From the NCBI RefSeq assembly GCF_038561955.2, contig NZ_CP138333.2, positions 2,108,001 to 2,172,000 on the forward strand: a stretch of DNA of 64,000 nt. Reading direction: 5' to 3'. Position numbers and translations under genes: made by a program. This DNA comes from Salinicoccus sp. Bachu38 (GTDB lineage: Bacteria > Bacillota > Bacilli > Staphylococcales > Salinicoccaceae). The notes beneath the pieces were generated by a model. That model saw only the letters and a list, made by a program, of their open reading frames with translations. It made no database searches and was not told the origin of the DNA. This document shows positions 1 to 64,000 of the stretch, one piece after another (position 1 is the stretch's first letter; every line of letters starts with the position of its first letter).

Positions 1-520
1 ACCGATTTTTCAAATCAGACAGCTGTGTATTCAATGAGCCATCATAGACTTTCGTTCCAATGAATACGCGGATGCCGCCGATCAGTTCCTCGTTGACCCT
101 GTTCTCTATAAGGAGTTTTGAAAGGCCCGTCTTTTTGATGAAGACTTTTCCAATACCTTCAATCTCCTCTTCAGAGAGGGGATACACCGATTCTATTACT
201 ACATTTTCCTGGTTATAGTGTGCATTGTAATTCTGTATGAAATGATCATGAATGGCTTCGATCTCAGAAAATCTGTTGCGATCCGAGAGGATGAGAAGCA
301 TGTTGCGGAGCGGTTCTGAAGCATCCTCAAAAGTCTTTGCTACCGCCTCCCGGCGACTGTCCCTTGGAACCTTCGGGTTATTCATGAAAGTCAGGAAAGC
401 AGGAGTGTCCTGCACTGCTTTGACCACTTCATCAAAATCTGCCCTGACCTCATCGAGCCGTCCGGCTTCCTTCACGGTGCTGAATAAAGCCTGGGAATAT
501 TTTTGAGCTGAGTTAGCCAT
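1..520 (-). CDS. atpH: ATP synthase F1 delta subunit, partial
   Basis: Delta is the stalk protein that ties the F1 head to the b-subunit stator. The reading frame starts with ATG at 518-520 and overlaps the atpF stop by one base (TAATG), so the two are translationally coupled. It reads [20 protein letters not shown] and continues without a stop to base 1, giving about 173 residues. The C-terminal end lies outside the window. The alpha-helical N-terminal domain pattern, with AQKYSQALF near the start, is typical of the family. The identification also rests on its place directly after atpF in the operon. Confidence 0.93.
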   Translation of the reverse strand, partial: MANSAQKYSQALFSTVKEAGRLDEVRADFDEVVKAVQDTPAFLTFMNNPKVPRDSRREAVAKTFEDASEPLRNMLLILSDRNRFSEIEAIHDHFIQNYNAHYNQENVVIESVYPLSEEEIEGIGKVFIKKTGLSKLLIENRVNEELIGGIRVFIGTKVYDGSLNTQLSDLKNR

Positions 521-1035
521 TATTTACCCCCTGCTTCCTGTAGATATCTTGCAACCAGATCTTTTTGGTCTTTCTGATTGATCTCTTTTGAAATCATCTT
601 CTCTGCAATCAGTACGGAGATATCTGCCACCTGATCATTGATATCGCGGATTGCTTTTTCTTTTTCCCGTTCGATATCTGCCTTGGCAGTTTCCATCATC
701 TGATTTGCACGCGTGTTTGCGTCATGGATGATCGCTTCCTGCTCTTTCTTCGCCTGCTGTTTTGCATTATCCATCATTTCGGATATTTCAGCCTGCGTTT
801 CTCTGAGCACTGCTTCGTTTTCTTCCTTAAGCTTTACAGCTTCCATCCTGCGCTGCTCCGCATCATCTATTTCCGTGTGAATCAGCTGTTCACGCTCATC
901 CATCACCTTCTTGAGCGGCTTCCATACGAAGTATGAAAGTGCTCCGAGAAGTATGAGGAAAGTGAGCAGCTGTATCAGACTGTTACCAATTGCCGCCGGA
1001 ACTGTGTCCGTAGCTCCTAAAATAAGAAATTCCAC
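520..1035 (-). CDS. atpF: ATP synthase F0 subunit b
   Basis: Subunit b is the membrane-anchored stator arm linking F0 to F1. The 171-residue protein has one N-terminal membrane helix (about residues 14-35, ending YFVWKPL). A long charged coiled coil follows, rich in Glu, Lys, Gln and Ala, and runs to the C-terminus. This is the standard b-subunit layout and length. It lies between atpE and atpH. Its stop overlaps the atpH start by one base, while about 100 bases containing a stem-loop separate it from atpE. Confidence 0.96.
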
Positions 1036-1093
1036 CTATGTACACTCCTTTCGCGAGAGTTTCATTCTGATTTCATAGTCGACATAATAAGAG

Positions 1094-1120
1094 GGCGAAA
1101 TCTTGAGAGAAGACTTCGCC
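1094..1120 (-). other. Intercistronic stem-loop between atpE and atpF
   Basis: On the minus strand the sequence folds into an 11-bp stem (GGCGAAGTCTT with AAGATTTCGCC, one G-T pair) closed by the loop CTCTC. It lies just after the atpE stop and is not followed by a T run, so it is not a normal intrinsic terminator. Inference: it may be an mRNA-stability or processing element that helps make more subunit c than b. Confidence 0.55.
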
Positions 1121-1134
1121 AGATGTAACGATTC

Positions 1135-1368
<234 letters not shown>

Positions 1369-1403
1369 CTAAATATTTTTGAAAGATTGATTTGAATTAT
1401 ATA

Positions 1404-2514
<1,111 letters not shown>

Positions 2515-2568
2515 TGTCTCCTAGTGTATTCTACGGCTTTGGCTGTAAACCGTTACATTACTCTTGTA

Positions 2569-2597
2569 ATGATATATGTTTGTATTTTTTATGTCAA
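2569..2597 (-). promoter_or_regulatory. Probable promoter of the atp operon
   Basis: On the minus strand a consensus -35 TTGACA (2592-2597) is followed after 17 bases by TATCAT (2569-2574). A short hairpin, CATTAC-AAGA-GTAATG, lies at the expected start of the transcript. The atpI GTG is about 50 bases further on. This is a sigma-A type promoter by pattern only. Confidence 0.65.
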
Positions 2598-2654
2598 TAT
2601 TACGGATGGATTTATTTATTTCGATGCCCTCCCCGACATATTATAGACATAATT

Positions 2655-3788
2655 TCATACACCAAAACTCTCGGGCTTATCTCCCCTGATTCCATAGTAG
2701 TATTTTATATTTTCACATATCCTCAAGGAGGCTTTTCCATCGCCGTATGGGTTGGCGGCTTCAGCCATCTTTCTATAGAGGACATCATCCGTCAGGAGTT
2801 CACTGGTCAATCCATAGATGTTCTCCTTCTGGATGCCGGCGAGTTTGAGCGTCCCCGCCTCTACACCTTCCGGCCTCTCTGTCGTATCACGAAGGACGAG
2901 CACAGGTTTCTGAAGGGAAGGCGCCTCTTCCTGGACACCACCTGAATCGGTCAGGATGATATGGCTTTTTGCCGCAAAATTATGAAAATCGAATACATCA
3001 AGCGGCTCTATGATCTCTATGCGTTCATGATCCGACAGATACTTGTCGGCGATTTCCCTGACTTTAGGGTTCTTATGGATTGGATAGACCACCGTAACAT
3101 CTTCGAAGTCTTCGACGATTTCCCTCACAGCACTGAAGATGTTCTCCATCGGCATACCGATATTTTCCCTTCTATGGGCAGTAAGCAGAATCACTTTATT
3201 ATCTTTATGTTTTTCAATGATTTCACTTTTATAACCCGCATTCACGGTCGTTTTCAACGCATCGATTGCCGTGTTGCCTGTGACGGAGATGCCGTCTTCC
3301 TTCTTGTTCTCCCTCAGCAGATTCTCCTTGGAGGTTTCAGTCGGTGCAAAATGAAGGTCGGCAAGTACCCCTGTCATCTGACGATTCATTTCTTCAGGAA
3401 ACGGCGAATACTTATTGTTGGTCCTGAGACCTGCCTCGACATGGCCGATATCCACTTCGTTATAGAATGCAGCAAGGCTGCCTGCAAATGTTGTCGTAGT
3501 GTCGCCATGAACAAGAATCATATCCGGCCCTGCCTCTTTGATGATGGATTCCAGACCGGCAATCACCCTGCCCGTCACTTCAGACAGTGTCTGGCCCTGC
3601 TGCATGATGTTAAGGTCGTAGTCGGGAGTGATCCCGAAAATATCAAGCACCTGGTCGAGCATTTCACGGTGCTGAGCAGTAACCACTACAATTGGCTCAA
3701 GTTCCGGGTCATTTTTAAGTGCCAGCACAAGCGGTGCCATCTTGATCGCTTCAGGGCGCGTTCCAAATATCGTCATGATTTTCTTCAT
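2655..3788 (-). CDS. mnaA: UDP-N-acetylglucosamine 2-epimerase (non-hydrolysing)
   Basis: The enzyme interconverts UDP-GlcNAc and UDP-ManNAc in the cytosol and supplies ManNAc for wall teichoic acid linkage units or capsule. The protein is 377 residues, the usual length. Landmarks are the N-terminal FGTRPEAIKMAPL, the HGDTTTTF segment, VEAGLRT, and the C-terminal ILTDSGGVQEEAP that helps bind the nucleotide. The start is preceded by AAGGAGAAG. It lies 21 bases after upp and is probably cotranscribed with it. In staphylococci mnaA also lies between upp and atp. Confidence 0.95.
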   Translation of the reverse strand: MKKIMTIFGTRPEAIKMAPLVLALKNDPELEPIVVVTAQHREMLDQVLDIFGITPDYDLNIMQQGQTLSEVTGRVIAGLESIIKEAGPDMILVHGDTTTTFAGSLAAFYNEVDIGHVEAGLRTNNKYSPFPEEMNRQMTGVLADLHFAPTETSKENLLRENKKEDGISVTGNTAIDALKTTVNAGYKSEIIEKHKDNKVILLTAHRRENIGMPMENIFSAVREIVEDFEDVTVVYPIHKNPKVREIADKYLSDHERIEIIEPLDVFDFHNFAAKSHIILTDSGGVQEEAPSLQKPVLVLRDTTERPEGVEAGTLKLAGIQKENIYGLTSELLTDDVLYRKMAEAANPYGDGKASLRICENIKYYYGIRGDKPESFGV

Positions 3789-3809
3789 TGCTTCTTCTCC
3801 TTGTTATAT

Positions 3810-4439
3810 CTATTTCGTTCCGAAAAGTCTGTCTCCAGCATCGCCAAGACCTGGAACAATATAGCTTTTTTCATTCAGTTTCTCATCCAGTGCAGCGATA
3901 TAGATGTCCACATCCGGGTGGGCTTCTTTCAACACCTCTACGCCTTCGGGTGCAGCAATCAGACAGATGAATCTGATCTTCGTCGCACCACGCTTCTTGA
4001 CGGCAGAAATAGCTTCGACAGCAGAAGCACCGGTCGCAAGCATCGGATCGATGACGAATATGTCCCTTTCCTCTATATCACCCGGGAATTTGGCATAGTA
4101 CTCTATTGCCTGCAGGGTTTCCGGGTCGCGGTAGAGACCGATGTGCCCCACTCTGGCGGAAGGGATCAGCTTGAGTATGCCTTCCTGCATGCCAAGTCCC
4201 GCCCTCAGTATCGGAACGATTCCAAGTTTCTTGCCGCTCAGCCTCTTGGCTGTTGTCCGTGTCACCGGCGTATCCACTTCAACATCTTCCAGAGATAGAT
4301 CCCGCGTCACTTCATATGCCATCAGCATGCCTACTTCATCGACGAGCTCCCTGAATTCTTTGGTCGAGGTCTTTTCATCCCGGATGTAACTCATTTTATG
4401 CTGGATCAACGGGTGATCCATCACTTGTACTTTGGCCAT
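3810..4439 (-). CDS. upp: Uracil phosphoribosyltransferase
   Basis: Upp salvages uracil by joining it to PRPP to give UMP. The protein is 209 residues, the family length. The PRPP-binding loop appears as [12 protein letters not shown], and the C-terminal uracil-binding region as [17 protein letters not shown]. It follows glyA, as in Bacillus, with GGAGG ahead of the ATG. A stem-loop occupies the glyA-upp gap. Confidence 0.97.
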
Positions 4440-4466
4440 GTTTTTTCCTCCAGTTCTCTCAATTGT

Positions 4467-4494
4467 GCCGAAATAGGGGCAACCCTATTCCGGC
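4467..4494 (-). other. Stem-loop in the glyA-upp gap
   Basis: A 12-bp stem, GCCGGAATAGGG with CCCTATTTCGGC (one G-T pair), closes a four-base loop on the minus strand just after the glyA stop. No T run follows, so it is probably not a full terminator. It could trim readthrough into upp or stabilise the glyA message. Confidence 0.5.
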
Positions 4495-4504
4495 ATGGTC
4501 AATT

Positions 4505-5740
4505 TTATTTATATAGTGGGAATTTGGATGTCAACGCAGTCACTCTGTCTTTCAAAGTTTCATACTTCGTGCCTTCTTTGACAGCAGAAAGTGTTTCGGC
4601 AATCAGATCCGCCACTTCCTGCATTTCTTCCTCCTTGAACCCACGGGTTGTCATCGCTGGAGTGCCGAGACGGATTCCGCTTGTTACAAACGGCGATTCC
4701 TCATCGAAAGGAATGGTGTTCTTGTTGCAGGTAATGCCGATCTGGTCCAGTGCTTCTTCTGCCTGTTTGCCTGTCAGACCGAAACTTTTCACATCGACAA
4801 GAACGATATGGTTCTCGGTGCCTCCGCTGACGATGCGCAGTCCTTTTTCTGAAAGCCTGCCTGCAAGCGTCTTCGCATTTTTGACGACCTGCTCCTGATA
4901 CTCCTTGAATTCCGGATTCAGCGCTTCTCCAAAAGCCACAGCTTTTGCTGCCACGATGTGCATCAGCGGTCCGCCCTGGATTCCCGGGAAGATATTCTTA
5001 TCCACTTTTTTTGCATGCTCTTCCTTTGTCAGGATGAGTCCACCGCGTGGTCCCCTCAGTGTCTTATGCGTTGTCGAGGTGACAAAATCGGCATAAGGGA
5101 CCGGGTCCGGATGCAGGCCTGCAGCAACGAGCCCGGCAATGTGTGCCATGTCCACCATCAGATAGGCATCGATTTCATCTGCGATTTCACGGAATTTCTT
5201 GAAATCGATCGTCTGTGTATAGGCGCTTCCACCAGCGACGATCATTTTCGGCTTGTGTTCTTTGGCAATATTAAGGAGCTCATCATAATCGATCACTTCG
5301 TCTTCTTTTCTCACACCATAATCTACAAAGTTGAAAAGTTTCCCACTGAAGTTGACCGGGCTGCCGTGCGTCAGATGTCCGCCATGGTTGAGGTTCATGC
5401 CGAGGACTGTATCCCCCGGTTCCAGAACTGAGAAATAGACGGCCATATTCGCCTGGGAGCCGGAGTGAGGCTGAACATTGGCATGCTCTGCGCCAAACAG
5501 GGATTTCACACGCTCACGTGCGAGATCTTCCACAACATCCACATTCTCACATCCGCCATAATAGCGTTTGTGAGGATAGCCTTCAGCATATTTGTTGGTG
5601 AGTATTGAACCTTGGGCTTCCATGACCGCTTCCGATACAAAGTTCTCTGAGGCGATCAGTTCAATATTGTTGTTTTGACGATCGAGCTCTGCTTCAATTG
5701 TTTCAAAAAGTTTCGGGTCTTGTGATTCGATAAATGACAT
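4505..5740 (-). CDS. glyA: Serine hydroxymethyltransferase
   Basis: This PLP enzyme converts serine and tetrahydrofolate to glycine and methylene-THF, the main one-carbon source. The start at 5738-5740 ([12 protein letters not shown]) is chosen over a longer frame because AAGGAGAG lies directly upstream and the extra residues resemble no family member. The product is 411 residues. The PLP lysine lies in [13 protein letters not shown], and [10 protein letters not shown] and the N-terminal [11 protein letters not shown] are family signatures. It sits between ywlG and upp as in Bacillus subtilis. Confidence 0.97.
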
Positions 5741-5762
5741 GTCTTCTCTCCTTAAATGTATG

Positions 5763-6308
5763 TTAATAGTGTGCGCGAGGACCTCCGATGAGTTTTGGTC
5801 TGGAATATGCAATGGTGACATTCGCTTTGCCGACTGTTCTCTGTTCCACCCTGAACGGCACAGCCACATGATGGATATGCATGCCGATCAGCGTCTGTCC
5901 GATATCCACTCCCCGGTCTGCAGCAGCATGTTCGACCACTACCGGCCGGACCAGATGATGATAGGCATATTCACTCAGGCTGCCTCCGGCGGACCGGTGC
6001 GGTACGACACTGACCAGAGGATAGTTCCGGGACCGTGCGACATCATATTCCATGGTTATGGCCCGATTGATATGCTCGCAGCCCTGGAACATGACATTCA
6101 GCTTGTGGCGGTCTGCCGCCTGATGGAAGGCTTCGAATATAATCTCCGCCACTTCCATGGAGCTCTCCTTGCCGATATGGTGCCCCATAACTTCCGACGT
6201 GGAACAGCCTATCAGAAGGTCCTCTCCTTCCCTGAAGAATTCCTCATCCTCCAGCTGCTCGATCAAAACGTCCAGTTCATTCTTCAATCTTGCAAACTCT
6301 TCGTTCAT
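5763..6308 (-). CDS. ywlG: YwlG family protein (DUF436 / TIGR01440)
   Basis: This conserved Firmicutes protein has no established function that I know of. The start chosen at 6306-6308 (MNEEFARL) has GAGGGGGGT five to six bases upstream and gives 181 residues, the family length. Longer in-frame starts have no such site. Conserved-looking segments are [27 protein letters not shown] and the His-rich [13 protein letters not shown]. The gene overlaps the 3' end of rpiB by 32 bases, so the two are probably coupled. It is followed by glyA, a gene order shared with Bacillus. Confidence 0.88.
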
Positions 6309-6705
6309 GTCTACCCCCCTCATACTCCGTATCCAGCCAGATATCCACGATATCATCTGCGAGTCCCGGGCCGATGACCCGCTCTCCCATAGCCAGCATA
6401 TTGGAGTCGTTATGTGCGCGTGTGGCTTTTGCGGAAAAAGTATCATGTACAAGGGCGCAACGGATGTTCTTGACCTTGTTTGCCGTTATGCTCATTCCAA
6501 TGCCGGTGCCACAGATCAGTATCCCCCGGTCATATTCTCCGGAAGCGACCTTTTCTGCTACAGGACGGGCAAAATCGGGATAATCCACTGATGCATCGGA
6601 ATCCGGACCGAAATCCGTAATATCCACTCCTGTATCCTGCAGCTTGTGGACAATGGAATTCTTGAGGTTGAACCCTCCATGATCGGAAGCGATAATCACT
6701 TTCAT
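6277..6705 (-). CDS. rpiB: Ribose-5-phosphate isomerase B family
   Basis: RpiB interconverts ribose-5-phosphate and ribulose-5-phosphate in the pentose phosphate pathway. The start at 6703-6705 (MKVIIASDHGGF) follows GAGGTGAAG and gives 142 residues. Signatures are SDHGG near the N-terminus, the active-site Cys in ILICGTGIGMSITANK, and the His in AHNDSN. RpiB and the LacA/LacB sugar isomerases are similar, but the housekeeping context (ywlE-rpiB-ywlG-glyA) favours RpiB. It overlaps ywlG by 32 bases. Confidence 0.93.
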   Translation of the reverse strand: MKVIIASDHGGFNLKNSIVHKLQDTGVDITDFGPDSDASVDYPDFARPVAEKVASGEYDRGILICGTGIGMSITANKVKNIRCALVHDTFSAKATRAHNDSNMLAMGERVIGPGLADDIVDIWLDTEYEGGRHERRVCKIEE

Positions 6706-6766
6706 ATTCTTCACCTCACCTTCATTATATATTAAATGCTTACATAGAAAAGTGGTCATGGGCAAA

Positions 6767-7180
6767 TTACAGTCTGAATTTATCAATAAATCGCTTCATC
6801 TGCCGGAAAGCCCGCTCATAATCCTTATCTTCCCCACCATAGGGGTCGATTACATCCTCCACGGTCCCTTCGGAAAACTCGCTGAGCATGCGCACATCCG
6901 CTTCGGGAAACCGGTCCTTCACTGCCATCTTGTGTGATTCGGTCATGACCAGCAGCAGTGCACCTTCTGTATCCTCCCCAGTCAGCTGCTCCGGGGTGGA
7001 CGGCTCTTCCAGATTCTCCCGCTCGACTATCTTCCTTGAAATGCCGCTGATGCCATTTGAGAAAACCATCAGTCCCCTCGATTCAAACTCTGTCCCTGCG
7101 GTGCTGTACTTTGTTTTGGCGTAGCTCTCAGCCAGAGGGCTTCGGCAGGTGTTCCCTGTACAGACGAAAATGATCTTCAT
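6767..7180 (-). CDS. ywlE: Low-molecular-weight protein arginine phosphatase
   Basis: YwlE (PtpB in staphylococci) removes phosphate from arginines phosphorylated by the kinase McsB, which tags proteins for ClpCP. The 137-residue protein has the N-terminal P-loop CTGNTCRSP with the nucleophile Cys7 and the catalytic Arg13. Thr11 inside this loop is the residue reported to set arginine rather than tyrosine specificity. The general acid Asp lies in the C-terminal DPYGG. The start overlaps the tsaC stop by four bases (ATGA), so translation is coupled. Confidence 0.93.
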   Translation of the reverse strand: MKIIFVCTGNTCRSPLAESYAKTKYSTAGTEFESRGLMVFSNGISGISRKIVERENLEEPSTPEQLTGEDTEGALLLVMTESHKMAVKDRFPEADVRMLSEFSEGTVEDVIDPYGGEDKDYERAFRQMKRFIDKFRL

Positions 7181-8223
7181 TTCGGGTCTTCCTTTATTAT
7201 TTCATTCCCGGTGGCCTTATAGATGCGGTTCATCAATGCTTCTGTCTCTTCATTTTTTGGAAAGCCATGGATGTATATCAGATCCACTTCAGATTTATCC
7301 ATTTTTCTGAGGGCGGCATATAGATTGCGCCCAGCTTCACGATAATCACTTTCTCCTGAACACAGGCTGATGAAGTAGGCGTGTTCAGGCACATGGTTCC
7401 GTGCAGCTTCCGGAGCAATCACGCCAATCTTCTGGCCCTCCCCGACCCTCAGATGTGTGTTGTTCCTAAGCCCGCCTTCAATGACGACCAGTGGCTGGCG
7501 TGGCGCGTAATGCTTATATTTCATGCCTGGGGCAATCGGCTGCTCTGCCGACCCTTCATGTTTGCTGACAGTCTCCTTCAGTACATTTTCAAGCGCCCCT
7601 TTGGTGATGCTGCCGGGCCTGGCGATACGATAGGGGAATTGGGTGCAGTCGAGCACGGTGCTCTCCAGGCCATAGGTTGCCGGATCGCTTGCAACCACCC
7701 CATATACCTTGCCATTCAGGTCGTCGATGACATGGCTGTAGTCCGTAGGGGAGGGCTTCCCACTCAGATTCGCACTGGGTGCGGCAAGCGGAAAACCAAC
7801 TTTTTCGAGTATCGCGTGCCCCACAGGATGGCTCGGCATCCTCACCGCGACTGAATCAAGCTCGGCCACGGTATTGCTGGCAAGCATCTTTCCCTTCAAA
7901 GGCAGGATGAATGAAATCGGCCCGGGCCAGAAATGCTTCATCAGCGTCCGCACCTTCATGTCCAGCGGCTCAGTGAAGTCGGCGAGCTGGTCCATGCTGT
8001 GTATATGTACAATGAGCGGATTGTCCCCCGGACGGTTTTTGGCAGCGAATATTTTCTGTATCGCCTCCGGATTCGTGGCGTCGCCGGCCAGACCGTACAC
8101 TGTTTCCGTAGGTATTCCGACCACTTCTCCGTATTCCAGGGCTGTTCTGATTTCTTTCAATTTCTCATCTGTAGCCCTGTCCTTCAACTGCTCTGTCCTG
8201 ATCTCCCAGATTTTTGTATCCAT
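7177..8223 (-). CDS. ywlC: Threonylcarbamoyl-AMP synthase (Sua5 type)
   Basis: This enzyme makes threonylcarbamoyl-AMP from threonine, bicarbonate and ATP, the first step of the t6A37 modification of tRNAs. The start at 8221-8223 has GGGAGGT upstream and gives 348 residues. Residues 1-210 form the YrdC domain, with GIPTETVYGLAGDAT and KNRPGDNPLIVHI. The remainder is the extra C-terminal Sua5 domain, joined through PIAPGMKYKHYAP. The stop of prmC lies one base upstream and the ywlE start overlaps its stop. Confidence 0.95.
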   Translation of the reverse strand: MDTKIWEIRTEQLKDRATDEKLKEIRTALEYGEVVGIPTETVYGLAGDATNPEAIQKIFAAKNRPGDNPLIVHIHSMDQLADFTEPLDMKVRTLMKHFWPGPISFILPLKGKMLASNTVAELDSVAVRMPSHPVGHAILEKVGFPLAAPSANLSGKPSPTDYSHVIDDLNGKVYGVVASDPATYGLESTVLDCTQFPYRIARPGSITKGALENVLKETVSKHEGSAEQPIAPGMKYKHYAPRQPLVVIEGGLRNNTHLRVGEGQKIGVIAPEAARNHVPEHAYFISLCSGESDYREAGRNLYAALRKMDKSEVDLIYIHGFPKNEETEALMNRIYKATGNEIIKEDPK

Positions 8224-8224
8224 A

Positions 8225-9076
8225 CTAGACCTCCCATCTGAAGTAGAGTATTCTGTCATTCCCATTCATATCCTTCTTCACCTGTGGCACCACTTTCGGC
8301 CACCGCATCGTGACATAGTCGGATAGTGCCGCCCCCTGCTTCCAGCCGATTTCAAAATAGACCGTACCTCCTGCATGCAGCACATGCTCCAGCTGATCTA
8401 TCATCCTTTTATACAGGCCAAGCCCCTCATCTTCGGCAAACAGTGCCAGTGCAGGTTCATGGTTGATGACAGAGTCCCCCATGTCTTCCATTTCATTATA
8501 GCCAATATAGGGCGGGTTTGAAATCACACAGTCCACTTTCGTGTTTTCTGCCATCAATGGCTCAAACAGATTTCCCTGCATGATTTCGGAATCCACTCCC
8601 AGACTCCGCGCGTTTTCCTTTGTAATATCGAGTGCCGCCCCGGAGACGTCGGTAAGGACCACTTCATTATCATCCCATGCAGCCGCCAGCGTCAATCCGA
8701 TGACTCCGGTACCACACCCGATGTCCACAACCTTCCTGCCGTCATCCTGCTCCAACTCCAGCACAAGCTCTACAAGCTCCTCGGTTTCGTTGCGGGGGAT
8801 CAGCGTTTCCCGTGATACTTTGAACTTCTCACCATAGAACCATGCAGACCCCACTACGTACTGGTAGGGTTCTCCATTCCTGATTCGCGCTATCGCCCGT
8901 GTGTAACGGTCGTGGTCGGATGGCGGCACCTCACGGTCGCCATCCAGCAGAAAATCCGCCGTCCCCATGCCGAATAGATCTTCCAGCAGCAGCATCGCCG
9001 GACGTGTTTCTTCTCCGGATAAGCTCAAAGAGGCTTTCGCCTCTTTGACCATCTCCCTGTAGCTATAGGGAGGCAT
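8225..9076 (-). CDS. prmC: Peptide chain release factor N5-glutamine methyltransferase
   Basis: PrmC methylates the Gln of the GGQ motif in release factors, using SAM, which improves termination. The 283-residue protein has the SAM-binding [16 protein letters not shown] and the substrate-glutamine motif NPPYIGYNE, with [11 protein letters not shown] earlier. Its start lies inside prfA with a 14-base overlap, so enzyme and substrate are made together, the usual arrangement. Confidence 0.96.
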
Positions 9077-10142
9077 TATTCAATTCTTCCAGCTTGCTCG
9101 TCTGTTCTTCGATCGTCAGGGCATCGATGATTTCATCCAATTTCCCCTCGATGATCTGGTCGAGTTTCTGGATCGTCAGACCGATCCTGTGGTCTGTCAC
9201 ACGATTCTGCGGGTAGTTGTATGTCCGGATCCTTTCGGAACGGTCCCCCGTACCGACAGCACTTTTCCGCTTCTCGGCATATTCCGCCTCTGCTTCCTGC
9301 AGCATCATGTCATAAACACGGGCTTTCAGCACTTTCATTGCACGCTCCCGGTTCTTGATCTGCGATTTTTCATCCTGTGAAGTCACCACTGTGCCTGTCG
9401 GCAGGTGGGTGATACGCACTGCAGAATCCGTCGTATTGACGTGCTGTCCGCCGGCACCGCTTGAACGGTAGGTATCTATCTTGAGATCTTCATTGCGGAT
9501 TTCCACTTCCACATCCTCCACTTCCGGCAGCACGGCCACCGTTGCAGTGGAAGTATGGATTCTGCCTCCGGATTCGGTTTCCGGTACACGCTGTACACGG
9601 TGCGCACCGTTTTCGAACTTGAGTTTGGAATAGGCGCCGTTCCCCTGGATGAGGAAGCTGATTTCCTTATAGCCGCCATGGTCATTGGCATTCGCTTCGA
9701 CGATCTCCGTCTTCCATCCGTTCTCTTCTGCGTAGCGCGAGTACATCCTGAAGAGGTTTCCTGCAAAAATCTGGGCTTCATCGCCTCCTGCTGCTCCGCG
9801 TATCTCCATTATGACGTTCTTGTCATCATTTGGATCCTTCGGAATGAGGAGAAGCTTCAACCGGCTTTCAAGCTCCGGGATTGCCTTTTCGGATTCGGAA
9901 ATCTCCTCTTTGAGCATTTCCAGCATTTCCTTATCGTCCGTTTCACCCATCATCATGCGTGATTCTTCAATCGTTTCCTTCTTCTGCTTATATTCCCTGA
10001 AAACTTCCACTGTCTTGTGGAGGTCGCTTTGCTCCTTGGAGTATTCCCTCAGCTTGTCCGAATCACTGACCACATCAGGGTCACTCAGCATCTCATTCAA
10101 CTGTTCATACCGATTTTCAATTATTTCGAGTTGATCAAACAT
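9063..10142 (-). CDS. prfA: Peptide chain release factor 1
   Basis: RF1 recognises UAG and UAA stop codons and triggers peptide release. The start at 10140-10142 ([15 protein letters not shown]) follows AAAGGTG and gives 359 residues. The GGQ motif lies in [17 protein letters not shown]1-type anticodon-like and domain features such as [20 protein letters not shown] are present. It overlaps prmC by 14 bases. A promoter-like TATAAT lies about 35 bases upstream (10178-10183), after the rpmE terminator. Confidence 0.97.
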
Positions 10143-10177
10143 GTAATTTTCACCTTTTCGTCTCTTTAATCTCGTCA

Positions 10178-10183
10178 ATTATA
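10178..10183 (-). promoter_or_regulatory. Possible -10 element for prfA
   Basis: TATAAT on the minus strand lies just downstream of the rpmE terminator and 35 bases before the prfA start. The -35 region at 17-base spacing falls in the T run of the terminator and is poor, so the element is tentative. Confidence 0.4.
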
Positions 10184-10197
10184 CCATATTTGGGCAC

Positions 10198-10233
10198 AAA
10201 AAAACTGCACTGGAGTGTAACTCCAGTACAGTT
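10198..10233 (-). terminator. Intrinsic terminator after rpmE
   Basis: A 12-bp stem (ACTGTACTGGAG with CTCCAGTGCAGT, one T-G pair) closes a five-base loop and is followed on the minus strand by eight T. It lies eight bases past the rpmE stop and separates rpmE from prfA. Confidence 0.9.
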
Positions 10234-10241
10234 GTATACTA

Positions 10242-10457
10242 TTATTCGTTTGCGCTTTTGAAACCGAATTTTTTGTTGAATTTTTCAATACGGCCATCTG
10301 CAGAAGCGAATTTCTGACGTCCAGTGTAGAATGGGTGACATGCAGAGCAGACCTCTACTTTGATGTCTTCATTGTTTACTGAACCCGTTTCGAATTCGTT
10401 GCCGCATGAGCAAACGACGTTGACTTTGTTATATTCCGGATGAATTGCTTGTTTCAT
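10242..10457 (-). CDS. rpmE: Ribosomal protein bL31, zinc-binding form
   Basis: bL31 bridges the two ribosomal subunits. The start at 10455-10457 ([15 protein letters not shown]) follows AAAGGAGCT and gives 71 residues. Four cysteines (C16, C18, C37, C40) form the CxC...CxxC zinc site of the C+ form, and [10 protein letters not shown] is the family core. Staphylococcus aureus, by contrast, uses a cysteine-free bL31 (RpmE2), so this lineage resembles Bacillus here. It is a single-gene unit with its own promoter and terminator. Confidence 0.95.
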
Positions 10458-10503
10458 TATTTCCAGCTCCTTTGCCCTGAACCATCTGGCACAGAGTTTA
10501 TTA

Positions 10504-10558
10504 GTGGTTTCCCACTTCAATACTTATATAGTATACATGGTTTCCTGCAAAAAATCAA
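10504..10558 (-). promoter_or_regulatory. rpmE promoter and leader hairpin
   Basis: On the minus strand TTGATT (10553-10558) and TATACT (10530-10535) are spaced by 17 bases. The predicted transcript begins near 10523 and has a leader of about 65 bases. The leader contains GTGG-GAAA-CCAC (10504-10515), a GNRA-loop hairpin. Leader structures that bind bL31 are known in Firmicutes. Whether this is one is inference. Confidence 0.65.
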
Positions 10559-10572
10559 GGGGTGATGCTCAG

Positions 10573-11889
10573 TCAGATTACAGGCCGACCTGTGGACTGG
10601 GAGGACAGCATCCGCTGCCTCAATACATCAAAGAACTCCTCGTTCGTCCTGGTCTGCTTGAGTATCTTCAGGAAACGTTCTGTAAAGTCCGGTGCATCGG
10701 TGAAGAGGTTTCTCAACTGCCAGAGTACATCCAGCTCCCTCTTATCAAGAAGAAGCTCCTCTTTCCTTGTGCTCGACCTTCTGATATCCATTGCCGGATA
10801 GATTCTGCGCTCGCTCAGACTGCGGTCAAGGTGCAGTTCCATATTCCCGGTACCTTTGAACTCCTCATAGATGACATCATCCATGCGGCTGCCCGTTTCC
10901 ACAAGTGCGGTGGAGAGGATCGTCAGGCTGCCGCCCGCCTCTATATTCCTTGCTGCACCAAAGAAGTGCTTCGGCCTGTGCAGGCTTGCCGGATCCAGTC
11001 CGCCTGAAAGCGTCCGTCCACTCGGCGGGATGACAAGATTGTACGCACGGGCCAGTCTGGTGATCGAATCCATCAGTACGATGACATCCTCGCCCATCTC
11101 GACGAGACGCTTCGTGCGCTCGAGTAATAGCTCAGCGACCTTGACATGATGTTCCGGCGGTTCGTCAAAAGTCGAATGCACGACTTCCGCATCTTCCACG
11201 GAGCGTTCGAGATCCGTCACCTCTTCCGGACGTTCGCCGATCAGAAGAATGAAGAGCTTTGTGCCCGGATGATTCTTGGTGATTGCATTTGCAATCTCCT
11301 TGAGCAGGGATGTTTTGCCCGCCTTGGGTGGTGCAACGATCATCCCCCGCTGGCCAAAGCCTATTGGTGTAACAAGGTCCATGATGCGTGTCGAGAGATC
11401 TGTCGGCTTGTTCTCCAGCCTGATGCGCTCTTCGGGATAGAGTGGCGTCAATGCCTGGAAATGGGGCCTCTTTTTGATATGTTCGGCATTCTGGTCATTG
11501 ATGAAGTCCACCTGCAGCAGGCCGTAGTATTTTTCATTCTCTTTGGGACGGCGCACTTTTCCAGTAACCTTGTCCCCTTTCTTCAATTCGAATCTTCTTA
11601 TCTGGGAAGCGGAGATGTAGATATCCTTCTCCCCTTTTGAAAAGTTGACGGTTCTCAGAAATCCGTAGCCGTCAGGCTGGATGTCATCCAGGATTCCTTC
11701 CATATAATAGTTTCCGTCCTTTTCCATCTCGGCTTCCATTATGGCAAGGACAAGCTCCTTTTTATTCAGACGGCTGTAGTTGGACAGGCCCAGCTCTTTC
11801 GCCCGTACAGTCAGTTCCTTGGTATTGTTCTTCTTATAGAGTGCATCAAAGGACTCATACTTCAATCCTGTGGATTCTCTTTCAGCCAT
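10573..11889 (-). CDS. rho: Transcription termination factor Rho
   Basis: Rho is the hexameric RNA helicase that ends transcription at unstructured RNA. The protein is 438 residues. It has a Rho_N helical domain (about 25-65), an RNA-binding cold-shock-like domain (about 65-140), and the ATPase core with Walker A APPKAGKTSLL and Walker B DVIVLMDSITRLARAYN. The R-loop region GALDPA-like SGGLDPASLHRPK is also present. It lies between murA2 and rpmE, as in Bacillus. The 190-base gap from murA2 contains two hairpins. Confidence 0.97.
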   Translation of the reverse strand: MAERESTGLKYESFDALYKKNNTKELTVRAKELGLSNYSRLNKKELVLAIMEAEMEKDGNYYMEGILDDIQPDGYGFLRTVNFSKGEKDIYISASQIRRFELKKGDKVTGKVRRPKENEKYYGLLQVDFINDQNAEHIKKRPHFQALTPLYPEERIRLENKPTDLSTRIMDLVTPIGFGQRGMIVAPPKAGKTSLLKEIANAITKNHPGTKLFILLIGERPEEVTDLERSVEDAEVVHSTFDEPPEHHVKVAELLLERTKRLVEMGEDVIVLMDSITRLARAYNLVIPPSGRTLSGGLDPASLHRPKHFFGAARNIEAGGSLTILSTALVETGSRMDDVIYEEFKGTGNMELHLDRSLSERRIYPAMDIRRSSTRKEELLLDKRELDVLWQLRNLFTDAPDFTERFLKILKQTRTNEEFFDVLRQRMLSSQSTGRPVI

Positions 11890-12004
11890 ATATTCACTTC
11901 ACTTTCATGTATTGGGGTTTATGCTCTTTCAAGAGAGGGGTTGGGAAGAGGGGGGGATTTTAGCCATTCCATATTCTACACCATTGTTTTACAAAAGGAA
12001 AGAT

Positions 12005-12068
12005 GGAGACGGGCCGGGAATCCGTCTCCTGAACACAGCAGGCTCGGACTGCCTGGGCAGTCCGAGCC
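12005..12068 (-). terminator. Tandem hairpins after murA2
   Basis: On the minus strand a perfect 12-bp stem (GGCTCGGACTGC with GCAGTCCGAGCC) lies 12 bases after the murA2 stop. A second stem follows (12005-12029, GGAGACGG with CCGTCTCC), then the moderately T-rich ATCTTTCCTTTT. They probably terminate or attenuate transcription before rho, but the weak U tract makes full termination uncertain. Confidence 0.6.
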
Positions 12069-12079
12069 GATGTTCCATA

Positions 12080-13348
12080 TCAGTCTTCGTCCACTTCCTC
12101 GCGCCAGATTTCTGCGCCCAGGTGGTCGAGTTTTTTGACGATGTCCGTGTACCCGCGGTCGATATGATTGACGTTATGGATGGTTGTCACACCCTCTGCC
12201 GTCAGGCCGGAAATCAGCAGGCAGGCCCCTGCCCTCAAATCGCTCGCATAGACATGCGTGCCTTTGAGCTCGGAAGGGAAGATGAGCGCCGAGCCGCTAT
12301 TCTGCTCGATTTTGGCATCCATCCTCACCAGTTCATCCACATGCCTGAACCGTGCAGGGTAGATTGTTTCGGTGATTTTGCTTACACCGCCCGCCATGAA
12401 TAACAGAGGGGTCAACGGCTGCTGGAGATCCGTTGCAAATCCAGGATAAACCTGGGTTTTCACAGAAATCGGCTTATATGCATCAGGCTTTGTGATTGTT
12501 GCAAAGTCATCCCCGATTTCAATCTCCACACCCAGTTCCTCAAGCTTGGCAGTCAGTGATTCCATATGGGTGGGAATGATGTTGCGGACCGTGAAGTTAT
12601 CGCCGACGGCCGCTCCGGTAATCATATAGGTACCTGCTTCGATGCGGTCCGGGATGATATTATGCCGTGTACCATGAAGTTTTTCCACACCATTGATCTT
12701 GATGGTATCCGTACCCGCACCACGGATGTCAGCCCCCATATTGTTCAGCAAGGAAGCAACATCCACCACTTCAGGCTCTTTTGCCACATTCTCAAGTATG
12801 GTCTTCCCCTCGGCACAGCTCGCTGCAATCATCAGATTGATGGTCGCTCCAACGGAAACGACATCAAAGAAGATCTTTGCACCTTTCAGCTTGTCCGCCA
12901 CCAGGTACATGGCCCCATGTTCATTGGTCACCTTCGCGCCCAGGGACTCGAAGCCTTTGATATGCTGGTCGATCGGACGGGGTCCGAGCGGACATCCGCC
13001 GGGCAGGCCGATGACACATTTTTTGAATCGTGCCAGCATTGCGCCCATCATATAGTAGGATGCACGGAGTGACTGTACTTTGGTGTTCGGAAGCGGCATG
13101 TTCTCCGCGTCTTCGGCGTTGATTTCGAGCGTTGTCCCGTCGAGATACGTCTCTATATTCAAGTCATTCAGAAGGCTCATCAATGTCTTGACATCGGAGA
13201 TTTCCGGAAGGCCTTCCAATACGACCTTCCCTTCTGAAGCCATCAATGAGGCAGGAATCAGTGCCACCGCACTGTTCTTTGCACCGCTGATTTCAACTTC
13301 ACCAGACAGCGTACTGCCGCCCCTGACTTTAATTACTTCTTTACCCAT
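12080..13348 (-). CDS. murA2: UDP-N-acetylglucosamine 1-carboxyvinyltransferase (MurA2 / MurZ)
   Basis: MurA transfers enolpyruvate from PEP to UDP-GlcNAc, the first committed step of peptidoglycan synthesis and the target of fosfomycin. The protein is 422 residues. Its N-terminus [16 protein letters not shown] and the catalytic-loop [15 protein letters not shown] with the active-site Cys are typical. A Cys at that place predicts fosfomycin sensitivity of the enzyme. Firmicutes have two MurA copies. The one beside fba and rho is MurZ/MurAB. It lies 27 bases after the transaldolase gene. Confidence 0.95.
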
Positions 13349-13375
13349 AATTCTTCTCCTTATATGGCAGACCGC

Positions 13376-14026
13376 CTATTGGCCCTTTATACTGTTCCAA
13401 TCTTCCAGGAACTTGTCGATTCCTTTATCCGTCAAAGGATGCTGCGTCAGCTTCTTCAGAACTTTATACGGAATCGTCGCAATATGCGCACCCGCAATTG
13501 CCGAGCCATGGATATGGGACTCGTTCCTGATGGAAGCGGCTATGATTTCCGTATCGATATCATGCACAGTGAAAATATGCTTGATGTCCGCAATCAGGTC
13601 GAGGCCTGTGAGTCCGATATCATCAAGCCTTCCAATGAACGGGGACACGTAGGTCGCACCGGACCGTGCAGCAGTGAGCGCCTGGACAGTATTGAATACC
13701 AGGGTGACATTTGTTTTGATGCCTTCACCGGACAATACTTTGACAGCCTTCATGCCCTCTTCCGTCATGGGAATCTTGACGATGATATGCTCATGGAGCT
13801 TGGCAAGTTCCCGGCCCTCTTCAATCATGCCGCCTGCATCAAGGGAAATGACTTCTCCACTCACTGGACCGCCTACAAGCTCGCATATTTCCACAAGCCG
13901 GTCATGGAATGAAATGCCTTTTTCCTTTGCAACAAGGGAAGGGTTGGTCGTCACACCTGCAAGCACACCCCACTCATTTATTTCTTTTATTTCGTCCATG
14001 TTCGCTGTATCAATAAAATATTTCAT
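13376..14026 (-). CDS. Fructose-6-phosphate aldolase / small transaldolase
   Basis: This is a TIM-barrel enzyme of the short transaldolase family (TalC/FSA, ywjH in Bacillus). It acts on fructose-6-phosphate or sedoheptulose-7-phosphate through a Schiff-base lysine. The 216-residue protein begins [20 protein letters not shown] and contains [16 protein letters not shown] with the catalytic Lys. Whether it is a transaldolase or an aldolase cannot be told from motifs alone. Position between murA2 and fba matches Bacillus ywjH. GGAGGTG precedes the ATG. Confidence 0.9.
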
Positions 14027-14060
14027 AAATCGATCGCACCTCCGTCTAGGTTATTGTTTC

Positions 14061-14090
14061 ATTATAGGATAATCACCGTACAATCGGCAA
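14061..14090 (-). promoter_or_regulatory. Probable promoter of the transaldolase-murA2 unit
   Basis: TTGCCG (14085-14090) and TATAAT (14061-14066) on the minus strand are spaced by 18 bases. They lie between the fba terminator and the transaldolase start. The -35 is a partial match. Confidence 0.5.
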
Positions 14091-14137
14091 TGGATAATAT
14101 ATATTACCAAACTGTATACATCTTTCCTGTATAAATC

Positions 14138-14167
14138 AAATAAAAGCCATCCCGATCGGGACGGCTT
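14138..14167 (-). terminator. Intrinsic terminator after fba
   Basis: On the minus strand AAGCCGTCCC and GGGATGGCTT pair (one G-T) around GATC, followed by TTTATTTG. It begins eight bases after the fba stop. Confidence 0.85.
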
Positions 14168-14174
14168 CATCGCC

Positions 14175-15032
14175 TTAGGCTCTGTTGGAAGTACCAAATT
14201 CTTTGATTTTCCCCTGCACCGTTTCTTTGATCGCTTCCCTCGCAGGTCCGAGGTATTTGCGTGGATCGTAGACGTCGGCATCATTGGCAAGGACTTCCCT
14301 TACACGTTTCGCAGACGCAATCTGACTTTCAGTGTTTACATTGATCTTTGCTGTACCGAGGGAAATCGCCTTTTGGATGTCCTTCGTCGGAATGCCTGTA
14401 CCACCATGCAGTACCAGCGGAATATCGGATTGGTTGCCGATCTCCTCCATTTCCTCGAAACCAAGATTCGGCTCGCCCTTGTAGGGGCCGTGCACAGAAC
14501 CAAGTGCCGGAGCCAGACAGTCGATGCCTGTCCTTTCAACCAGTTCACGGCACTCTTCAGGGTCCGCATAGATGACGCCATCTGCGATGACATCATCTTC
14601 CTGTCCGCCGACTACACCGAGTTCCGCTTCGACAGAAACGCCTCTTTCATGTGCATATTCCACCACTCTTCTGGTTGTTGCAATGTTATCTTCGAAAGGA
14701 CCATGGGAAGCATCGATCATGACCGATGTAAAGCCTGCACCGATTGCTTCGATGCACTTTTCGTAGCTTGATCCGTGATCGAGGTGGATTGCCACAGGCA
14801 CCGTGATGTTCATATCGGACATGAGGCCTTCAATCATCTTGACCACCGTCTTCATGCCGCTCATGTACTTCGCAGCACCTTCCGAAACACCCAGGATGAC
14901 TGGTGCATTCTCTTCTTCTGATGCCATGAGGATCGCTTGGGCGAATTCCATGTTGTTCACATTGTATTGGCCAACCGCATATCCTTCTTTTCTTGCTTTA
15001 TTGAGCATTTCCGTCATTGATACTAAAGGCAT
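14175..15032 (-). CDS. fba: Fructose-bisphosphate aldolase, class II
   Basis: This zinc aldolase cleaves fructose-1,6-bisphosphate in glycolysis. The start at 15030-15032 ([14 protein letters not shown]) has AGGAGG at good spacing and gives 285 residues. An upstream in-frame extension lacks such a site. The zinc-binding His lies in [14 protein letters not shown], and later ligands and phosphate contacts fall in [11 protein letters not shown] and AKINVNTE. It faces ywjG across a divergent promoter region. Confidence 0.96.
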
Positions 15033-15068
15033 TATAAGTTTCCTCCTAAAAGTTCGTTCCATTACGTG

Positions 15069-15098
15069 ATTATAGCAAAAACATTTAATTCCAGGCAA
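15069..15098 (-). promoter_or_regulatory. Probable fba promoter
   Basis: TTGCCT (15093-15098) and TATAAT (15069-15074) on the minus strand are spaced by 18 bases, 37 bases before the fba start codon. An inverted repeat CAATGTT-N5-AACATTG lies just upstream at 15096-15114. It could be a regulator site, but this is unproven. Confidence 0.6.
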
Positions 15099-15144
15099 TG
15101 TTTTGGTAACATTGCATTACCATCAAGCCGAACGGAGAGATTAC

Positions 15145-15657
15145 ATGGATAAAATACTGCAGACGCAATTGACCAATATATACAATCATATCAACGCCCA
15201 GGAAGAGGAGATAGAAATGGCTGCACGCCTCCTGGCCCAGGCCGTGGGCAGCGAAGGCGAAATCCACCTGCAGACTTTCCATGACTTCAAAGGGATTGAA
15301 CCATTCCTGCTGACCGGTTCTCTCGCCCTGCCGAAAACAAGGGCTTTCGATTCCCAGGATGCCGTCGATGCGCCCGATCGTGTGCTTGTCATTGCCAATC
15401 AGTTCGATGATGATGTCAAATCCTTCATTACAGGACTCCAGGATGCCGGGAAGGAATTTGTACTTGTTTCCAACTACAACAAGCATGAGGCTGAAATGAT
15501 GGATCAACTTCACCATTATATCGATTTGTCATCCCCGCGTCCCCTCATACCGACGCCAAATTTCGACAAAATTGTTAACCCTTATATTTCTGCATTCCTA
15601 TACTTCTACGATCATCTATATGTTCTTGTCGATGAAATGACGAATGAGGCATATTGA
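15145..15657 (+). CDS. ywjG: YwjG family protein (DUF2529)
   Basis: This is a conserved Bacillales protein of unknown role encoded beside fba. The ATG at 15145 follows GGAGAG and gives 170 residues. An earlier in-frame ATG at 15103 lacks a binding site. The middle part resembles a sugar-isomerase-like (SIS) fold, with RVLVIANQFDDDVKSFITGL followed by GKEFVLVSNY. It is the only plus-strand gene in the first 21 kb. Its last 83 bases overlap the 3' end of the convergent metal ATPase gene, which is unusual. Confidence 0.85.
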   Translation: MDKILQTQLTNIYNHINAQEEEIEMAARLLAQAVGSEGEIHLQTFHDFKGIEPFLLTGSLALPKTRAFDSQDAVDAPDRVLVIANQFDDDVKSFITGLQDAGKEFVLVSNYNKHEAEMMDQLHHYIDLSSPRPLIPTPNFDKIVNPYISAFLYFYDHLYVLVDEMTNEAY

Positions 15658-17494
15658 ACTCCCTGTTGGCGAGCAGCCTCAGTCCATTCAGTATGACAAG
15701 GATCGTACTGCCTTCATGTCCGATGACGCCAAGCGGCAGGTTGATCGCCTGAAAGAAGTTGGAGGTTATCAGCACGAGGATGACAGCGACTGAGAAGATC
15801 AGGTTCTGCTTGATGACGCCGTCGAGCCGTGCAGAAAGCCGCATCATTTCCGGCAGCCTCGAAAGCTGCTCCTTCATCAGCACGATATCTGCCGTCTCAA
15901 GTGCTATCCCGGTGCCTTTTCCCATTGCCACGCCAATATCCGCCTGTTTGATGCCAGGCGCATCATTCACACCATCCCCAACCATCATGACGACACCCTT
16001 CTCCTTATAGGCATTGATATGCCTCACCTTGTCCTCGGGACTCTGATTGCCGATTACTTTTTTGAGCCCGATCGACTTGGCGATCGATTCCGCCGCCTTC
16101 GGGTTGTCTCCGGATATCATGACCGTCTCCTTGCCTATCCCATTGAGCCTCTGGATGACATCCGCCGCTTCCGGACGCTCGACGTCCTTCAGTGCAATGA
16201 GCGCCTTTTTAATTCCATCTTCAATATACACAGTAACCGTATGCCCCGTATCCAAAAGTTCGGATTTGAAAGGTTCCATGAAATCATCGGACTCTGCCTT
16301 GAACACCTGGACAAGGCGCCCGTCGACATGGCCTTCAACTCCCCGTCCAACTACATCATGGACATTCTCGGCCTCAAGCCCCTTCTGCTGTGACTCTGCA
16401 AAATGATCGCTGATCCTCATAGCCAATGGATGGTTGCTTCCTCTTTCGAGCGCATATATATGGGCGGCAATTCTCGAGCGATCCTCTTTGCTCTCCACTT
16501 CGAAATGTGTAATGACAGGCTCCCCTTTGGTCAATGTCCCCGTCTTGTCGAACAGTACATAATCCACATCATCCAGCTGCTCCATGAACTTGCCGCCCTT
16601 GACCAGCACACCATTTTTGGCGCTTGTGGAAATGGCTGACAGTGTTGCAGGCGTGATGGAGGCCACCACCGCGCATGGAGAGGCAACCACAAGCAGTACC
16701 ATTGCCCGGTAGAATGTTTCGTTCCAGCCCCAGCCGAAAACATAGTGCGGCACGAACATCATGAAGGCTGTCGTTATGAGGACGATCCATACATATTTAT
16801 TTTCAAATCGGTCGATGAACTGGGCACGCTTTGAAGGAACGCTTTCACTCTCGCGGACCATTTCGATCATCCTGTTGAAGATCGTTTCTTCATTATCCAC
16901 TGTCATTCTGACTGAAACGACACCACCTTCATTTATGGAGCCGGTCAGTACGGTATCATCTGGGTTTTTGGTAACAAGCGCAGACTCTCCCGTCAGTGAT
17001 GCTTCGTTCACTTCCGTCGCACCTTCAATGATGACTCCATCAATCGGGAATATATCCCCTCTGCGCACCATGACGACATCGCCGATGCTGAGGTCTTCGA
17101 CATTGACAACCTCATATTCCCCGTCCGGCAGCTGTCTGCTGGCGACATTCGGTTTCATCTTGATGAGTGCCTGCACGGCATCGCGCGTCCTGCCCTCAGC
17201 ATAAGCTTCGAGGGTACCGCTCAGACTGAAGATGAAGATGAGTATGGCGCCCTCGAACCAGTAGCCGATGATGGACGCCCCGATCGCCGCGATGATCATC
17301 AGCAGTTCAACATTCAGTTTCTTCTCATTGACAGTTGTTGTGATGCCTTCCCTTGCCTGGAACCACCCGCCGATGATGAAGGCCAGGATGAAGACGAATG
17401 GATACCATGAAATGCCAGTAAACCGTTCCATATAGAACCCCACTGCAATAAGAAGGCCGGAGACGACTGTAAAGTATAGTTGCAGCCTCTTCAT
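15575..17494 (-). CDS. P1B-4-type heavy-metal ATPase (PfeT/ZosA-like)
   Basis: This is an ATP-driven metal exporter in the membrane. The 639-residue protein has no N-terminal metal-binding domain. It has the actuator motif TGES, the transmembrane metal motif SPC (VVASPCAVVAS) in place of CPC, the phosphorylation site DKTGTLT, SNHPLA and GDGVND. The SPC motif marks the P1B-4 group, which includes Bacillus PfeT (Fe2+ efflux, first named ZosA) and Listeria FrvA. Fe2+ is the favoured substrate because of the Fur-like operator upstream. Co2+ or Zn2+ remain possible. The C-terminal tail overlaps ywjG by 83 bases. Bacillus has no such gene between ywjG and pyrG, which suggests insertion in this lineage. 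Confidence 0.9.
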   Translation of the reverse strand: MKRLQLYFTVVSGLLIAVGFYMERFTGISWYPFVFILAFIIGGWFQAREGITTTVNEKKLNVELLMIIAAIGASIIGYWFEGAILIFIFSLSGTLEAYAEGRTRDAVQALIKMKPNVASRQLPDGEYEVVNVEDLSIGDVVMVRRGDIFPIDGVIIEGATEVNEASLTGESALVTKNPDDTVLTGSINEGGVVSVRMTVDNEETIFNRMIEMVRESESVPSKRAQFIDRFENKYVWIVLITTAFMMFVPHYVFGWGWNETFYRAMVLLVVASPCAVVASITPATLSAISTSAKNGVLVKGGKFMEQLDDVDYVLFDKTGTLTKGEPVITHFEVESKEDRSRIAAHIYALERGSNHPLAMRISDHFAESQQKGLEAENVHDVVGRGVEGHVDGRLVQVFKAESDDFMEPFKSELLDTGHTVTVYIEDGIKKALIALKDVERPEAADVIQRLNGIGKETVMISGDNPKAAESIAKSIGLKKVIGNQSPEDKVRHINAYKEKGVVMMVGDGVNDAPGIKQADIGVAMGKGTGIALETADIVLMKEQLSRLPEMMRLSARLDGVIKQNLIFSVAVILVLITSNFFQAINLPLGVIGHEGSTILVILNGLRLLANREFNMPHSSFHRQEHIDDRRSIGMQKYKG

Positions 17495-17527
17495 TTCCCA
17501 TCCCCCCAGGTATTTACATCTATTTAT

Positions 17528-17533
17528 ATTATA
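17528..17533 (-). promoter_or_regulatory. Alternative -10 element upstream of the metal ATPase
   Basis: TATAAT on the minus strand lies 34 bases before the ATPase start. No good -35 is found at 17 bases (TCCTCC). It may be a second start site or chance in an AT-rich stretch. Confidence 0.3.
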
Positions 17534-17581
17534 CTTTATTTACCGTTGACGGAGGAATAAAATTACAAGGACTTTATGAAA

Positions 17582-17609
17582 CTTATATGTATGATGACAA
17601 TGATTGTCA
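17582..17609 (-). promoter_or_regulatory. Fur-type operator over a promoter for the metal ATPase
   Basis: TGACAAT-G-ATTGTCA at 17595-17609 is a perfect 7-1-7 inverted repeat. It differs from the Bacillus Fur consensus TGATAATNATTATCA by one base in each half. On the minus strand it overlaps a -35-like ATGACA, and TATAAG (17582-17587) lies 18 bases on. Binding by Fur, or by the related PerR or Zur, is inference. The half-site is closest to Fur. Confidence 0.7.
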
Positions 17610-17626
17610 TTATTACAGCTTTAAAC

Positions 17627-17664
17627 AAAAAACCGTCCCAACAATAATAGTCGGGACGGTTTTT
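17627..17664 (-). terminator. Terminator after pyrG
   Basis: A stem of AAAAACCGTCCC with GGGACGGTTTTT lies six bases past the pyrG stop and ends in a T run on the minus strand. The symmetry would let it work in both directions. Confidence 0.88.
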
Positions 17665-17670
17665 GAAACT

Positions 17671-19472
<1,802 letters not shown>

Positions 19473-19487
19473 CTGGAAGTTGCAGGC

Positions 19488-20039
19488 CTAGAGATCCGGT
19501 TTGTCCTCGTAGCTGTCCTCAAGTTCGTCTGTATCATCATACTCGACATCTTCCCCAATCGTTTTGTCCGGGGAGTCGTCGAGGTCGTCTTCGGCTTCCA
19601 CTTCAGCTCCGTTGAGGGGGGAATCAAGATTCTCCACATCGGATTCCACAAGATCCTTGTCCTGGTCGAAAGCATCGCTGACACTGTCATCTTCGTCCTC
19701 GGCAATCTGCGGCTCCTCATCTTCCACGGCCAGCTCAATCTTATGGATAGTCGGGGCGATCTTATCGGAAATATCATCTATGGAATACCAGTCCCTGAGG
19801 CCCCACACACCATCTCCGGTACTCAGGAACCTGCCATCCGTATTGAGGTCCGTATAGAACTGCAGTATGCGGTTCTCGATTTCCTCATCGGAGTACCCTC
19901 CGATTTCCTTGAATTTATCGATGATGTCATACAGGTTCGCCTCTTTGCCAGAATCCTGCAGATACATATATGACATATCGATGAAGGAATTCTCGTCCAT
20001 CATCTCTTTGGAGTATTCGTCCAGTCTCATTTCATTCAT
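19488..20039 (-). CDS. rpoE: RNA polymerase delta subunit
   Basis: Delta is a Gram-positive RNA polymerase subunit that speeds recycling and destabilises open complexes. The 183-residue protein has a folded N-terminal domain (about residues 5-90, with [13 protein letters not shown] and GVWGLRDWY). A long, almost purely acidic tail of Asp and Glu follows, as in other delta subunits. It lies just upstream of the pyrG leader, the conserved order. The alternative start at [10 protein letters not shown], three codons later, is also possible. Confidence 0.94.
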
Positions 20040-20103
20040 CCTTTCCAGTCTGGAATATCAAGGGATATCATACAGGGAAACTCTGTATGAATCAAGCACT
20101 ATT

Positions 20104-20943
20104 TCAATAGTTTATATACTTCATCAATCTTTTCTTCCTGTCCTCATCTTCAAGCCTGACAAACCCAACCCTTTCAAACAGCCGTGCCCTGTCCCTGGCA
20201 TCGTCCGTGTGGACCACCAGCTGCTTCACATCAGGAAGCACACGCCTCAGAAACGTCCCGAGCTGCCTCAAAGCGCTGGATGCCACACCGCGGTTGCGCT
20301 CCGACTCTTCGACATACAGATGGGAAATATTCAGCACTTCCCCATTGATCACGCCATCAATGTGCCCGACCGGCTTCTTCTGGTTGAGGATGATATCCAC
20401 TTTGATATTCGGGGACTCGACCGACTCATCCTTTTTCAACTTGATGTTATGCACATATTTCTGATCAAGATCAAGATAGTAGAGGCGCTCTTTACCGATC
20501 GGCCCATCCTCCTTGGTTGCAGTATGTGCAAATCCCGCCCGTTCATACAGGTTCCAGGCCCCCTGGTTTTCCGCATCGACAACCAGATACAGATGGTCGA
20601 AATTGGCGAAATGCTCCTGTACGAACAGGGGCAGCGACATCGCCACCTTCGTGCCGTACCCCCGCCCCTGGAAGGCTTCATTGATTGAAAGGGAACGAAT
20701 ATATACCACTTCGTGGGGGGTCGCATATCCTTCATGCTGATAGTGTTTGTGAAGTACAAAAAAGCCGATGATCCCGTCTGTTTCGTTCAACACGACACAG
20801 GGCGTGCGATCAGGGTCACGGATCGCATCATCCAGCACATCCACAGGAAGGCTCGAATATATCTGCTGCTGCTCACTCAGTTTGAAGGCGGCAAGACTCG
20901 GTCTATCTTTTTCCATAAATGGCCGGATATGTATTTCACTCAT
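20104..20943 (-). CDS. Protein with two GNAT acetyltransferase domains
   Basis: Two acetyltransferase-like domains occur in tandem in 279 residues. The first (about 3-150) has the acetyl-CoA loop NEAFQGRGYGTKVA and the C-terminal NLYERAGF. The second (about 165-275) has SERNRGVASSALRQL and LFERVGF. The substrate is not predictable. The gene lies 64 bases upstream of rpoE on the same strand, and no hairpin was seen between them. Both CoA loops look intact, so neither domain is obviously dead. Confidence 0.8.
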   Translation of the reverse strand: MSEIHIRPFMEKDRPSLAAFKLSEQQQIYSSLPVDVLDDAIRDPDRTPCVVLNETDGIIGFFVLHKHYQHEGYATPHEVVYIRSLSINEAFQGRGYGTKVAMSLPLFVQEHFANFDHLYLVVDAENQGAWNLYERAGFAHTATKEDGPIGKERLYYLDLDQKYVHNIKLKKDESVESPNIKVDIILNQKKPVGHIDGVINGEVLNISHLYVEESERNRGVASSALRQLGTFLRRVLPDVKQLVVHTDDARDRARLFERVGFVRLEDEDRKKRLMKYINY

Positions 20944-20958
20944 TTATCTGAACCCCTT

Positions 20959-20986
20959 TTGACATGTATTGTCGTTTTGTTATGAT
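20959..20986 (+). promoter_or_regulatory. Probable promoter of the BCCT transporter gene
   Basis: TTGACA (20959-20964) and TATGAT (20981-20986) are spaced by 16 bases on the plus strand and precede a leader of about 110 bases. A weak hairpin (AACAC...GTGTT) lies in the leader. Other AT-rich -10 candidates occur downstream. Confidence 0.55.
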
Positions 20987-21103
20987 ACATACTATACCCT
21001 TTCAAGTATAAAATAGTCAGCGTGATATTCAACACCTTTGAAGTGTTTAATTTAATAAAGTTGGGGTAGATTAAATTACCATTTAATTCTAGGGGGAGAA
21101 AAT

Positions 21104-22681
21104 TTGGACAACGACAATTTGGATAAGTCATCCAATTACAAAGGGGATTCCAGACAGAAATCCAAGCTCGGGCTTGTGTTCTGGGTTTCAGCTGCTGTCA
21201 TCATCATTGCAGCAATCATTGCAACTGTCATTCCCGACCGGTTCCTGATAGCTTCCGAATCGGTATACGGATGGATTTCGAATTACTTCAGCTGGTTCTT
21301 CATGCTTGCTGTCTTCGGTTTTGCTGTATTTTTAATCTTTCTTGCACTATCACCATACGGACGCATCAAACTCGGCGGAGATCAATCAAAACCCGAGTTC
21401 TCATTCCGGTCATGGATCGGCATGCTGTTTTCTGCCGGGCTTGGTGTAGGTCTTGTATTCTTCGGGGTGGCGGAGCCGATGAGCCACTTCATGGTTTCAC
21501 CATTTCCGGGCGGTGAGACGGAAACGGTCGACGCTGCCCGCATGGCAATGGGATACTCATTCTTCCACTGGGGGATTTCCCAATGGTCCATATTCGGTGT
21601 CGCCGGCCTGGCCATTGGATACAACCAGTACCGCAAGCAGAAGGATGGACTGGTTTCAACCTCTCTCGAACCTCTGCTCGGGACAGACTACAACCAGAAG
21701 GCGAGGAAATCCATCGATATTCTTGCTGTCATCGCAACCGTAACCGGCATGTCAACATCCATAGGTCTTGGCATCATGCAGATGGATGGCGGCCTCAACA
21801 TTGCGTTTGGCCTTCCTTCCGGAGCACTTACGCAAATCATACTTACAGCACTGATGACCGGCCTCTTCATACTTTCCACAACAACAGGCCTGAAGCGCGG
21901 CATCAAGTGGCTGAGCAATCTGAATATGCTGCTGGCTGCAGTCATCACCATCTTCGTCATGGCTGTAGGCCCATTCACCTTCATCATGGAAAGCATCATT
22001 GTCGGTCTCGGGGACTATCTGTCAAACTATGTCGGATACTCCTTGCGCATGCAGCCTTATACTGGGGAAGTCTGGGTTCAGGAATGGACGGTATTCTACT
22101 GGGCATGGGTTATCGCATGGAGTCCATTCATAGGCTCATTCGTAGCCCGCGTGTCGAAAGGGCGTTCCATCCGCGAGTATGTCCTCGGCATCCTGATCAT
22201 TCCACCGATGCTCTCATTCCTTTGGATTGGGGCACTCGGGGGTACAGCACTCTATTCCGACCTCTTCAATGGCACCAACATCGGTGAGCTCGTACTTGAG
22301 GATAACACTGCCGCCCTGTTTGCACTGTTCGACCAGCTTCCGATGACGCAGATCCTATCCGCACTCTCAATCCTGCTCATCTTTACATTCCTGGTCACCT
22401 CAGCAGACTCGGCAACATTCATCGTGGCCGGCATGACTTCCGGCAACACCGATGCACCAAGTACAAGGCTCAAAATCATCTGGGGTGTTCTTCTTGGAAC
22501 ACTCACAGTCACACTGATCATTGCCGGTGGTCTGACGAGTCTGCAGGCAGCATCACTGCTTGCCGGACTGCCATTCGGCGTCGTTCTCATAGCGATGATC
22601 ATCTCCGTTTCAAAATCATTGAGACGCGAACCGAATGAGTCCATGAAGCGCCGCCAGCGCAAAGATCGTAAAAAGGCTTAA
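21104..22681 (+). CDS. BCCT family osmolyte transporter
   Basis: This secondary transporter is of the betaine/carnitine/choline class and probably imports glycine betaine with sodium for osmoprotection. The start is TTG at 21104 with AGGGGGAG upstream. The 525-residue protein has 12 membrane helices. Landmarks are FSAGLGVGLVFFGVAEP and the Trp-rich substrate segment YWAWVIAWSPFIGSFVAR. It resembles Bacillus OpuD and staphylococcal BetM/CudT-type proteins, and the exact substrate is open. The basic C-terminal tail (KSLRREPNESMKRRQRKDRKKA region) could sense ions or membrane charge, as in related carriers. Confidence 0.93.
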   Translation: MDNDNLDKSSNYKGDSRQKSKLGLVFWVSAAVIIIAAIIATVIPDRFLIASESVYGWISNYFSWFFMLAVFGFAVFLIFLALSPYGRIKLGGDQSKPEFSFRSWIGMLFSAGLGVGLVFFGVAEPMSHFMVSPFPGGETETVDAARMAMGYSFFHWGISQWSIFGVAGLAIGYNQYRKQKDGLVSTSLEPLLGTDYNQKARKSIDILAVIATVTGMSTSIGLGIMQMDGGLNIAFGLPSGALTQIILTALMTGLFILSTTTGLKRGIKWLSNLNMLLAAVITIFVMAVGPFTFIMESIIVGLGDYLSNYVGYSLRMQPYTGEVWVQEWTVFYWAWVIAWSPFIGSFVARVSKGRSIREYVLGILIIPPMLSFLWIGALGGTALYSDLFNGTNIGELVLEDNTAALFALFDQLPMTQILSALSILLIFTFLVTSADSATFIVAGMTSGNTDAPSTRLKIIWGVLLGTLTVTLIIAGGLTSLQAASLLAGLPFGVVLIAMIISVSKSLRREPNESMKRRQRKDRKKA

Positions 22682-22696
22682 AATAAAATATTACTA

Positions 22697-22740
22697 AGAA
22701 AGAATGTCATTGGTATAATAAACCCAATGACATTCTTTCT
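22697..22740 (+). promoter_or_regulatory. Perfect inverted repeat enclosing a promoter -10 for coaW
   Basis: AGAAAGAATGTCATTGG (22697-22713) and its exact complement (22724-22740) flank a ten-base loop beginning TATAAT. The 17-bp stem lies between the BCCT stop and coaW. TGG-TATAAT reads as an extended -10 element, with a weak TTACTA at -35. No T run follows, so the structure may be an operator or mRNA hairpin as well as a terminator. Confidence 0.6.
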
Positions 22741-22755
22741 ATGTGGAGGCAATTT

Positions 22756-23553
22756 ATGAAAATTGGAATTGATGCGGGCGGTACGCTCATAAAAGTGGCA
22801 TACGTGGAAGGCGGCTCCAGGAAATTCGAAAAGTGGCCGTCTTCGGAAATTGACCACCTGATTGAAATACTTAATACCGGACATGCCGGGGACCAGCTTT
22901 TCCTTACTGGTGGAAAAGCTGAATACATGGCTGAAAAACTGAATAGCAATGACGGCATATCCATAGAATTCGATGCCACATACCGGGGACTTAAGACACT
23001 GATGTCCGAACAGGATATCGACCTCGACCACTTCGTCTATCTGAATGTCGGGACGGGAACAAGCTTCCATCATGCTTCTCCCCAAGGCCAGGAGCGTGTC
23101 GGAGGCTCAGGCGTCGGAGGGGGCACATTGATCGGACTGTCCAAACTTCTGGTCGATATGGACGACTATGATGAAATCATACGGCTGGCCGAAAAGGGCA
23201 ATAGGGATGAAATAGACCTCAAAGTCCACCATATCTATGCCGGCAGACCGACGCCGATTCCGGGAGACCTCACAGCAAGCAACTTCGGCAATGTCCTCTC
23301 GGGTGATGTCTCAGCCATGCAGGCTGAAGACAAACTGCAGGCTGTCATCGGCCTTGTTGCCGAAACGGTGACGGCGGTCGGCATCAGCCTGGCCGAAGGT
23401 TTTGAAACCAATGATATGGTATTCATCGGCTCCACTCTTCTGGACAACACCGTCATGAAGGATATCATCAACCGCTATGCCGGCTTGAAAGGTGCGACAG
23501 CGCATATCATCCATAACGGAGAGTATTCCGGCGCCCTGGGTGCCATTCTATAG
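22756..23553 (+). CDS. coaW: Type II pantothenate kinase
   Basis: CoaW phosphorylates pantothenate in the first step of coenzyme A synthesis and, in the staphylococcal type, is not feedback-inhibited by CoA. The ATG at 22756 follows TGGAGG and gives 265 residues, close to the Staphylococcus aureus enzyme. It has the ASKHA phosphate loop DAGGTLIKVAY and a second phosphate motif NVGTGTSF, followed by GGSGVGGGTLIGL. The gene ends in a six-base convergent overlap with the ABC ATPase gene. Confidence 0.94.
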   Translation: MKIGIDAGGTLIKVAYVEGGSRKFEKWPSSEIDHLIEILNTGHAGDQLFLTGGKAEYMAEKLNSNDGISIEFDATYRGLKTLMSEQDIDLDHFVYLNVGTGTSFHHASPQGQERVGGSGVGGGTLIGLSKLLVDMDDYDEIIRLAEKGNRDEIDLKVHHIYAGRPTPIPGDLTASNFGNVLSGDVSAMQAEDKLQAVIGLVAETVTAVGISLAEGFETNDMVFIGSTLLDNTVMKDIINRYAGLKGATAHIIHNGEYSGALGAIL

Positions 23554-24258
23554 ACGGTTGTGATAGACGAGAACCACGCCTTCCTGCCGTCTTACTGTCA
23601 ACGGCAGTCCATAGCACCCTGACAGCATTTCAGCTGTGACTGCTGCAGACGGCATGGGTCCTTGGGCCCTGCCGTCTTTTATTAATGTGATGGTATCTGC
23701 ATAAGTCATGGCAAGTGCAGCATCGTGCATGCTTGCCACGACCACTTTGCCCTCCGCTTCACTGCCCAGCCATTTCATCATTCCGTGCTGATAGTTCATA
23801 TCAAGTCCCTGTTCCATCTCATCGACCATGATGACCGGCTTGTTCTCCAGGGCAACCTGGGCGCATTGGACCCTCTTGAATTCCCCGCCGGACAGATTTT
23901 CAATCGACTGTCCAAGCAAGGGCTCCAGCTCAAAATGCCGGACAGCTTCATCGAGCACCCTCTCCGGCACACTGCCGCTTGTCATGGTGAGGTATTCCCC
24001 GACGCGTATCCTGAATCTTGGGTTCTCCTGGGGCAGGTAGCTGATGACGCCTTCCACTTTTCCCAAAGGGTGTCCCCCGAACTGTATTTTCCTCCTATCG
24101 AGACCTTCATGACCATATCCTATGACGCCTTTCATGAGCGAGCTCTTCCCCCCTCCGTTTGGCCCCAGAATGACATTCATTCCTTGAGGGAACTCGATTT
24201 CTTCCAGGTCCAATACGAAGGTTTCATATGAAATTTGCAGCTGTTCAATTTTTAACAT
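23548..24258 (-). CDS. Orphan ABC transporter ATP-binding protein
   Basis: This is an ATPase subunit of an ABC transporter with no permease or binding protein gene beside it. The start at 24256-24258 (MLKIEQLQIS) has AGAGGT upstream and gives 236 residues. Walker A is GPNGGGKSS, the signature is LSGGEFKRVQ, Walker B is PVIMVDEMEQGLD and the switch His is in ASMHDAALA. The glutamate after Walker B is present, so it should hydrolyse ATP. General resemblance is to the FecE/FepC iron-chelate group, but the substrate is not known. It may serve a permease encoded elsewhere. Confidence 0.85.
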   Translation of the reverse strand: MLKIEQLQISYETFVLDLEEIEFPQGMNVILGPNGGGKSSLMKGVIGYGHEGLDRRKIQFGGHPLGKVEGVISYLPQENPRFRIRVGEYLTMTSGSVPERVLDEAVRHFELEPLLGQSIENLSGGEFKRVQCAQVALENKPVIMVDEMEQGLDMNYQHGMMKWLGSEAEGKVVVASMHDAALAMTYADTITLIKDGRAQGPMPSAAVTAEMLSGCYGLPLTVRRQEGVVLVYHNRL

Positions 24259-24337
24259 AAAAGTACCTCTACTAGTATTTTCTAAATGAGTCACTTATAA
24301 TTATATACACAAATGTTAAAGGAAAAGGAGGTTTTTG

Positions 24338-25843
24338 ATGGATGTCCACATAGACTATCCTGTTCTATTAATTGCCATCCTCCTGGTTTTAGGTGTCGTC
24401 ATGACCCGATTCTCCTCGAGACTTGGCGTCCCATCCTTGGTGCTGTTCATCATCATCGGGATACTGCTCAACCAGATCATCTATTACGATGATGTGGAAA
24501 TGACCCAGCTCATTGGTATGATAGCACTCGTTGTCATATTGTTTGAAGGGGGACTTCAGACGAATATCATGACAATCAGGAAAGTTGCCGGATCGGCGGT
24601 GCTGCTTGCCACCATAGGCGTATTACTTACCAGCTTCATTCTGGGCATATTTGCCTACTTTGTACTTGGGCTGGACCTGATGACTTCGATGCTGCTGGGT
24701 GCCATAGTCGGTTCGACCGATGCTGCGGCTGTATTCGCTGTATTCGGCAGCAAGAACATCAAGGAAAAGCTGTCCTCGACAATCGAGGCCGAATCGGGTA
24801 CCAATGACCCGATGGCCGTATTCCTGACCGTCACCATCATTTCCGTTATAGAAATGCCAGGAGATAATAATGTTTTCCTTATGATTCTTTCCTTCTTCTG
24901 GCAGATGGGCGTGGGGCTTCTTGCCGGCATCATCATCGGCCGACTCGCGGTATTCGTCATCAACCGCATCGACCTGGAGGCTTCCGGCCTGTACCCTGTC
25001 CTCTCTTTAGGTTTTGCGATGCTCGCATTCGGTGTGACCGAAGTGATCGGTGCAAGCGGTCTGCTCGCAGTCTACATCATGGCTGTACTCATGGGCAACC
25101 GGCCGCTCACCTATAAGCATTCCATTCTGCGTTTCAACGAAGGGCTGGCATGGATGATGCAGATCGTCATGTTCATCATGCTCGGACTTCTCGCATTTCC
25201 GGAGGAGCTGCTCAACTATACTTTCCAGGGCATACTGATGGCGCTTATCCTCATGTTCATCGCCCGCCCGATTGGTGTGTTCCTTACCCTCATCGCAAGC
25301 AATTATGACTTCAAGGAAAAAATCTTCATTTCATGGGCGGGACTGCGCGGCTCGGTTCCCATCGTACTTGCGACATACCCGCTCGTCAGTGACATTGAAC
25401 ATGGATATCTCGTATTCAATGTCGTATTCTTCATCGTCCTGTTCTCCGCCCTCCTCCAGGGGAGTACGATCACCCCGGTGGCACGCTGGCTTGGATTTGA
25501 CGAAGGGGAAACGGACACCCCAGCCTATTCTGTGGAACTGCTCGCGCTCGGTCAGACCCAGAACGACATTTACGGTATTGAACTGCCTTCACAGTCCGCC
25601 CACGAAAATGTGAAGATCAAGGATCTGGACCTGCCGACTGATGTGCTGGTGATTGCCATCATAAGAGATGATGAGCTCATCACCCCGAATGGCGACACCG
25701 TCATGCATTCCGAAGATTTCATATATGTCATGATGCCGAGGAAACTGCGTGAACGGACGGAAGCCTACTTCAGCAAACCGAGGGAAATTCCCAAACCCAG
25801 AAAAGGACGGGCAAAACCCCCGGCTGCAAAAGAGGAAAAATAG
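24338..25843 (+). CDS. CPA1-type cation/proton antiporter with RCK_C domain
   Basis: This membrane antiporter probably exchanges K+ or Na+ for protons. The ATG at 24338 follows AAAGGAGG, and a TTG directly before it is ignored. The protein is 501 residues. About 12 helices fill residues 1-390, including the ion-binding region GSTDAAAVFAVF and ESGTNDPMAVF. The cytosolic part (about 410-480) resembles the TrkA_C domain that senses ions or nucleotides, as in NhaP2/CvrA. The tail is rich in Lys and Pro. It is probably cotranscribed with the lipoprotein gene 13 bases on. Confidence 0.9.
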   Translation: MDVHIDYPVLLIAILLVLGVVMTRFSSRLGVPSLVLFIIIGILLNQIIYYDDVEMTQLIGMIALVVILFEGGLQTNIMTIRKVAGSAVLLATIGVLLTSFILGIFAYFVLGLDLMTSMLLGAIVGSTDAAAVFAVFGSKNIKEKLSSTIEAESGTNDPMAVFLTVTIISVIEMPGDNNVFLMILSFFWQMGVGLLAGIIIGRLAVFVINRIDLEASGLYPVLSLGFAMLAFGVTEVIGASGLLAVYIMAVLMGNRPLTYKHSILRFNEGLAWMMQIVMFIMLGLLAFPEELLNYTFQGILMALILMFIARPIGVFLTLIASNYDFKEKIFISWAGLRGSVPIVLATYPLVSDIEHGYLVFNVVFFIVLFSALLQGSTITPVARWLGFDEGETDTPAYSVELLALGQTQNDIYGIELPSQSAHENVKIKDLDLPTDVLVIAIIRDDELITPNGDTVMHSEDFIYVMMPRKLRERTEAYFSKPREIPKPRKGRAKPPAAKEEK

Positions 25844-25856
25844 GAGGCGTCGGACA

Positions 25857-26465
25857 ATGAAACTATTCATCATTCTATTATCCATACCACTGTTCATCAC
25901 GGCATGCCTGAGTCCCAGTGATGAAACGGCAGACAGCGAACCTTCCGCAGAGGAAACTGAAGAGGAGGAGACGGAGGAAGTCACTGAAGAGGAAACTGCA
26001 GAGGAGGCACCTCCAGAAGTCACACCGATCGATGTAACGAGCGATGCCTTCATCTCCAACTTCTTTTCCGGCAACTATGAATACCGGACGATTTCCGTCC
26101 ACTCGAGCTATGACTATATGGTCGATAGACTCGGAGAGCCTGCAGGCTCCGGCAGCATCGTAGACGGCACCTACTATCATTATGACCATATCGGCTTCAA
26201 CTTCCCCGAGGCGGTCGGCAGCGCTGAAGATACTGCCGAACTCAGGGTGGATGGCATCGTCATTTTCCCGGAAGAGTTCTACAAGCAGGATGCCGTAGAG
26301 CATTTTGGCTGGCCGAGCAGTGATGAAGTCTCCGACTTCAGGATGTTTTACGACAGCGACGATTCTAATGGCCAGTATGTCATGCTGAAATACAACCAGG
26401 AAGACCGCATCACCGAAATCATACTGCAATACAAGGACCTTTCCGATACGGAATTCTACGATTGA
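25857..26465 (+). CDS. Acidic lipoprotein of unknown function
   Basis: The ATG at 25857 follows TAGGAGG and encodes 202 residues. A signal peptide ends in the lipobox ITAC with the lipid-anchored Cys17. A Glu-rich linker follows (about 20-60), then a domain with many Tyr, Asp and Glu residues that I do not recognise (for example GNYEYRTISVHSSYDYMVD). It lies 13 bases downstream of the antiporter gene and ends before a strong terminator, so it may act with the antiporter at the outer membrane face. That link is inference. Confidence 0.75.
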   Translation: MKLFIILLSIPLFITACLSPSDETADSEPSAEETEEEETEEVTEEETAEEAPPEVTPIDVTSDAFISNFFSGNYEYRTISVHSSYDYMVDRLGEPAGSGSIVDGTYYHYDHIGFNFPEAVGSAEDTAELRVDGIVIFPEEFYKQDAVEHFGWPSSDEVSDFRMFYDSDDSNGQYVMLKYNQEDRITEIILQYKDLSDTEFYD

Positions 26466-26468
26466 CGA

Positions 26469-26512
26469 CAAAACGGCGAATGCTCATTTGAGCATTCGCC
26501 GTTTTGGTTTTC
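26469..26512 (+). terminator. Strong terminator after the lipoprotein gene
   Basis: A perfect 17-bp stem (CAAAACGGCGAATGCTC with its complement, 26469-26485 and 26490-26506) closes the loop ATTT and is followed by GTTTTCC. With A-rich flanks on the other side it can also serve the convergent osmC gene. Confidence 0.9.
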
Positions 26513-26518
26513 CTTGGA

Positions 26519-26935
26519 TTATTTCAATTCCCCGTTCAGTTCAAGTCTTGTAGTTACTGTGGCATTCAATGAATTGATCGCCGAACAATACTTCTTGGCG
26601 GACAGGTCGACTGCCCGCTGGGCCACCTTTTCAGTTACATCCCCTTTTATTTTGACGATGATGTCCACATTGGTGAAGCGTTTCGGTTCCGTTTCCGCAC
26701 GTTCGCCATCAATTTCAATGTCGATCGATTCCACTTTGTCCATGCTGTGGCGCATGATGACATTCAGGTCGATCCCCATGCACCCGGCCACGCCATGCAG
26801 CACCATCTCCATCGGCCGCGGGCCGCTGTCATTGCCCCCGACAGCGCTGCTCGCATCCATTGTCACTTCGTAGCCTGAGCTGTCCCCTGCAGAGCTGTAG
26901 GCCATGCCACCGGTCCACTTTGCTTTAACTATCAT
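26519..26935 (-). CDS. OsmC family protein
   Basis: OsmC/Ohr proteins are small thiol peroxidases acting on organic hydroperoxides. This 138-residue member is of the YhfA-like branch. The two reactive cysteines lie in LHGVAGCMGIDL and AKKYCSAINSL, and the Arg partner is likely in the N-terminal half. The start MIVKAKWTGGMAY is preceded by GAAAGGATG. It is a single-gene unit facing the lipoprotein gene through a shared terminator. The substrate is unknown. Confidence 0.88.
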   Translation of the reverse strand: MIVKAKWTGGMAYSSAGDSSGYEVTMDASSAVGGNDSGPRPMEMVLHGVAGCMGIDLNVIMRHSMDKVESIDIEIDGERAETEPKRFTNVDIIVKIKGDVTEKVAQRAVDLSAKKYCSAINSLNATVTTRLELNGELK

Positions 26936-27003
26936 GTTCTCATCCTTTCAGTCGCATTTGATTCCATTATAATCGACATATCGGTCCACCGGTAAAAATC
27001 GGC

Positions 27004-28224
27004 TTAGAATAATGAAGAAATGGCATCCACCAGACTGTAGATTCCGAGGAATGATACGACTGCAGTCACCAGCCAGCCGACAATGTTCAGCCACAGCGGG
27101 TTGACGTGCTTTTCCATCAGATTCTTCTTATTTATGATGATCATGATCAGTATGGCTATAATCGGCAGGATCAGTCCATTCAATGCTTGGGCGAAAAGCA
27201 GTACTTCAAGCGGTTCGAACCCGATTGCCGAAGTGATGATGCCAAGACCAATGACGATGGCAAAGACAGTTTTATACTTCTTATTATCGAAACCGCCCTT
27301 CCAGCGCATAAAGCTGCTAACGGTTACAGCTGCCCCCATCGGGGAGGCGATTGCTGAAGAGAATCCGGCTGAGAAGAGCCCGATGCTGATGAACAATGGT
27401 GCGAGATCTCCCATCAGCGGCTCCAACGGGGCTGCAAGTTCCACAACACTCGTAACTTCCGTACCATGAATCAGGGCCCCGGCGGTAATGAGTATGGCGG
27501 CGGTAATGATGCCGCCGACTGTAATCGTGATGATCGTATCCATTCTGGATTCCCTCAGGCCGTCCACACTGTCCCATTTTTCGCTGACCGTGGACGCATG
27601 AATGAAGAAGTTGTATGGGACTACCGTCGTACCGATCAGGGCGATGACCATCAGAATTGAACCATTCGGAATGCCGGGGATGAACGCCCCCCTCAATATT
27701 GCCCCCAAATCGGATGCTGATACGATCATCGTCGTGATGAAGGTGATGCTCATGATGACGATGAGGACGATCATGACCTTTTCGATGATCTTGTAGCCCC
27801 CGCTCAGACCTAATATCAGGATAAGGACACCGATGATCGGCGCCACAAAGTTTTCAGGTATGCCGAACAGATAGGACACACCGAGCGACGTGCCAAGCAG
27901 GTCCCCGCTTATGTATGCAGCACAGCCTACAACTACGGCAATCATCACCAGCCATATGGACGCAAACTTCAGTATGACATTATCAAACAGTTCACGTATG
28001 TTCTCCCCCAGGCCTTCGCCTGTGACCATGCCGATCCTCGCCACCATCTCCTGAAGGACGATGGTGGCAATGATTGCAAACACAACTGCCCACAGCAATG
28101 CAAAACCGAAACCTGCACCCGCCCTCGTTGCTGTAGTGACCGTCCCCGGTCCAATAAATGATGCAGTAACGATTGCTCCTGGTCCAATCACTTTCAATTT
28201 GTCTAAAAATTTGTTTCTTGTCAT
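27004..28224 (-). CDS. Divergent Nramp-family transporter
   Basis: This is a membrane carrier of the Nramp fold, 406 residues from the ATG at 28222-28224 (GGGGTGGG upstream), with about 11 helices. Standard Nramp metal transporters bind the ion with DPGN in helix 1 and MPH in helix 6. Here the matching places read GPGT (SFIGPGTVTTA) and VPYN (GTTVVPYNFFIH), so the metal-binding Asp and Met are gone. The substrate is therefore open: Mg2+ or another cation, or a non-metal solute. The next gene upstream encodes a ureohydrolase, but a terminator-like hairpin lies between them. Confidence 0.85.
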   Translation of the reverse strand: MTRNKFLDKLKVIGPGAIVTASFIGPGTVTTATRAGAGFGFALLWAVVFAIIATIVLQEMVARIGMVTGEGLGENIRELFDNVILKFASIWLVMIAVVVGCAAYISGDLLGTSLGVSYLFGIPENFVAPIIGVLILILGLSGGYKIIEKVMIVLIVIMSITFITTMIVSASDLGAILRGAFIPGIPNGSILMVIALIGTTVVPYNFFIHASTVSEKWDSVDGLRESRMDTIITITVGGIITAAILITAGALIHGTEVTSVVELAAPLEPLMGDLAPLFISIGLFSAGFSSAIASPMGAAVTVSSFMRWKGGFDNKKYKTVFAIVIGLGIITSAIGFEPLEVLLFAQALNGLILPIIAILIMIIINKKNLMEKHVNPLWLNIVGWLVTAVVSFLGIYSLVDAISSLF

Positions 28225-28242
28225 ATTTTCCCACCCCAATTT

Positions 28243-28271
28243 TAAAAATAAAAGGGAGGCTGACCTCCCTT
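28243..28271 (-). terminator. Terminator-like hairpin between ureohydrolase and Nramp genes
   Basis: AAGGGAGG-CTGA-type loop-CCTCCCTT pairs at 28252-28271 and is followed on the minus strand by TTATTTTTAAAA. It lies nine bases past the ureohydrolase stop. It should reduce but may not abolish readthrough into the Nramp gene. Confidence 0.8.
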
Positions 28272-28279
28272 CTATTCAT

Positions 28280-29221
28280 TTATTTCGCATGGCCACCATG
28301 GACATGTCCTGCGAGTACGTAAAGCACCGCTGTAGAAACGAAGTGTGCAGAGTTCTGATTGGCATCCTGCTGCGGGTATACTTCCACAAAGTCCATGCCG
28401 CATACGCCCCTTTTGCCGAATTCATAGATCATCGTCACCAGTTCATGGGAAGTGATGCCGTTGCCATCAACGGGACCGCCCGGATTGAACGCAAAATCAA
28501 GCACATCACTGCATATCGTCAGGTAGACCACATCGACATCTTTGGAAGCCATGTCGTATATTTCATTCGCATAGGCTTTGAGGTCCTTGGCTTCCTTGAT
28601 ATCATTGATCGTCAGGGTTACAGCACCCGCTTCCTGTGCATACTTCCCTGTTTCCGGCTTGTTCCTCGGTCCTTTGATCCCGGTATGGATCAGACTCTCG
28701 TTCCGCACGCCTTCCGTTTCATACAGGCGCATGAACGGTGTGCTTCTTGCGAATTCGTCCCCTTCATGATGCGGCATATTGTCATAGTGGGAATCCAGAT
28801 GGATGATGCCGACCTTTTTGCCCGTATTCGTCAGAGCCTTGACAACCGGGTAGGTGATGCCATGATCGCCCCCCAGACCGACAAGGAATTTACCGGATCT
28901 CCACAAGTTTTCGGCGAAGGACTCAATCCGATCCATTGTTCCAGGCACATCATGCGGAATGACGCTTACGTCCCCTACATCACCGAAGCTCAGATGGTCT
29001 TCGACATTGATGTGGTCGAGCTCAGGAAGATACGTACTGTATCTCGCAGAAGACAGTCTGATCTGTTTTGGTCCGAGCTCCGAACCCGTATAGTCCCCCC
29101 ATGTACATGCCCCTTCCCAAGGGACGCCGTACACCAGTACATCCGTATCGTAGTCTTCCGTTTGCGTCAGATTTTTCGCCCCGAGCATCGGGGGTGTATT
29201 GCCATAAATATTCGAAACCAT
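28280..29221 (-). CDS. Ureohydrolase family protein (agmatinase/formimidoylglutamase-like)
   Basis: This is a binuclear-metal hydrolase of guanidino or formimidoyl compounds, 313 residues. Metal motifs are GLGGDHGITYP and HLDSHYDN. The third motif reads TICSDVLDFAFNPG, so the first Asp of the usual DxD, a bridging ligand in arginase, is Cys here. From memory staphylococcal HutG also has Cys at this place, which points toward the formimidoylglutamase side of the family, though no other hut gene is near. GGAGGAAT precedes the ATG. The substrate remains open between formimidoylglutamate, agmatine and other guanidines. Confidence 0.82.
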   Translation of the reverse strand: MVSNIYGNTPPMLGAKNLTQTEDYDTDVLVYGVPWEGACTWGDYTGSELGPKQIRLSSARYSTYLPELDHINVEDHLSFGDVGDVSVIPHDVPGTMDRIESFAENLWRSGKFLVGLGGDHGITYPVVKALTNTGKKVGIIHLDSHYDNMPHHEGDEFARSTPFMRLYETEGVRNESLIHTGIKGPRNKPETGKYAQEAGAVTLTINDIKEAKDLKAYANEIYDMASKDVDVVYLTICSDVLDFAFNPGGPVDGNGITSHELVTMIYEFGKRGVCGMDFVEVYPQQDANQNSAHFVSTAVLYVLAGHVHGGHAK

Positions 29222-29331
29222 TCCTATTCCTCCAGTAAGCTCATATTATCCTTCCATTATATCAACATAAATACATAAATGCATTTCAATTATTGCAATA
29301 TTTACTATATTTGAAAAGTATCCCTATACCA

Positions 29332-29360
29332 TTGACCATATAACAGAACTCTTATATAAT
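29332..29360 (+). promoter_or_regulatory. Promoter of the arsRBC operon
   Basis: TTGACC (29332-29337) and TATAAT (29355-29360) are spaced by 17 bases, about 45 bases before the arsR start. ArsR repressors usually bind over such a promoter. No perfect dyad stands out, so the operator is not placed. Confidence 0.75.
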
Positions 29361-29404
29361 TCACCATGTTACATAATAAAATGCTTATAAGGTTGAGGTG
29401 TATC

Positions 29405-29749
29405 ATGGAAAAGATAAAAATGGATATCGGGGAAGCTGCCGATCTATTCAAAATCATGGGCGACCGCTCAAGGCTGTCGATGGTCGCCATGATGAACAGA
29501 CGCGAATGCTGTGTCTGTGATTTTACAGAGTGCTTCGAAATGAGCCAGCCGGCTGTAAGCCAGCATCTTAAAAAGTTACGGAGCATGGGGCTGATCAAGG
29601 AACGGCGGGAAGGCTACTGGACATATCTTTCCCTGAATGAAGAAAGCCCGTTCTATGACATGATTCCAGAACTCATTGCTGCCATACCCGGCATTGATGA
29701 CCATATCTCATCGATGGTTGCATCCTGCAGCCGGGGAGACTGCTGCTGA
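29405..29749 (+). CDS. arsR: ArsR-type arsenic-responsive repressor
   Basis: This winged-helix repressor leaves DNA when it binds As(III). The ATG at 29405 follows GAGGTG and gives 114 residues. The metal-binding pair lies in RRECCVCDF (Cys36 and Cys38 in the CxCD motif, plus Cys35 and Cys43). The recognition helix is [18 protein letters not shown]. The C-terminus ends with further cysteines (SCSRGDCC). Its TGA overlaps the arsB ATG by one base. Confidence 0.95.
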
Positions 29750-31053
29750 TGGAAAGTTCAACTGCAATCATTGCCGTCATCATTTTCCTCGTCACCCTGT
29801 TCCTCGTCATCCGCCAGCCAAAAGGGCTCGGCATCGGATGGTCGGCAATCGCCGGCGCGCTGGTCGCACTGCTCTTCGGTGTCGTCAGTTTCGGGGATGT
29901 CGCCACCGTGTGGGGCATCGTATGGAACGCCACACTGACATTCGTTGCGGTCATCCTCATTTCCCTTGTGCTCGATGAGATTGGATTCTTCGAATGGTCG
30001 GCCCTACATATGGCGCGTTTCGCCAAAGGTAACGGATTGAGGCTTTTCATCTATATCATCCTGCTCGGCGCCATCGTCGCCGCCCTCTTTGCCAACGATG
30101 GCGCGGCACTCATACTGACACCGATTGTCCTGGCGATGGTCAGGAACCTGAACTTCACGGAGAAGATGATCATGCCGTTCATCATGGCCAGCGGATTCAT
30201 CGCGGATACCGCCTCTCTCCCATTTATCGTCAGTAACCTTGTCAACATTGTCTCTGCCGATTTCTTCGGCATCGGATTCATCGAGTATGCTTCGCGCATG
30301 ATTGTGCCGAACCTGTTCTCGATACTGGCGAGTATTCTCGTCCTTTATCTGTTCTTCAGAAAGAGTCTGCCGACAGATTATGACCTGTCCGAACTGAAGG
30401 CGCCCCATGAAGCGATCAGGGACCATCGGATGTTCTCATGGTCCTGGATCGTCCTTGCCCTGCTGCTCGTCGGATATTTCCTCAGCGAGCCGCTCGACAT
30501 ACCGGTATCCATCATTGCCGGCATCATTGCCCTGTTCTTTGTACTGATGGGCAGGAAAAGTGAAGCGGTGCCCGTCACACAGGTCATCAAAGGGGCGCCA
30601 TGGGATATCGTCTTCTTCTCCCTCGGCATGTATGTCGTCGTCTACGGGCTGCAGAATGCCGGCCTGACAAGCCTGCTCGGCCAGTTCATCGGTGCAGCCG
30701 CCGACCAGGGACTGTTCGTCGGAACGATGGTGATGGGCTTCACCGCAGCCATACTGTCCTCTGTGATGAACAACATGCCGACGGTCATGATTGATGCCCT
30801 CGCAATTGCCGAATCCGGGGCCCAGGGGCTTGTAAAAGAAGGGCTCGTCTACGCCAACGTCATCGGTTCGGACCTCGGTCCAAAGATTACACCGATCGGT
30901 TCACTGGCCACACTGCTGTGGCTCCATGTGCTCAAGAAGAAAGGCATCCATATTTCCTGGGGATACTACTTCAAGATAGGAATCATCCTGACTATCCCCG
31001 TGCTCTTCATCACCCTGTGCGGCCTTTACATCTGGCTGCTCATCATTTCATAA
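29749..31053 (+). CDS. arsB: Arsenite efflux pump ArsB
   Basis: ArsB extrudes arsenite and antimonite using the proton motive force. The 434-residue protein has about 12 helices. Family features are [17 protein letters not shown] and the C-terminal half [19 protein letters not shown]. It is translationally coupled to arsR and followed by arsC 16 bases on. No arsA or arsD gene is present, so export does not use ATP. Confidence 0.96.
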
Positions 31054-31069
31054 ATAAAGGAGTTTTAAC

Positions 31070-31489
31070 ATGTCAAAACCCATCGTATATTTCCTATGTA
31101 CCGGTAACTCTTGCAGAAGCCAGATTGCCGAAGGATTCGGACACAAGTATCTGGATGACCAGTACGAAGTCCATTCCGCCGGCATCGAAGCCCACGGTAT
31201 GAATCCGAAGGCAGTACACATCATGGAAGAGGCCGGTGTCGATATCACCAGCCAGCAGTCCAGCATCATCGATTCGGATCTGCTCAACCGTTCCGACTAT
31301 GTCATCACCCTGTGCGGCGATGCCAATGACAACTGTCCGATGACCCCGCCACATGTCACCCGCATGCACTGGGGATTCGAAGACCCGGCACGCGCCACCG
31401 GCACAGAAGAGGAAATCCACGCTGTTTTCGAGCGCGTCAGGGACGCCATCGAGGAACGGATCATCCAATTCAAAAATGAAGGCAAGTAA
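31070..31489 (+). CDS. arsC: Arsenate reductase, thioredoxin-dependent
   Basis: ArsC reduces arsenate to arsenite through a cysteine relay recharged by thioredoxin. The 139-residue protein is of the pI258 type. The nucleophile is Cys10 in the P-loop CTGNSCRSQ, and the relay residues Cys82 and Cys89 lie in [19 protein letters not shown] supplies the general acid. It closes the arsRBC operon and ends at a strong terminator. Confidence 0.96.
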
Positions 31490-31516
31490 AAAGGAGGCCC
31501 AAAGGCCTCCTTTTTT
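31488..31516 (+). terminator. Terminator after arsC
   Basis: A 12-bp stem, AAAAAGGAGGCC with GGCCTCCTTTTT, closes a four-base loop and ends in six T. The A run on the other side allows use by the convergent TRAP operon. Confidence 0.92.
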
Positions 31517-31524
31517 GATGGCTG

Positions 31525-33507
31525 CTACGCCACCTGTTCTGTTCTTTTCCATTTTACATAGTTCATCGCAAGAATCAGGATGGCAACTCCAACCCCGATG
31601 ATGTCCGTATATGTTTCCGGTACGATGAGCAACAGTGCCGTGATGATCAGGATGGCTCTGAAAACGACATTGATATGTGTTTTGAAAAAGCCTTCGAGTG
31701 CTGCCGACAATGCAAGCAGACCGATCAGTGTGGTGGCGACGACAATTGCAACATCCATGAATCCGGCAAGCGGATACTCCCTCGCATTCGTCATCAGTCC
31801 TTCAGTATCCACGAGCAGCAGTGCCGGCTCATAGATGAACAGGAATGGGATCAGGAAGCCTGCAATCGAGAGTTTCAGCGCCTGGAAGCCCGTCGTCATC
31901 GGATTCCCTCCGGATACACCGGCGCCTGCGAACGCGGCAAGTGCCACAGGCGGCGTCACATTGGCAAATATGCCGAAGTAGAATACGAACATGTGCGCAA
32001 GCAGGATTGGAATGCCGAATTCCGCAAGTGCCGGCGCCGCCATCGTCGCCGTGATGATATACGCAGGAATGGAAGGCAGCCCCATTCCGAGCACCATGGA
32101 CGCAATCATTGTAAAGAACAAGGTCAGGAACAGCGATCCGCCACCCAGACTTGCGATGGCAGAAGTCATGACCGCCCCGAAGCTTGTAAGCGAAACGACG
32201 CCGATGATGATGCCGACCACCGCACAGGCGATCATGACGGATAGTGCTTGCTGGGCACCGACCGCCAGCGCTTCAAATACCTCTTTGACCGACATGCGCG
32301 TCGTCTTCCTCAGCGTTGCGATAACGACTGTCAGCAGAAGCGTGTAGATTGCAGCCCTAGGAATCGGGAAGTTCATATACAGCATGACGATCAGCCCGAC
32401 GATCGGAATGAGCAGGTGCCCCCGCTCAAGCATGACTGCCTTGACCTTCGGCAGGTCTGCACGTGGAATGCCCTGCAGATTGCGCTTGCCCGCTCGATAG
32501 TGCACCTGCATGATGACGGCAAAGTAGTACAGCACGGCAGGAATCAGTGCAGCAAGTGCAATCGTACCGTAGTTGATGCCGGTCGTCTCCGCCATAATGA
32601 AGGCGCTGGCCCCCATGATCGGCGGCAGGATCTGCCCGCCGACCGAGGCACTGGCTTCGACGGCTCCGGCGAAGTTCTTGTTGTAGCCGACCTTCTTCAT
32701 CAAGGGGATGGTGAAGGCACCCGTACTGACCACATTCGCAACAGCCGCTCCGTTGATGCTCCCCATGAAGCCGCTGGAGACGACGGCCACCTTGGCCGGT
32801 CCACCCTTGTTGGCGCCTGCAAGGGCCATCGCCAGATCATTGAAGAACTGGCCCATGCCCGATTTCTGAAGGAACGCACCAAACAGGATGAACAGGAAGA
32901 TGAAGTTGACGGAAGCCCCGATTGCAGTCGAATAGAGCCCTTCCGTCTTCAAATACAGCTGGCCGAAGATGTCTCCAAGGTCAAACGGCCGTGTCATCAT
33001 CATGTTAGGCATGAAATCAAGGTGGCTGATGAATGGATAGAGCAGGAAGACGAGTGCCAGTATCGGCAGGATGATGCCCGTTACACGCCTTGCCGCCTCA
33101 AGGATCAGCAGGACGGTCAGTATTGCCATGATAATATCGAGTGTATTCGGTATGCCTCCGCGTTCAACCACAATGGCCTGGTATTCGATGATGATGTATC
33201 CTGCCGTCGCCAGGCTCAGTGCAGCAAGAAGCCAGTCATAGACCGGCAGTTTCCTCCTGTCCTGCTTCTTGAATACAGGATAGAGCATGTAGACGAGTGC
33301 CAGGCCGACCGCGACGTGTACAGCCCTCTGCTGCAGTGCGGGCATGGGATTGAAGACCATGTAGACATGGAAGAGCGAATAGAGTATGGATACGATCGTG
33401 ACAATCCAGACGACCGATTTCCTGTCGAACTTCCTCGTTGCAGAATCTTTGTCGTACTTTTCCAGAACTTCCTGTGTTTCCGGCGCAACTTGTGGTTCTT
33501 TTGTCAT
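31525..33507 (-). CDS. TRAP transporter fused permease (TAXI type)
   Basis: This is the membrane part of a sodium-driven TRAP transporter with the small (DctQ-like) and large (DctM-like) subunits fused into 660 residues. About 15 or more helices are seen. The large-subunit hallmark segments are GFMGSINGAAVANVVSTGAF and GGQILPPIMGASAFIMAE. It starts directly after the DUF1850 gene, whose partner receptor gene lies upstream. Such TAXI systems import organic acids such as glutamate or oxoglutarate in characterised cases. The solute here is unknown. Confidence 0.93.
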   Translation of the reverse strand: MTKEPQVAPETQEVLEKYDKDSATRKFDRKSVVWIVTIVSILYSLFHVYMVFNPMPALQQRAVHVAVGLALVYMLYPVFKKQDRRKLPVYDWLLAALSLATAGYIIIEYQAIVVERGGIPNTLDIIMAILTVLLILEAARRVTGIILPILALVFLLYPFISHLDFMPNMMMTRPFDLGDIFGQLYLKTEGLYSTAIGASVNFIFLFILFGAFLQKSGMGQFFNDLAMALAGANKGGPAKVAVVSSGFMGSINGAAVANVVSTGAFTIPLMKKVGYNKNFAGAVEASASVGGQILPPIMGASAFIMAETTGINYGTIALAALIPAVLYYFAVIMQVHYRAGKRNLQGIPRADLPKVKAVMLERGHLLIPIVGLIVMLYMNFPIPRAAIYTLLLTVVIATLRKTTRMSVKEVFEALAVGAQQALSVMIACAVVGIIIGVVSLTSFGAVMTSAIASLGGGSLFLTLFFTMIASMVLGMGLPSIPAYIITATMAAPALAEFGIPILLAHMFVFYFGIFANVTPPVALAAFAGAGVSGGNPMTTGFQALKLSIAGFLIPFLFIYEPALLLVDTEGLMTNAREYPLAGFMDVAIVVATTLIGLLALSAALEGFFKTHINVVFRAILIITALLLIVPETYTDIIGVGVAILILAMNYVKWKRTEQVA

Positions 33508-33508
33508 A

Positions 33509-33982
33509 TTAACCTCCTGTTATCCGCTGTATCAGCGATGTATTTACGAATTTCATCTCAAGCGCAGTATTCGCTTCGTAAAACTCATATAATGGATATT
33601 CCTTCTGGTTCTGGATGATTGTGGTCTCCACATTTTCCGAAACATTGAGATAGAGCGTCTTATATGTATCGTTGACTGTAAACTTCACAAACCCATCTTC
33701 CGTCAACTCGGGTGCACTTTCCGATTCGTGGGGCACGCCTGCACCAAAAGTCTCAAAATATGTATCCGTCAGCAGAAAAGCGTCCGCCTCGACCTCATAG
33801 ATCTCATACCATTCCGACTTTTCGATGGAGTGGATCCAGTGCAGTTCAAATGTCTCATCGGGCAGATATCTGGCATCGTACCCTTCCGCCTCAAGCTTTA
33901 TCATACGTTCCGGAAAGAAGAATATAAAGAGGAGCACCATTAGAATGCTCCCCGTCAGTATTGCCTTGATCTTATTGTTCAT
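33509..33982 (-). CDS. DUF1850 protein of the TRAP operon
   Basis: This small membrane-anchored protein commonly sits between the receptor and the fused permease of TAXI-TRAP operons. Its role is not known. The start at 33980-33982 (MNNKIKAILTG) lies inside the end of the receptor gene, an 11-base overlap that implies coupling. Residues 8-24 are one N-terminal helix, followed by an extracellular domain with FELHWIHSIEKSEWYEIYEV, the DUF1850 core. It is 157 residues long. An upstream in-frame extension would be antisense-like and lacks support. Confidence 0.85.
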   Translation of the reverse strand: MNNKIKAILTGSILMVLLFIFFFPERMIKLEAEGYDARYLPDETFELHWIHSIEKSEWYEIYEVEADAFLLTDTYFETFGAGVPHESESAPELTEDGFVKFTVNDTYKTLYLNVSENVETTIIQNQKEYPLYEFYEANTALEMKFVNTSLIQRITGG

Positions 33983-34991
33983 CGTAGTAGCGCTGTGCTC
34001 CCGGATGGATGTCGATGACTGCACGATCCTGGGCGTTTTCCAGGCTGATGTCCTCGGCTGCCTGATGGGCATTGGACAGACTGTCCAGGTTTTCGAACAG
34101 GTACTTCGTCAATTCATAGACATCATCTTCACTGAGGTCCTCCCTGACTACGAGTGCATTCATGATGGCAGCTGTCGGTACCGCTTCTTCATTGCCATAT
34201 GTGTCTGCCGGAATTTCCAGTGACTCGAAGTATTCCGCATCTTCTGAAAGTGTGTCCACCGCTTCCCCTTCAATCGGTACGATCTTCAGGTCTACGGAAT
34301 TCTGAAGTTCCATGACCGAAGCATTCGGCAGTCCGCTCGTCAGGAAGGCAGCATCAATCTGTCCGCCCCGCATCGCTTCTGCCGCTTCGGCATAGCCCAG
34401 GTAATCGACTTCCATATCATCATATGTCATACCGTGTGCCTCAAGGATGGAGCGCGTTGCAATCTCGACGCCCGAGTTCTGGTCACCGACCGCCACACGC
34501 TTGCCGGCCAGATCCTCTATGCTGTCGATGCCTGCACCTTCAGTAGTGATGACCTGCACATAGTTCGGATAGAGCGCTGCAACCTGCTGCACATTTTCAA
34601 TCGGTTCGCTGAATGTCTCCTCACCGTTGACGGCCTGGGTGAGTGCATCACTCATTACAAATGCCATCTCGACTTTTTCCTCTCCAAGGAGGTTCAGGTT
34701 CTCAGCGGAAGCTCCTGTCGTCTGTGTACGGGAATTTACATCAAATTCACTGCTGTACCCCTCTGCCAGCGTCGTTGCAATAATATTATAAGGACCGGAT
34801 GACCCACCTGTCGCAATCGTTACGATGTTCGTCTCAAGGCTTGCAGATCCACCTTCGGATGATTCCCCTTCCGAAGATTCACCCTCTTCAGCTGTCTCCG
34901 TCTCACCTTCACCCTCTCCGCCACCGTCTCCACAGGCGGAAAGTATGAGTCCACAGCCCAGGACCACTGCCAGATATTTCTTGAATTCCAT
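33972..34991 (-). CDS. TAXI family TRAP receptor lipoprotein
   Basis: This is the solute-binding protein of the TRAP transporter, 339 residues. The signal peptide ends in the lipobox LSAC. A low-complexity Gly/Glu/Ser linker (about 21-50) tethers the domain to the membrane. The TAXI core begins IVTIATGGSSGPYNIIATTLAEGYS, with later VAVGDQNSGVEIATRSILEA. CTCCTT lies ahead of the ATG as AGGAGGGG. It is the first gene of the operon, behind a cre-like site. Confidence 0.94.
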   Translation of the reverse strand: MEFKKYLAVVLGCGLILSACGDGGGEGEGETETAEEGESSEGESSEGGSASLETNIVTIATGGSSGPYNIIATTLAEGYSSEFDVNSRTQTTGASAENLNLLGEEKVEMAFVMSDALTQAVNGEETFSEPIENVQQVAALYPNYVQVITTEGAGIDSIEDLAGKRVAVGDQNSGVEIATRSILEAHGMTYDDMEVDYLGYAEAAEAMRGGQIDAAFLTSGLPNASVMELQNSVDLKIVPIEGEAVDTLSEDAEYFESLEIPADTYGNEEAVPTAAIMNALVVREDLSEDDVYELTKYLFENLDSLSNAHQAAEDISLENAQDRAVIDIHPGAQRYYDEQ

Positions 34992-35021
34992 TTCTCGACC
35001 CCTCCTTCTTCATTTAATAAA

Positions 35022-35059
35022 AGTATATCAGAACGCCATGTTGATGAAAACGTTTTATT
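35022..35059 (-). promoter_or_regulatory. TRAP operon promoter with overlapping cre-like site
   Basis: TTTTCA (35045-35050) and TATACT (35022-35027) are spaced by 17 bases on the minus strand. ATGAAAACGTTTTATT at 35044-35059 matches the CcpA cre consensus at 14 of 16 places and covers the -35, so glucose repression is predicted. Confidence 0.6.
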
Positions 35060-35183
35060 TACAATTGCCTTAATATTTGGCAATTGCTTCCGCCCTGTTT
35101 ATTTTTAACTTTCCCGGATCTTTATCTTTGAATTTTCACTTTATTTGAATAACAATGGACTTAACGAGAAAGGGAGGATTCTG

Positions 35184-36206
35184 ATGATATCATTATTTGA
35201 ACCGTATGCATTAAAAGGATTGGAATTGCGCAACAAAGTTGTCATGGCACCGATGTGCCAGTACAGTGCCGTGGACGGCATTCCGGATGAATGGCATTTC
35301 ACCCATTACACTTCCCGTGCAGTCGGAGGCACCGGGCTGATCATGATGGAGATGACGAACGTCGAAGCGAGGGGCCGTATCACGGACCATTGTCTCGGCA
35401 TATGGTCCGATGGACATGTCCCCCACTACAAGCGCATCGTCGATGCCTGCCACCGTCATGGGGCCAAGGTCGGCATCCAGCTGGCCCATGCCGGAAGGAA
35501 GGCAAGGGACACGGAGACGCCAGTTTCAAGCTCCCCCATCGCTTTCAATGATGACTTCAAGACGCCCCATGAGCTGTCCACCGAGGAAGTCGATGAAATC
35601 ATCGATGCATTCAGATGGGGTGCTGCAAGGGCGGTTGAAGCCGGCTTCGATACGATTGAACTGCATGCAGCGCACGGCTACCTGATCCATCAGTTCCAGT
35701 CTCCCCTGACAAACAGTCGGACGGATGAGTATGGAGAGGACCTGAGTCTCTTCGGGCGCAGGGTCATCGAAGCAGTGAAATCCGTCATGCCTGAAGAGAT
35801 GCCGCTCATGCTGAGGATATCTGCTGTGGAATTTGCAGAAGGCGGATATGATCTGGACCATGGCCTCTGGCTGTCAGAACAGTATGGGACAGCAGGTGTG
35901 GATATGATCGATGTCTCTGCCGGTGGCGAAGGCAAACCGTCGGAGGACCGGTTCCCGGGGGCATATCCGGGCTATCTGGTCCCATACGCAAAAGCTGTAC
36001 AGGATGCGACCGGTCTTCCGGTCATGGCAGTCGGCCTGCTGGAAGATGTGAACCTGGCGGAACACGTCATCGCTTCCGGCGAAGCGGACCTTGTCGCAAT
36101 CGGCCGTGGACTGCTCCGCGATCCCTATTGGGTGCTGAATGCAGCACGTGAAAGAAAGCCGGAGGATGATTCCTTCATTCCCGAGCAGTATGGACGGGCT
36201 TACTAG
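35184..36206 (+). CDS. namA: NADPH dehydrogenase NamA/YqjM family (old yellow enzyme)
   Basis: This flavin enzyme reduces the double bond of unsaturated aldehydes, ketones and some nitro compounds with NADPH. The ATG at 35184 follows GGGAGG and gives 340 residues, matching Bacillus YqjM. Family features are VVMAPMCQYSA (with the redox-tuning Cys), the substrate His pair region QLAHAGRKA and IELHAAHGYLIHQFQSP. It heads a three-gene operon with an amidase and a glycerate kinase. Confidence 0.93.
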   Translation: MISLFEPYALKGLELRNKVVMAPMCQYSAVDGIPDEWHFTHYTSRAVGGTGLIMMEMTNVEARGRITDHCLGIWSDGHVPHYKRIVDACHRHGAKVGIQLAHAGRKARDTETPVSSSPIAFNDDFKTPHELSTEEVDEIIDAFRWGAARAVEAGFDTIELHAAHGYLIHQFQSPLTNSRTDEYGEDLSLFGRRVIEAVKSVMPEEMPLMLRISAVEFAEGGYDLDHGLWLSEQYGTAGVDMIDVSAGGEGKPSEDRFPGAYPGYLVPYAKAVQDATGLPVMAVGLLEDVNLAEHVIASGEADLVAIGRGLLRDPYWVLNAARERKPEDDSFIPEQYGRAY

Positions 36207-36223
36207 AATCATGGAGGCGAAAA

Positions 36224-37129
36224 ATGAAACACTCACTGGATAGATCACATTTCTATTATGCAATGTCGAAGGATAATGGAGCTGCGCTGGAGGTGGGGCT
36301 TGGGGACACGGTTGAGATAGGAACACATGACTGTTTCCAGGGACAGATCACCTCCGAGGATGCTGTACTCGATTCGGTCGACTGGGACCGGATCAATCCT
36401 GCCACGGGCCCCATATATATTGAAGGCATCAGAAGAGGCGACGTACTCAAAGTGACGATCGAGGACATTTCCCTCGAGGAACGGGGCGTCATGCTGACCG
36501 GACCTGGGCTCGGGGTCATGGGAGATAGGATGGAAGGAATGGAGGCGAAGCTGTTTGATGTCGATGCTGCAGACGGCCGTGTTTCATTCAACGGCCTCGA
36601 GCTGCCGCTGAATCCGATGATCGGCGTCATCGGTGTCGCCCCGGAGGGTGCGCCGGTCAACAATGGCACACCCGACCGGCATGGCGGCAATATGGACAGC
36701 AAAAAGATCACTACAGGCGCCGACCTTTACTTTCCCGTTTTCCATGATGGTGCACTTTTCGGACTCGGTGATGTCCACGCCAAAATGGGAGATGGTGAAA
36801 TCAGTGTCAGTGGACTCGAAATCGGCGCAAATATCACGGTGACATTGGACAAGGCGCATAATATGGCCACCCGGCATCCGGTCGTCATCGATGCAGATGG
36901 CATCTACATGATGGTTTCACATGAGAGCCTGGACATGGCAGTAGAGGAATCCGTCAGGCAGATGATTGCACTGCTCCATCCCCACACCGACCTGAGCCTA
37001 TCGGAGATCACCATGCTGATGAGCCTTGTCGGTGAAACACAGGTCAACCAGGTCGTGGATCCGCTCAAGACGGCGCGGTTTTTCGTACCAAAACCCGTGT
37101 TGGATCACTATAAAATTTCTTTCGAATAG
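36224..37129 (+). CDS. Acetamidase/formamidase family protein
   Basis: This is a hydrolase of short-chain amides such as formamide or acetamide, 301 residues. The features THDCFQGQI, NPATGPIYIEGI and the nucleophile region NNGTPDRHGGNMD, followed by LGDVHAKMGDGE, are family marks. These proteins bind zinc or calcium. The gene lies 17 bases after namA, with GGAGGCG upstream, and eight bases before the glycerate kinase gene, so all three are coexpressed. The real substrate is not known. Confidence 0.88.
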   Translation: MKHSLDRSHFYYAMSKDNGAALEVGLGDTVEIGTHDCFQGQITSEDAVLDSVDWDRINPATGPIYIEGIRRGDVLKVTIEDISLEERGVMLTGPGLGVMGDRMEGMEAKLFDVDAADGRVSFNGLELPLNPMIGVIGVAPEGAPVNNGTPDRHGGNMDSKKITTGADLYFPVFHDGALFGLGDVHAKMGDGEISVSGLEIGANITVTLDKAHNMATRHPVVIDADGIYMMVSHESLDMAVEESVRQMIALLHPHTDLSLSEITMLMSLVGETQVNQVVDPLKTARFFVPKPVLDHYKISFE

Positions 37130-37137
37130 GGTGAATT

Positions 37138-38217
37138 ATGAAGATAGTGGTGGCACCAGACTCATACAAAGGCACACTTGATCAGTACGAAGCGGCGAGG
37201 GTAATGGTAGAAGGGCTGGAAGAACAGGGGCATTCCTGTATCATGAAACCCATGAGTGACGGCGGAGACGGGCTGCTCCATTGTTTCCGGAGTGAAGGAT
37301 ACGACAGGATCATCGTCAATGTGACGGGGCCTGAAGGTAACACTGTCGAAGCGGCATATTACATGAAGGACGGCACTGCCGTCATAGAAACGGCGGAAGC
37401 ATGCGGCCTCCACCTCATCAAAGGATCCCATCCGCTCGACAGGACGACATTCGGCGTGGGAGAGCTGCTCATGCATGCCGTGGACCAGGGAGCGGATCAT
37501 ATCATATTGGGGCTCGGCGGTTCGGCGACAAACGATGGTGGATATGGAATGTTCATGGCCCTGGGGGGCGCTGCCATCGATGAAGCGCACCTCCCTTTAG
37601 GCGTCTTCAACAGGGATATTTCAAAGGTTTCGGAGCTGAATGCCCAATCACTGCGCAGATTTGACGGAATCCGTCTGACCATCGCCTCCGATGTCACCCA
37701 TCCGCTTCTCGGCTCCGAAGGGGCTGTCCGTACTTTCGGCCCCCAGAAAGGCATAGATGAATCGGATCTTGACCGCTTTGAAGGCATGCTTGTCCACCTT
37801 TCAGAAAAAGCGGCCGATGTGTTTCCGGCGAACCATGCAGACACTCCAGGTGCCGGGGCCGCCGGCGGACTCGGGTGGATGCTCCTCAATATCAGTGCAG
37901 AAATGCAGGCCGGCGGTGAGTTGGTCGCTGAAATGATCCGCCTTGAAGCGGAGATCAGGCAGGCGGATGCCGTCATCACTGGAGAAGGGAAAAGCGACCG
38001 GCAGACCCTTGGCGGCAAAGCGCCATCCGTTGTAGCGGACCTTTCAAAAAAGCACGACAAACCATGCCATCTGATATCCGGACAGATTACTGAGGACCTC
38101 TCCGACTACTTTGTCGGCACATATGCGCTCGTGGAGAGGGATGAGGATGTGAAAAAGGTAATGGCCGATACCCCTTTTTATTTGAAAGAGAAGATGCAGG
38201 AAATATTTCCAGCATGA
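37138..38217 (+). CDS. glxK: Glycerate kinase (GarK/GlxK family)
   Basis: The enzyme phosphorylates glycerate to phosphoglycerate. The 359-residue protein begins KIVVAPDSYKGTLDQYEAA and contains PMSDGGDGLLHCF and GLGGSATNDGGYGM, typical of the type II glycerate kinase fold. TGEGKSDRQTLGGKAP lies near the C-terminus. It is the last gene of the namA-amidase-kinase operon and its stop overlaps the terminator. How glycerate relates to the first two enzymes is unclear. Confidence 0.94.
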   Translation: MKIVVAPDSYKGTLDQYEAARVMVEGLEEQGHSCIMKPMSDGGDGLLHCFRSEGYDRIIVNVTGPEGNTVEAAYYMKDGTAVIETAEACGLHLIKGSHPLDRTTFGVGELLMHAVDQGADHIILGLGGSATNDGGYGMFMALGGAAIDEAHLPLGVFNRDISKVSELNAQSLRRFDGIRLTIASDVTHPLLGSEGAVRTFGPQKGIDESDLDRFEGMLVHLSEKAADVFPANHADTPGAGAAGGLGWMLLNISAEMQAGGELVAEMIRLEAEIRQADAVITGEGKSDRQTLGGKAPSVVADLSKKHDKPCHLISGQITEDLSDYFVGTYALVERDEDVKKVMADTPFYLKEKMQEIFPA

Positions 38218-38252
38218 AAACACTGCCCGGAGAAACCGGGCAGTGTTTTATT
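38217..38252 (+). terminator. Terminator between glxK and the aldo-keto reductase gene
   Basis: AAAACACTGCCCGG pairs with CCGGGCAGTGTTTT around AGAAA. Both flanks are AT-rich, so it can serve the two convergent genes. It overlaps the last codons of the reductase gene. Confidence 0.9.
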
Positions 38253-39087
38253 CGTCAAAGCTGAAATTGTCAGGGTTCTTGCCCATCCGCTGATTGGAAT
38301 CGAGACTGTCGATCTTCTCCATGTCCGCCCCGCTGAGTTCGAAATCGAAAATATCGATATTCTCCTGGATGCGTGAAGGGGTCACGGATTTCGGAATTGT
38401 CGATACACCGTTCTGAAGATCCCATCTGAGGATGATCTGTGCCGGCGTTTTGCCATGCTTCTCCACAAGCTGTTGGATGACCGGTTCTTCGAACAGCCCC
38501 CCGCGTTTCAGCGGTGCCCATGCTTCCAGCTGGATATCATGCGCCTTGCAGAAGGCGTGCATTTCCTTCTGGGCCAGATGCGGGTGGTATTCCAGCTGGT
38601 TGAGCATCGGCTTGACACGGCACATTGCAAATATGCCCTCAAGGTGCTGCCGGTGAAAATTGCTCACCCCGATCGCCTTCACCCTGCCTTCGTCATAAAG
38701 CTTCTCCAGCGCCTTCCATGCTTCTGTATATCTGCCCTCTATCGGCCAGTGGATGAGATAGAGATCCAGGTAGTCGAGACCGAGATTATCCATGCTGACC
38801 TCAAATGCCCGCAGGGTTTCCTCATAGCCCAGATCGTCATTCCATACTTTCGTCGTTATGAACAGGGAGTCCCTCGGCACATCAGAAGCTCTGATCGCTT
38901 CGCCCACGCCCTTTTCATTGCCATAGAAGGAGGCAGTGTCGATATGCCGATAGCCTGCTTCGATTGCAGCCAGCACGGCATCCTTCACCTGGCTGCCATT
39001 CTCTGCCTTGTATACACCGAGCCCGATGAAGGGCATTTTCACCCCGTTGTTCAGAGTATACGTATCATTCACGGAAATTGTCACCAT
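38248..39087 (-). CDS. Aldo/keto reductase
   Basis: This NADPH-dependent reductase is of the YvgN/YtbE branch, often active on methylglyoxal and other aldehydes. The 279-residue protein has the catalytic tetrad Asp50, Tyr55, Lys80 and His113 (RHIDTASFYGNE, ITTKVWN, LIHWPIEG). NADPH is bound by IPKSVTPSRIQEN near the end. It is a single gene facing the glxK operon. Confidence 0.93.
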   Translation of the reverse strand: MVTISVNDTYTLNNGVKMPFIGLGVYKAENGSQVKDAVLAAIEAGYRHIDTASFYGNEKGVGEAIRASDVPRDSLFITTKVWNDDLGYEETLRAFEVSMDNLGLDYLDLYLIHWPIEGRYTEAWKALEKLYDEGRVKAIGVSNFHRQHLEGIFAMCRVKPMLNQLEYHPHLAQKEMHAFCKAHDIQLEAWAPLKRGGLFEEPVIQQLVEKHGKTPAQIILRWDLQNGVSTIPKSVTPSRIQENIDIFDFELSGADMEKIDSLDSNQRMGKNPDNFSFDE

Positions 39088-39275
39088 AGCTCAATCCTTT
39101 CGTCATCTGTCATTCGTTGCTGCCACCATCATATTACTTTTCCACTCTACATATCAAACAGATTACAAATACTACATTTGCATTCATAAGACCCTTCATA
39201 TCTGTTAAAATATATGATAAGTCAATCTAATCATATCTGAAAATTACAAGAACGTGCACTTAAGGAGATTTTTAA

Positions 39276-40298
39276 ATGAGTACAATAAATGTATTGGTGA
39301 CCGGCATAGGCGGTCCCATAGCCCAGGGGCTTATCCAGGGTTTGAAGAAGAGGCAGGACGTTACGGTAATTGGTGTCGACCGGCGCACGGTGACAGCCGG
39401 CCACCAGTTCTGCGACCGCACATACCAGGTGCCGCGCTATACCAATGTGGACGCCTATCTTGACAAGTTGAAGGAGATTATTGAAAAAGAGTCAATCGAG
39501 ATCATCTTCCCCTCCCTGCATGAAGAGGTCAACATATTCCATGAACACCGCGATGCGCTCAAACCGCTCATCGCCCTGCCGACAAGCAATGACTTTGACG
39601 TACTGATGCACAAGGAACATGTATACCAGAAGCTCGAATCGATGGGGCATGGCAAATACATACCGAAGTACAGTGGTTTCAACACGGAAGAGGAACTCAA
39701 GGAAATAAACTCCTTCCTGTTCAAGGAGGACTCGCATTTTGTAGTCAAGACGGTCGACAGCTATGCCTCTTTGGGCTTCGCCATCCTGACCGACAAGAAA
39801 AATTACCTGGCGGCTCTGAAAAACGGGAAAAAGCACACCGTCGACTTTGAAGACTACTGCAAGATCATCGACCCGTCCGAACGCAAGCTGGCGATGGAGC
39901 TCATCAATGGCCAGGAGTACAGTGTCGACGTCTATCTCCATAAGGGGAAAGTCGTCGTCGCTGTCCCGCGGGAACGCACAGGCGTCTCCAACAACATCGT
40001 CCTCGACGGCAAGGTCGTCAATCACGAGGATCTAATCCGTGCCTCCAAAGAGATTACCGAAAGCCTCGTGGAGGATGGCTTCATCAATATACAGTTCATG
40101 GAAAGCGACACCGGCTATAAGCTCACCGATATCAATCCGCGTTTCTGCGGCAGTCAGGTCATGAGCCTCGGTGCCAACGTCAATTTCCCTTCGCTGTTCA
40201 TCGAATATCTCCATCTCGGAAATGAAATACCTGTAGAACCCATATGGAACACACGTATGCTCAGGTTCAGAGATCAGATATTCGTACATGAAGAATGA
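39276..40298 (+). CDS. ATP-grasp enzyme (CarB-like), partner of a MurJ-type flippase
   Basis: This 340-residue ligase joins a carboxylate to an amine or other nucleophile using ATP. The N-terminal pre-ATP-grasp domain begins VLVTGIGGPIAQGLIQGLKK. The ATP-grasp core includes the Lys of SHFVVKTVDSYAS and the metal site IQFMESDTGYKLTDINPRF. Proteins of this kind appear in surface polysaccharide loci, where they may amidate sugars. AAGGAG precedes the ATG. The murJ-like gene begins 14 bases downstream, which suggests modification of a lipid-linked precursor before export. That is inference. Confidence 0.82.
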   Translation: MSTINVLVTGIGGPIAQGLIQGLKKRQDVTVIGVDRRTVTAGHQFCDRTYQVPRYTNVDAYLDKLKEIIEKESIEIIFPSLHEEVNIFHEHRDALKPLIALPTSNDFDVLMHKEHVYQKLESMGHGKYIPKYSGFNTEEELKEINSFLFKEDSHFVVKTVDSYASLGFAILTDKKNYLAALKNGKKHTVDFEDYCKIIDPSERKLAMELINGQEYSVDVYLHKGKVVVAVPRERTGVSNNIVLDGKVVNHEDLIRASKEITESLVEDGFINIQFMESDTGYKLTDINPRFCGSQVMSLGANVNFPSLFIEYLHLGNEIPVEPIWNTRMLRFRDQIFVHEE

Positions 40299-40312
40299 AA
40301 TAGTGTGATGAT

Positions 40313-41839
40313 ATGAAAAAAGCAGTCATTCTACTGATGGTGCTCACCATCGTCTCCAAAGTCTCGGGATTCCTGAGGGATCTGACGCTGGCATACTTCT
40401 ATGGCGCTTCGGAGATCAGTGACGTCTTCCTGCTCGCCATCAGCATCCCGACCATCGTCTTCGGAGTGATTGCCGCAGGCATCTCTACGGGATATATCCC
40501 GCTCTACTCACGCATCGAAAACAAACTTGGAGAACGGGCCGGCATAGAGTACACGAACAACCTGATCAATGTACTGATGGTCCTCACAACAGTCCTCGTT
40601 GCGCTTGCCCTGGTCTTCACCGAATACCTGGTGAAGATATTCGCAATCGGATTCGAAGGGGAGACGCTCGCACTCGCAGTGATGTTCACCCGCTTCAGCA
40701 TTTTTGGTGTCTATTTTACAATCATCATCCGCATTCTGAGCGCTTACCTGAACTATAAAAAGATATTTGCCGTACCTTCGCTGATCGGCATTCCGATGAA
40801 TCTGGTGCTGATCGCCGCCATCGTCATCAGCAGCAGGACGGAGTGGATCTATGTACTCGCCATGGCGAACGTCATCGCCCTGTTCATACAGTTCCTCATC
40901 ATCGTCATCGTCGCATACAGGTATGCCTTCAGATTCCAGGCTGTGTTCCAGCCGAAAGACAGGCACATCAAGGAGATGGCCGCCCTCGCCTTCCCGGTCA
41001 TACTGGGTTCCAGCGTTTCCCAGATCAACCGGCTGGTGGACCGTTCACTGGCTTCCTGGATATCAGTCGGGGGCATCTCCTCCCTCAACTATGCCAATAC
41101 GATGAATACCGCTTTCCTCGGGATATTCGTCTCCTCGTTCGTGACGGTCTTCTATCCGGACATCTCCAGGAAAGCCGCAAAAGGCGATATGGATGGCCTG
41201 AAATATACGATGAATCAGACGATCATCGGCGTATTGCTGCTGATCATCCCCGTGACGGCGGGTGCCCTGGCATTCGCCGAACCGATCGTCCGCTTCCTGT
41301 TCGGCCGGGGCGCATTCGATGAGACGGCAGTCGCACTCACGACTTCCGCCTTCTTCTTCTATTCCATCGGCCTGATCGGAACCGGCGTCAACCTGATTCT
41401 GACCCGCGTATTCTATGCCCTGCAGGACACGAAGGCCCCGATGATCAATAGTGCAATCGGCATGGGCATCAATGTCGGCCTGAACTTTGCGCTCGCTCCC
41501 CTGCTCGGCATCGGGGGGCTTGCCCTGGCTACAAGCATCTCCGCCCTGATCACAGTCATCCTGCTCACGCAGGGGCTCCGCAGGAAGCTCGGCCGCCTGA
41601 ACCTGACGAAGCTGGTGCCTTCGACCCTGAAGATAGTCATGGCAGCAGGCGTTTCAACACTCATCGCCCTCACGCTGTACAGTGCATCTGAAGCTTCGCT
41701 CGGACCGAACATCAGCCTGATCATCGCGCTGGCCGTAATGGTGCTGCTGTATTTCACTGCAGTGTATCTATTGAAGATTGAGGGTGCCGACATATTCATC
41801 AAAGGCATCATGAACCGGCTCAGAAGAAAAAGGAATTAG
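40313..41839 (+). CDS. MurJ/MviN-like lipid II flippase family protein
   Basis: This is a MOP-superfamily membrane flippase of 508 residues with 14 predicted helices. The N-terminal SKVSGFLRDLTLAYFYGASE and the central RPLFGRGAFD-like segment VRFLFGRGAFDETAVAL are MurJ hallmarks. MurJ moves lipid II across the membrane for peptidoglycan synthesis. This copy could be the main MurJ or a paralogue for another lipid-linked oligosaccharide, given its ATP-grasp neighbour. The ribosome binding site is weak, consistent with coupling to the preceding gene. The stop lies inside the terminator. Confidence 0.88.
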   Translation: MKKAVILLMVLTIVSKVSGFLRDLTLAYFYGASEISDVFLLAISIPTIVFGVIAAGISTGYIPLYSRIENKLGERAGIEYTNNLINVLMVLTTVLVALALVFTEYLVKIFAIGFEGETLALAVMFTRFSIFGVYFTIIIRILSAYLNYKKIFAVPSLIGIPMNLVLIAAIVISSRTEWIYVLAMANVIALFIQFLIIVIVAYRYAFRFQAVFQPKDRHIKEMAALAFPVILGSSVSQINRLVDRSLASWISVGGISSLNYANTMNTAFLGIFVSSFVTVFYPDISRKAAKGDMDGLKYTMNQTIIGVLLLIIPVTAGALAFAEPIVRFLFGRGAFDETAVALTTSAFFFYSIGLIGTGVNLILTRVFYALQDTKAPMINSAIGMGINVGLNFALAPLLGIGGLALATSISALITVILLTQGLRRKLGRLNLTKLVPSTLKIVMAAGVSTLIALTLYSASEASLGPNISLIIALAVMVLLYFTAVYLLKIEGADIFIKGIMNRLRRKRN

Positions 41840-41866
41840 GATCCCCGGATCCCAATTCCTTTTTTC
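41831..41866 (+). terminator. Terminator overlapping the murJ-like stop codon
   Basis: AGGAATTAGGATCC pairs with GGATCCCAATTCCT (one mismatch) around CC and is followed by six T. The stem includes the TAG stop. Confidence 0.88.
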
Positions 41867-41885
41867 TATGTCAATATTCATTCTC

Positions 41886-42413
41886 CTAAAGGAGCAATGC
41901 ACCATAGACCAGCCCGAAAATGATGACCAGTGCAGGATGGACATTGAACTTCGTCAGCATGAAGAAGCTAGCCACGATCAGTATGATGGTGTGCAGGCTG
42001 CCTGAATCCGTGAAGGAATTGCTGAAGAAGTCATATGCGATGAGGCCGAGCAGAATCGCAATGACCGGACGGATCAGCGTCGTCAGCGTCTCGAACTTCT
42101 TCGTTCCCTTCAGCCTGTACAGAAGCCCTGCAAGTAATACCATGAGCATCAGGGACGGCATCACCGTTGCAGTGACCGCCACCACCGAACCGAGGACGCC
42201 TCCGACTTCGAATCCGATGAAACCGGCCATCTTGGTCGCTATGGGGCCGGGCAGTGCGTTGCCCAGTGCCAGCACTTCCGCAAACTCCTGGGAGTCCATC
42301 CATTCATAATTCTGCACCACTTCCTGCTCCACCAGCGGAATCGAAGCCGGCCCCCCGCCGTAACCCAGTATGCCTGGGATGAAGAAGGCGAGAAATATCT
42401 GCAGATAGATCAT
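41886..42413 (-). CDS. Chromate transporter, short-chain ChrA half (second)
   Basis: This is one half of a two-gene chromate/sulfate transporter. The 175-residue protein carries the duplicated-family signature ILGYGGGPASIPLV and ALPGPIATKMAGFIG, with five to six helices. It overlaps the other half by four bases, and the two most likely form a heterodimer. It corresponds to Bacillus ywrA or ywrB, which also lie near a gamma-glutamyltransferase gene. Chromate export is the known role. The natural ion may be different. Confidence 0.9.
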   Translation of the reverse strand: MIYLQIFLAFFIPGILGYGGGPASIPLVEQEVVQNYEWMDSQEFAEVLALGNALPGPIATKMAGFIGFEVGGVLGSVVAVTATVMPSLMLMVLLAGLLYRLKGTKKFETLTTLIRPVIAILLGLIAYDFFSNSFTDSGSLHTIILIVASFFMLTKFNVHPALVIIFGLVYGALLL

Positions 42414-42949
42414 ATGCGTCCCTCCTTCCTGAAGAGGCTGAATACCACGATGATGAGGATGATGATGGCCGGGTGGATTTCAAGCACTGCCAGAAGGACG
42501 AAGGCAACGAGCGTGAACAGTATGATGAACTGCCACGTCGTCCGCGCCTTTGCCTTGGCCAGGAATTCATAGGTCAGTATGAACAGCATGACGCCGACCA
42601 CCGGCATGACACCATGGCTCATCCCCTGGACCCATTCGAGGTCCTTGAATTCGGTGAACAGCTTCAGCAGGATGATCATCAGTATGATGGTCGGCAGGAT
42701 TGTTGCGAACACCGCATTGATAAGCCCCAGCCATCCTTTCTGGAGATATCCGATATAGCCGCCGAGCTTTGTCGCTATCGGACCCGGCAGTACGTTCCCG
42801 ATCGCGAGTGCGTCCTGGAAGGCTTCATCCGTCATCCACTTGTGCGTATCGACGACTTCCTTATGTACAAGGGGTATGGAGGACGGCCCCCCACCATACC
42901 CGAGCATGCCTACTTTGAAAAATACCCAAAAAATTTTAAAATGCATCAT
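42410..42949 (-). CDS. Chromate transporter, short-chain ChrA half (first)
   Basis: This is the upstream half of the split ChrA transporter, 179 residues. Signature segments are MLGYGGGPSSIPLVHKEVV and NVLPGPIATKLGGYIG. It follows the gamma-glutamyltransferase gene by 13 bases and overlaps its partner by four, so all three are probably cotranscribed. Sequence identity between the halves is moderate, as expected for an old duplication with inverted membrane topology. Confidence 0.9.
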   Translation of the reverse strand: MMHFKIFWVFFKVGMLGYGGGPSSIPLVHKEVVDTHKWMTDEAFQDALAIGNVLPGPIATKLGGYIGYLQKGWLGLINAVFATILPTIILMIILLKLFTEFKDLEWVQGMSHGVMPVVGVMLFILTYEFLAKAKARTTWQFIILFTLVAFVLLAVLEIHPAIIILIIVVFSLFRKEGRI

Positions 42950-42962
42950 CTTCTCCTAGTAT

Positions 42963-44552
42963 CTAGTATATGGATATTGAGCCATCCGTCCGGGATTCGG
43001 TGCCACCGATCAGGGCACCGTCCTCCCCCCGTATGATGACCTGCCCCCGTCCGAAGCTGTTCGGTTCGAGGTTCACACTGATCTTATGCCCACGCCGTGC
43101 GAGTGCCCGGGCGATATCCGGATCGAACCGGTCCTCGACCTCGACGTCCATGCCGGACTTGAACTGCCACCTCGGGGCATCGAGCGCACTCTGCGGGTTC
43201 ATATGATAGTCGATCAGGTTCATCGCCACCTGCAGATGCCCCTGTGGCTGCATGAAGGCCCCCATCACGCCGAACGGACCAAGAGGACTGCCGTCTTTCG
43301 TAATGAATCCGGGGATGATCGTATGGAATGGCTTCTTGCCGCCCCCGACAAAATTGGCGTGGTTCTCGTCCATCGAAAAGTTGTGCCCCCTGTTGTGGAG
43401 GGCGAGCCCGGTTTCCGGAATGACGACGCCGGAGCCGAATCCCATGTAGTTGCTCTGGATGTAGGAGACCATGTTGCCTTCGCCATCCGCCGTCGCAAGA
43501 TAGACTGTGCCACCCTCTGGCAGATCGCCATGCTTCCTCAGTTCCGCCTCTTCCGTGATTTCACCGCGGCGCGCTTTCAGATACGACTCATCGAGCAGGT
43601 CGGAAACACCCACTTTCATATGGGCGGGGTCCGCAACATATGTCGTCGTGTCCGCAAATGCCTGCTTGATGGCTTCGATCTGGTGATGGTATGTACACGC
43701 GTCCAAAGACCCGAACGCATCATCCTTCAGCATGCCGAGTGCCATCAGTGCAGTGACGCCCTGGCCATTCGGTGGAATCTCGTGGATTTCATGCCCCTTG
43801 TAGCTGATACTGATCGGTTCCACATAATCCACCTCGAAATCTTCAAGGTCCTCATGGGAGAGAAGTCCGCCCGTTTCATTGCTGTACTGGATGATCCTAT
43901 CCGCTAGGACCCCTTCATACACGCTTTTCCCGTCAGTTTCCGCAATGTCCAGAAGCGTTTCTGCATGATGCGGCAATGTTTTTATCTCACCTGCCGAAAC
44001 GGTGCCGAAGACGTCGAGCCATGGTTTGATCTCCTCGAAGTTTTCGGCTTCCCTGCTGTAGTTGTCGTAGGCAGCCTGCCAATATTTCGCTGTAACGGGT
44101 GTAATCGCAAAACCTTCCCCTGCGGCACGGATGGCCGGCGCAAGCACTTCCTTCAGCGTCAGGTTGCCAAAGTCCTTGATGAGCGTCGCCCATGCCTTCG
44201 GCACCCCCGGCACATTGACCGGCAGCCAGCCGAATTTCGGCATCCCGCTGAATCCCCGCTTGCGGATCTCCTCCATGCTCAGCCTGCGTGGTGAACGTCC
44301 ACTGGCGTTCATCCCATGCAGCTTGCCGTTCATCCAGGCGATCATGAAGGCATCGCCGCCGATGCCGTTGCTCGTCGGTTCGACGACCGTCAGGGTCGCC
44401 GCCGTGGCGATGGCTGCGTCCATGGCATTTCCGCCCTGCTTCATCACCTCTATTCCTGCTTCCGTGGCCAGTGGATGGGTCGTTGCCACCATGCCGTTTT
44501 TGGCGTATGTACTGAAGCGCCTGTTCATATATGGATAACTGTAATGGTTCAT
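42963..44552 (-). CDS. Gamma-glutamyltransferase family (YwrD-like)
   Basis: The enzyme hydrolyses or transfers gamma-glutamyl groups and matures by cutting itself before a Thr nucleophile. The 529-residue precursor has the predicted cleavage before Thr349 (EGG-TVYLATADGEGNMVS). The N-terminal TEAGIEVMKQGGNAMDAAIA and the oxyanion region GGTESR-like end are typical. There is no signal peptide, so it is cytosolic, as reported for the YwrD branch. It precedes the split chromate transporter, as in Bacillus. Substrate could be gamma-glutamyl peptides or a low-molecular-weight thiol. Confidence 0.9.
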   Translation of the reverse strand: MNHYSYPYMNRRFSTYAKNGMVATTHPLATEAGIEVMKQGGNAMDAAIATAATLTVVEPTSNGIGGDAFMIAWMNGKLHGMNASGRSPRRLSMEEIRKRGFSGMPKFGWLPVNVPGVPKAWATLIKDFGNLTLKEVLAPAIRAAGEGFAITPVTAKYWQAAYDNYSREAENFEEIKPWLDVFGTVSAGEIKTLPHHAETLLDIAETDGKSVYEGVLADRIIQYSNETGGLLSHEDLEDFEVDYVEPISISYKGHEIHEIPPNGQGVTALMALGMLKDDAFGSLDACTYHHQIEAIKQAFADTTTYVADPAHMKVGVSDLLDESYLKARRGEITEEAELRKHGDLPEGGTVYLATADGEGNMVSYIQSNYMGFGSGVVIPETGLALHNRGHNFSMDENHANFVGGGKKPFHTIIPGFITKDGSPLGPFGVMGAFMQPQGHLQVAMNLIDYHMNPQSALDAPRWQFKSGMDVEVEDRFDPDIARALARRGHKISVNLEPNSFGRGQVIIRGEDGALIGGTESRTDGSISIY

Positions 44553-44589
44553 GTCTGTTCCCCTTTTTTGAAATTTTCAATCAATTTTC

Positions 44590-44621
44590 GATATAAATAA
44601 GTCCTGCTCTGTTCACAGGAC
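44590..44621 (-). terminator. Weak terminator after the SEC-C protein gene
   Basis: GTCCTG and CAGGAC (44601-44606 and 44616-44621) pair around a nine-base loop and are followed on the minus strand by TTATTTATAT. The stem is short, so partial readthrough into the transferase gene is likely. Confidence 0.55.
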
Positions 44622-44631
44622 CTGGCTTTAT

Positions 44632-45660
44632 TCATCTGCCGCAGCATTTTTTATATTTCTTCCCACTGCCGCATGGACATGGGTCGTTCCTGCCGACCTT
44701 GACCTCCTTGACGACGGTCTGCGTCTTCAGTTCCGACTCCTTATGCCCCCGGTATTTGAAGTGCCGCGTGTTTTCCACAATGCCGGCAATCATATCGAAG
44801 AAACCGCGTTGCGCTTCCACATTGCTGAATTCTACATTCAATGTCATCAGATACTGAACGATTTCATCACGTTTCGATCCCTGCATGATGAGCTGGAGCA
44901 GAGAGATGTAGATGCTGTGGTGCTTGCCTGCAGGCACATCCACATTGCTCTTCACCCATTCCTTCAGCTGTCTGTGGTGTTTCGATTCGTCAATATAGTT
45001 CGGGTCGCTGAACTTGATGAACTTTGCGAACTCCGGTTCATAGTATGGTCTATCCCCCTGCAGCTTCCGGACCATTTCATACTGGGCATAGTTCATGTCG
45101 TCGATGACGATCTGCCTCTTGTCCTGGTCGATGGAGATGTCGTACGGAGATGTCTCGAGGAATTCCACGATCTCTTCTGCCGTCATGTCCATACTGTAGT
45201 ACTTCCTGAAGAGATGTATGAGCTGGTCGAAGCTGACGATGCCGTACAGGTGCAGTGCCGCGCGGACGAGATTGAGCTTGCGCTGGATTTCCAGGCGCGT
45301 TTCACGATTCTCTTCGTTGTCAGCTTCGCCGAAAAGCTGCGGCACCCCTTCTGCTATGAAGAAGCTGTCCTCATGCTCAGGGTCTTCAAACGCATACCCC
45401 ATGATATACAGGCCGAAGATGTCTTCCAGATTGTAGTACTCCTCCGGGTGGTCGGCGGAACTCCGCCATGTCCCGAAAGAGCGGTCATCTATATATTTGT
45501 AGGCATATGTCGCCGTCTCGGCATTATACTGCCGCTCCATGATCGCATCGATCAGCTCATCCTTTTTATACTTGGAGAAATTTTTGACTGAGATTGTGCG
45601 GGCCAGACGTTTCAGATCGTTCATATTATAATCTTTCAAATAGGTTTTTGCATTTTCCAT
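44632..45660 (-). CDS. Rho_N-like and SEC-C motif protein
   Basis: I do not know a function for this 342-residue protein. Residues 5-45 ([20 protein letters not shown]) resemble the Rho N-terminal/SAP-like helical fold that binds nucleic acid. The middle is mostly helical and charged. The C-terminus is a perfect SEC-C zinc motif, [13 protein letters not shown], as found in SecA and in proteins that contact ribosomes or SecB. The combination suggests an RNA-, ribosome- or export-linked role, which is inference. It stands alone between an AEC carrier and a transferase gene. Confidence 0.75.
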
Positions 45661-45729
45661 ATTAGAAAAACTCCTCGCTCCTGATTCTCCACCCTATTTT
45701 ACCATATCGCCCCCTCGATTGATAAATAA

Positions 45730-46653
45730 TCAGAATATGGCCAGGGCGATGTAGATGACGCTGGAAACCGTCAATGCACTCAGCAGTGTGCTCATCATGA
45801 CGATTTCAGCTGCATACTCCGGATCATCACTGTATTCCTGGGCGATGATCGAACTGTTTACGGCAGCCGGCATGGCTGCAGTAATCAGGATGGCCTGTGC
45901 CACCACACCTTCCACATTGAAGAGCAGCAGCAGACCGAGTGCCAGTGCCGGACCGATAATGAGCCGGCCCAATGCACCGACCAGGGCACTCCATCTGAGG
46001 CGTCTGAATTTTATGCCTGCAATCTGTGCCCCCAGGATGAAGAGGACAAGACCGATCATCGCACTTCTCATATAGTCCAGTGATGTTTCGACGGGAGACG
46101 GTACTGATATGCTGAAGTAGTTGAAGGCGAGACCCAGCACCAGACCGTAGAATATCGGCATCTTGAAGTAGCCGAGCAGAGCCTTCGTCCGGCCGACATT
46201 CTTCGCACTCAATGAGAATATGCCGTAGGAGAAGGCGAACATGTTCTGGAAGACCACGATCATCACCTGGATGCTCATTGCGTAGGGATCGCTCCTGAAA
46301 ACGAGATCATTCACCGGCACACCATAGTTGCCGGCGTTATAGAACAGGTTGGAGTTTGTAAACAGCACGGTCCTGTCCCTGCTGAGCCCGAGAAGCCGCG
46401 CAATCAATTTTGCGATGACGAAGGAGGCGGCTGCATAGAGGATCAGGAAAAGCATCACATTGATGAGCAGTGCAAAGTCGATGGACGACTCGTACAGGCT
46501 CATGAAAATGAAGGCCGGCATCACATAATGGATGCTCAGCTTTGCCAGTGTCGACCGGTCGAGACTGAATTTGAGCTGGATGACATAGCCCGTTGCCACG
46601 ATCAGTCCGATGGGCAGTATGATATTTATAAAGATAAAGATGAATTCATTCAT
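45730..46653 (-). CDS. AEC family transporter
   Basis: This is a secondary carrier of the auxin-efflux-carrier family, 307 residues with ten predicted helices. The conserved half-site NSNLFYNAGNYGVPV is present. Bacterial members move malate, malonate or other organic acids. It follows azlD by 15 bases on the same strand and is probably in the same transcript. The substrate is unknown. Confidence 0.9.
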   Translation of the reverse strand: MNEFIFIFINIILPIGLIVATGYVIQLKFSLDRSTLAKLSIHYVMPAFIFMSLYESSIDFALLINVMLFLILYAAASFVIAKLIARLLGLSRDRTVLFTNSNLFYNAGNYGVPVNDLVFRSDPYAMSIQVMIVVFQNMFAFSYGIFSLSAKNVGRTKALLGYFKMPIFYGLVLGLAFNYFSISVPSPVETSLDYMRSAMIGLVLFILGAQIAGIKFRRLRWSALVGALGRLIIGPALALGLLLLFNVEGVVAQAILITAAMPAAVNSSIIAQEYSDDPEYAAEIVMMSTLLSALTVSSVIYIALAIF

Positions 46654-46668
46654 TTTAATGGCGTCCTT

Positions 46669-46956
46669 CTATAGCATGATGATGTATACGAATATAATGC
46701 TTCCCAGCACGATGAAGAAGAGCGGCACCCGGAGTACCGCCAGTATGATTGCGAATATGCCTCCAAGCACGCCGTAGACCGGCTGCTCCACCGCCGTAAG
46801 GATTCCGGGAAAAATCAGTACCCCGAGAGCAGCATAGGGTATATAATTCAAATATGTAACAATCCATTCCGGCAGGGAGAACTTGCCCACGATAAATGCC
46901 GGCAGTATGCGTGTTATGATGGTGACAGCAAAAAGAGCGACGATGAGCAGTATCAA
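46669..46956 (-). CDS. azlD: AzlD family branched-chain amino acid export subunit
   Basis: This is the small subunit of an AzlCD-type exporter, 95 residues with three to four helices (ITRILPAFIVGKFSLPEW, YIPYAALGVLIFPGI). It overlaps azlC by four bases (ATGA). In Bacillus the pair exports branched-chain amino acids and analogues. The substrate of this copy is inferred from family only. Confidence 0.92.
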   Translation of the reverse strand: MILLIVALFAVTIITRILPAFIVGKFSLPEWIVTYLNYIPYAALGVLIFPGILTAVEQPVYGVLGGIFAIILAVLRVPLFFIVLGSIIFVYIIML

Positions 46957-47639
46957 TTGAATACCTCCAGTCGTTCAAGAATGACACCAAGGAGTGCGGC
47001 AAGCAGGATGGCAGCAACGATGGCGATGCCTGAAGGCACAAACGGGATGGTGCCGAGGACATAGTGCATCACCATCCCAAGGGCGGCAACGATGCCGTAC
47101 TTGTAATGGACTCTGACGGCCGGTATGAGCAGCGCGATGAACAATGCATAGAGGGCGATGCCGCTCGCCAGGATCACCCCTTCACTCATCCATTCTCCGG
47201 CCAGATAGCCGACTGCGGAAAAAGCCACCCAGAAGGCGTAGGCGATGAAGAACGTGGCGAAGTAGTTTGTGAATGTATGCTGGTCTTCATCATTGTTCGC
47301 AGTGACCGCGAACGATTCATCCGTCACGTAGGATGACAGGAGCAGCCGCTTCAGGAACGACTCGTGCTTCAGGTCGTAGTTGACCTTGAACGCCATTACA
47401 AAGTGCCTTGAGTTGAGTATGAATACCGCAATGACGATGGCCAACGCCCCGCTTGAGGTGAGCATCTGGAGTGCCAGAAACTGGCTGGCGCCCCCGTACA
47501 CCATGAAGCTCATCAGCACCGTTTCGAAAAATGAGAGCAGCGGTTTTGCAGTGATTCCGAATGCGACCGCAACGGGAAGGTATCCCATGCCGATCGTCAT
47601 TCCATCCATGATGGATCTCTTGAAAGCTGTTTGCGTCAC
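46953..47639 (-). CDS. azlC: AzlC family branched-chain amino acid export subunit
   Basis: This is the large subunit of the AzlCD exporter. A GTG start at 47637-47639 (reading MTQTAFKRSIMDGM) with GGTGAT upstream gives 228 residues, the family length. The longer open frame begins in non-conserved sequence and is rejected. Features are GYLPVAVAFGITAK, MVYGGASQFLALQ and LNSRHFVMAF. It is coupled to azlD by a four-base overlap and is divergent from the HAD phosphatase gene. Confidence 0.9.
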   Translation of the reverse strand: MTQTAFKRSIMDGMTIGMGYLPVAVAFGITAKPLLSFFETVLMSFMVYGGASQFLALQMLTSSGALAIVIAVFILNSRHFVMAFKVNYDLKHESFLKRLLLSSYVTDESFAVTANNDEDQHTFTNYFATFFIAYAFWVAFSAVGYLAGEWMSEGVILASGIALYALFIALLIPAVRVHYKYGIVAALGMVMHYVLGTIPFVPSGIAIVAAILLAALLGVILERLEVFN

Positions 47640-47735
47640 AATATCACCACATTTATAATAATAAAACAATATGAATATTTTAACATACGTGAAAACGAAT
47701 ATCAGACCAATAAAAAGATAATGGAGTGAAAGAAG

Positions 47736-48578
47736 ATGAAAGCATTGGCGCTCGACATGGACGGCACCATACTGGATCACAGCGGACAGTTTTCCCTCAA
47801 CCTGGTGGAGACACTGGCCGAAATAAAAAAAATGGGCATGCATATCTTTTTTGCAACGGGCAGGACCAGCCATGAAATCATCAGCATCACGCCCGAACAA
47901 TGTCCACTTGATGGCTATGTAGCTGCGAGCGGCATGGGCATCTATGTTGGAGATGAACTCGTCGATGCCGCTTCCTTCGAACCGGGCTTCGTCCAGCAGA
48001 TGATCGAAGACGCGCGGGAGCGGGAGATATACTATGAAGTACACACGCTTGAAAACTCGAGCCGGACGCTTCTTCAGGACCAGAAATATTCATTTGCCGA
48101 CATCAGCCGGGACCAGCCCGAAACGATGAAGGATTTCGAATACCGGTTTGCCCAGGATACGATGAACAGCGAAACCCAGTGGGTCGAGGAACTGCCGCTC
48201 GACCATGTCGTCAAACTGTTCTTCTTCAGTACGGATATGGAAAAGATAAAAAAATGGTATGACTACCTGAAAGCCCGTCAGGATGATTCCGACTACGCGC
48301 TGTATACGACAAGTGTACACAATGCCGAAATCATGCTGAAGGGCCGGGACAAGGCGACCGGAACCGGTACATTGCTCGAACACTTCGGCATCAGCTTCGA
48401 GGATGTCCACGTGATCGGTGACTCGATGAACGACCTGCCCCTGTTCGAGAAGGCCGGGCGCAGGACCGCCATGAAAAATGCGACGGAAGCCGTCAAGGCG
48501 GCGGCTGATGATATCACCGAATTCACATGTGATGAAGACGGCCTCAAACACTATCTGGAAGAGACGTACTTGAAGTGA
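47736..48578 (+). CDS. HAD-superfamily phosphatase, Cof type
   Basis: This is a type IIB HAD hydrolase of 280 residues acting on phosphorylated small molecules such as sugar phosphates or FMN. Motif I is ALDMDGTILD with the nucleophile Asp, motif II is ATGRTS, and motif IV is VIGDSMNDLPLF. The Lys of motif III lies in GRDKATGT. GGAGTG precedes the ATG. It converges on the esterase gene eight bases away, with a small shared hairpin but no T run. The substrate is unknown. Confidence 0.88.
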   Translation: MKALALDMDGTILDHSGQFSLNLVETLAEIKKMGMHIFFATGRTSHEIISITPEQCPLDGYVAASGMGIYVGDELVDAASFEPGFVQQMIEDAREREIYYEVHTLENSSRTLLQDQKYSFADISRDQPETMKDFEYRFAQDTMNSETQWVEELPLDHVVKLFFFSTDMEKIKKWYDYLKARQDDSDYALYTTSVHNAEIMLKGRDKATGTGTLLEHFGISFEDVHVIGDSMNDLPLFEKAGRRTAMKNATEAVKAAADDITEFTCDEDGLKHYLEETYLK

Positions 48579-48586
48579 ACCCTGCC

Positions 48587-49189
48587 TCACTTCACCCCCA
48601 GATACCAGACATGCCCTTCCATCAGCTCTTCCGAGACGATTTCATGCCCGCCATCCGTCAGTTTCACATCCACCGATGCCCCTTTCAGTTCCAGGTGCCG
48701 CTTCAGCTGGTATGCTTCTCCCGCTGTAGCGACCATATCCCGGGCTCCGGCTGTCATCAGCACTTTTTTTCCGAGTAGATCCACACTGCCCATCTGTTCG
48801 CTTTTGTATGCCCCATGCATCAGCATCGCCCCGGCAACCGGGATGGCATGATTGAGCAGCATATGGGCCGCCATATTCGCACCGTTCGAGTAGCCGATAT
48901 AGACCGCCTTCGAGAGGTCCAGGCCATACTCCCCGGCGAGCTCACGCAATGTCGCGGCCACCTTTTCCCCTTCGCTCCTGAGGCTTTCCTCATCATGTCC
49001 CTTTCCATCCCGCTTGAAGAAGCGCACCTGTCCACTGTCCTCGATATCCCCGCGCAATGCCAGGATGTTCGCAGAACCGTCCACCATCGCGGCAACTTCC
49101 AGGAGATCCGTCTCCCTGCCGCCACTGCCATGGAAGAGTATCAGCGTATTTTCCCTTTTGTTCTTCGCTTTTATAAATAGATGCTTCAC
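48587..49189 (-). CDS. Alpha/beta hydrolase, MhqD-like carboxylesterase
   Basis: This serine hydrolase has 200 residues and a GTG start preceded by AAGGAGG. The nucleophile lies in the elbow GYSNGA, the oxyanion segment is LFHGSGG, and the catalytic Asp and His are in AGARDMVA and DGGHEI. In Bacillus, mhqD is induced by quinones through MhqR along with ring-cleaving dioxygenases. The divergent dioxygenase gene next door supports the same role here. Confidence 0.85.
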   Translation of the reverse strand: MKHLFIKAKNKRENTLILFHGSGGRETDLLEVAAMVDGSANILALRGDIEDSGQVRFFKRDGKGHDEESLRSEGEKVAATLRELAGEYGLDLSKAVYIGYSNGANMAAHMLLNHAIPVAGAMLMHGAYKSEQMGSVDLLGKKVLMTAGARDMVATAGEAYQLKRHLELKGASVDVKLTDGGHEIVSEELMEGHVWYLGVK

Positions 49190-49226
49190 TGTGATGCCCT
49201 CCTTTATTAGAGTTTACCCTATTACT

Positions 49227-49255
49227 ATTATATAATAATACCAATAGACTCAGAA
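49227..49255. promoter_or_regulatory. Divergent promoter and palindrome between mhqD- and mhqO-like genes
   Basis: In the 78-base gap, TATAAT boxes on the two strands (49227-49232 minus, 49231-49236 plus) overlap inside the palindrome TATTATATAATA. A TTCTGA at 49250-49255 could be the minus-strand -35. One regulator bound here would control both genes. MhqR is a candidate by context only, and its known operator is not clearly matched. Confidence 0.5.
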
Positions 49256-49267
49256 GGAGCGATATCC

Positions 49268-50194
49268 ATGACAGTACTCGGCATCCATCACGTCTCTTCC
49301 ATCACAAGGGAGATCCTCGACAATCATGACTTCTATACGAACATCCTCGGTCTGCGTCTCGTCAAAAAGACTGTGAACCAGGATGATACGAGCATGTATC
49401 ATCTGTTCTATGGAGACCATGAGGGGACACCCGGTTCCGACATCACATTCTTTGAAATAGTGAACGCACCCAAATTCCAGGCGGGCACCAACAGCATTTC
49501 CAGAACCTATTTCCGCGTGCCCTCAAGGGAGGCACTCGAGTTCTTCAGGGACCGTTTCGAGGCACATGGCGTCTATCATGAAGGCATCATTGAGCAGTTC
49601 GGCAGGACCCTCATGAAATTCGAAGACCATGAAAAGCAGCGCCTTGCACTGATGATCGATCAGAGCAGTGAACACACCACACCCAATGTGCATCAGGACA
49701 TCCCCCGGGCGCATGCCATCACATCCATAGGGGCCGTCGAGGTGACCGTCCAGTACGTGAAGCCGATGGTCCAGTTCCTGGAGCTCCTCGGCGGTACCGT
49801 GCAGGGTGACTTCAATGACGATGCGACAGAAGCGGAACTCAAGGTCGGTGAAGACAGCGTCTATGTCATCGAACAGCGCAACAGCCAGCTCGAGAAGGAG
49901 GGGTATGGAAGCGTCCACCACTTTTCACTGCGTGTCGAAGATGAGGCCGAGCTGCTTGAAATCGAGGAGCGTATCGATGAGGAGAACTGGAAGAATTCCG
50001 GCATCGTCGACCGCTATTATTTCAAGGCGCTCTACATCACGACTGTGGGCGGCATTACGGTGGAGGTCTCCACAGACGGTCCCGGCTTCGATATTGATGA
50101 ACCGGTCGAATCACTGGGAAAAAACCTCTCCCTGCCTCCCGATCTGGAGGAAAACCGCGACCTGATCGAAGCCTATCTGACACCTCTGAGCTGA
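49268..50194 (+). CDS. Ring-cleaving dioxygenase, MhqO/MhqE family
   Basis: This is a tandem VOC-fold protein of 308 residues that resembles Fe2+ extradiol dioxygenases acting on hydroquinones. Metal-site residues lie in LGIHHVSSI, YGSVHHFSLRV and GGITVEVST. Two VOC modules span about 5-130 and 150-290. AAGGAG precedes the ATG. It is divergent from the MhqD-like hydrolase, the same pairing used for quinone detoxification in Bacillus, and is followed by pcm 40 bases on. Confidence 0.88.
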   Translation: MTVLGIHHVSSITREILDNHDFYTNILGLRLVKKTVNQDDTSMYHLFYGDHEGTPGSDITFFEIVNAPKFQAGTNSISRTYFRVPSREALEFFRDRFEAHGVYHEGIIEQFGRTLMKFEDHEKQRLALMIDQSSEHTTPNVHQDIPRAHAITSIGAVEVTVQYVKPMVQFLELLGGTVQGDFNDDATEAELKVGEDSVYVIEQRNSQLEKEGYGSVHHFSLRVEDEAELLEIEERIDEENWKNSGIVDRYYFKALYITTVGGITVEVSTDGPGFDIDEPVESLGKNLSLPPDLEENRDLIEAYLTPLS

Positions 50195-50234
50195 ATAGTT
50201 TCCAGGACATCCATCCAAAAGGAAGGTGAATGCC

Positions 50235-50816
50235 ATGAAATACGGCGAAAAAGAGATTACAGCATTTTTCCACGAACTCGACCGGAGCAGGTTCATGGAC
50301 CGGCATAAGGAGGAAGCTGGAATGGATGTGCCCTTCCCCATCGGGCATGGGCAGACGATATCCCAGCCCTCCCTTGTCCTTGAGATGACCCTCCGCCTCG
50401 ACCTTGAATCCGACAGCAAGGTGCTGGAGGTCGGCACCGGTTCCGGCTTCCAGACGGCACTTTTGGCAAAATTTGCTGCAAGCGTGTATACGGTCGAAAG
50501 AATCAGGGCACTTCATGACAGCTCCAAGGAAAAACTGGCTGCAGAGGGATTCTCCAACATCCATTTCCACTATGGGGATGGCAACCTCGGCTGGGAGGCA
50601 CACGCGCCATATGACAGGATCATGGTGACTGCCGCCGCCAAGGAAATTCCCCCTGTCCTCGTCAGCCAGCTGGCGCCCGGCGGAAAGATGGTCATCCCCG
50701 TCGGTGACACGTTCGACCAGGAACTCAGGCTCGTCGAAAAGGACAAAGATGGCGGAATCAATACTTCCTTCATCGAACATGTAAGGTTCGTCAGGCTCAA
50801 AAAAGATAAAGAATAG
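50235..50816 (+). CDS. pcm: Protein-L-isoaspartate O-methyltransferase family
   Basis: This SAM-dependent enzyme methylates isoaspartyl residues in aged proteins. The ATG at 50235, eight bases after GGAAGG, is preferred over the GTG at 50226. It gives 193 residues. The SAM loop is VLEVGTGSGFQTALLA, and the substrate segment SQPSLVLEMT and C-terminal APGGKMVIPVG are typical. Staphylococci generally lack a well-known pcm, so its presence is mildly notable. It is probably cotranscribed with the dioxygenase gene. Confidence 0.88.
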   Translation: MKYGEKEITAFFHELDRSRFMDRHKEEAGMDVPFPIGHGQTISQPSLVLEMTLRLDLESDSKVLEVGTGSGFQTALLAKFAASVYTVERIRALHDSSKEKLAAEGFSNIHFHYGDGNLGWEAHAPYDRIMVTAAAKEIPPVLVSQLAPGGKMVIPVGDTFDQELRLVEKDKDGGINTSFIEHVRFVRLKKDKE

Positions 50817-50831
50817 TCCGTCCCACTTCCC

Positions 50832-50866
50832 TTGATGTATTTGTTGCTATACTATATAGTGTATAA
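50832..50866 (+). promoter_or_regulatory. Promoter with palindrome ahead of the AhpD-like gene
   Basis: TTGATG (50832-50837) and TATAGT (50855-50860) are spaced by 17 bases. The palindrome ACTATATAGT at 50851-50860, inside a larger imperfect repeat (TATACTATATAGTGTATA), covers the -10. Redox regulators of the MarR/DUF24 class use sites of this kind, but the binding protein is not known. Confidence 0.55.
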
Positions 50867-50890
50867 CAATACATACTAGGAGGATATGAA

Positions 50891-51547
50891 ATGACGACAG
50901 ACGTACTCTACAAACAGTCCTACAAGAACCGCCTCGGTGAAATCAACAAGCTTGCCCCGGAAGCCGCAAAAGCATTCGGACAGTTCGACCAGAAAGCGAT
51001 GGCGGAAGGCGTACTCCCTGCCAAACTGAAGGAGCTCATCGCTGTGGCAGTGGCCCATGTGACCGGCTGCCCATACTGCATCGATATCCATGTCAAGAAC
51101 CTGAAGAAGCTCGACGGCTCCAAAGAGGAGATGGCGGAATCCATCATGGTCGCCACTGCCCTCAAGGCAGGCTCAGCATATGCCCACAGCATCAATGCAC
51201 TGAATGCCTATGATGGAAACGAAGACGACAGCCTCTATGCCAAAGGGGACCTGAAGAACCTCGCACAGCTCAATAAGGTCACACCTGAAATCAACAAGGC
51301 ATTCCAGCAGTTCGATGCTGCTGCCATGCAGGAAGGCGCGCTCACAGCAAAAGAGAAAGAAATCATCGCTGTCGCCATCGCCCATGTGACCGGCTGCCCA
51401 TATTGCATCGAAATCCATACGGGAAATGCTAAAAAGATGAATGTCACGAAAGAGGAGATTGCCGAATCCATCTTCGTCGCAACAACATTGAAAGCCGGTT
51501 CGGCATATGCCCACGGCATCAATGCACTGAACGCCTATGATGAATAG
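50891..51547 (+). CDS. Doubled carboxymuconolactone decarboxylase (AhpD-like) protein
   Basis: Two AhpD-like domains lie in tandem in 218 residues. Each half carries the redox motif AHVTGCPYCI with CxxC and the downstream His, followed by ATALKAGSAYAH or ATTLKAGSAYAH. Such proteins reduce peroxides or act in alkyl hydroperoxide defence. Most relatives are single-domain. The halves are closely similar, suggesting a fairly recent internal duplication. AGGAGG precedes the ATG, and the gene has its own promoter and terminator. Confidence 0.88.
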   Translation: MTTDVLYKQSYKNRLGEINKLAPEAAKAFGQFDQKAMAEGVLPAKLKELIAVAVAHVTGCPYCIDIHVKNLKKLDGSKEEMAESIMVATALKAGSAYAHSINALNAYDGNEDDSLYAKGDLKNLAQLNKVTPEINKAFQQFDAAAMQEGALTAKEKEIIAVAIAHVTGCPYCIEIHTGNAKKMNVTKEEIAESIFVATTLKAGSAYAHGINALNAYDE

Positions 51548-51557
51548 ATGAAAAGAG

Positions 51558-51590
51558 CCTCATCCATACAATATGGATGAGGTATTTTTA
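51558..51590 (+). terminator. Terminator after the AhpD-like gene
   Basis: CCTCATCCATA pairs with TATGGATGAGG around CAA and is followed by TATTTTTATAT. It lies between the convergent AhpD-like and ATP-grasp genes and may serve both. Confidence 0.9.
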
Positions 51591-51596
51591 TATCAT

Positions 51597-52562
51597 CTAT
51601 CTATGGCTGCCCGCTTCCTCTTTCCCTACCGTTTCAAGCTCACGGCCAAGGAACTTCGCAAGTTCAAGCATGCCGTATTGGCCGGCTTCGGCTTCTGCAT
51701 CACTGTTGTAGTTTGTATTCGTGTTGATATCGTAAGTGTAGAGGTTTCCGTCTTCATCCTGGATGAATTCTATGCCTGCAACATTGATGCCGTTGTTTGC
51801 GAGCACCTTCTTATAATTTTCAAGGATCGGATGGTGGAAATCCTTGATGATCCTGAATTTCGGGGTGCCTTCTTCCTCCTGCTCCCCTGCCGGACAGAAC
51901 AGATCCTCTATGGAACACGCATCCGCCGGGCACAGTTCGAATCCTTCGGACGTGTCGACACGGACGGCATAGACGAATTCACCACCGACGAATTCACAGC
52001 GCGTAATGGAGGCGTCCGGTGATTTGATGTAGTCCTGGAGCAGTGTCACACCATCCACCGGCTCCTCGAATGCCTCGCTTCCGACATATGCTTCAAGGGC
52101 TTCGATGGAATCGAACAGCTGGACACCGAGACCTTTGCCTGCACGGTTATGCTTCGTGATGAAGGATTTCCCCTCAAACCGTTTCGCCGCTTCCAGGATC
52201 TGGTCCTTGCCGACAGCAGCCACGGTATTCGGCGTCTTTACGCCATATTTTTCAAGCTCCAGGTATTGGGACACCTTGCTCACTTCCAATTGCAGGGCCC
52301 GGCTGCCGTTGATTACCGTACGCCCGTGGTACTCAAGCCACGCAAGGACAGCATTCGTGAGCTCCGGAGAATAACGGTTGCCCCGTGTGTGTGAAGATGC
52401 GCTGATCCTGTTGTAGAAGACCCCTTCCGGCGGCTCTGCAGTCAGATCCACCTTGCCCTCTGACAGGAGCCAGTCCTCGTAGGGCAGCCCCAGTTCATCC
52501 AATCGCTTGAAAAGGTGATCGGTCCATTCAGGGTTTTCGTGCAGTACATATATTTTAGCCAT
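51597..52562 (-). CDS. ATP-grasp ligase under SAM riboswitch control
   Basis: This 321-residue carboxylate-amine ligase is of the RimK/glutathione-synthetase-like group. ATP-grasp features are the Lys and Gly-rich loop of SFITKHNRAGKGLGVQLF, the central LLQDYIKSPDASITRCEF, and the metal-binding end GIEFIQDEDG then YDINTNTNYNSD. The N-terminal domain starts AKIYVLHENPEWTDHLFKRL. AAGGAGTG precedes the ATG. A SAM-I riboswitch lies directly upstream, so the gene should be expressed when SAM is low. That points to sulfur or methionine metabolism, for example joining an amino acid to a methionine-, cysteine- or thiol-containing partner. The actual substrates are unknown. Confidence 0.82.
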   Translation of the reverse strand: MAKIYVLHENPEWTDHLFKRLDELGLPYEDWLLSEGKVDLTAEPPEGVFYNRISASSHTRGNRYSPELTNAVLAWLEYHGRTVINGSRALQLEVSKVSQYLELEKYGVKTPNTVAAVGKDQILEAAKRFEGKSFITKHNRAGKGLGVQLFDSIEALEAYVGSEAFEEPVDGVTLLQDYIKSPDASITRCEFVGGEFVYAVRVDTSEGFELCPADACSIEDLFCPAGEQEEEGTPKFRIIKDFHHPILENYKKVLANNGINVAGIEFIQDEDGNLYTYDINTNTNYNSDAEAEAGQYGMLELAKFLGRELETVGKEEAGSHR

Positions 52563-52619
52563 GCTACATCACTCCTTCAGTATTCATAAAACACAACTTA
52601 TCTGCGTATGCTGCACCTA

Positions 52620-52785
52620 TAAAGACAGAAGCCCTTTTCGGATAGGAAAAGAGCTTCTGACAATCTATATCTCTTCTCATCTTCCAGGCACAGACCTGAT
52701 GGAATTGGCACAGTATTCATAAGGAACCCGCTGCCGAAGCTTCGTCGGGCCATCTCCCTCTGCTTCTCTGGATAAGAATCAATTC
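52620..52785 (-). ncRNA. SAM-I (S-box) riboswitch with terminator
   Basis: On the minus strand the conserved S-box core is readable. P1 5' arm is TCTTATC (52771-52777), followed by CAGAGAAGCAGAGGGA and ATGGCCCGACGAAGC, then the P3 region, GTGCCAATTCC and P4 CAGG...CCTG. The P1 3' arm GATGAGA lies at 52675-52681. A terminator follows: CAGAAGCTCTTTTC with GAAAAGGGCTTCTG (52626-52659) and TCTTTAT. GAGAAGAG next to P1 can instead pair with CTCTTTTC of the terminator, giving the antiterminator. SAM binding should therefore stop transcription of the ATP-grasp gene. Confidence 0.93.
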
Positions 52786-52810
52786 ATATTAAGTTGATAG
52801 GTTAAAGAAT

Positions 52811-52839
52811 ATTCTATGCCATAATCCATGGATAGTCAA
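52811..52839 (-). promoter_or_regulatory. Promoter of the S-box transcript
   Basis: TTGACT (52834-52839) and TAGAAT (52811-52816) are spaced by 17 bases on the minus strand. The predicted start is near 52804, about 25 bases before P1 of the riboswitch. Confidence 0.75.
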
Positions 52840-52849
52840 TAGGAACAGC

Positions 52850-53006
52850 CTAAATTCAAAAAGGATGCGGTTAACACGGAAGAGAACACTGCAGCAATCC
52901 GCATGGTGCTTGCCCCCTCTCCGGGTGGATAGAGCCCATGAGAAGATATATAACTTCGCAAACAGCAAATATCCTCCAGGACCATGGTCCCGGAGGATAT
53001 TTTTTA
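52850..53006 (+). ncRNA. Candidate small RNA on the plus strand
   Basis: This gene-free stretch of about 150 bases ends in a strong plus-strand terminator. It can form ATGCGG...CCGCAT (52865-52903 region) and a second stem around CTCTCC-GGGT-GG, and it has an exposed C-rich segment, TTGCCCCCTCTCC, like the seed regions of some staphylococcal regulatory RNAs. No coding frame with a proper binding site was found, and no clear plus-strand promoter was identified. It is therefore only a candidate. Confidence 0.35.
52968..53006 (+). terminator. Bidirectional terminator, stronger on the plus strand
   Basis: A long stem (AAATATCCTCC-GGACC with GGTCC-GGAGGATATTT, one mismatch) is followed by TTTTTT on the plus strand and only TTTGCTGTTTG on the minus strand. 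It lies one base past the lipoprotein stop, so it also ends that gene. Confidence 0.85.
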
Positions 53007-53768
53007 TTACTTCACCGCTTCCGGCAGTTCAATTTCACCAACATCATTGAATGACGTGAATTCGACATCGCCTGACAATGCATAATCCCCTTCGGCATCT
53101 TCACCTTCGGCATCATAATCGATGGACTGGATGAGCGCGTCTTCCTTACCCACCACAATCTCTACATCATTCTGTATGGCAGAAGTATCGATGGCACCGA
53201 ATTCCACGGCGAAGAGCGTTTCGAATGTCTTGAACACTTCTTCACTCTCTCCATCAATCGTATAGATGACCTGATCGTCCTCCTCTGTAGATTCCAGTTC
53301 GTCCTTGATATCCGCAAACGAGAGGACTGCATTTTCGTACGTCACATGATAGAGCTGCTCGGCACCGACGGAATCAGAAATATCGATCCAATCCGTGCCA
53401 TTGTTGTAGTACGTCTTTCCATCCTTGGAAATCGTGCGGTCCTCGCCTTCAGATTTCAGATGGAGTGATGGCGGGTCGCCGTCCTTGAACCGTACATCGG
53501 CTTCAAGCATTTCCGGCGCTCCGCCATCGACAACCGCCTCAAGATCAAGGACAGCCTGATAGCTCTCAATTTCCCCGGCCTTCTCCACGACTGCAGAAAG
53601 TGCTTCATCGTCCGTCTCTATATCAGACAATGAACGCTCCGTCTCGCGCGATTCCTGTGTCGCCTCTTCTGATGTTTCATCTATATTATCCTGCGTTTCC
53701 TCCTCCTGGCAGCCGGCCAGAATGGCTGTTGCAGTGAGGGTCGCGAACAGATATTTTGAAACCTTCAT
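53007..53768 (-). CDS. Lipoprotein of unknown function
   Basis: The start at 53766-53768 (MKVSKYLFATLTATAIL) follows AAGGAG and gives 253 residues. The lipobox is LAGC, followed by an acidic linker rich in Glu, Thr and Ser. The main domain (about 60-250) has repeated beta-rich segments such as SYQAVLDLEAVVDG and GKTYYNNGTDWIDIS. This resembles the LolA/LppX-like fold of DUF6612-type lipoproteins that may bind lipids. Neighbouring genes give no functional hint. Confidence 0.75.
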   Translation of the reverse strand: MKVSKYLFATLTATAILAGCQEEETQDNIDETSEEATQESRETERSLSDIETDDEALSAVVEKAGEIESYQAVLDLEAVVDGGAPEMLEADVRFKDGDPPSLHLKSEGEDRTISKDGKTYYNNGTDWIDISDSVGAEQLYHVTYENAVLSFADIKDELESTEEDDQVIYTIDGESEEVFKTFETLFAVEFGAIDTSAIQNDVEIVVGKEDALIQSIDYDAEGEDAEGDYALSGDVEFTSFNDVGEIELPEAVK

Positions 53769-53840
53769 ATTCCCTTGCTCCTTAGAACGCTGATTTTTCA
53801 TAAATCATATCATGGATCATTTCAATTCACTAACAATATG

Positions 53841-54758
53841 CTAGTGGCTGACACGCCGCCTCGGCTTCTTTCCCGATTGCCTGCGCATCTCCTGGATGCG
53901 GCTGAAGGTGTAGATGGCAAGGCCACTCCATATCAGGATATAGGCCACTGTATGGATGTCCGTGAATGCTTCGTCATACATGAAGACACCGATCAGCAGC
54001 ATGATCGTCGGCGCGAAGTACTGAAGGATGCCAATCAGGGACAGGCGGATGCGCTGGGCCCCGAGCGAGAACAGGAGCAGCGGAATGGCTGTAATCACCC
54101 CTGTGCCGATCATGACCAGACTGTCTGCATTGATGCCGAAGTTCCCCCCGCCACTGCCTTCAAGGAACAGTATGTATATGAGGGCGAATGGCGCAAGGAC
54201 AAACGTTTCAACAGCCAGTGCGAATACCGCGTCCATATTGATGACCTTCTTGATCAGACCATAGATACTGAACGACAGCGCCAGGGTAAGAGAAATCCAT
54301 GGCGCGGAGCCGAGACCCACCGCCAGGTATGTAACACCGAGGAAGACGATGATGATTGCCATCCATTGTGACTTTGAGAACCGTTCTCCAAGGATGACGA
54401 AACCGATTAATATGCTGATCAATGGATTGATGTAGTAGCCGAGGCTTGCATCCAGAATATGTCCGTTATTCACCGCGATGATGTACAACAGCCAGTTGGT
54501 GGTGATGACAGTCGAAGCGGCGAACAGTGCAACGATTTTCTTCCTGTCGCGGAAGATGAATTTCAGGTCCTTGTAGAACAGGTGCATCCTGTTGGTGACA
54601 AGGATGAATACAATCATGAATACGAAGGCCCACAGGACCCTGTGTGCGATTAGTTCATAGGAGGAGATATGTTCAACCTGCTTCCAGTAGATGGGCAGGA
54701 ACCCCCATATCAGATACGCCCCGAGGGCAAAAATTATACCTTTGCTGTTTTCACTCAC
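53841..54758 (-). CDS. rarD: RarD family EamA transporter
   Basis: This is a drug/metabolite-superfamily carrier of 305 residues with ten helices. The N-terminal GAYLIWGFLPIYWKQVEH and LASLGYYINPL-type segment SLGYYINPLISILIGF are RarD marks. The role of RarD is not settled, and resistance to chloramphenicol-like compounds was reported when overexpressed in other species. The C-terminal tail is basic (RRQSGKKPRRR). It stands alone between two minus-strand genes. Confidence 0.92.
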   Translation of the reverse strand: MSENSKGIIFALGAYLIWGFLPIYWKQVEHISSYELIAHRVLWAFVFMIVFILVTNRMHLFYKDLKFIFRDRKKIVALFAASTVITTNWLLYIIAVNNGHILDASLGYYINPLISILIGFVILGERFSKSQWMAIIIVFLGVTYLAVGLGSAPWISLTLALSFSIYGLIKKVINMDAVFALAVETFVLAPFALIYILFLEGSGGGNFGINADSLVMIGTGVITAIPLLLFSLGAQRIRLSLIGILQYFAPTIMLLIGVFMYDEAFTDIHTVAYILIWSGLAIYTFSRIQEMRRQSGKKPRRRVSH

Positions 54759-54816
54759 GTCTTCACCTCATTTTAAGCATTACAGCAATTTTACTCCTCT
54801 CAAATATTATTTCAAG

Positions 54817-54851
54817 ACAAAAAATAAGATTGAAACAGATGTTTCAATCTT
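54817..54851 (-). terminator. Terminator after the DUF975-like gene
   Basis: AAGATTGAAAC pairs perfectly with GTTTCAATCTT around a four-base loop and is followed on the minus strand by ATTTTTTG. It lies ten bases past the stop of the membrane protein gene. Confidence 0.9.
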
Positions 54852-54861
54852 GGGCGGGGAT

Positions 54862-55779
54862 TCATGGCTGGTGCATCCGCCGGTATTCCCGGTCGAGTGT
54901 ATCACGGCTCTTGAAATAGTATGCGGTGATGCTGCCGACCATGAAATACATCACCACGGCATATGCCGCAACCATCAGAAGTGCGCCTGCCACCATGAGT
55001 ATGGGAAATGCGATTTCATTTACAAAAAGGCCTGCCGGTATCGCTGCCACGATGAATATGAGATAGATGGCGAGGGGAATCATCCAGAGCAGGAAATTGC
55101 TGAAGAGCAGTTTCCATATGCGCTCCCCTCCACGGAACATGACCTCCCAAGCCACCTTGAACTTGTCTGTTGTGGGACTGAGCGGCTGGTCGATATAGGC
55201 CATGTAGACAAGGAACATATAGATGGCAATCATCAGATAGGGGATGTATGAAATCATCACCACCAGAAAATTGAGCAGGACGAGTCCAATAATCAGACCG
55301 ATCTGGCCGCCCGACAGGCCGCTCCCCTGCTCAAATGTCTCCGCCAGCGTAATCAGCGGCATATTGACCGCCATCAGGATGAACTGCATGATGAGGCCGA
55401 GCACAAAGGAAATTGCGAAATAGGCGGCCAGTACGAGCAGCCCCAGCTTGATCACTTTGCTGTACCTGCCTTTTGTGAACACTTTGAATGCTTCCCTGAA
55501 ACCGAAGTCACGCCCCAGGCAAGTGCAGGCATAATACCGCATTACACCTACTCCGAACGGATAGAACAGGAAGATTCCGGCAAGAAGGAACAGGAACCCT
55601 ACTGCGAACACCCATAGCACCGCTACTCCACTGTCGATGAATGAAGCCGGCAATGCCATCACCAGAATGAACAGGACGGCGGCCGCATACATCAGTATGA
55701 ACGCCAGTACCGTCAACCAGAACGTTTTCATATGGCTGCCGGCGCCATTCCTTTTATATGCTGCCTGATAGTCGAACAT
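54862..55779 (-). CDS. DUF975-like multi-pass membrane protein
   Basis: This integral membrane protein of unknown role has 305 residues and about six helices. The soluble loop GRDFGFREAFKVFTKGRYSKVIKLG between helix pairs, and the order of helices, resemble the DUF975 family of Firmicutes. GGAGGGCG precedes the ATG. It is a single-gene unit ending at a strong terminator, upstream of and divergent from the mannitol operon. No function is claimed. Confidence 0.75.
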   Translation of the reverse strand: MFDYQAAYKRNGAGSHMKTFWLTVLAFILMYAAAVLFILVMALPASFIDSGVAVLWVFAVGFLFLLAGIFLFYPFGVGVMRYYACTCLGRDFGFREAFKVFTKGRYSKVIKLGLLVLAAYFAISFVLGLIMQFILMAVNMPLITLAETFEQGSGLSGGQIGLIIGLVLLNFLVVMISYIPYLMIAIYMFLVYMAYIDQPLSPTTDKFKVAWEVMFRGGERIWKLLFSNFLLWMIPLAIYLIFIVAAIPAGLFVNEIAFPILMVAGALLMVAAYAVVMYFMVGSITAYYFKSRDTLDREYRRMHQP

Positions 55780-55843
55780 GAAACGCCCTCCTTTTTCTTC
55801 CAGTATACCACTTGGCTGCCTGTCTTTTAATCCATAACATGTG

Positions 55844-55868
55844 GTTTGTCACACATTGCGTGACAAAC
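55844..55868 (+). promoter_or_regulatory. MtlR activator site of the mannitol operon
   Basis: GTTTGTCAC-N7-GTGACAAAC is a perfect nine-base inverted repeat just upstream of the mtl promoter. It closely resembles the Bacillus/Geobacillus MtlR box TTGNCACAN4TGTGNCAA. Its position before the -35 fits an activator. Confidence 0.8.
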
Positions 55869-55884
55869 CCGCTTTTTGTTTATA

Positions 55885-55913
55885 TTGTAAGCGCTCACTT
55901 TTCGGCTTATATT
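55885..55913 (+). promoter_or_regulatory. Mannitol operon promoter with cre site
   Basis: TTGTAA (55885-55890) and TATATT (55908-55913) are spaced by 17 bases. TTGTAAGCGCTCACTT at 55885-55900 matches the CcpA cre consensus at 14 of 16 places and covers the -35, so catabolite repression is predicted. Confidence 0.75.
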
Positions 55914-55950
55914 TAGAGTACATACCAAATATTTATAAGGGGTGACACTT

Positions 55951-57732
55951 ATGTCCGAAGAAAAGAAAGGATTCTCCCGCAAAGTCCAGGCATTCGGCTC
56001 GTTCCTGAGCAGCATGATCATGCCGAATATCGCCGCCTTCATCGCCTGGGGACTGATCACAGCACTATTCATTGAAGCCGGATGGCTGCCGAACGAAGAA
56101 CTTGCCGGCATGGTCGGTCCGATGATCACATACCTCCTGCCACTGCTCATCGCCTATACCGGCGGTAAGCTCGTCCACGACGTCCGGGGTGGGGTCGTCG
56201 GCTCCACTGCGACAATGGGGATCATTACAGCATTCCCCGACTCCCCGATGCTCCTCGGTGCCATGATCATGGGACCACTCGGCGGCTACCTGATCAAACA
56301 GGTCGACCGTGTGCTTGTACCGCGCATCCGCCAGGGACTTGAGATGCTCGTCAACAACTTCTCTGCCGGCATCCTCGCCTTCCTGCTTGCACTGTTCGGC
56401 TTCTATGGTCTCGGCCCTGTCGTTTCCTGGCTGACGAATATGCTCGGAAGGCTCGTCGACATCGTCGTCGAGGCTGGCCTGCTGCCACTGGCGAGCATAT
56501 TCATCGAGCCCGCCAAAGTCGTATTCCTGAACAATGCCATCAACCATGGTGTGCTGACACCACTGGCCACCGAAGAAGTACAGGAAGCGGGACGCTCCAT
56601 ACTGTTCACGCTCGAATCCAACCCGGGTCCCGGCCTCGGCATCCTCGTCGCCTACATGGTATTCGGCAAGGGGACTGCACGTGCCACTGCACCGGGTGCT
56701 GCCATCATCCAGTTCGTCGGTGGTATCCATGAGATCTACTTCCCGTACATCCTCATGAAACCACTGCTCGTCGTCGCCGCAATACTCGGTGGCGCCACAG
56801 GCATCTTCACTTTCAGCCTGTTCGGCTTCGGCCTGTCCGGCCCTCCGGCACCAGGCAGCATCATCGCGTACTTCGCCATGACGCCAAGGGGCGAACATCT
56901 GATCATGTTCCTCGGCGTATTCGCAGCCGCACTCGTCTCCTTCATCGTGGCTTCACTCATACTGAAATTCACACGCCAGCCTGACGACGACATCGTCGGC
57001 GCGACGGAGAAGATGGAAGCGACCAAAGGCAGGAAATCTTCTGTTGCAGGTTCCCTGACACAGGCTGAAGCTGCTGAAACGGAAACTGCAGAAGCTGCGA
57101 CCTTCGACTACGGCAAAGTGGACAAGATCGTCTTCGCCTGCGATGCCGGCATGGGTTCAAGTGCCATGGGTGCGGGCATGCTGAAGAACAAGTTCAAAAA
57201 AGAAGGACTCGACATCGAAGTCACGAACTCCGCCATCAACCAGCTGAAGGGTGACGAGGACATCATCATCACACAGAAGACCTTGACTGAAAGGGCGGAA
57301 AGCAAAGTGCCGACTGCCAAGCATATCTCGGTCGACAACTTCCTCAACAGTCCGAAATATGACGAACTGACGGAAGAGCTGAAGCGGGAACAGAAGGGCG
57401 TGGCAACAGACGGCCAGGAAGCAGCGGACGCGCCGTTCGACTACAGCACGGTCGACAAGATCGTCTTCGCCTGCGATGCCGGCATGGGTTCAAGTGCCAT
57501 GGGCGCGGGTATGTTGAAGAACAAGTTCAAAAAAGAAGGGCTTGACATCGATGTCACGAATTCCGCCATCAATCAGCTGAAGGGCGACGAAGACATCATC
57601 ATCACACAGAAGACGCTGACTGAAAGGGCGGAAAGCAAAGTGCCGACTGCCAAGCATATCTCGGTCGACAACTTCCTCAACAGTCCGAAATATGACGAAC
57701 TGACGGAAGAGCTCAAGAAACACCAGAAATAG
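55951..57732 (+). CDS. mtlA: Mannitol PTS EIICB with two tandem EIIB domains
   Basis: MtlA imports and phosphorylates mannitol to mannitol-1-phosphate. The ATG at 55951 follows AAGGGGTG and gives 593 residues. A GTG nine bases earlier is also in frame. EIIC fills about residues 1-335, with GGIHEIYFPY and its His-Glu region. Unusually, two EIIB domains follow: F385 onward with phospho-Cys397, and F496 onward with phospho-Cys508, both in VFACDAGMGSSAMG. They are nearly identical and offset by exactly 111 residues, joined by an Ala/Glu-rich linker. Normal MtlA has one EIIB. The separate EIIA is MtlF, two genes on. Confidence 0.95.
   Translation: MSEEKKGFSRKVQAFGSFLSSMIMPNIAAFIAWGLITALFIEAGWLPNEELAGMVGPMITYLLPLLIAYTGGKLVHDVRGGVVGSTATMGIITAFPDSPMLLGAMIMGPLGGYLIKQVDRVLVPRIRQGLEMLVNNFSAGILAFLLALFGFYGLGPVVSWLTNMLGRLVDIVVEAGLLPLASIFIEPAKVVFLNNAINHGVLTPLATEEVQEAGRSILFTLESNPGPGLGILVAYMVFGKGTARATAPGAAIIQFVGGIHEIYFPYILMKPLLVVAAILGGATGIFTFSLFGFGLSGPPAPGSIIAYFAMTPRGEHLIMFLGVFAAALVSFIVASLILKFTRQPDDDIVGATEKMEATKGRKSSVAGSLTQAEAAETETAEAATFDYGKVDKIVFACDAGMGSSAMGAGMLKNKFKKEGLDIEVTNSAINQLKGDEDIIITQKTLTERAESKVPTAKHISVDNFLNSPKYDELTEELKREQKGVATDGQEAADAPFDYSTVDKIVFACDAGMGSSAMGAGMLKNKFKKEGLDIDVTNSAINQLKGDEDIIITQKTLTERAESKVPTAKHISVDNFLNSPKYDELTEELKKHQK
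57103..57396 (+). repeat. Direct repeat copy 1 (first EIIB coding segment)
   Basis: About 294 bases coding the first EIIB domain, repeated 333 bases downstream with very few changes, most of them at third codon positions. The period is a whole number of codons, so the frame is kept. Confidence 0.9.
57436..57729 (+). repeat. Direct repeat copy 2 (second EIIB coding segment)
   Basis: The second copy of the EIIB segment. Differences from copy 1 include GGCAAAGTG versus AGCACGGTC near the start and IEV versus IDV at the protein level, showing the copies have begun to diverge or have been partly homogenised. Confidence 0.9.
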
Positions 57733-57756
57733 CTATGAATACAAGGAGGTGCCATT

Positions 57757-59757
57757 ATGATCAGTTCTCGGGAGAAAAAAATCATCAACGAGCTCATCTA
57801 TCATAATGGCACCTTTCTGCTCATCAAGGAATTGGCAGACACGCTGGGCGTTTCCTCAAGGACCATCCACCGGGAACTGAAGAACGTCACCGATACTCTT
57901 GGCCAGCTCGGCATAGAGCTGATAAGGGAATACAGGAAAGGCGTAAAGCTCGAACTCGGGCCGGGTGAGATCGACGCACTCACCGCCTTCATCAACACGC
58001 ATGCAGCCAAGGATTTGAGCAACGAGGAGAAGAAGGTCGCACTCATCTATAATCTGATGCTGAATCCGGAAGGCCTCAAGAAAAGTGCGCTCGCCGTCGA
58101 ACTCGGGGTCAGCGAGCACAAGGTCGATGAGCTGATTGGGCAGATGACCGCGCCCCTCCAGGCTTCAGACCTTGAAATCAGGAAAACGCGTGCCATCGGC
58201 ATCCAGCTCGTCGGAGATGGACTGAACAAGCAGAATTTCCTGGCTGACATGATGGTCAATGAACTCAACTCGAACAGCATCTACTCGGTCATAGAGAACA
58301 ACTTCGTCTTCAGCTCCCTGGTCAACAGCAATATCATGGGGCTGCTTGAAGCCGACAACATCTTCAAAGTGGAACGGCTGCTCATGGATGAACTCGAGGT
58401 GCTTCCGTATCAGCTGACTGAAAATGCATATCTGAACCTGACGCTGCATATCGTGCTGGCCATCGACCGCACCGAGCATTCGCAGAACGTATCCGTCAGG
58501 GAGTCGCTCAAGGATGAACTGCGGGATACACAGGAATTTGAAGTATCCCTTGCACTCACCAAGAAACTGGAAGCCGAATTTTCGATCACCTTCCCCGAGG
58601 AGGAGGTCTACTTCATCTGCATGCATCTTCGGGGCAGCAGAAGAAAGTCACGGGAAGCCGATGATGCGGACTCCATCGAACTGCTGACCAGTGCATTCAT
58701 CGATGCGGTGAGCCACAGGATGAACTATCCCTTCTATGCCTATCCCGAACTCAAGGAGGGGCTGATACTCCACATCGAGCCGACGCTGCACCGGATGGAA
58801 TCCGGCATCATCACAGCCAATCCCCTGCTCGATTCGATAAAGGAAAGCTATCCGGCCCTGTTCGAAATCGTCGGTGAGTGCTTCCGGCAGGACTTCAAAG
58901 TGGATAAGCTCAACGAATCGGAAATCGGCTTCCTCACCATACACTTTGGGGGCATACTGCATGCCAACCCGAGGATAGAAGTGACGACGGTGTGCTCCAG
59001 CGGCATCGGTACAAGCCGGATCCTTGCGAACCAGCTGAAGAGCAGATTCAACAACATGTTCATCCGGCAGGAACTCTCGATATCCGAGATTGCAGATACG
59101 GAGATCCATGACGGGGAACTGGTGCTGAGCACAGTGCCGCTCGACCTTGAAAACTATATACTCGTCAGCCCCCTGCTTGATGCAAATGACGAAAAGAAGA
59201 TTACGGCGGCGATTGCCGACATGGACGCCGCCCCGCTTCCAAAAGCATCAGGGGCCAGCACCACAAGGACGGAGGTCAATCCCGATCGTGTGATACAGGT
59301 GTCGGAACTCTATCTCAACCGTTCTGCCCTCACCAGGGAGCAGCACACCGATGCCCTCTCCTCCGTCCGTGACGCCCTGTCGTCGGAAACTGGCATGGCG
59401 GGAGAAGACATCGAGCGGATCGTCTCGCAATTGAAGGACCGGTTCGAAGCGACAGGCTTCATCATCGGGGAGGAGGGGTTTTCCTATCCCCACATCAGGT
59501 CCCCGCTCATCAAGCACCACAGAATGGTTTTCATCCATAACCATGGAGGTATAGGGGATAGGAACTACCTTGGGGAAAATGTGACGGTCAACCACCAGAT
59601 CATGCTCCTTGTCCCGGAAGATACGCTGGCAGCCGAAGCGATCAGCGAACTGAGTATCCTGTTCGGTGAGCATCACATGAACATCCATGAACTGTTCGAA
59701 AATCCGCAAAAAATAGAAGAAGCAATCAAGAACCACCTACGGACAATCTATAAATAG
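57757..59757 (+). CDS. mtlR: PTS-regulated mannitol operon activator MtlR
   Basis: This is a transcription activator of 666 residues, regulated by phosphorylation. Domains in order: HTH (about 1-60), second HTH-like (about 85-140), PRD1 with His231 and His290, PRD2 with His339 and His396, an EIIB-Gat-like domain with Cys413 (VCSSGIGTS), and an EIIA-Mtl-like domain with His579 (YPHIRS). Phosphorylation of PRD2 by HPr should activate it. The EIIB/EIIA domains let the mannitol transporter restrain it when mannitol is absent. It follows mtlA, the staphylococcal order, and should bind the repeat at 55844-55868. Confidence 0.95.
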   Translation: MISSREKKIINELIYHNGTFLLIKELADTLGVSSRTIHRELKNVTDTLGQLGIELIREYRKGVKLELGPGEIDALTAFINTHAAKDLSNEEKKVALIYNLMLNPEGLKKSALAVELGVSEHKVDELIGQMTAPLQASDLEIRKTRAIGIQLVGDGLNKQNFLADMMVNELNSNSIYSVIENNFVFSSLVNSNIMGLLEADNIFKVERLLMDELEVLPYQLTENAYLNLTLHIVLAIDRTEHSQNVSVRESLKDELRDTQEFEVSLALTKKLEAEFSITFPEEEVYFICMHLRGSRRKSREADDADSIELLTSAFIDAVSHRMNYPFYAYPELKEGLILHIEPTLHRMESGIITANPLLDSIKESYPALFEIVGECFRQDFKVDKLNESEIGFLTIHFGGILHANPRIEVTTVCSSGIGTSRILANQLKSRFNNMFIRQELSISEIADTEIHDGELVLSTVPLDLENYILVSPLLDANDEKKITAAIADMDAAPLPKASGASTTRTEVNPDRVIQVSELYLNRSALTREQHTDALSSVRDALSSETGMAGEDIERIVSQLKDRFEATGFIIGEEGFSYPHIRSPLIKHHRMVFIHNHGGIGDRNYLGENVTVNHQIMLLVPEDTLAAEAISELSILFGEHHMNIHELFENPQKIEEAIKNHLRTIYK

Positions 59758-59773
59758 AAAGGAAATGATCATT

Positions 59774-60199
59774 ATGTTGAAGAAGGAAAATATCCTGATG
59801 GACCAGACAGTGAACTCGAAGGAGGAGGCAATTGAAATGGCAGGCAGACTGCTCGTACAGCAGGGTGCTGTGGAGGAAGCCTATATCGACTCCATGCTGG
59901 AGCGGGAAAAGGTCGTCTCCACCTTCATGGGAAATGGGCTGGCAATCCCCCATGGTACAGATGAAGGGAAGACATCCGTCATCGAGAGCGGCCTTTCCCT
60001 TGTGCAGGTGCCGGCCGGTGTCGACTTTGACGGAAATGAAGCCAAAGTCGTCCTTGGAATTGCCGGTAAGGACAACGAGCATCTTGATATGCTCCAAAAA
60101 ATAGCAGTGCTCTTCTCGGAAGAGGAAAATGCTGAACAGGTCATCAATGCATCTTCTGCCGATGAAATCATCGCGCTCTTTGAAAATGAGGAGATATGA
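59774..60199 (+). CDS. mtlF: Mannitol PTS EIIA
   Basis: MtlF passes phosphate from HPr to the EIIB domains of MtlA. The ATG at 59774, eight bases after AAAGGAA, is preferred over 59765. It gives 141 residues. The phosphorylated His is in MGNGLAIPHGTDEG. The rest matches the EIIA-mannitol/fructose fold. Its stop lies one base before the mtlD start region, so the genes are closely coupled. Confidence 0.95.
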   Translation: MLKKENILMDQTVNSKEEAIEMAGRLLVQQGAVEEAYIDSMLEREKVVSTFMGNGLAIPHGTDEGKTSVIESGLSLVQVPAGVDFDGNEAKVVLGIAGKDNEHLDMLQKIAVLFSEEENAEQVINASSADEIIALFENEEI

Positions 60200-60200
60200 T

Positions 60201-61307
60201 ATGAAGGCCGTACATTTTGGTGCCGGAAACATCGGTCGTGGGTTCATCGGCAAAGTACTGCATGATAACGGATATGAAATCACATTTGCAGACGTCAATG
60301 ACGAAATCATAGACGCTCTGAACCGGGAGCATAAATATACTGTGCATATCGCCGAGGAGAATGGCGCCGCCTATAAGATCAGTGGAGTGAAAGGTGTCCA
60401 TACCGCACAGGATACGGAGCAGCTGGCGGAAGCCATAGCGGAAACGGATATCATCACGACAGCAGTCGGAGTCAACATTCTGCCGATCATCGCAAAAACC
60501 ATTGCCCCACACCTGGAACAGCGCGGGGGAGGCAAGCCTCTGAACATCATCGCCTGTGAAAATGCCGTCCTTGCTACAGATACGCTGAAAGCGGCAATCG
60601 CTTCCGAGATCGGCACGCATGCGTTCAGCAATATCGGCTTTCCGAATTCTGCAGTGGACCGCATTGTGCCGATCCAGAAGAATGAAAATATCCTTGATGT
60701 GAAAGTCGAGTCTTTCTACGAATGGGTCATCGAAGCGGACAGCTGGGCAGGTGATGACAAACTCGATGGCGTGAACTATGTACCCGATCTCATGCCCTAT
60801 ATCGAAAGGAAGCTGTTCACCGTAAATACTGGCCACGCCGCCATCGCATACTACGGAAAGACACTCGGCTACAGGAGTGTCTCGGAAGCCATGAAGGACG
60901 ATGAAGTCGTCGTCTTCCTGAGAAATGTGCTCAAGGAGACGACCCTCTACCTCACGCATAACTACGACTTCACGGAAGTGGAACAGTCCGAATATATCGA
61001 TAAGATCATCGGCAGATTCGAAAACCCATACCTCTCCGATGACCTCGACCGTGTCGGACGGGGAGTGCTCAGAAAACTCGGCCCGAACGACCGGATCATC
61101 AAACCGCTCGTGTACCTGCATGAAAACGGCCATGACCACGATGCATTGTCGGAACTGGTCGTGCATGCCCTGAAATTCGACAACCAGGACGACCCCGAAC
61201 AGATGGAGATGAACCAGATCGTCTCGGAGAAGGGTGTCTCCCATTTCCTCTCCACACACAGTGGCCTGGAAAAAGGGTTGCTGGAAGAGATTAAAGCGAA
61301 AATCTGA
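60201..61307 (+). CDS. mtlD: Mannitol-1-phosphate 5-dehydrogenase
   Basis: MtlD oxidises mannitol-1-phosphate to fructose-6-phosphate with NAD+. The ATG at 60201 follows GAGGAG and gives 368 residues. The longer frame begins inside mtlF. The NAD-binding loop is HFGAGNIGRGFIGK. The catalytic Lys is in ERKLFTVNTGHAAIAYYG, typical of the long-chain mannitol dehydrogenases. It ends the operon at a strong terminator. Confidence 0.97.
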   Translation: MKAVHFGAGNIGRGFIGKVLHDNGYEITFADVNDEIIDALNREHKYTVHIAEENGAAYKISGVKGVHTAQDTEQLAEAIAETDIITTAVGVNILPIIAKTIAPHLEQRGGGKPLNIIACENAVLATDTLKAAIASEIGTHAFSNIGFPNSAVDRIVPIQKNENILDVKVESFYEWVIEADSWAGDDKLDGVNYVPDLMPYIERKLFTVNTGHAAIAYYGKTLGYRSVSEAMKDDEVVVFLRNVLKETTLYLTHNYDFTEVEQSEYIDKIIGRFENPYLSDDLDRVGRGVLRKLGPNDRIIKPLVYLHENGHDHDALSELVVHALKFDNQDDPEQMEMNQIVSEKGVSHFLSTHSGLEKGLLEEIKAKI

Positions 61308-61311
61308 CTTG

Positions 61312-61347
61312 AATGCCCCGGCTCACGCTTGAGCCGGGGCATTTTCA
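61312..61347 (+). terminator. Terminator of the mannitol operon
   Basis: AATGCCCCGGCTC pairs perfectly with GAGCCGGGGCATT around ACGCTT and is followed by TTCAC. It lies four bases past the mtlD stop. Confidence 0.9.
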
Positions 61348-61401
61348 CGTCCAATACATGCAGTTCATGCGAAAAAATACACTGAATTTTTCAGTATCTA
61401 T

Positions 61402-61427
61402 GTTAATCGTAAAAGAAACCCGGGTAA
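61402..61427 (+). promoter_or_regulatory. Sigma-B-like promoter of the catalase gene
   Basis: GTTAAT (61402-61407) and GGGTAA (61422-61427) are spaced by 14 bases, close to the sigma-B consensus GTTTAA-N12-15-GGGTAT. Bacillus katE is sigma-B dependent, which supports the reading. A housekeeping promoter was not evident in the same gap. Confidence 0.65.
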
Positions 61428-61466
61428 ACTTCCTATAGAGCCTAAAATATTCAGGAGGGATTTTTA

Positions 61467-63461
61467 ATGTCCAGGAAAAAGGATGAACTGAATCAGAGGG
61501 ACACGATTGACAATACGAAGGAAGCTTCACTGACCACGAACCAGGGGCTGCCGATGAGCGAAGATGAATTCTCACTCAAGGCGGGAGAACGCGGCCCCAC
61601 CCTGATGGAGGACTTCCACTTCCGTGAAAAGATGACCCACTTCGACCATGAGCGGATTCCCGAGCGCATCGTCCATGCCCGTGGATTTGCGGTACATGGC
61701 GAATTTGAAGTATATGAATCACTGGAAAAATATACGCGGGCCAAATTCCTTACCGAACCTGGCAAGAAGACGCCGGTCTTCACCCGCTTCTCCACAGTGG
61801 CCGGTAACCGCGGATCAATGGATATTCCGCGTGATGTACGCGGTTTTGCGACGAAATTCTATACCGACGAAGGCAATTTCGACCTTGTAGCCAATAATAT
61901 GCCGGTATTCTTCATGCAGGATGCAATTAAGTTCCCTGACTTCGTCCACGCTGTAAAACCTGAACCACATAATGAAATCCCCCAGGCGGCTTCGGCCCAC
62001 AATACATTCTGGGACTGGGTATCCGAAAATACCGAAAGTGCCCATATGGTCATGTGGCTGATGAGTGACCGTGCCCTCCCGAGAAGTCTCACAATGATGG
62101 AAGGATTCGGTGTCCATACGTTCAGACTCGTTAATGCAGAAGGCAGGAGCCATTTCGTCAAATTCCACTGGAAGCCGAAATTCGGCACCCACCAGGTACT
62201 GTGGGATGAGGCACAGATGATCAACGGCAAGAACATAGACTTCAACCGTATGGAGCTGTGGCAGAATATCGAAAAAGGCATCCCTGCTGAATTCGAACTG
62301 GGTCTACAGGTCATCCCGGAAGAAGATGAATTCGAGATGGAATTCGATATCCTGGATCCAACCAAGCTCTGGCCGGAAGAGGAAGTGCCTGTACAGATTG
62401 TCGGCAAACTGACATTGAACCAGAATGTGGACAACTACTTCGCAGAGACGGAGCAGGTCGCATTCCACCCTGGACATGTCGTTCCGGGCATCGACTTCAC
62501 CAATGACCCATTGCTCCAGGGCAGACTGTTCTCCTACACGGATACACAGCTGATCCGTCTCGGCGGCCCGAACTTCCACCAGATTCCGATCAACCGTCCG
62601 GTGTGTCCGTTCGCCAACAACCAGCGTGACGGCTATAACCAGATGTACATCCATAAAGGTAAAACCTCATACCATAAGAATGCCATAAACAACAATCAGC
62701 CTGAACCATTGGCTGCTGAAAAAGGCGGATATGAGCATTACAGCGAAAAGGTCGAAGGCAGGAAGGTCCGTGCCAGAAGCGAAAGCTTTACAGACCACTT
62801 CAGCCAGGCCAAGCTCTTCCTGAACTCCATGTCAGAGACTGAAAGACAGCATATATATGATGCACTCAGTTTCGAACTGGGCAAATGCGACATGGAAATC
62901 CGGGAGAACGCCATCTATAAACTGCTGAACAAGATCGACCGTGACATGACGGAATATGTGGCAGACAGAGTGGGTGTGGAAGCACCACCGGAAGTGGAGG
63001 AATCCACCTACTCCAAACGCTCTCCTGCACTCAGCATGGAAAACACCGACTTCTCCCTTGAAACGCGCACAGTCGGTGTAATGCTGACACCGGATGTCGC
63101 AGAACAGACGCTGAAGGAGACCAAGTCCAAGCTTGAAGAACAGGGACTGCAGGTCACTTTCATATCCGATAAGATATACAAGATCGGAGACATCACCCTG
63201 GATGAGACATTCGACACTGTACACTGTGTACTTTTCGATTCAATAATCATATTGAAAGGTGAGGAAAAACCGCCTGCACCGGTCATCGAGAACCTGGAGA
63301 TCGCATATAAGCATAAAAAGGCGATCGGCTATGGCATAGACTCCGGGGATATCTTTGATATGCTCTCCTTCACCAAAAACGACAAAGGCGTCGCAGATAT
63401 CGAACAGGACCTTGATGACTTCCTCGAAGCCGTCAAAGGCCACAGGGTCTGGAACAGATAG
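61467..63461 (+). CDS. katE: Large-subunit catalase (KatE / HPII type)
   Basis: This enzyme breaks down hydrogen peroxide with haem. The 664-residue protein belongs to the large clade 2 catalases. The catalytic His70 is in RIVHARGFAVHG, the distal Asn is in DLVANNMPVFF, and the haem-ligand Tyr is in RLFSYTDTQLIRLG. After about residue 510 comes the extra flavodoxin-like domain (VGVMLTPDVAEQTLKETKSK onward) that small catalases lack. Length is close to Bacillus KatE and shorter than E. coli HPII. GGAGG precedes the ATG. Stress control by sigma-B is suggested upstream. Confidence 0.95.
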   Translation: MSRKKDELNQRDTIDNTKEASLTTNQGLPMSEDEFSLKAGERGPTLMEDFHFREKMTHFDHERIPERIVHARGFAVHGEFEVYESLEKYTRAKFLTEPGKKTPVFTRFSTVAGNRGSMDIPRDVRGFATKFYTDEGNFDLVANNMPVFFMQDAIKFPDFVHAVKPEPHNEIPQAASAHNTFWDWVSENTESAHMVMWLMSDRALPRSLTMMEGFGVHTFRLVNAEGRSHFVKFHWKPKFGTHQVLWDEAQMINGKNIDFNRMELWQNIEKGIPAEFELGLQVIPEEDEFEMEFDILDPTKLWPEEEVPVQIVGKLTLNQNVDNYFAETEQVAFHPGHVVPGIDFTNDPLLQGRLFSYTDTQLIRLGGPNFHQIPINRPVCPFANNQRDGYNQMYIHKGKTSYHKNAINNNQPEPLAAEKGGYEHYSEKVEGRKVRARSESFTDHFSQAKLFLNSMSETERQHIYDALSFELGKCDMEIRENAIYKLLNKIDRDMTEYVADRVGVEAPPEVEESTYSKRSPALSMENTDFSLETRTVGVMLTPDVAEQTLKETKSKLEEQGLQVTFISDKIYKIGDITLDETFDTVHCVLFDSIIILKGEEKPPAPVIENLEIAYKHKKAIGYGIDSGDIFDMLSFTKNDKGVADIEQDLDDFLEAVKGHRVWNR

Positions 63462-63474
63462 TTTCCATGAACAT

Positions 63475-63503
63475 CCCCCTCCTATCCAGGAGGGGGTTTT
63501 TAT
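63475..63503 (+). terminator. Terminator after katE
   Basis: CCCCCTCC pairs with GGAGGGGG around TATCCA and is followed by TTTTTATTT, 13 bases past the katE stop. Confidence 0.92.
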
Positions 63504-63563
63504 TTATGGACATGCCGATCATCATCCTCTGTGCTTCTTTGAAAAAGTGTCACATATTATCTT

Positions 63564-63624
63564 TTGACCGCCCCTCTCCTGCGTGATAGAATATGAAATG
63601 TTTCAATTAGTTGAGCATGCTCAA
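63564..63624 (+). promoter_or_regulatory. Promoter and palindromic operator of the MarR-type gene
   Basis: TTGACC (63564-63569) and TAGAAT (63587-63592) are spaced by 17 bases. TTGAGCATGCTCAA at 63611-63624 is a perfect 14-base palindrome just after the expected start of transcription and 22 bases before the gene. This is a likely autoregulatory operator. Confidence 0.7.
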
Positions 63625-63646
63625 CAATCAAGCGAGGTTCGATATT

Positions 63647-64000
63647 ATGAAGAGGAAAAATGACATCGTACATAACTTGAGGGATATATACGGCTACGGA
63701 TACACGAAAGTCTTCAGCGATGTGACGGATTCCGTCGCGCGCATGCATATTTCGAAGACCCAGATGGACATCATCAAGTATATCTACCTCAAAGGCCATG
63801 CAACGCCTTCTGCGCTTGCTTTGGAGCTGAATGTGCAAAGGAGTGCGATTACGCATACCGTCAAAAAGCTCGAACGCAAAAACCTGGTGACGGTCAAGCA
63901 GAACGAGCTGACGAATGACAGGCGCTCCAAGCTCGTCTATATGACCCAGGAGGCAGAGGAACTGCTGGAGGAATTCATGGACAACATCCTTGAAAAGATC
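63647..64000 (+). CDS. MarR family transcriptional regulator, partial
   Basis: This winged-helix regulator is cut by the window end after 118 codons. The ATG at 63647 has GAGG upstream. The recognition region TPSALALELNVQRSAITHTV and the wing NLVTVKQNELTNDRRSKLV are typical of MarR proteins. No cysteine is seen in the visible part, so a thiol switch is unlikely there. A perfect palindrome in its leader suggests it represses itself. Its other targets are not visible, though a downstream operon partner may follow. Confidence 0.88.
   Translation, partial: MKRKNDIVHNLRDIYGYGYTKVFSDVTDSVARMHISKTQMDIIKYIYLKGHATPSALALELNVQRSAITHTVKKLERKNLVTVKQNELTNDRRSKLVYMTQEAEELLEEFMDNILEKI

Follow-up and report, generated by a model that had tools for sequence, protein, structure and literature searches.

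The locus analysed here lies on the minus strand of a 64,000-nucleotide stretch of the Salinicoccus sp. Bachu38 genome (contig NZ_CP138333.2), referred to below as the window. It comprises a SAM-I riboswitch (S-box) leader and a single gene for an ATP-grasp ligase, with the following features:

52811..52839, minus strand: sigma-A type promoter (TTGACT, 17 nt, TAGAAT), 10 of 12 consensus matches
52674..52778, minus strand: SAM-I (S-box) aptamer, full-length RF00162 match, 82.4 bits, E 6.3e-18
52641..52681, minus strand: predicted antiterminator, P1 3' strand with the terminator 5' arm, RNAfold -7.6 kcal/mol
52626..52659, minus strand: intrinsic terminator of the switch, 14-pair stem, tail TCTTTATAGG, -17.6 kcal/mol
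52572..52577, minus strand: ribosome binding site AAGGAG, read from the sequence
51597..52562, minus strand: ATP-grasp ligase gene, 321 aa, RimK/LysX/ArgX fold, intact open frame
51915..51941, minus strand: motif F-x-L-C-P-A-D/E-x-C, ligase residues 208-216, regular expression match
51557..51583, both strands: bidirectional terminator closing the single-gene transcript, from a terminator search

The initial annotation had proposed a full S-box core, a promoter and a single 321-residue ATP-grasp gene with a good start site, and all of these were borne out. The RF00162 search placed the aptamer at 52778-52674 on the minus strand, where the match spans model positions 1-108 and exceeds the gathering score of 44.4. 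When this S-box was aligned with 14 other genus S-boxes, 14 of the 28 consensus pairs showed double-sided changes in at least one sequence. TTGACA/T hexamers were read by eye at the corresponding place in the leaders of relatives; as a background for the promoter of the window, the shuffled region yields a mean of 1.2 promoter-like sites. Terminator-like sites number four in the region versus 1.0 in shuffles, and the T tract after the terminator of the switch is modest. Mutual exclusion of terminator and antiterminator, also claimed initially, is plausible because the P1 3' strand and the terminator 5' arm can form an alternative pairing. These competing pairings are predicted; in the equilibrium folds, which are thermodynamic, the terminator also forms with P1 blocked. 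Convergent with the ligase gene is a gene (50891-51547, plus strand) for a protein with two AhpD-like (carboxymuconolactone decarboxylase) domains, which exceeds the cut-off of NCBIfam TIGR04169 (arsenosugar-associated peroxidase-like).

The ligase barely reaches the Pfam RimK family (21.4 bits, cut-off 21) and scores below NCBIfam rimK_fam (TIGR00768; 62.4 bits versus a cut-off of 143.4) and the LysX model TIGR02144 (43.6 bits versus 275.6). An AlphaFold2 model built from 41 sequences (mean pLDDT 85.9) places the protein in the ATP-grasp fold, with the best matches to ArgX (Z 23.2, rmsd 3.0, 269 residues aligned), LysX (22.9) and RimK (21.8). The modelled chain shares the fold of these enzymes over almost its whole length, including the ATP-grasp core (Z 21.4-23.2). 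Glutathione synthetase matched less well (Z 19.2); of the RimK/glutathione-synthetase-like description given initially, the fold comparison favours the RimK/LysX/ArgX side. Unlike RimK, LysX and ArgX, to which its sequence identity is 21% at most, the ligase stays under the NCBIfam cut-offs, carries the FxLCPADxC loop and has no recurrent carrier gene seen nearby. The F-x-L-C-P-A-D/E-x-C motif is present in 119 of 120 ligase homologues, 80 of which were fetched with part of that motif as one of two seeds, and it sits in a low-confidence loop (segment 209-229, pLDDT below 50). The glycine-rich loop and a YDINTNTNYN motif are mostly retained across 17 diverse homologues. In a phylum-wide draw of 398 genomes the ligase was found in three and in none outside the class Bacilli, and a search for virus or phage homologues gave none.

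Operon arrangement in related Bacilli

Homologues were fetched with the seeds [TIV]KHNRAGK and GF[EQ]LCPAD, and the best 80 of 561 loci, all from Bacilli, were kept as named loci; because of this selection their S-box rates lean towards the window. A gene for an FMN-type monooxygenase, which belongs to the SfnG/SsuD family and is hereafter called LLM, recurs beside the ligase gene. Among these nearest named relatives (best 80 of 561), LLM immediately precedes the ligase in 48 loci, and in 40 of these an S-box heads the operon, while the 32 loci that lack an upstream LLM include six with an S-box and 26 with neither. Altogether, 46 of the 80 ligase loci have an S-box. These counts treat as LLM-bearing two loci with over-long ligase ORFs that were assigned by hand (L095 and L109). 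No T-box core motif was found in the 700 bases before the ligase gene at any of the 80 named loci.

A second, genus-spread set consists of 40 loci from 39 Bacilli genera. LLM is adjacent to the ligase in 21 of them, upstream in 16 and downstream in five (L055, L067, L069, L077 and L085). Nine of these 21 loci have an operon-head S-box and one, L055, has an S-box between the ligase and LLM genes, a placement that would control LLM only. Within-operon S-boxes, at 10 of 40 loci, are sparser here than in the 80 named loci. The set holds 12 S-box matches, nine of them at operon heads, with L055, L050 (opposite strand, facing away from the operon) and L081 (a second, divergent S-box) accounting for the rest. 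The nine include L073, whose LLM frame carries a stop codon, as does that of L050. Among the 80 named loci, L153 was counted as having LLM without an S-box, although an S-box heads the same apparent operon in the order S-box, metNIQ-like genes (scores below cut-offs), LLM and ligase. A search for Rfam leaders in 10 selected ligase or LLM loci that have no S-box brought only a tRNA to threshold. When relatedness was considered, 6.6 pairs spoke for and 2.0 against an association between S-box and LLM presence (median p 0.18), so on independent pairs it has the expected direction but is not significant. Taking the eight ligase carriers of the same genus (seven with an S-box), the 80 named loci (46, from the best 80 of 561) and the 40 genus-spread loci (10), S-box control recurs with the ligase gene, and homologues do not consistently lack it.

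The partner LLM does not reach the SfnG cut-off (293.9 bits versus 382.95). Among solved chains its nearest match is 3rao, a putative monooxygenase (554 bits); SfnG 8t0u scores 198 bits, MsuD 157 and SsuD 126. It is homologous to these two-component monooxygenases and, as with them, SsuE and SsuA-type genes occur near it in some genomes, as does one true SfnG (573 bits). The sfn/msu clusters, as far as they are described in one account (PMC8234197), name no ligase.

The initial annotation asked which sulfur genes co-occur with homologues; LLM, SsuE, SsuA-type and homocysteine synthase genes are found near them in relatives. In four Oceanobacillus genomes the ligase-LLM pair is flanked on one side by a divergent, S-box-led unit of SsuE and an NtaA-type LLM, and on the other by a gene for homocysteine synthase, behind which come SsuABC-type transporter genes; family membership was tested in one of the four for SsuE, the synthase and SsuA, and in another for the NtaA-type LLM. 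In two of these four genomes a separate S-box precedes the homocysteine synthase. No other neighbour family, counted among genes of at least 80 residues, exceeds 11 loci in the set of 40 or 13 in the set of 80, and the families that come this high are ABC ATPases. No recurrent small gene beside the ligase emerged from these clustered neighbourhoods with the same exclusion, and no deacylase or conjugate-releasing hydrolase was noticed by eye among the 30 commonest neighbour clusters. The ligase is paired with a dicarboxylate/amino acid:cation symporter gene on Pediococcus plasmids and in two further Bacilli, and on a Spirosoma plasmid a distant homologue (30%) has two genes for amino acid permeases and one for an SsuD-like LLM behind it. 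In three LLM-less loci from Neobacillus/Pseudoneobacillus (L131, L162 and L168), the genes upstream of the ligase include members of a single cluster; the L131 member resembles an L,D-transpeptidase by eye.

S-boxes usually control methionine, cysteine and SAM genes, and we know of no ligase among their targets. The aptamer, the transcription-attenuation layout and the physiological signal at the locus in the window are nevertheless like those of known S-box regulons. The RF00162 search found 10 S-boxes in the genome of the window; to judge from the frames that follow, the remaining nine head methionine or sulfur genes, namely two O-acetylhomoserine-sulfhydrylase-type genes, two NtaA-type LLM genes of about 460 residues, two metN-type ABC genes, an NhaC-type transporter, metK and a YxjG/MetE-like gene. 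The two NtaA-type LLMs are 52-55% identical to their Oceanobacillus counterparts. Various novel Bacillales genes, probably of cysteine or methionine metabolism, are mentioned under SAM riboswitches in one earlier paper (PMC3766115).

Origin of the solitary ligase in Salinicoccus

The ligase is present in eight of 12 same-genus genomes and in none of 21 other genomes examined in the family. Its S-box scores above the gathering score in seven of these eight carriers; in the eighth (G007, locus L013) most of the aptamer is missing, which, judged from the sequence, is a recent natural loss of the riboswitch. By eye, that leader still shows a promoter-like sequence and the two edges of the aptamer.

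One of the 12 genomes, G005, retains LLM between the S-box and the ligase. In S. cyprini, whose ligase is 90% identical to that of G005, the leader keeps a 3' stub of LLM (score 48, against 34 for the best of 500 shuffles); no such stub was found in the other six of the seven same-genus leaders tested. Because G005 keeps the S-box, LLM and ligase in order and S. cyprini keeps the stub, the solitary ligase of the window is a derived state that followed the loss of LLM. The gene is therefore not stand-alone in the sense in which it had first been described. Outside the genus, LLM fossils were found at four of the 32 named loci that have no adjacent LLM, in Neobacillus rhizophilus, N. jeddahensis, Gottfriedia endophytica and Mesobacillus maritimus; their E values run from 1e-29 to 1e-8, and the best value among 780 shuffled regions was 0.005. 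On the ligase tree the adjacent-LLM state changes 18 times, with at least 13 of the changes on supported branches.

The closest named relative of the ligase in the window is that of S. luteus, with 97% protein identity and a dN/dS of 0.030. Compared pairwise, the window, S. luteus and G007, none of which has LLM, give dN/dS values of 0.030, 0.038 and 0.056, and these point to strong purifying selection on the ligase that persists after the loss of its neighbour.

Co-occurrence and replacement by a second, putative ligase

Among 398 Bacilli genomes, the ligase (E 1e-30) was found in 105 and LLM (E 1e-100) in 64, with both in 62, LLM alone in two and the ligase alone in 43; the two counts were taken as covering the same 398 genomes, since the handles agree. 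Co-occurrence is strong (Fisher p 2.7e-41, a statistic that ignores kinship) and holds by genus, with the ligase also present in 23 of 24 LLM genera. The asymmetry between two LLM-alone and 43 ligase-alone genomes suggests a dependence of LLM on the ligase rather than of the ligase on LLM. With 43 of 105 ligase genomes lacking LLM, the ligase must in turn have another role or partner.

Of the 62 genomes that have both genes, 53 carry them no more than about 2 kb apart, and one further genome (G238), with the genes on separate small contigs, falls outside this linkage count. In the remaining eight LLM is far from the ligase, and all eight of these unlinked LLMs have an upstream S-box, directly in two cases and about 2 kb upstream in six. 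In those six, which come from two genera (two match Tumebacillus contigs), a homocysteine methyltransferase / MTHFR gene is placed between the S-box and LLM; it was seen in four of the six and its family tested in one.

The two genomes with LLM alone differ in content. G209 has an S-box and LLM with neither ligase found, whereas in G157 the order is S-box, another ATP-grasp protein and LLM. A protein 44% identical to that of G157 is encoded on a plasmid of Deinococcus peraridilitoris, where an S-box is again followed by the ATP-grasp gene directly before LLM. The same ATP-grasp-LLM pair occurs on a D. deserti plasmid, with no S-box over threshold, after the genes for D-cysteate sulfo-lyase (cuyA; 535 bits, cut-off 450) and cysteate racemase (cuyB; 271 bits, cut-off 190). 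This second protein has no significant similarity to the ligase of the window (BLASTP E 0.025 and 0.037 in single comparisons). It matches an NCBIfam carbamoyl-phosphate-synthase-like model below cut-off (43 bits, E 2e-11) and Pfam also below cut-off, and together with the record annotations these low scores give it a weak assignment as a putative ATP-grasp ligase. The evidence for replacement comprises these three cases, two Deinococcus plasmids and G157. In our view it provides the strongest argument available: since an apparently unrelated ligase replaces the window-type ligase beside the same LLM, it is probably amide ligation itself that is needed. CuyA was also considered as a general companion of the ligase and set aside, as it exceeds the cut-off in three of 40 ligase genomes versus none of 40 others, which is too few to judge by.

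Proposed role in organosulfur salvage

With moderate confidence, we favour the view that the ligase is part of a SAM-riboswitch-controlled module for organosulfur salvage, in which it would condition a substrate for C-S cleavage. In its common form the module consists of an S-box, the FMN-type LLM monooxygenase and the ligase, and in some genomes it stands beside genes for SsuA-type import, an SsuE FMN reductase and homocysteine synthase. At low SAM the riboswitch would let transcription proceed, and the ligase would be made. We infer that it forms an amide with an amino acid or with an organosulfur compound that resembles one, after which LLM would cut the C-S bond of the conjugate oxidatively and the freed sulfur would pass to homocysteine and on to methionine. 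The LysX/ArgX/RimK fold suggests that the substrates are of amino-acid type, as do the amino acid permeases and Glu/Asp-type symporters beside some homologues and, in one case, cysteate genes. The order of the two reactions is not readable from gene order, since the ligase sits before LLM in some loci and after it in others. In the Salinicoccus lineage of the window, the partner LLM has been deleted, leaving the S-box directly before the ligase, which there probably has other partner enzymes, such as the two S-box-controlled NtaA-type LLMs of the same genome. The initial annotation had expected an enzyme that makes or salvages a sulfur compound. The salvage context agrees with the findings, but the frequent partner, an SfnG/SsuD-family FMN monooxygenase, points to organosulfur breakdown and not to the making of a thiol or of a methionine- or cysteine-containing peptide.

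A known route in Bacillus subtilis offers a comparison. There, S-modified cysteines are first N-acetylated and an FMN monooxygenase then cleaves their C-S bond, and ScmK attacks the N-acetylated compound and not the free one; the scm/yxe, ytn and yha clusters combine an N-acetyltransferase, an FMN monooxygenase and a deacetylase, to the extent that these accounts describe them (PMC12757645, PMC10863075). As in that route, a putative amine-modifying enzyme lies beside a putative C-S-cleaving FMN monooxygenase. Judged as an operon for acyl transfer and monooxygenation, and by its genes alone, the module has the ligase in the position of the acetyltransferase and the monooxygenase present. The ligase may act as a counterpart of the acetyltransferase that spends ATP and serves a different substrate. 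Unlike S-alkylcysteine salvage, the candidate modifier here is an ATP-grasp ligase, the monooxygenase belongs to the SfnG/SsuD branch, control is by S-boxes, and no linked deacylase was noticed by eye in the 30 commonest neighbour clusters.

A broader reading, which we hold only tentatively, is that this is a new SAM-riboswitch salvage route, with the amide formed first and the C-S bond cut afterwards, for which a ligase has been recruited at least twice. One recruited branch would be RimK-like, in most Bacilli that have the route, and the other carboxylate-amine-ligase-like, in Deinococcus and one Bacilli lineage; a second role of the ligase would let it survive the loss of the monooxygenase. 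The ligase-LLM module appeared in none of the literature searched, a scope that stopped short of the 2004 comparison of methionine regulation in Gram-positive bacteria. The pair occurs in about one sixth of the sampled Bacilli genomes and the ligase in about one quarter; the riboswitches tie the pair to SAM shortage and its neighbours tie it to organosulfur use. If ligation takes place as proposed, ATP-driven conjugation ahead of oxidative C-S cleavage would be a new chemical strategy in sulfur salvage, and functional names could be given to proteins annotated as "alpha-L-glutamate ligase", "carboxylate-amine ligase" and "LLM class flavin-dependent oxidoreductase". The hypothesis is directly testable, because two unrelated ligases stand beside one monooxygenase.

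Several other explanations were weighed. The ligase might make a sulfur peptide or low-molecular-weight thiol for storage or protection at low SAM, with LLM a separate enzyme that merely shares the signal. The 43 of 105 ligase genomes that lack an LLM of this subfamily would fit such a role, as would the survival of the ligase under strong selection after LLM loss and its pairing with symporter genes on Pediococcus plasmids and in two further Bacilli. Yet LLM is seldom found without the ligase (two of 64), an unrelated ATP-grasp protein appears to substitute beside it, and fold scores prefer LysX/ArgX/RimK over glutathione synthetase; we regard this role as rather unlikely. The need of LLM for the ligase would also be accounted for if the ligase modified a protein or cofactor, such as a carrier protein (as LysX and ArgX do) or the flavin of the monooxygenase, and the best folds are indeed those of carrier-protein ligases and of RimK, which glutamylates protein. 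We nonetheless consider it unlikely, given that besides LLM the most frequent neighbours are ABC ATPases (in no more than 11 of the 40 and 13 of the 80 loci, among genes of at least 80 residues) and that the SsuE-type FMN reductase nearby in Oceanobacillus suits ordinary FMNH2.

In the window the gene might also be a functionless remnant of an operon that has broken up. Its frequent partner has been lost and the close relative G007 has also lost most of the aptamer, but the frame is intact, the core motifs are retained and the low dN/dS values among the three LLM-less genomes largely refute this idea, which is hardly credible. As for the substrate, it is very unlikely to be cysteate or a close amino-acid sulfonate. 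In its favour, the D. deserti pair follows cuyA and cuyB, and Glu/Asp-type symporter genes stand beside some homologues; carriers of this type could accept cysteate-like analogues. Against it, the D. deserti arrangement is a single case, and CuyA exceeds its cut-off in only three of 40 ligase genomes and was not found in the genome of the window.

Further features were recorded away from the ligase gene. The window contains an L31-Firmicutes ribosomal protein leader (10467-10496, minus strand; RF03156, 35.4 bits, cut-off 33.3) and a gene for a PTS-like protein (55942-57732, plus strand) with a C-terminal tandem of two near-identical ACDAGMGSS-type domains, IIB-like by eye. Near the ligase locus of another same-genus genome (L018, positions 1-191) there is a partial 5_ureB match (RF02514, 47.8 bits).
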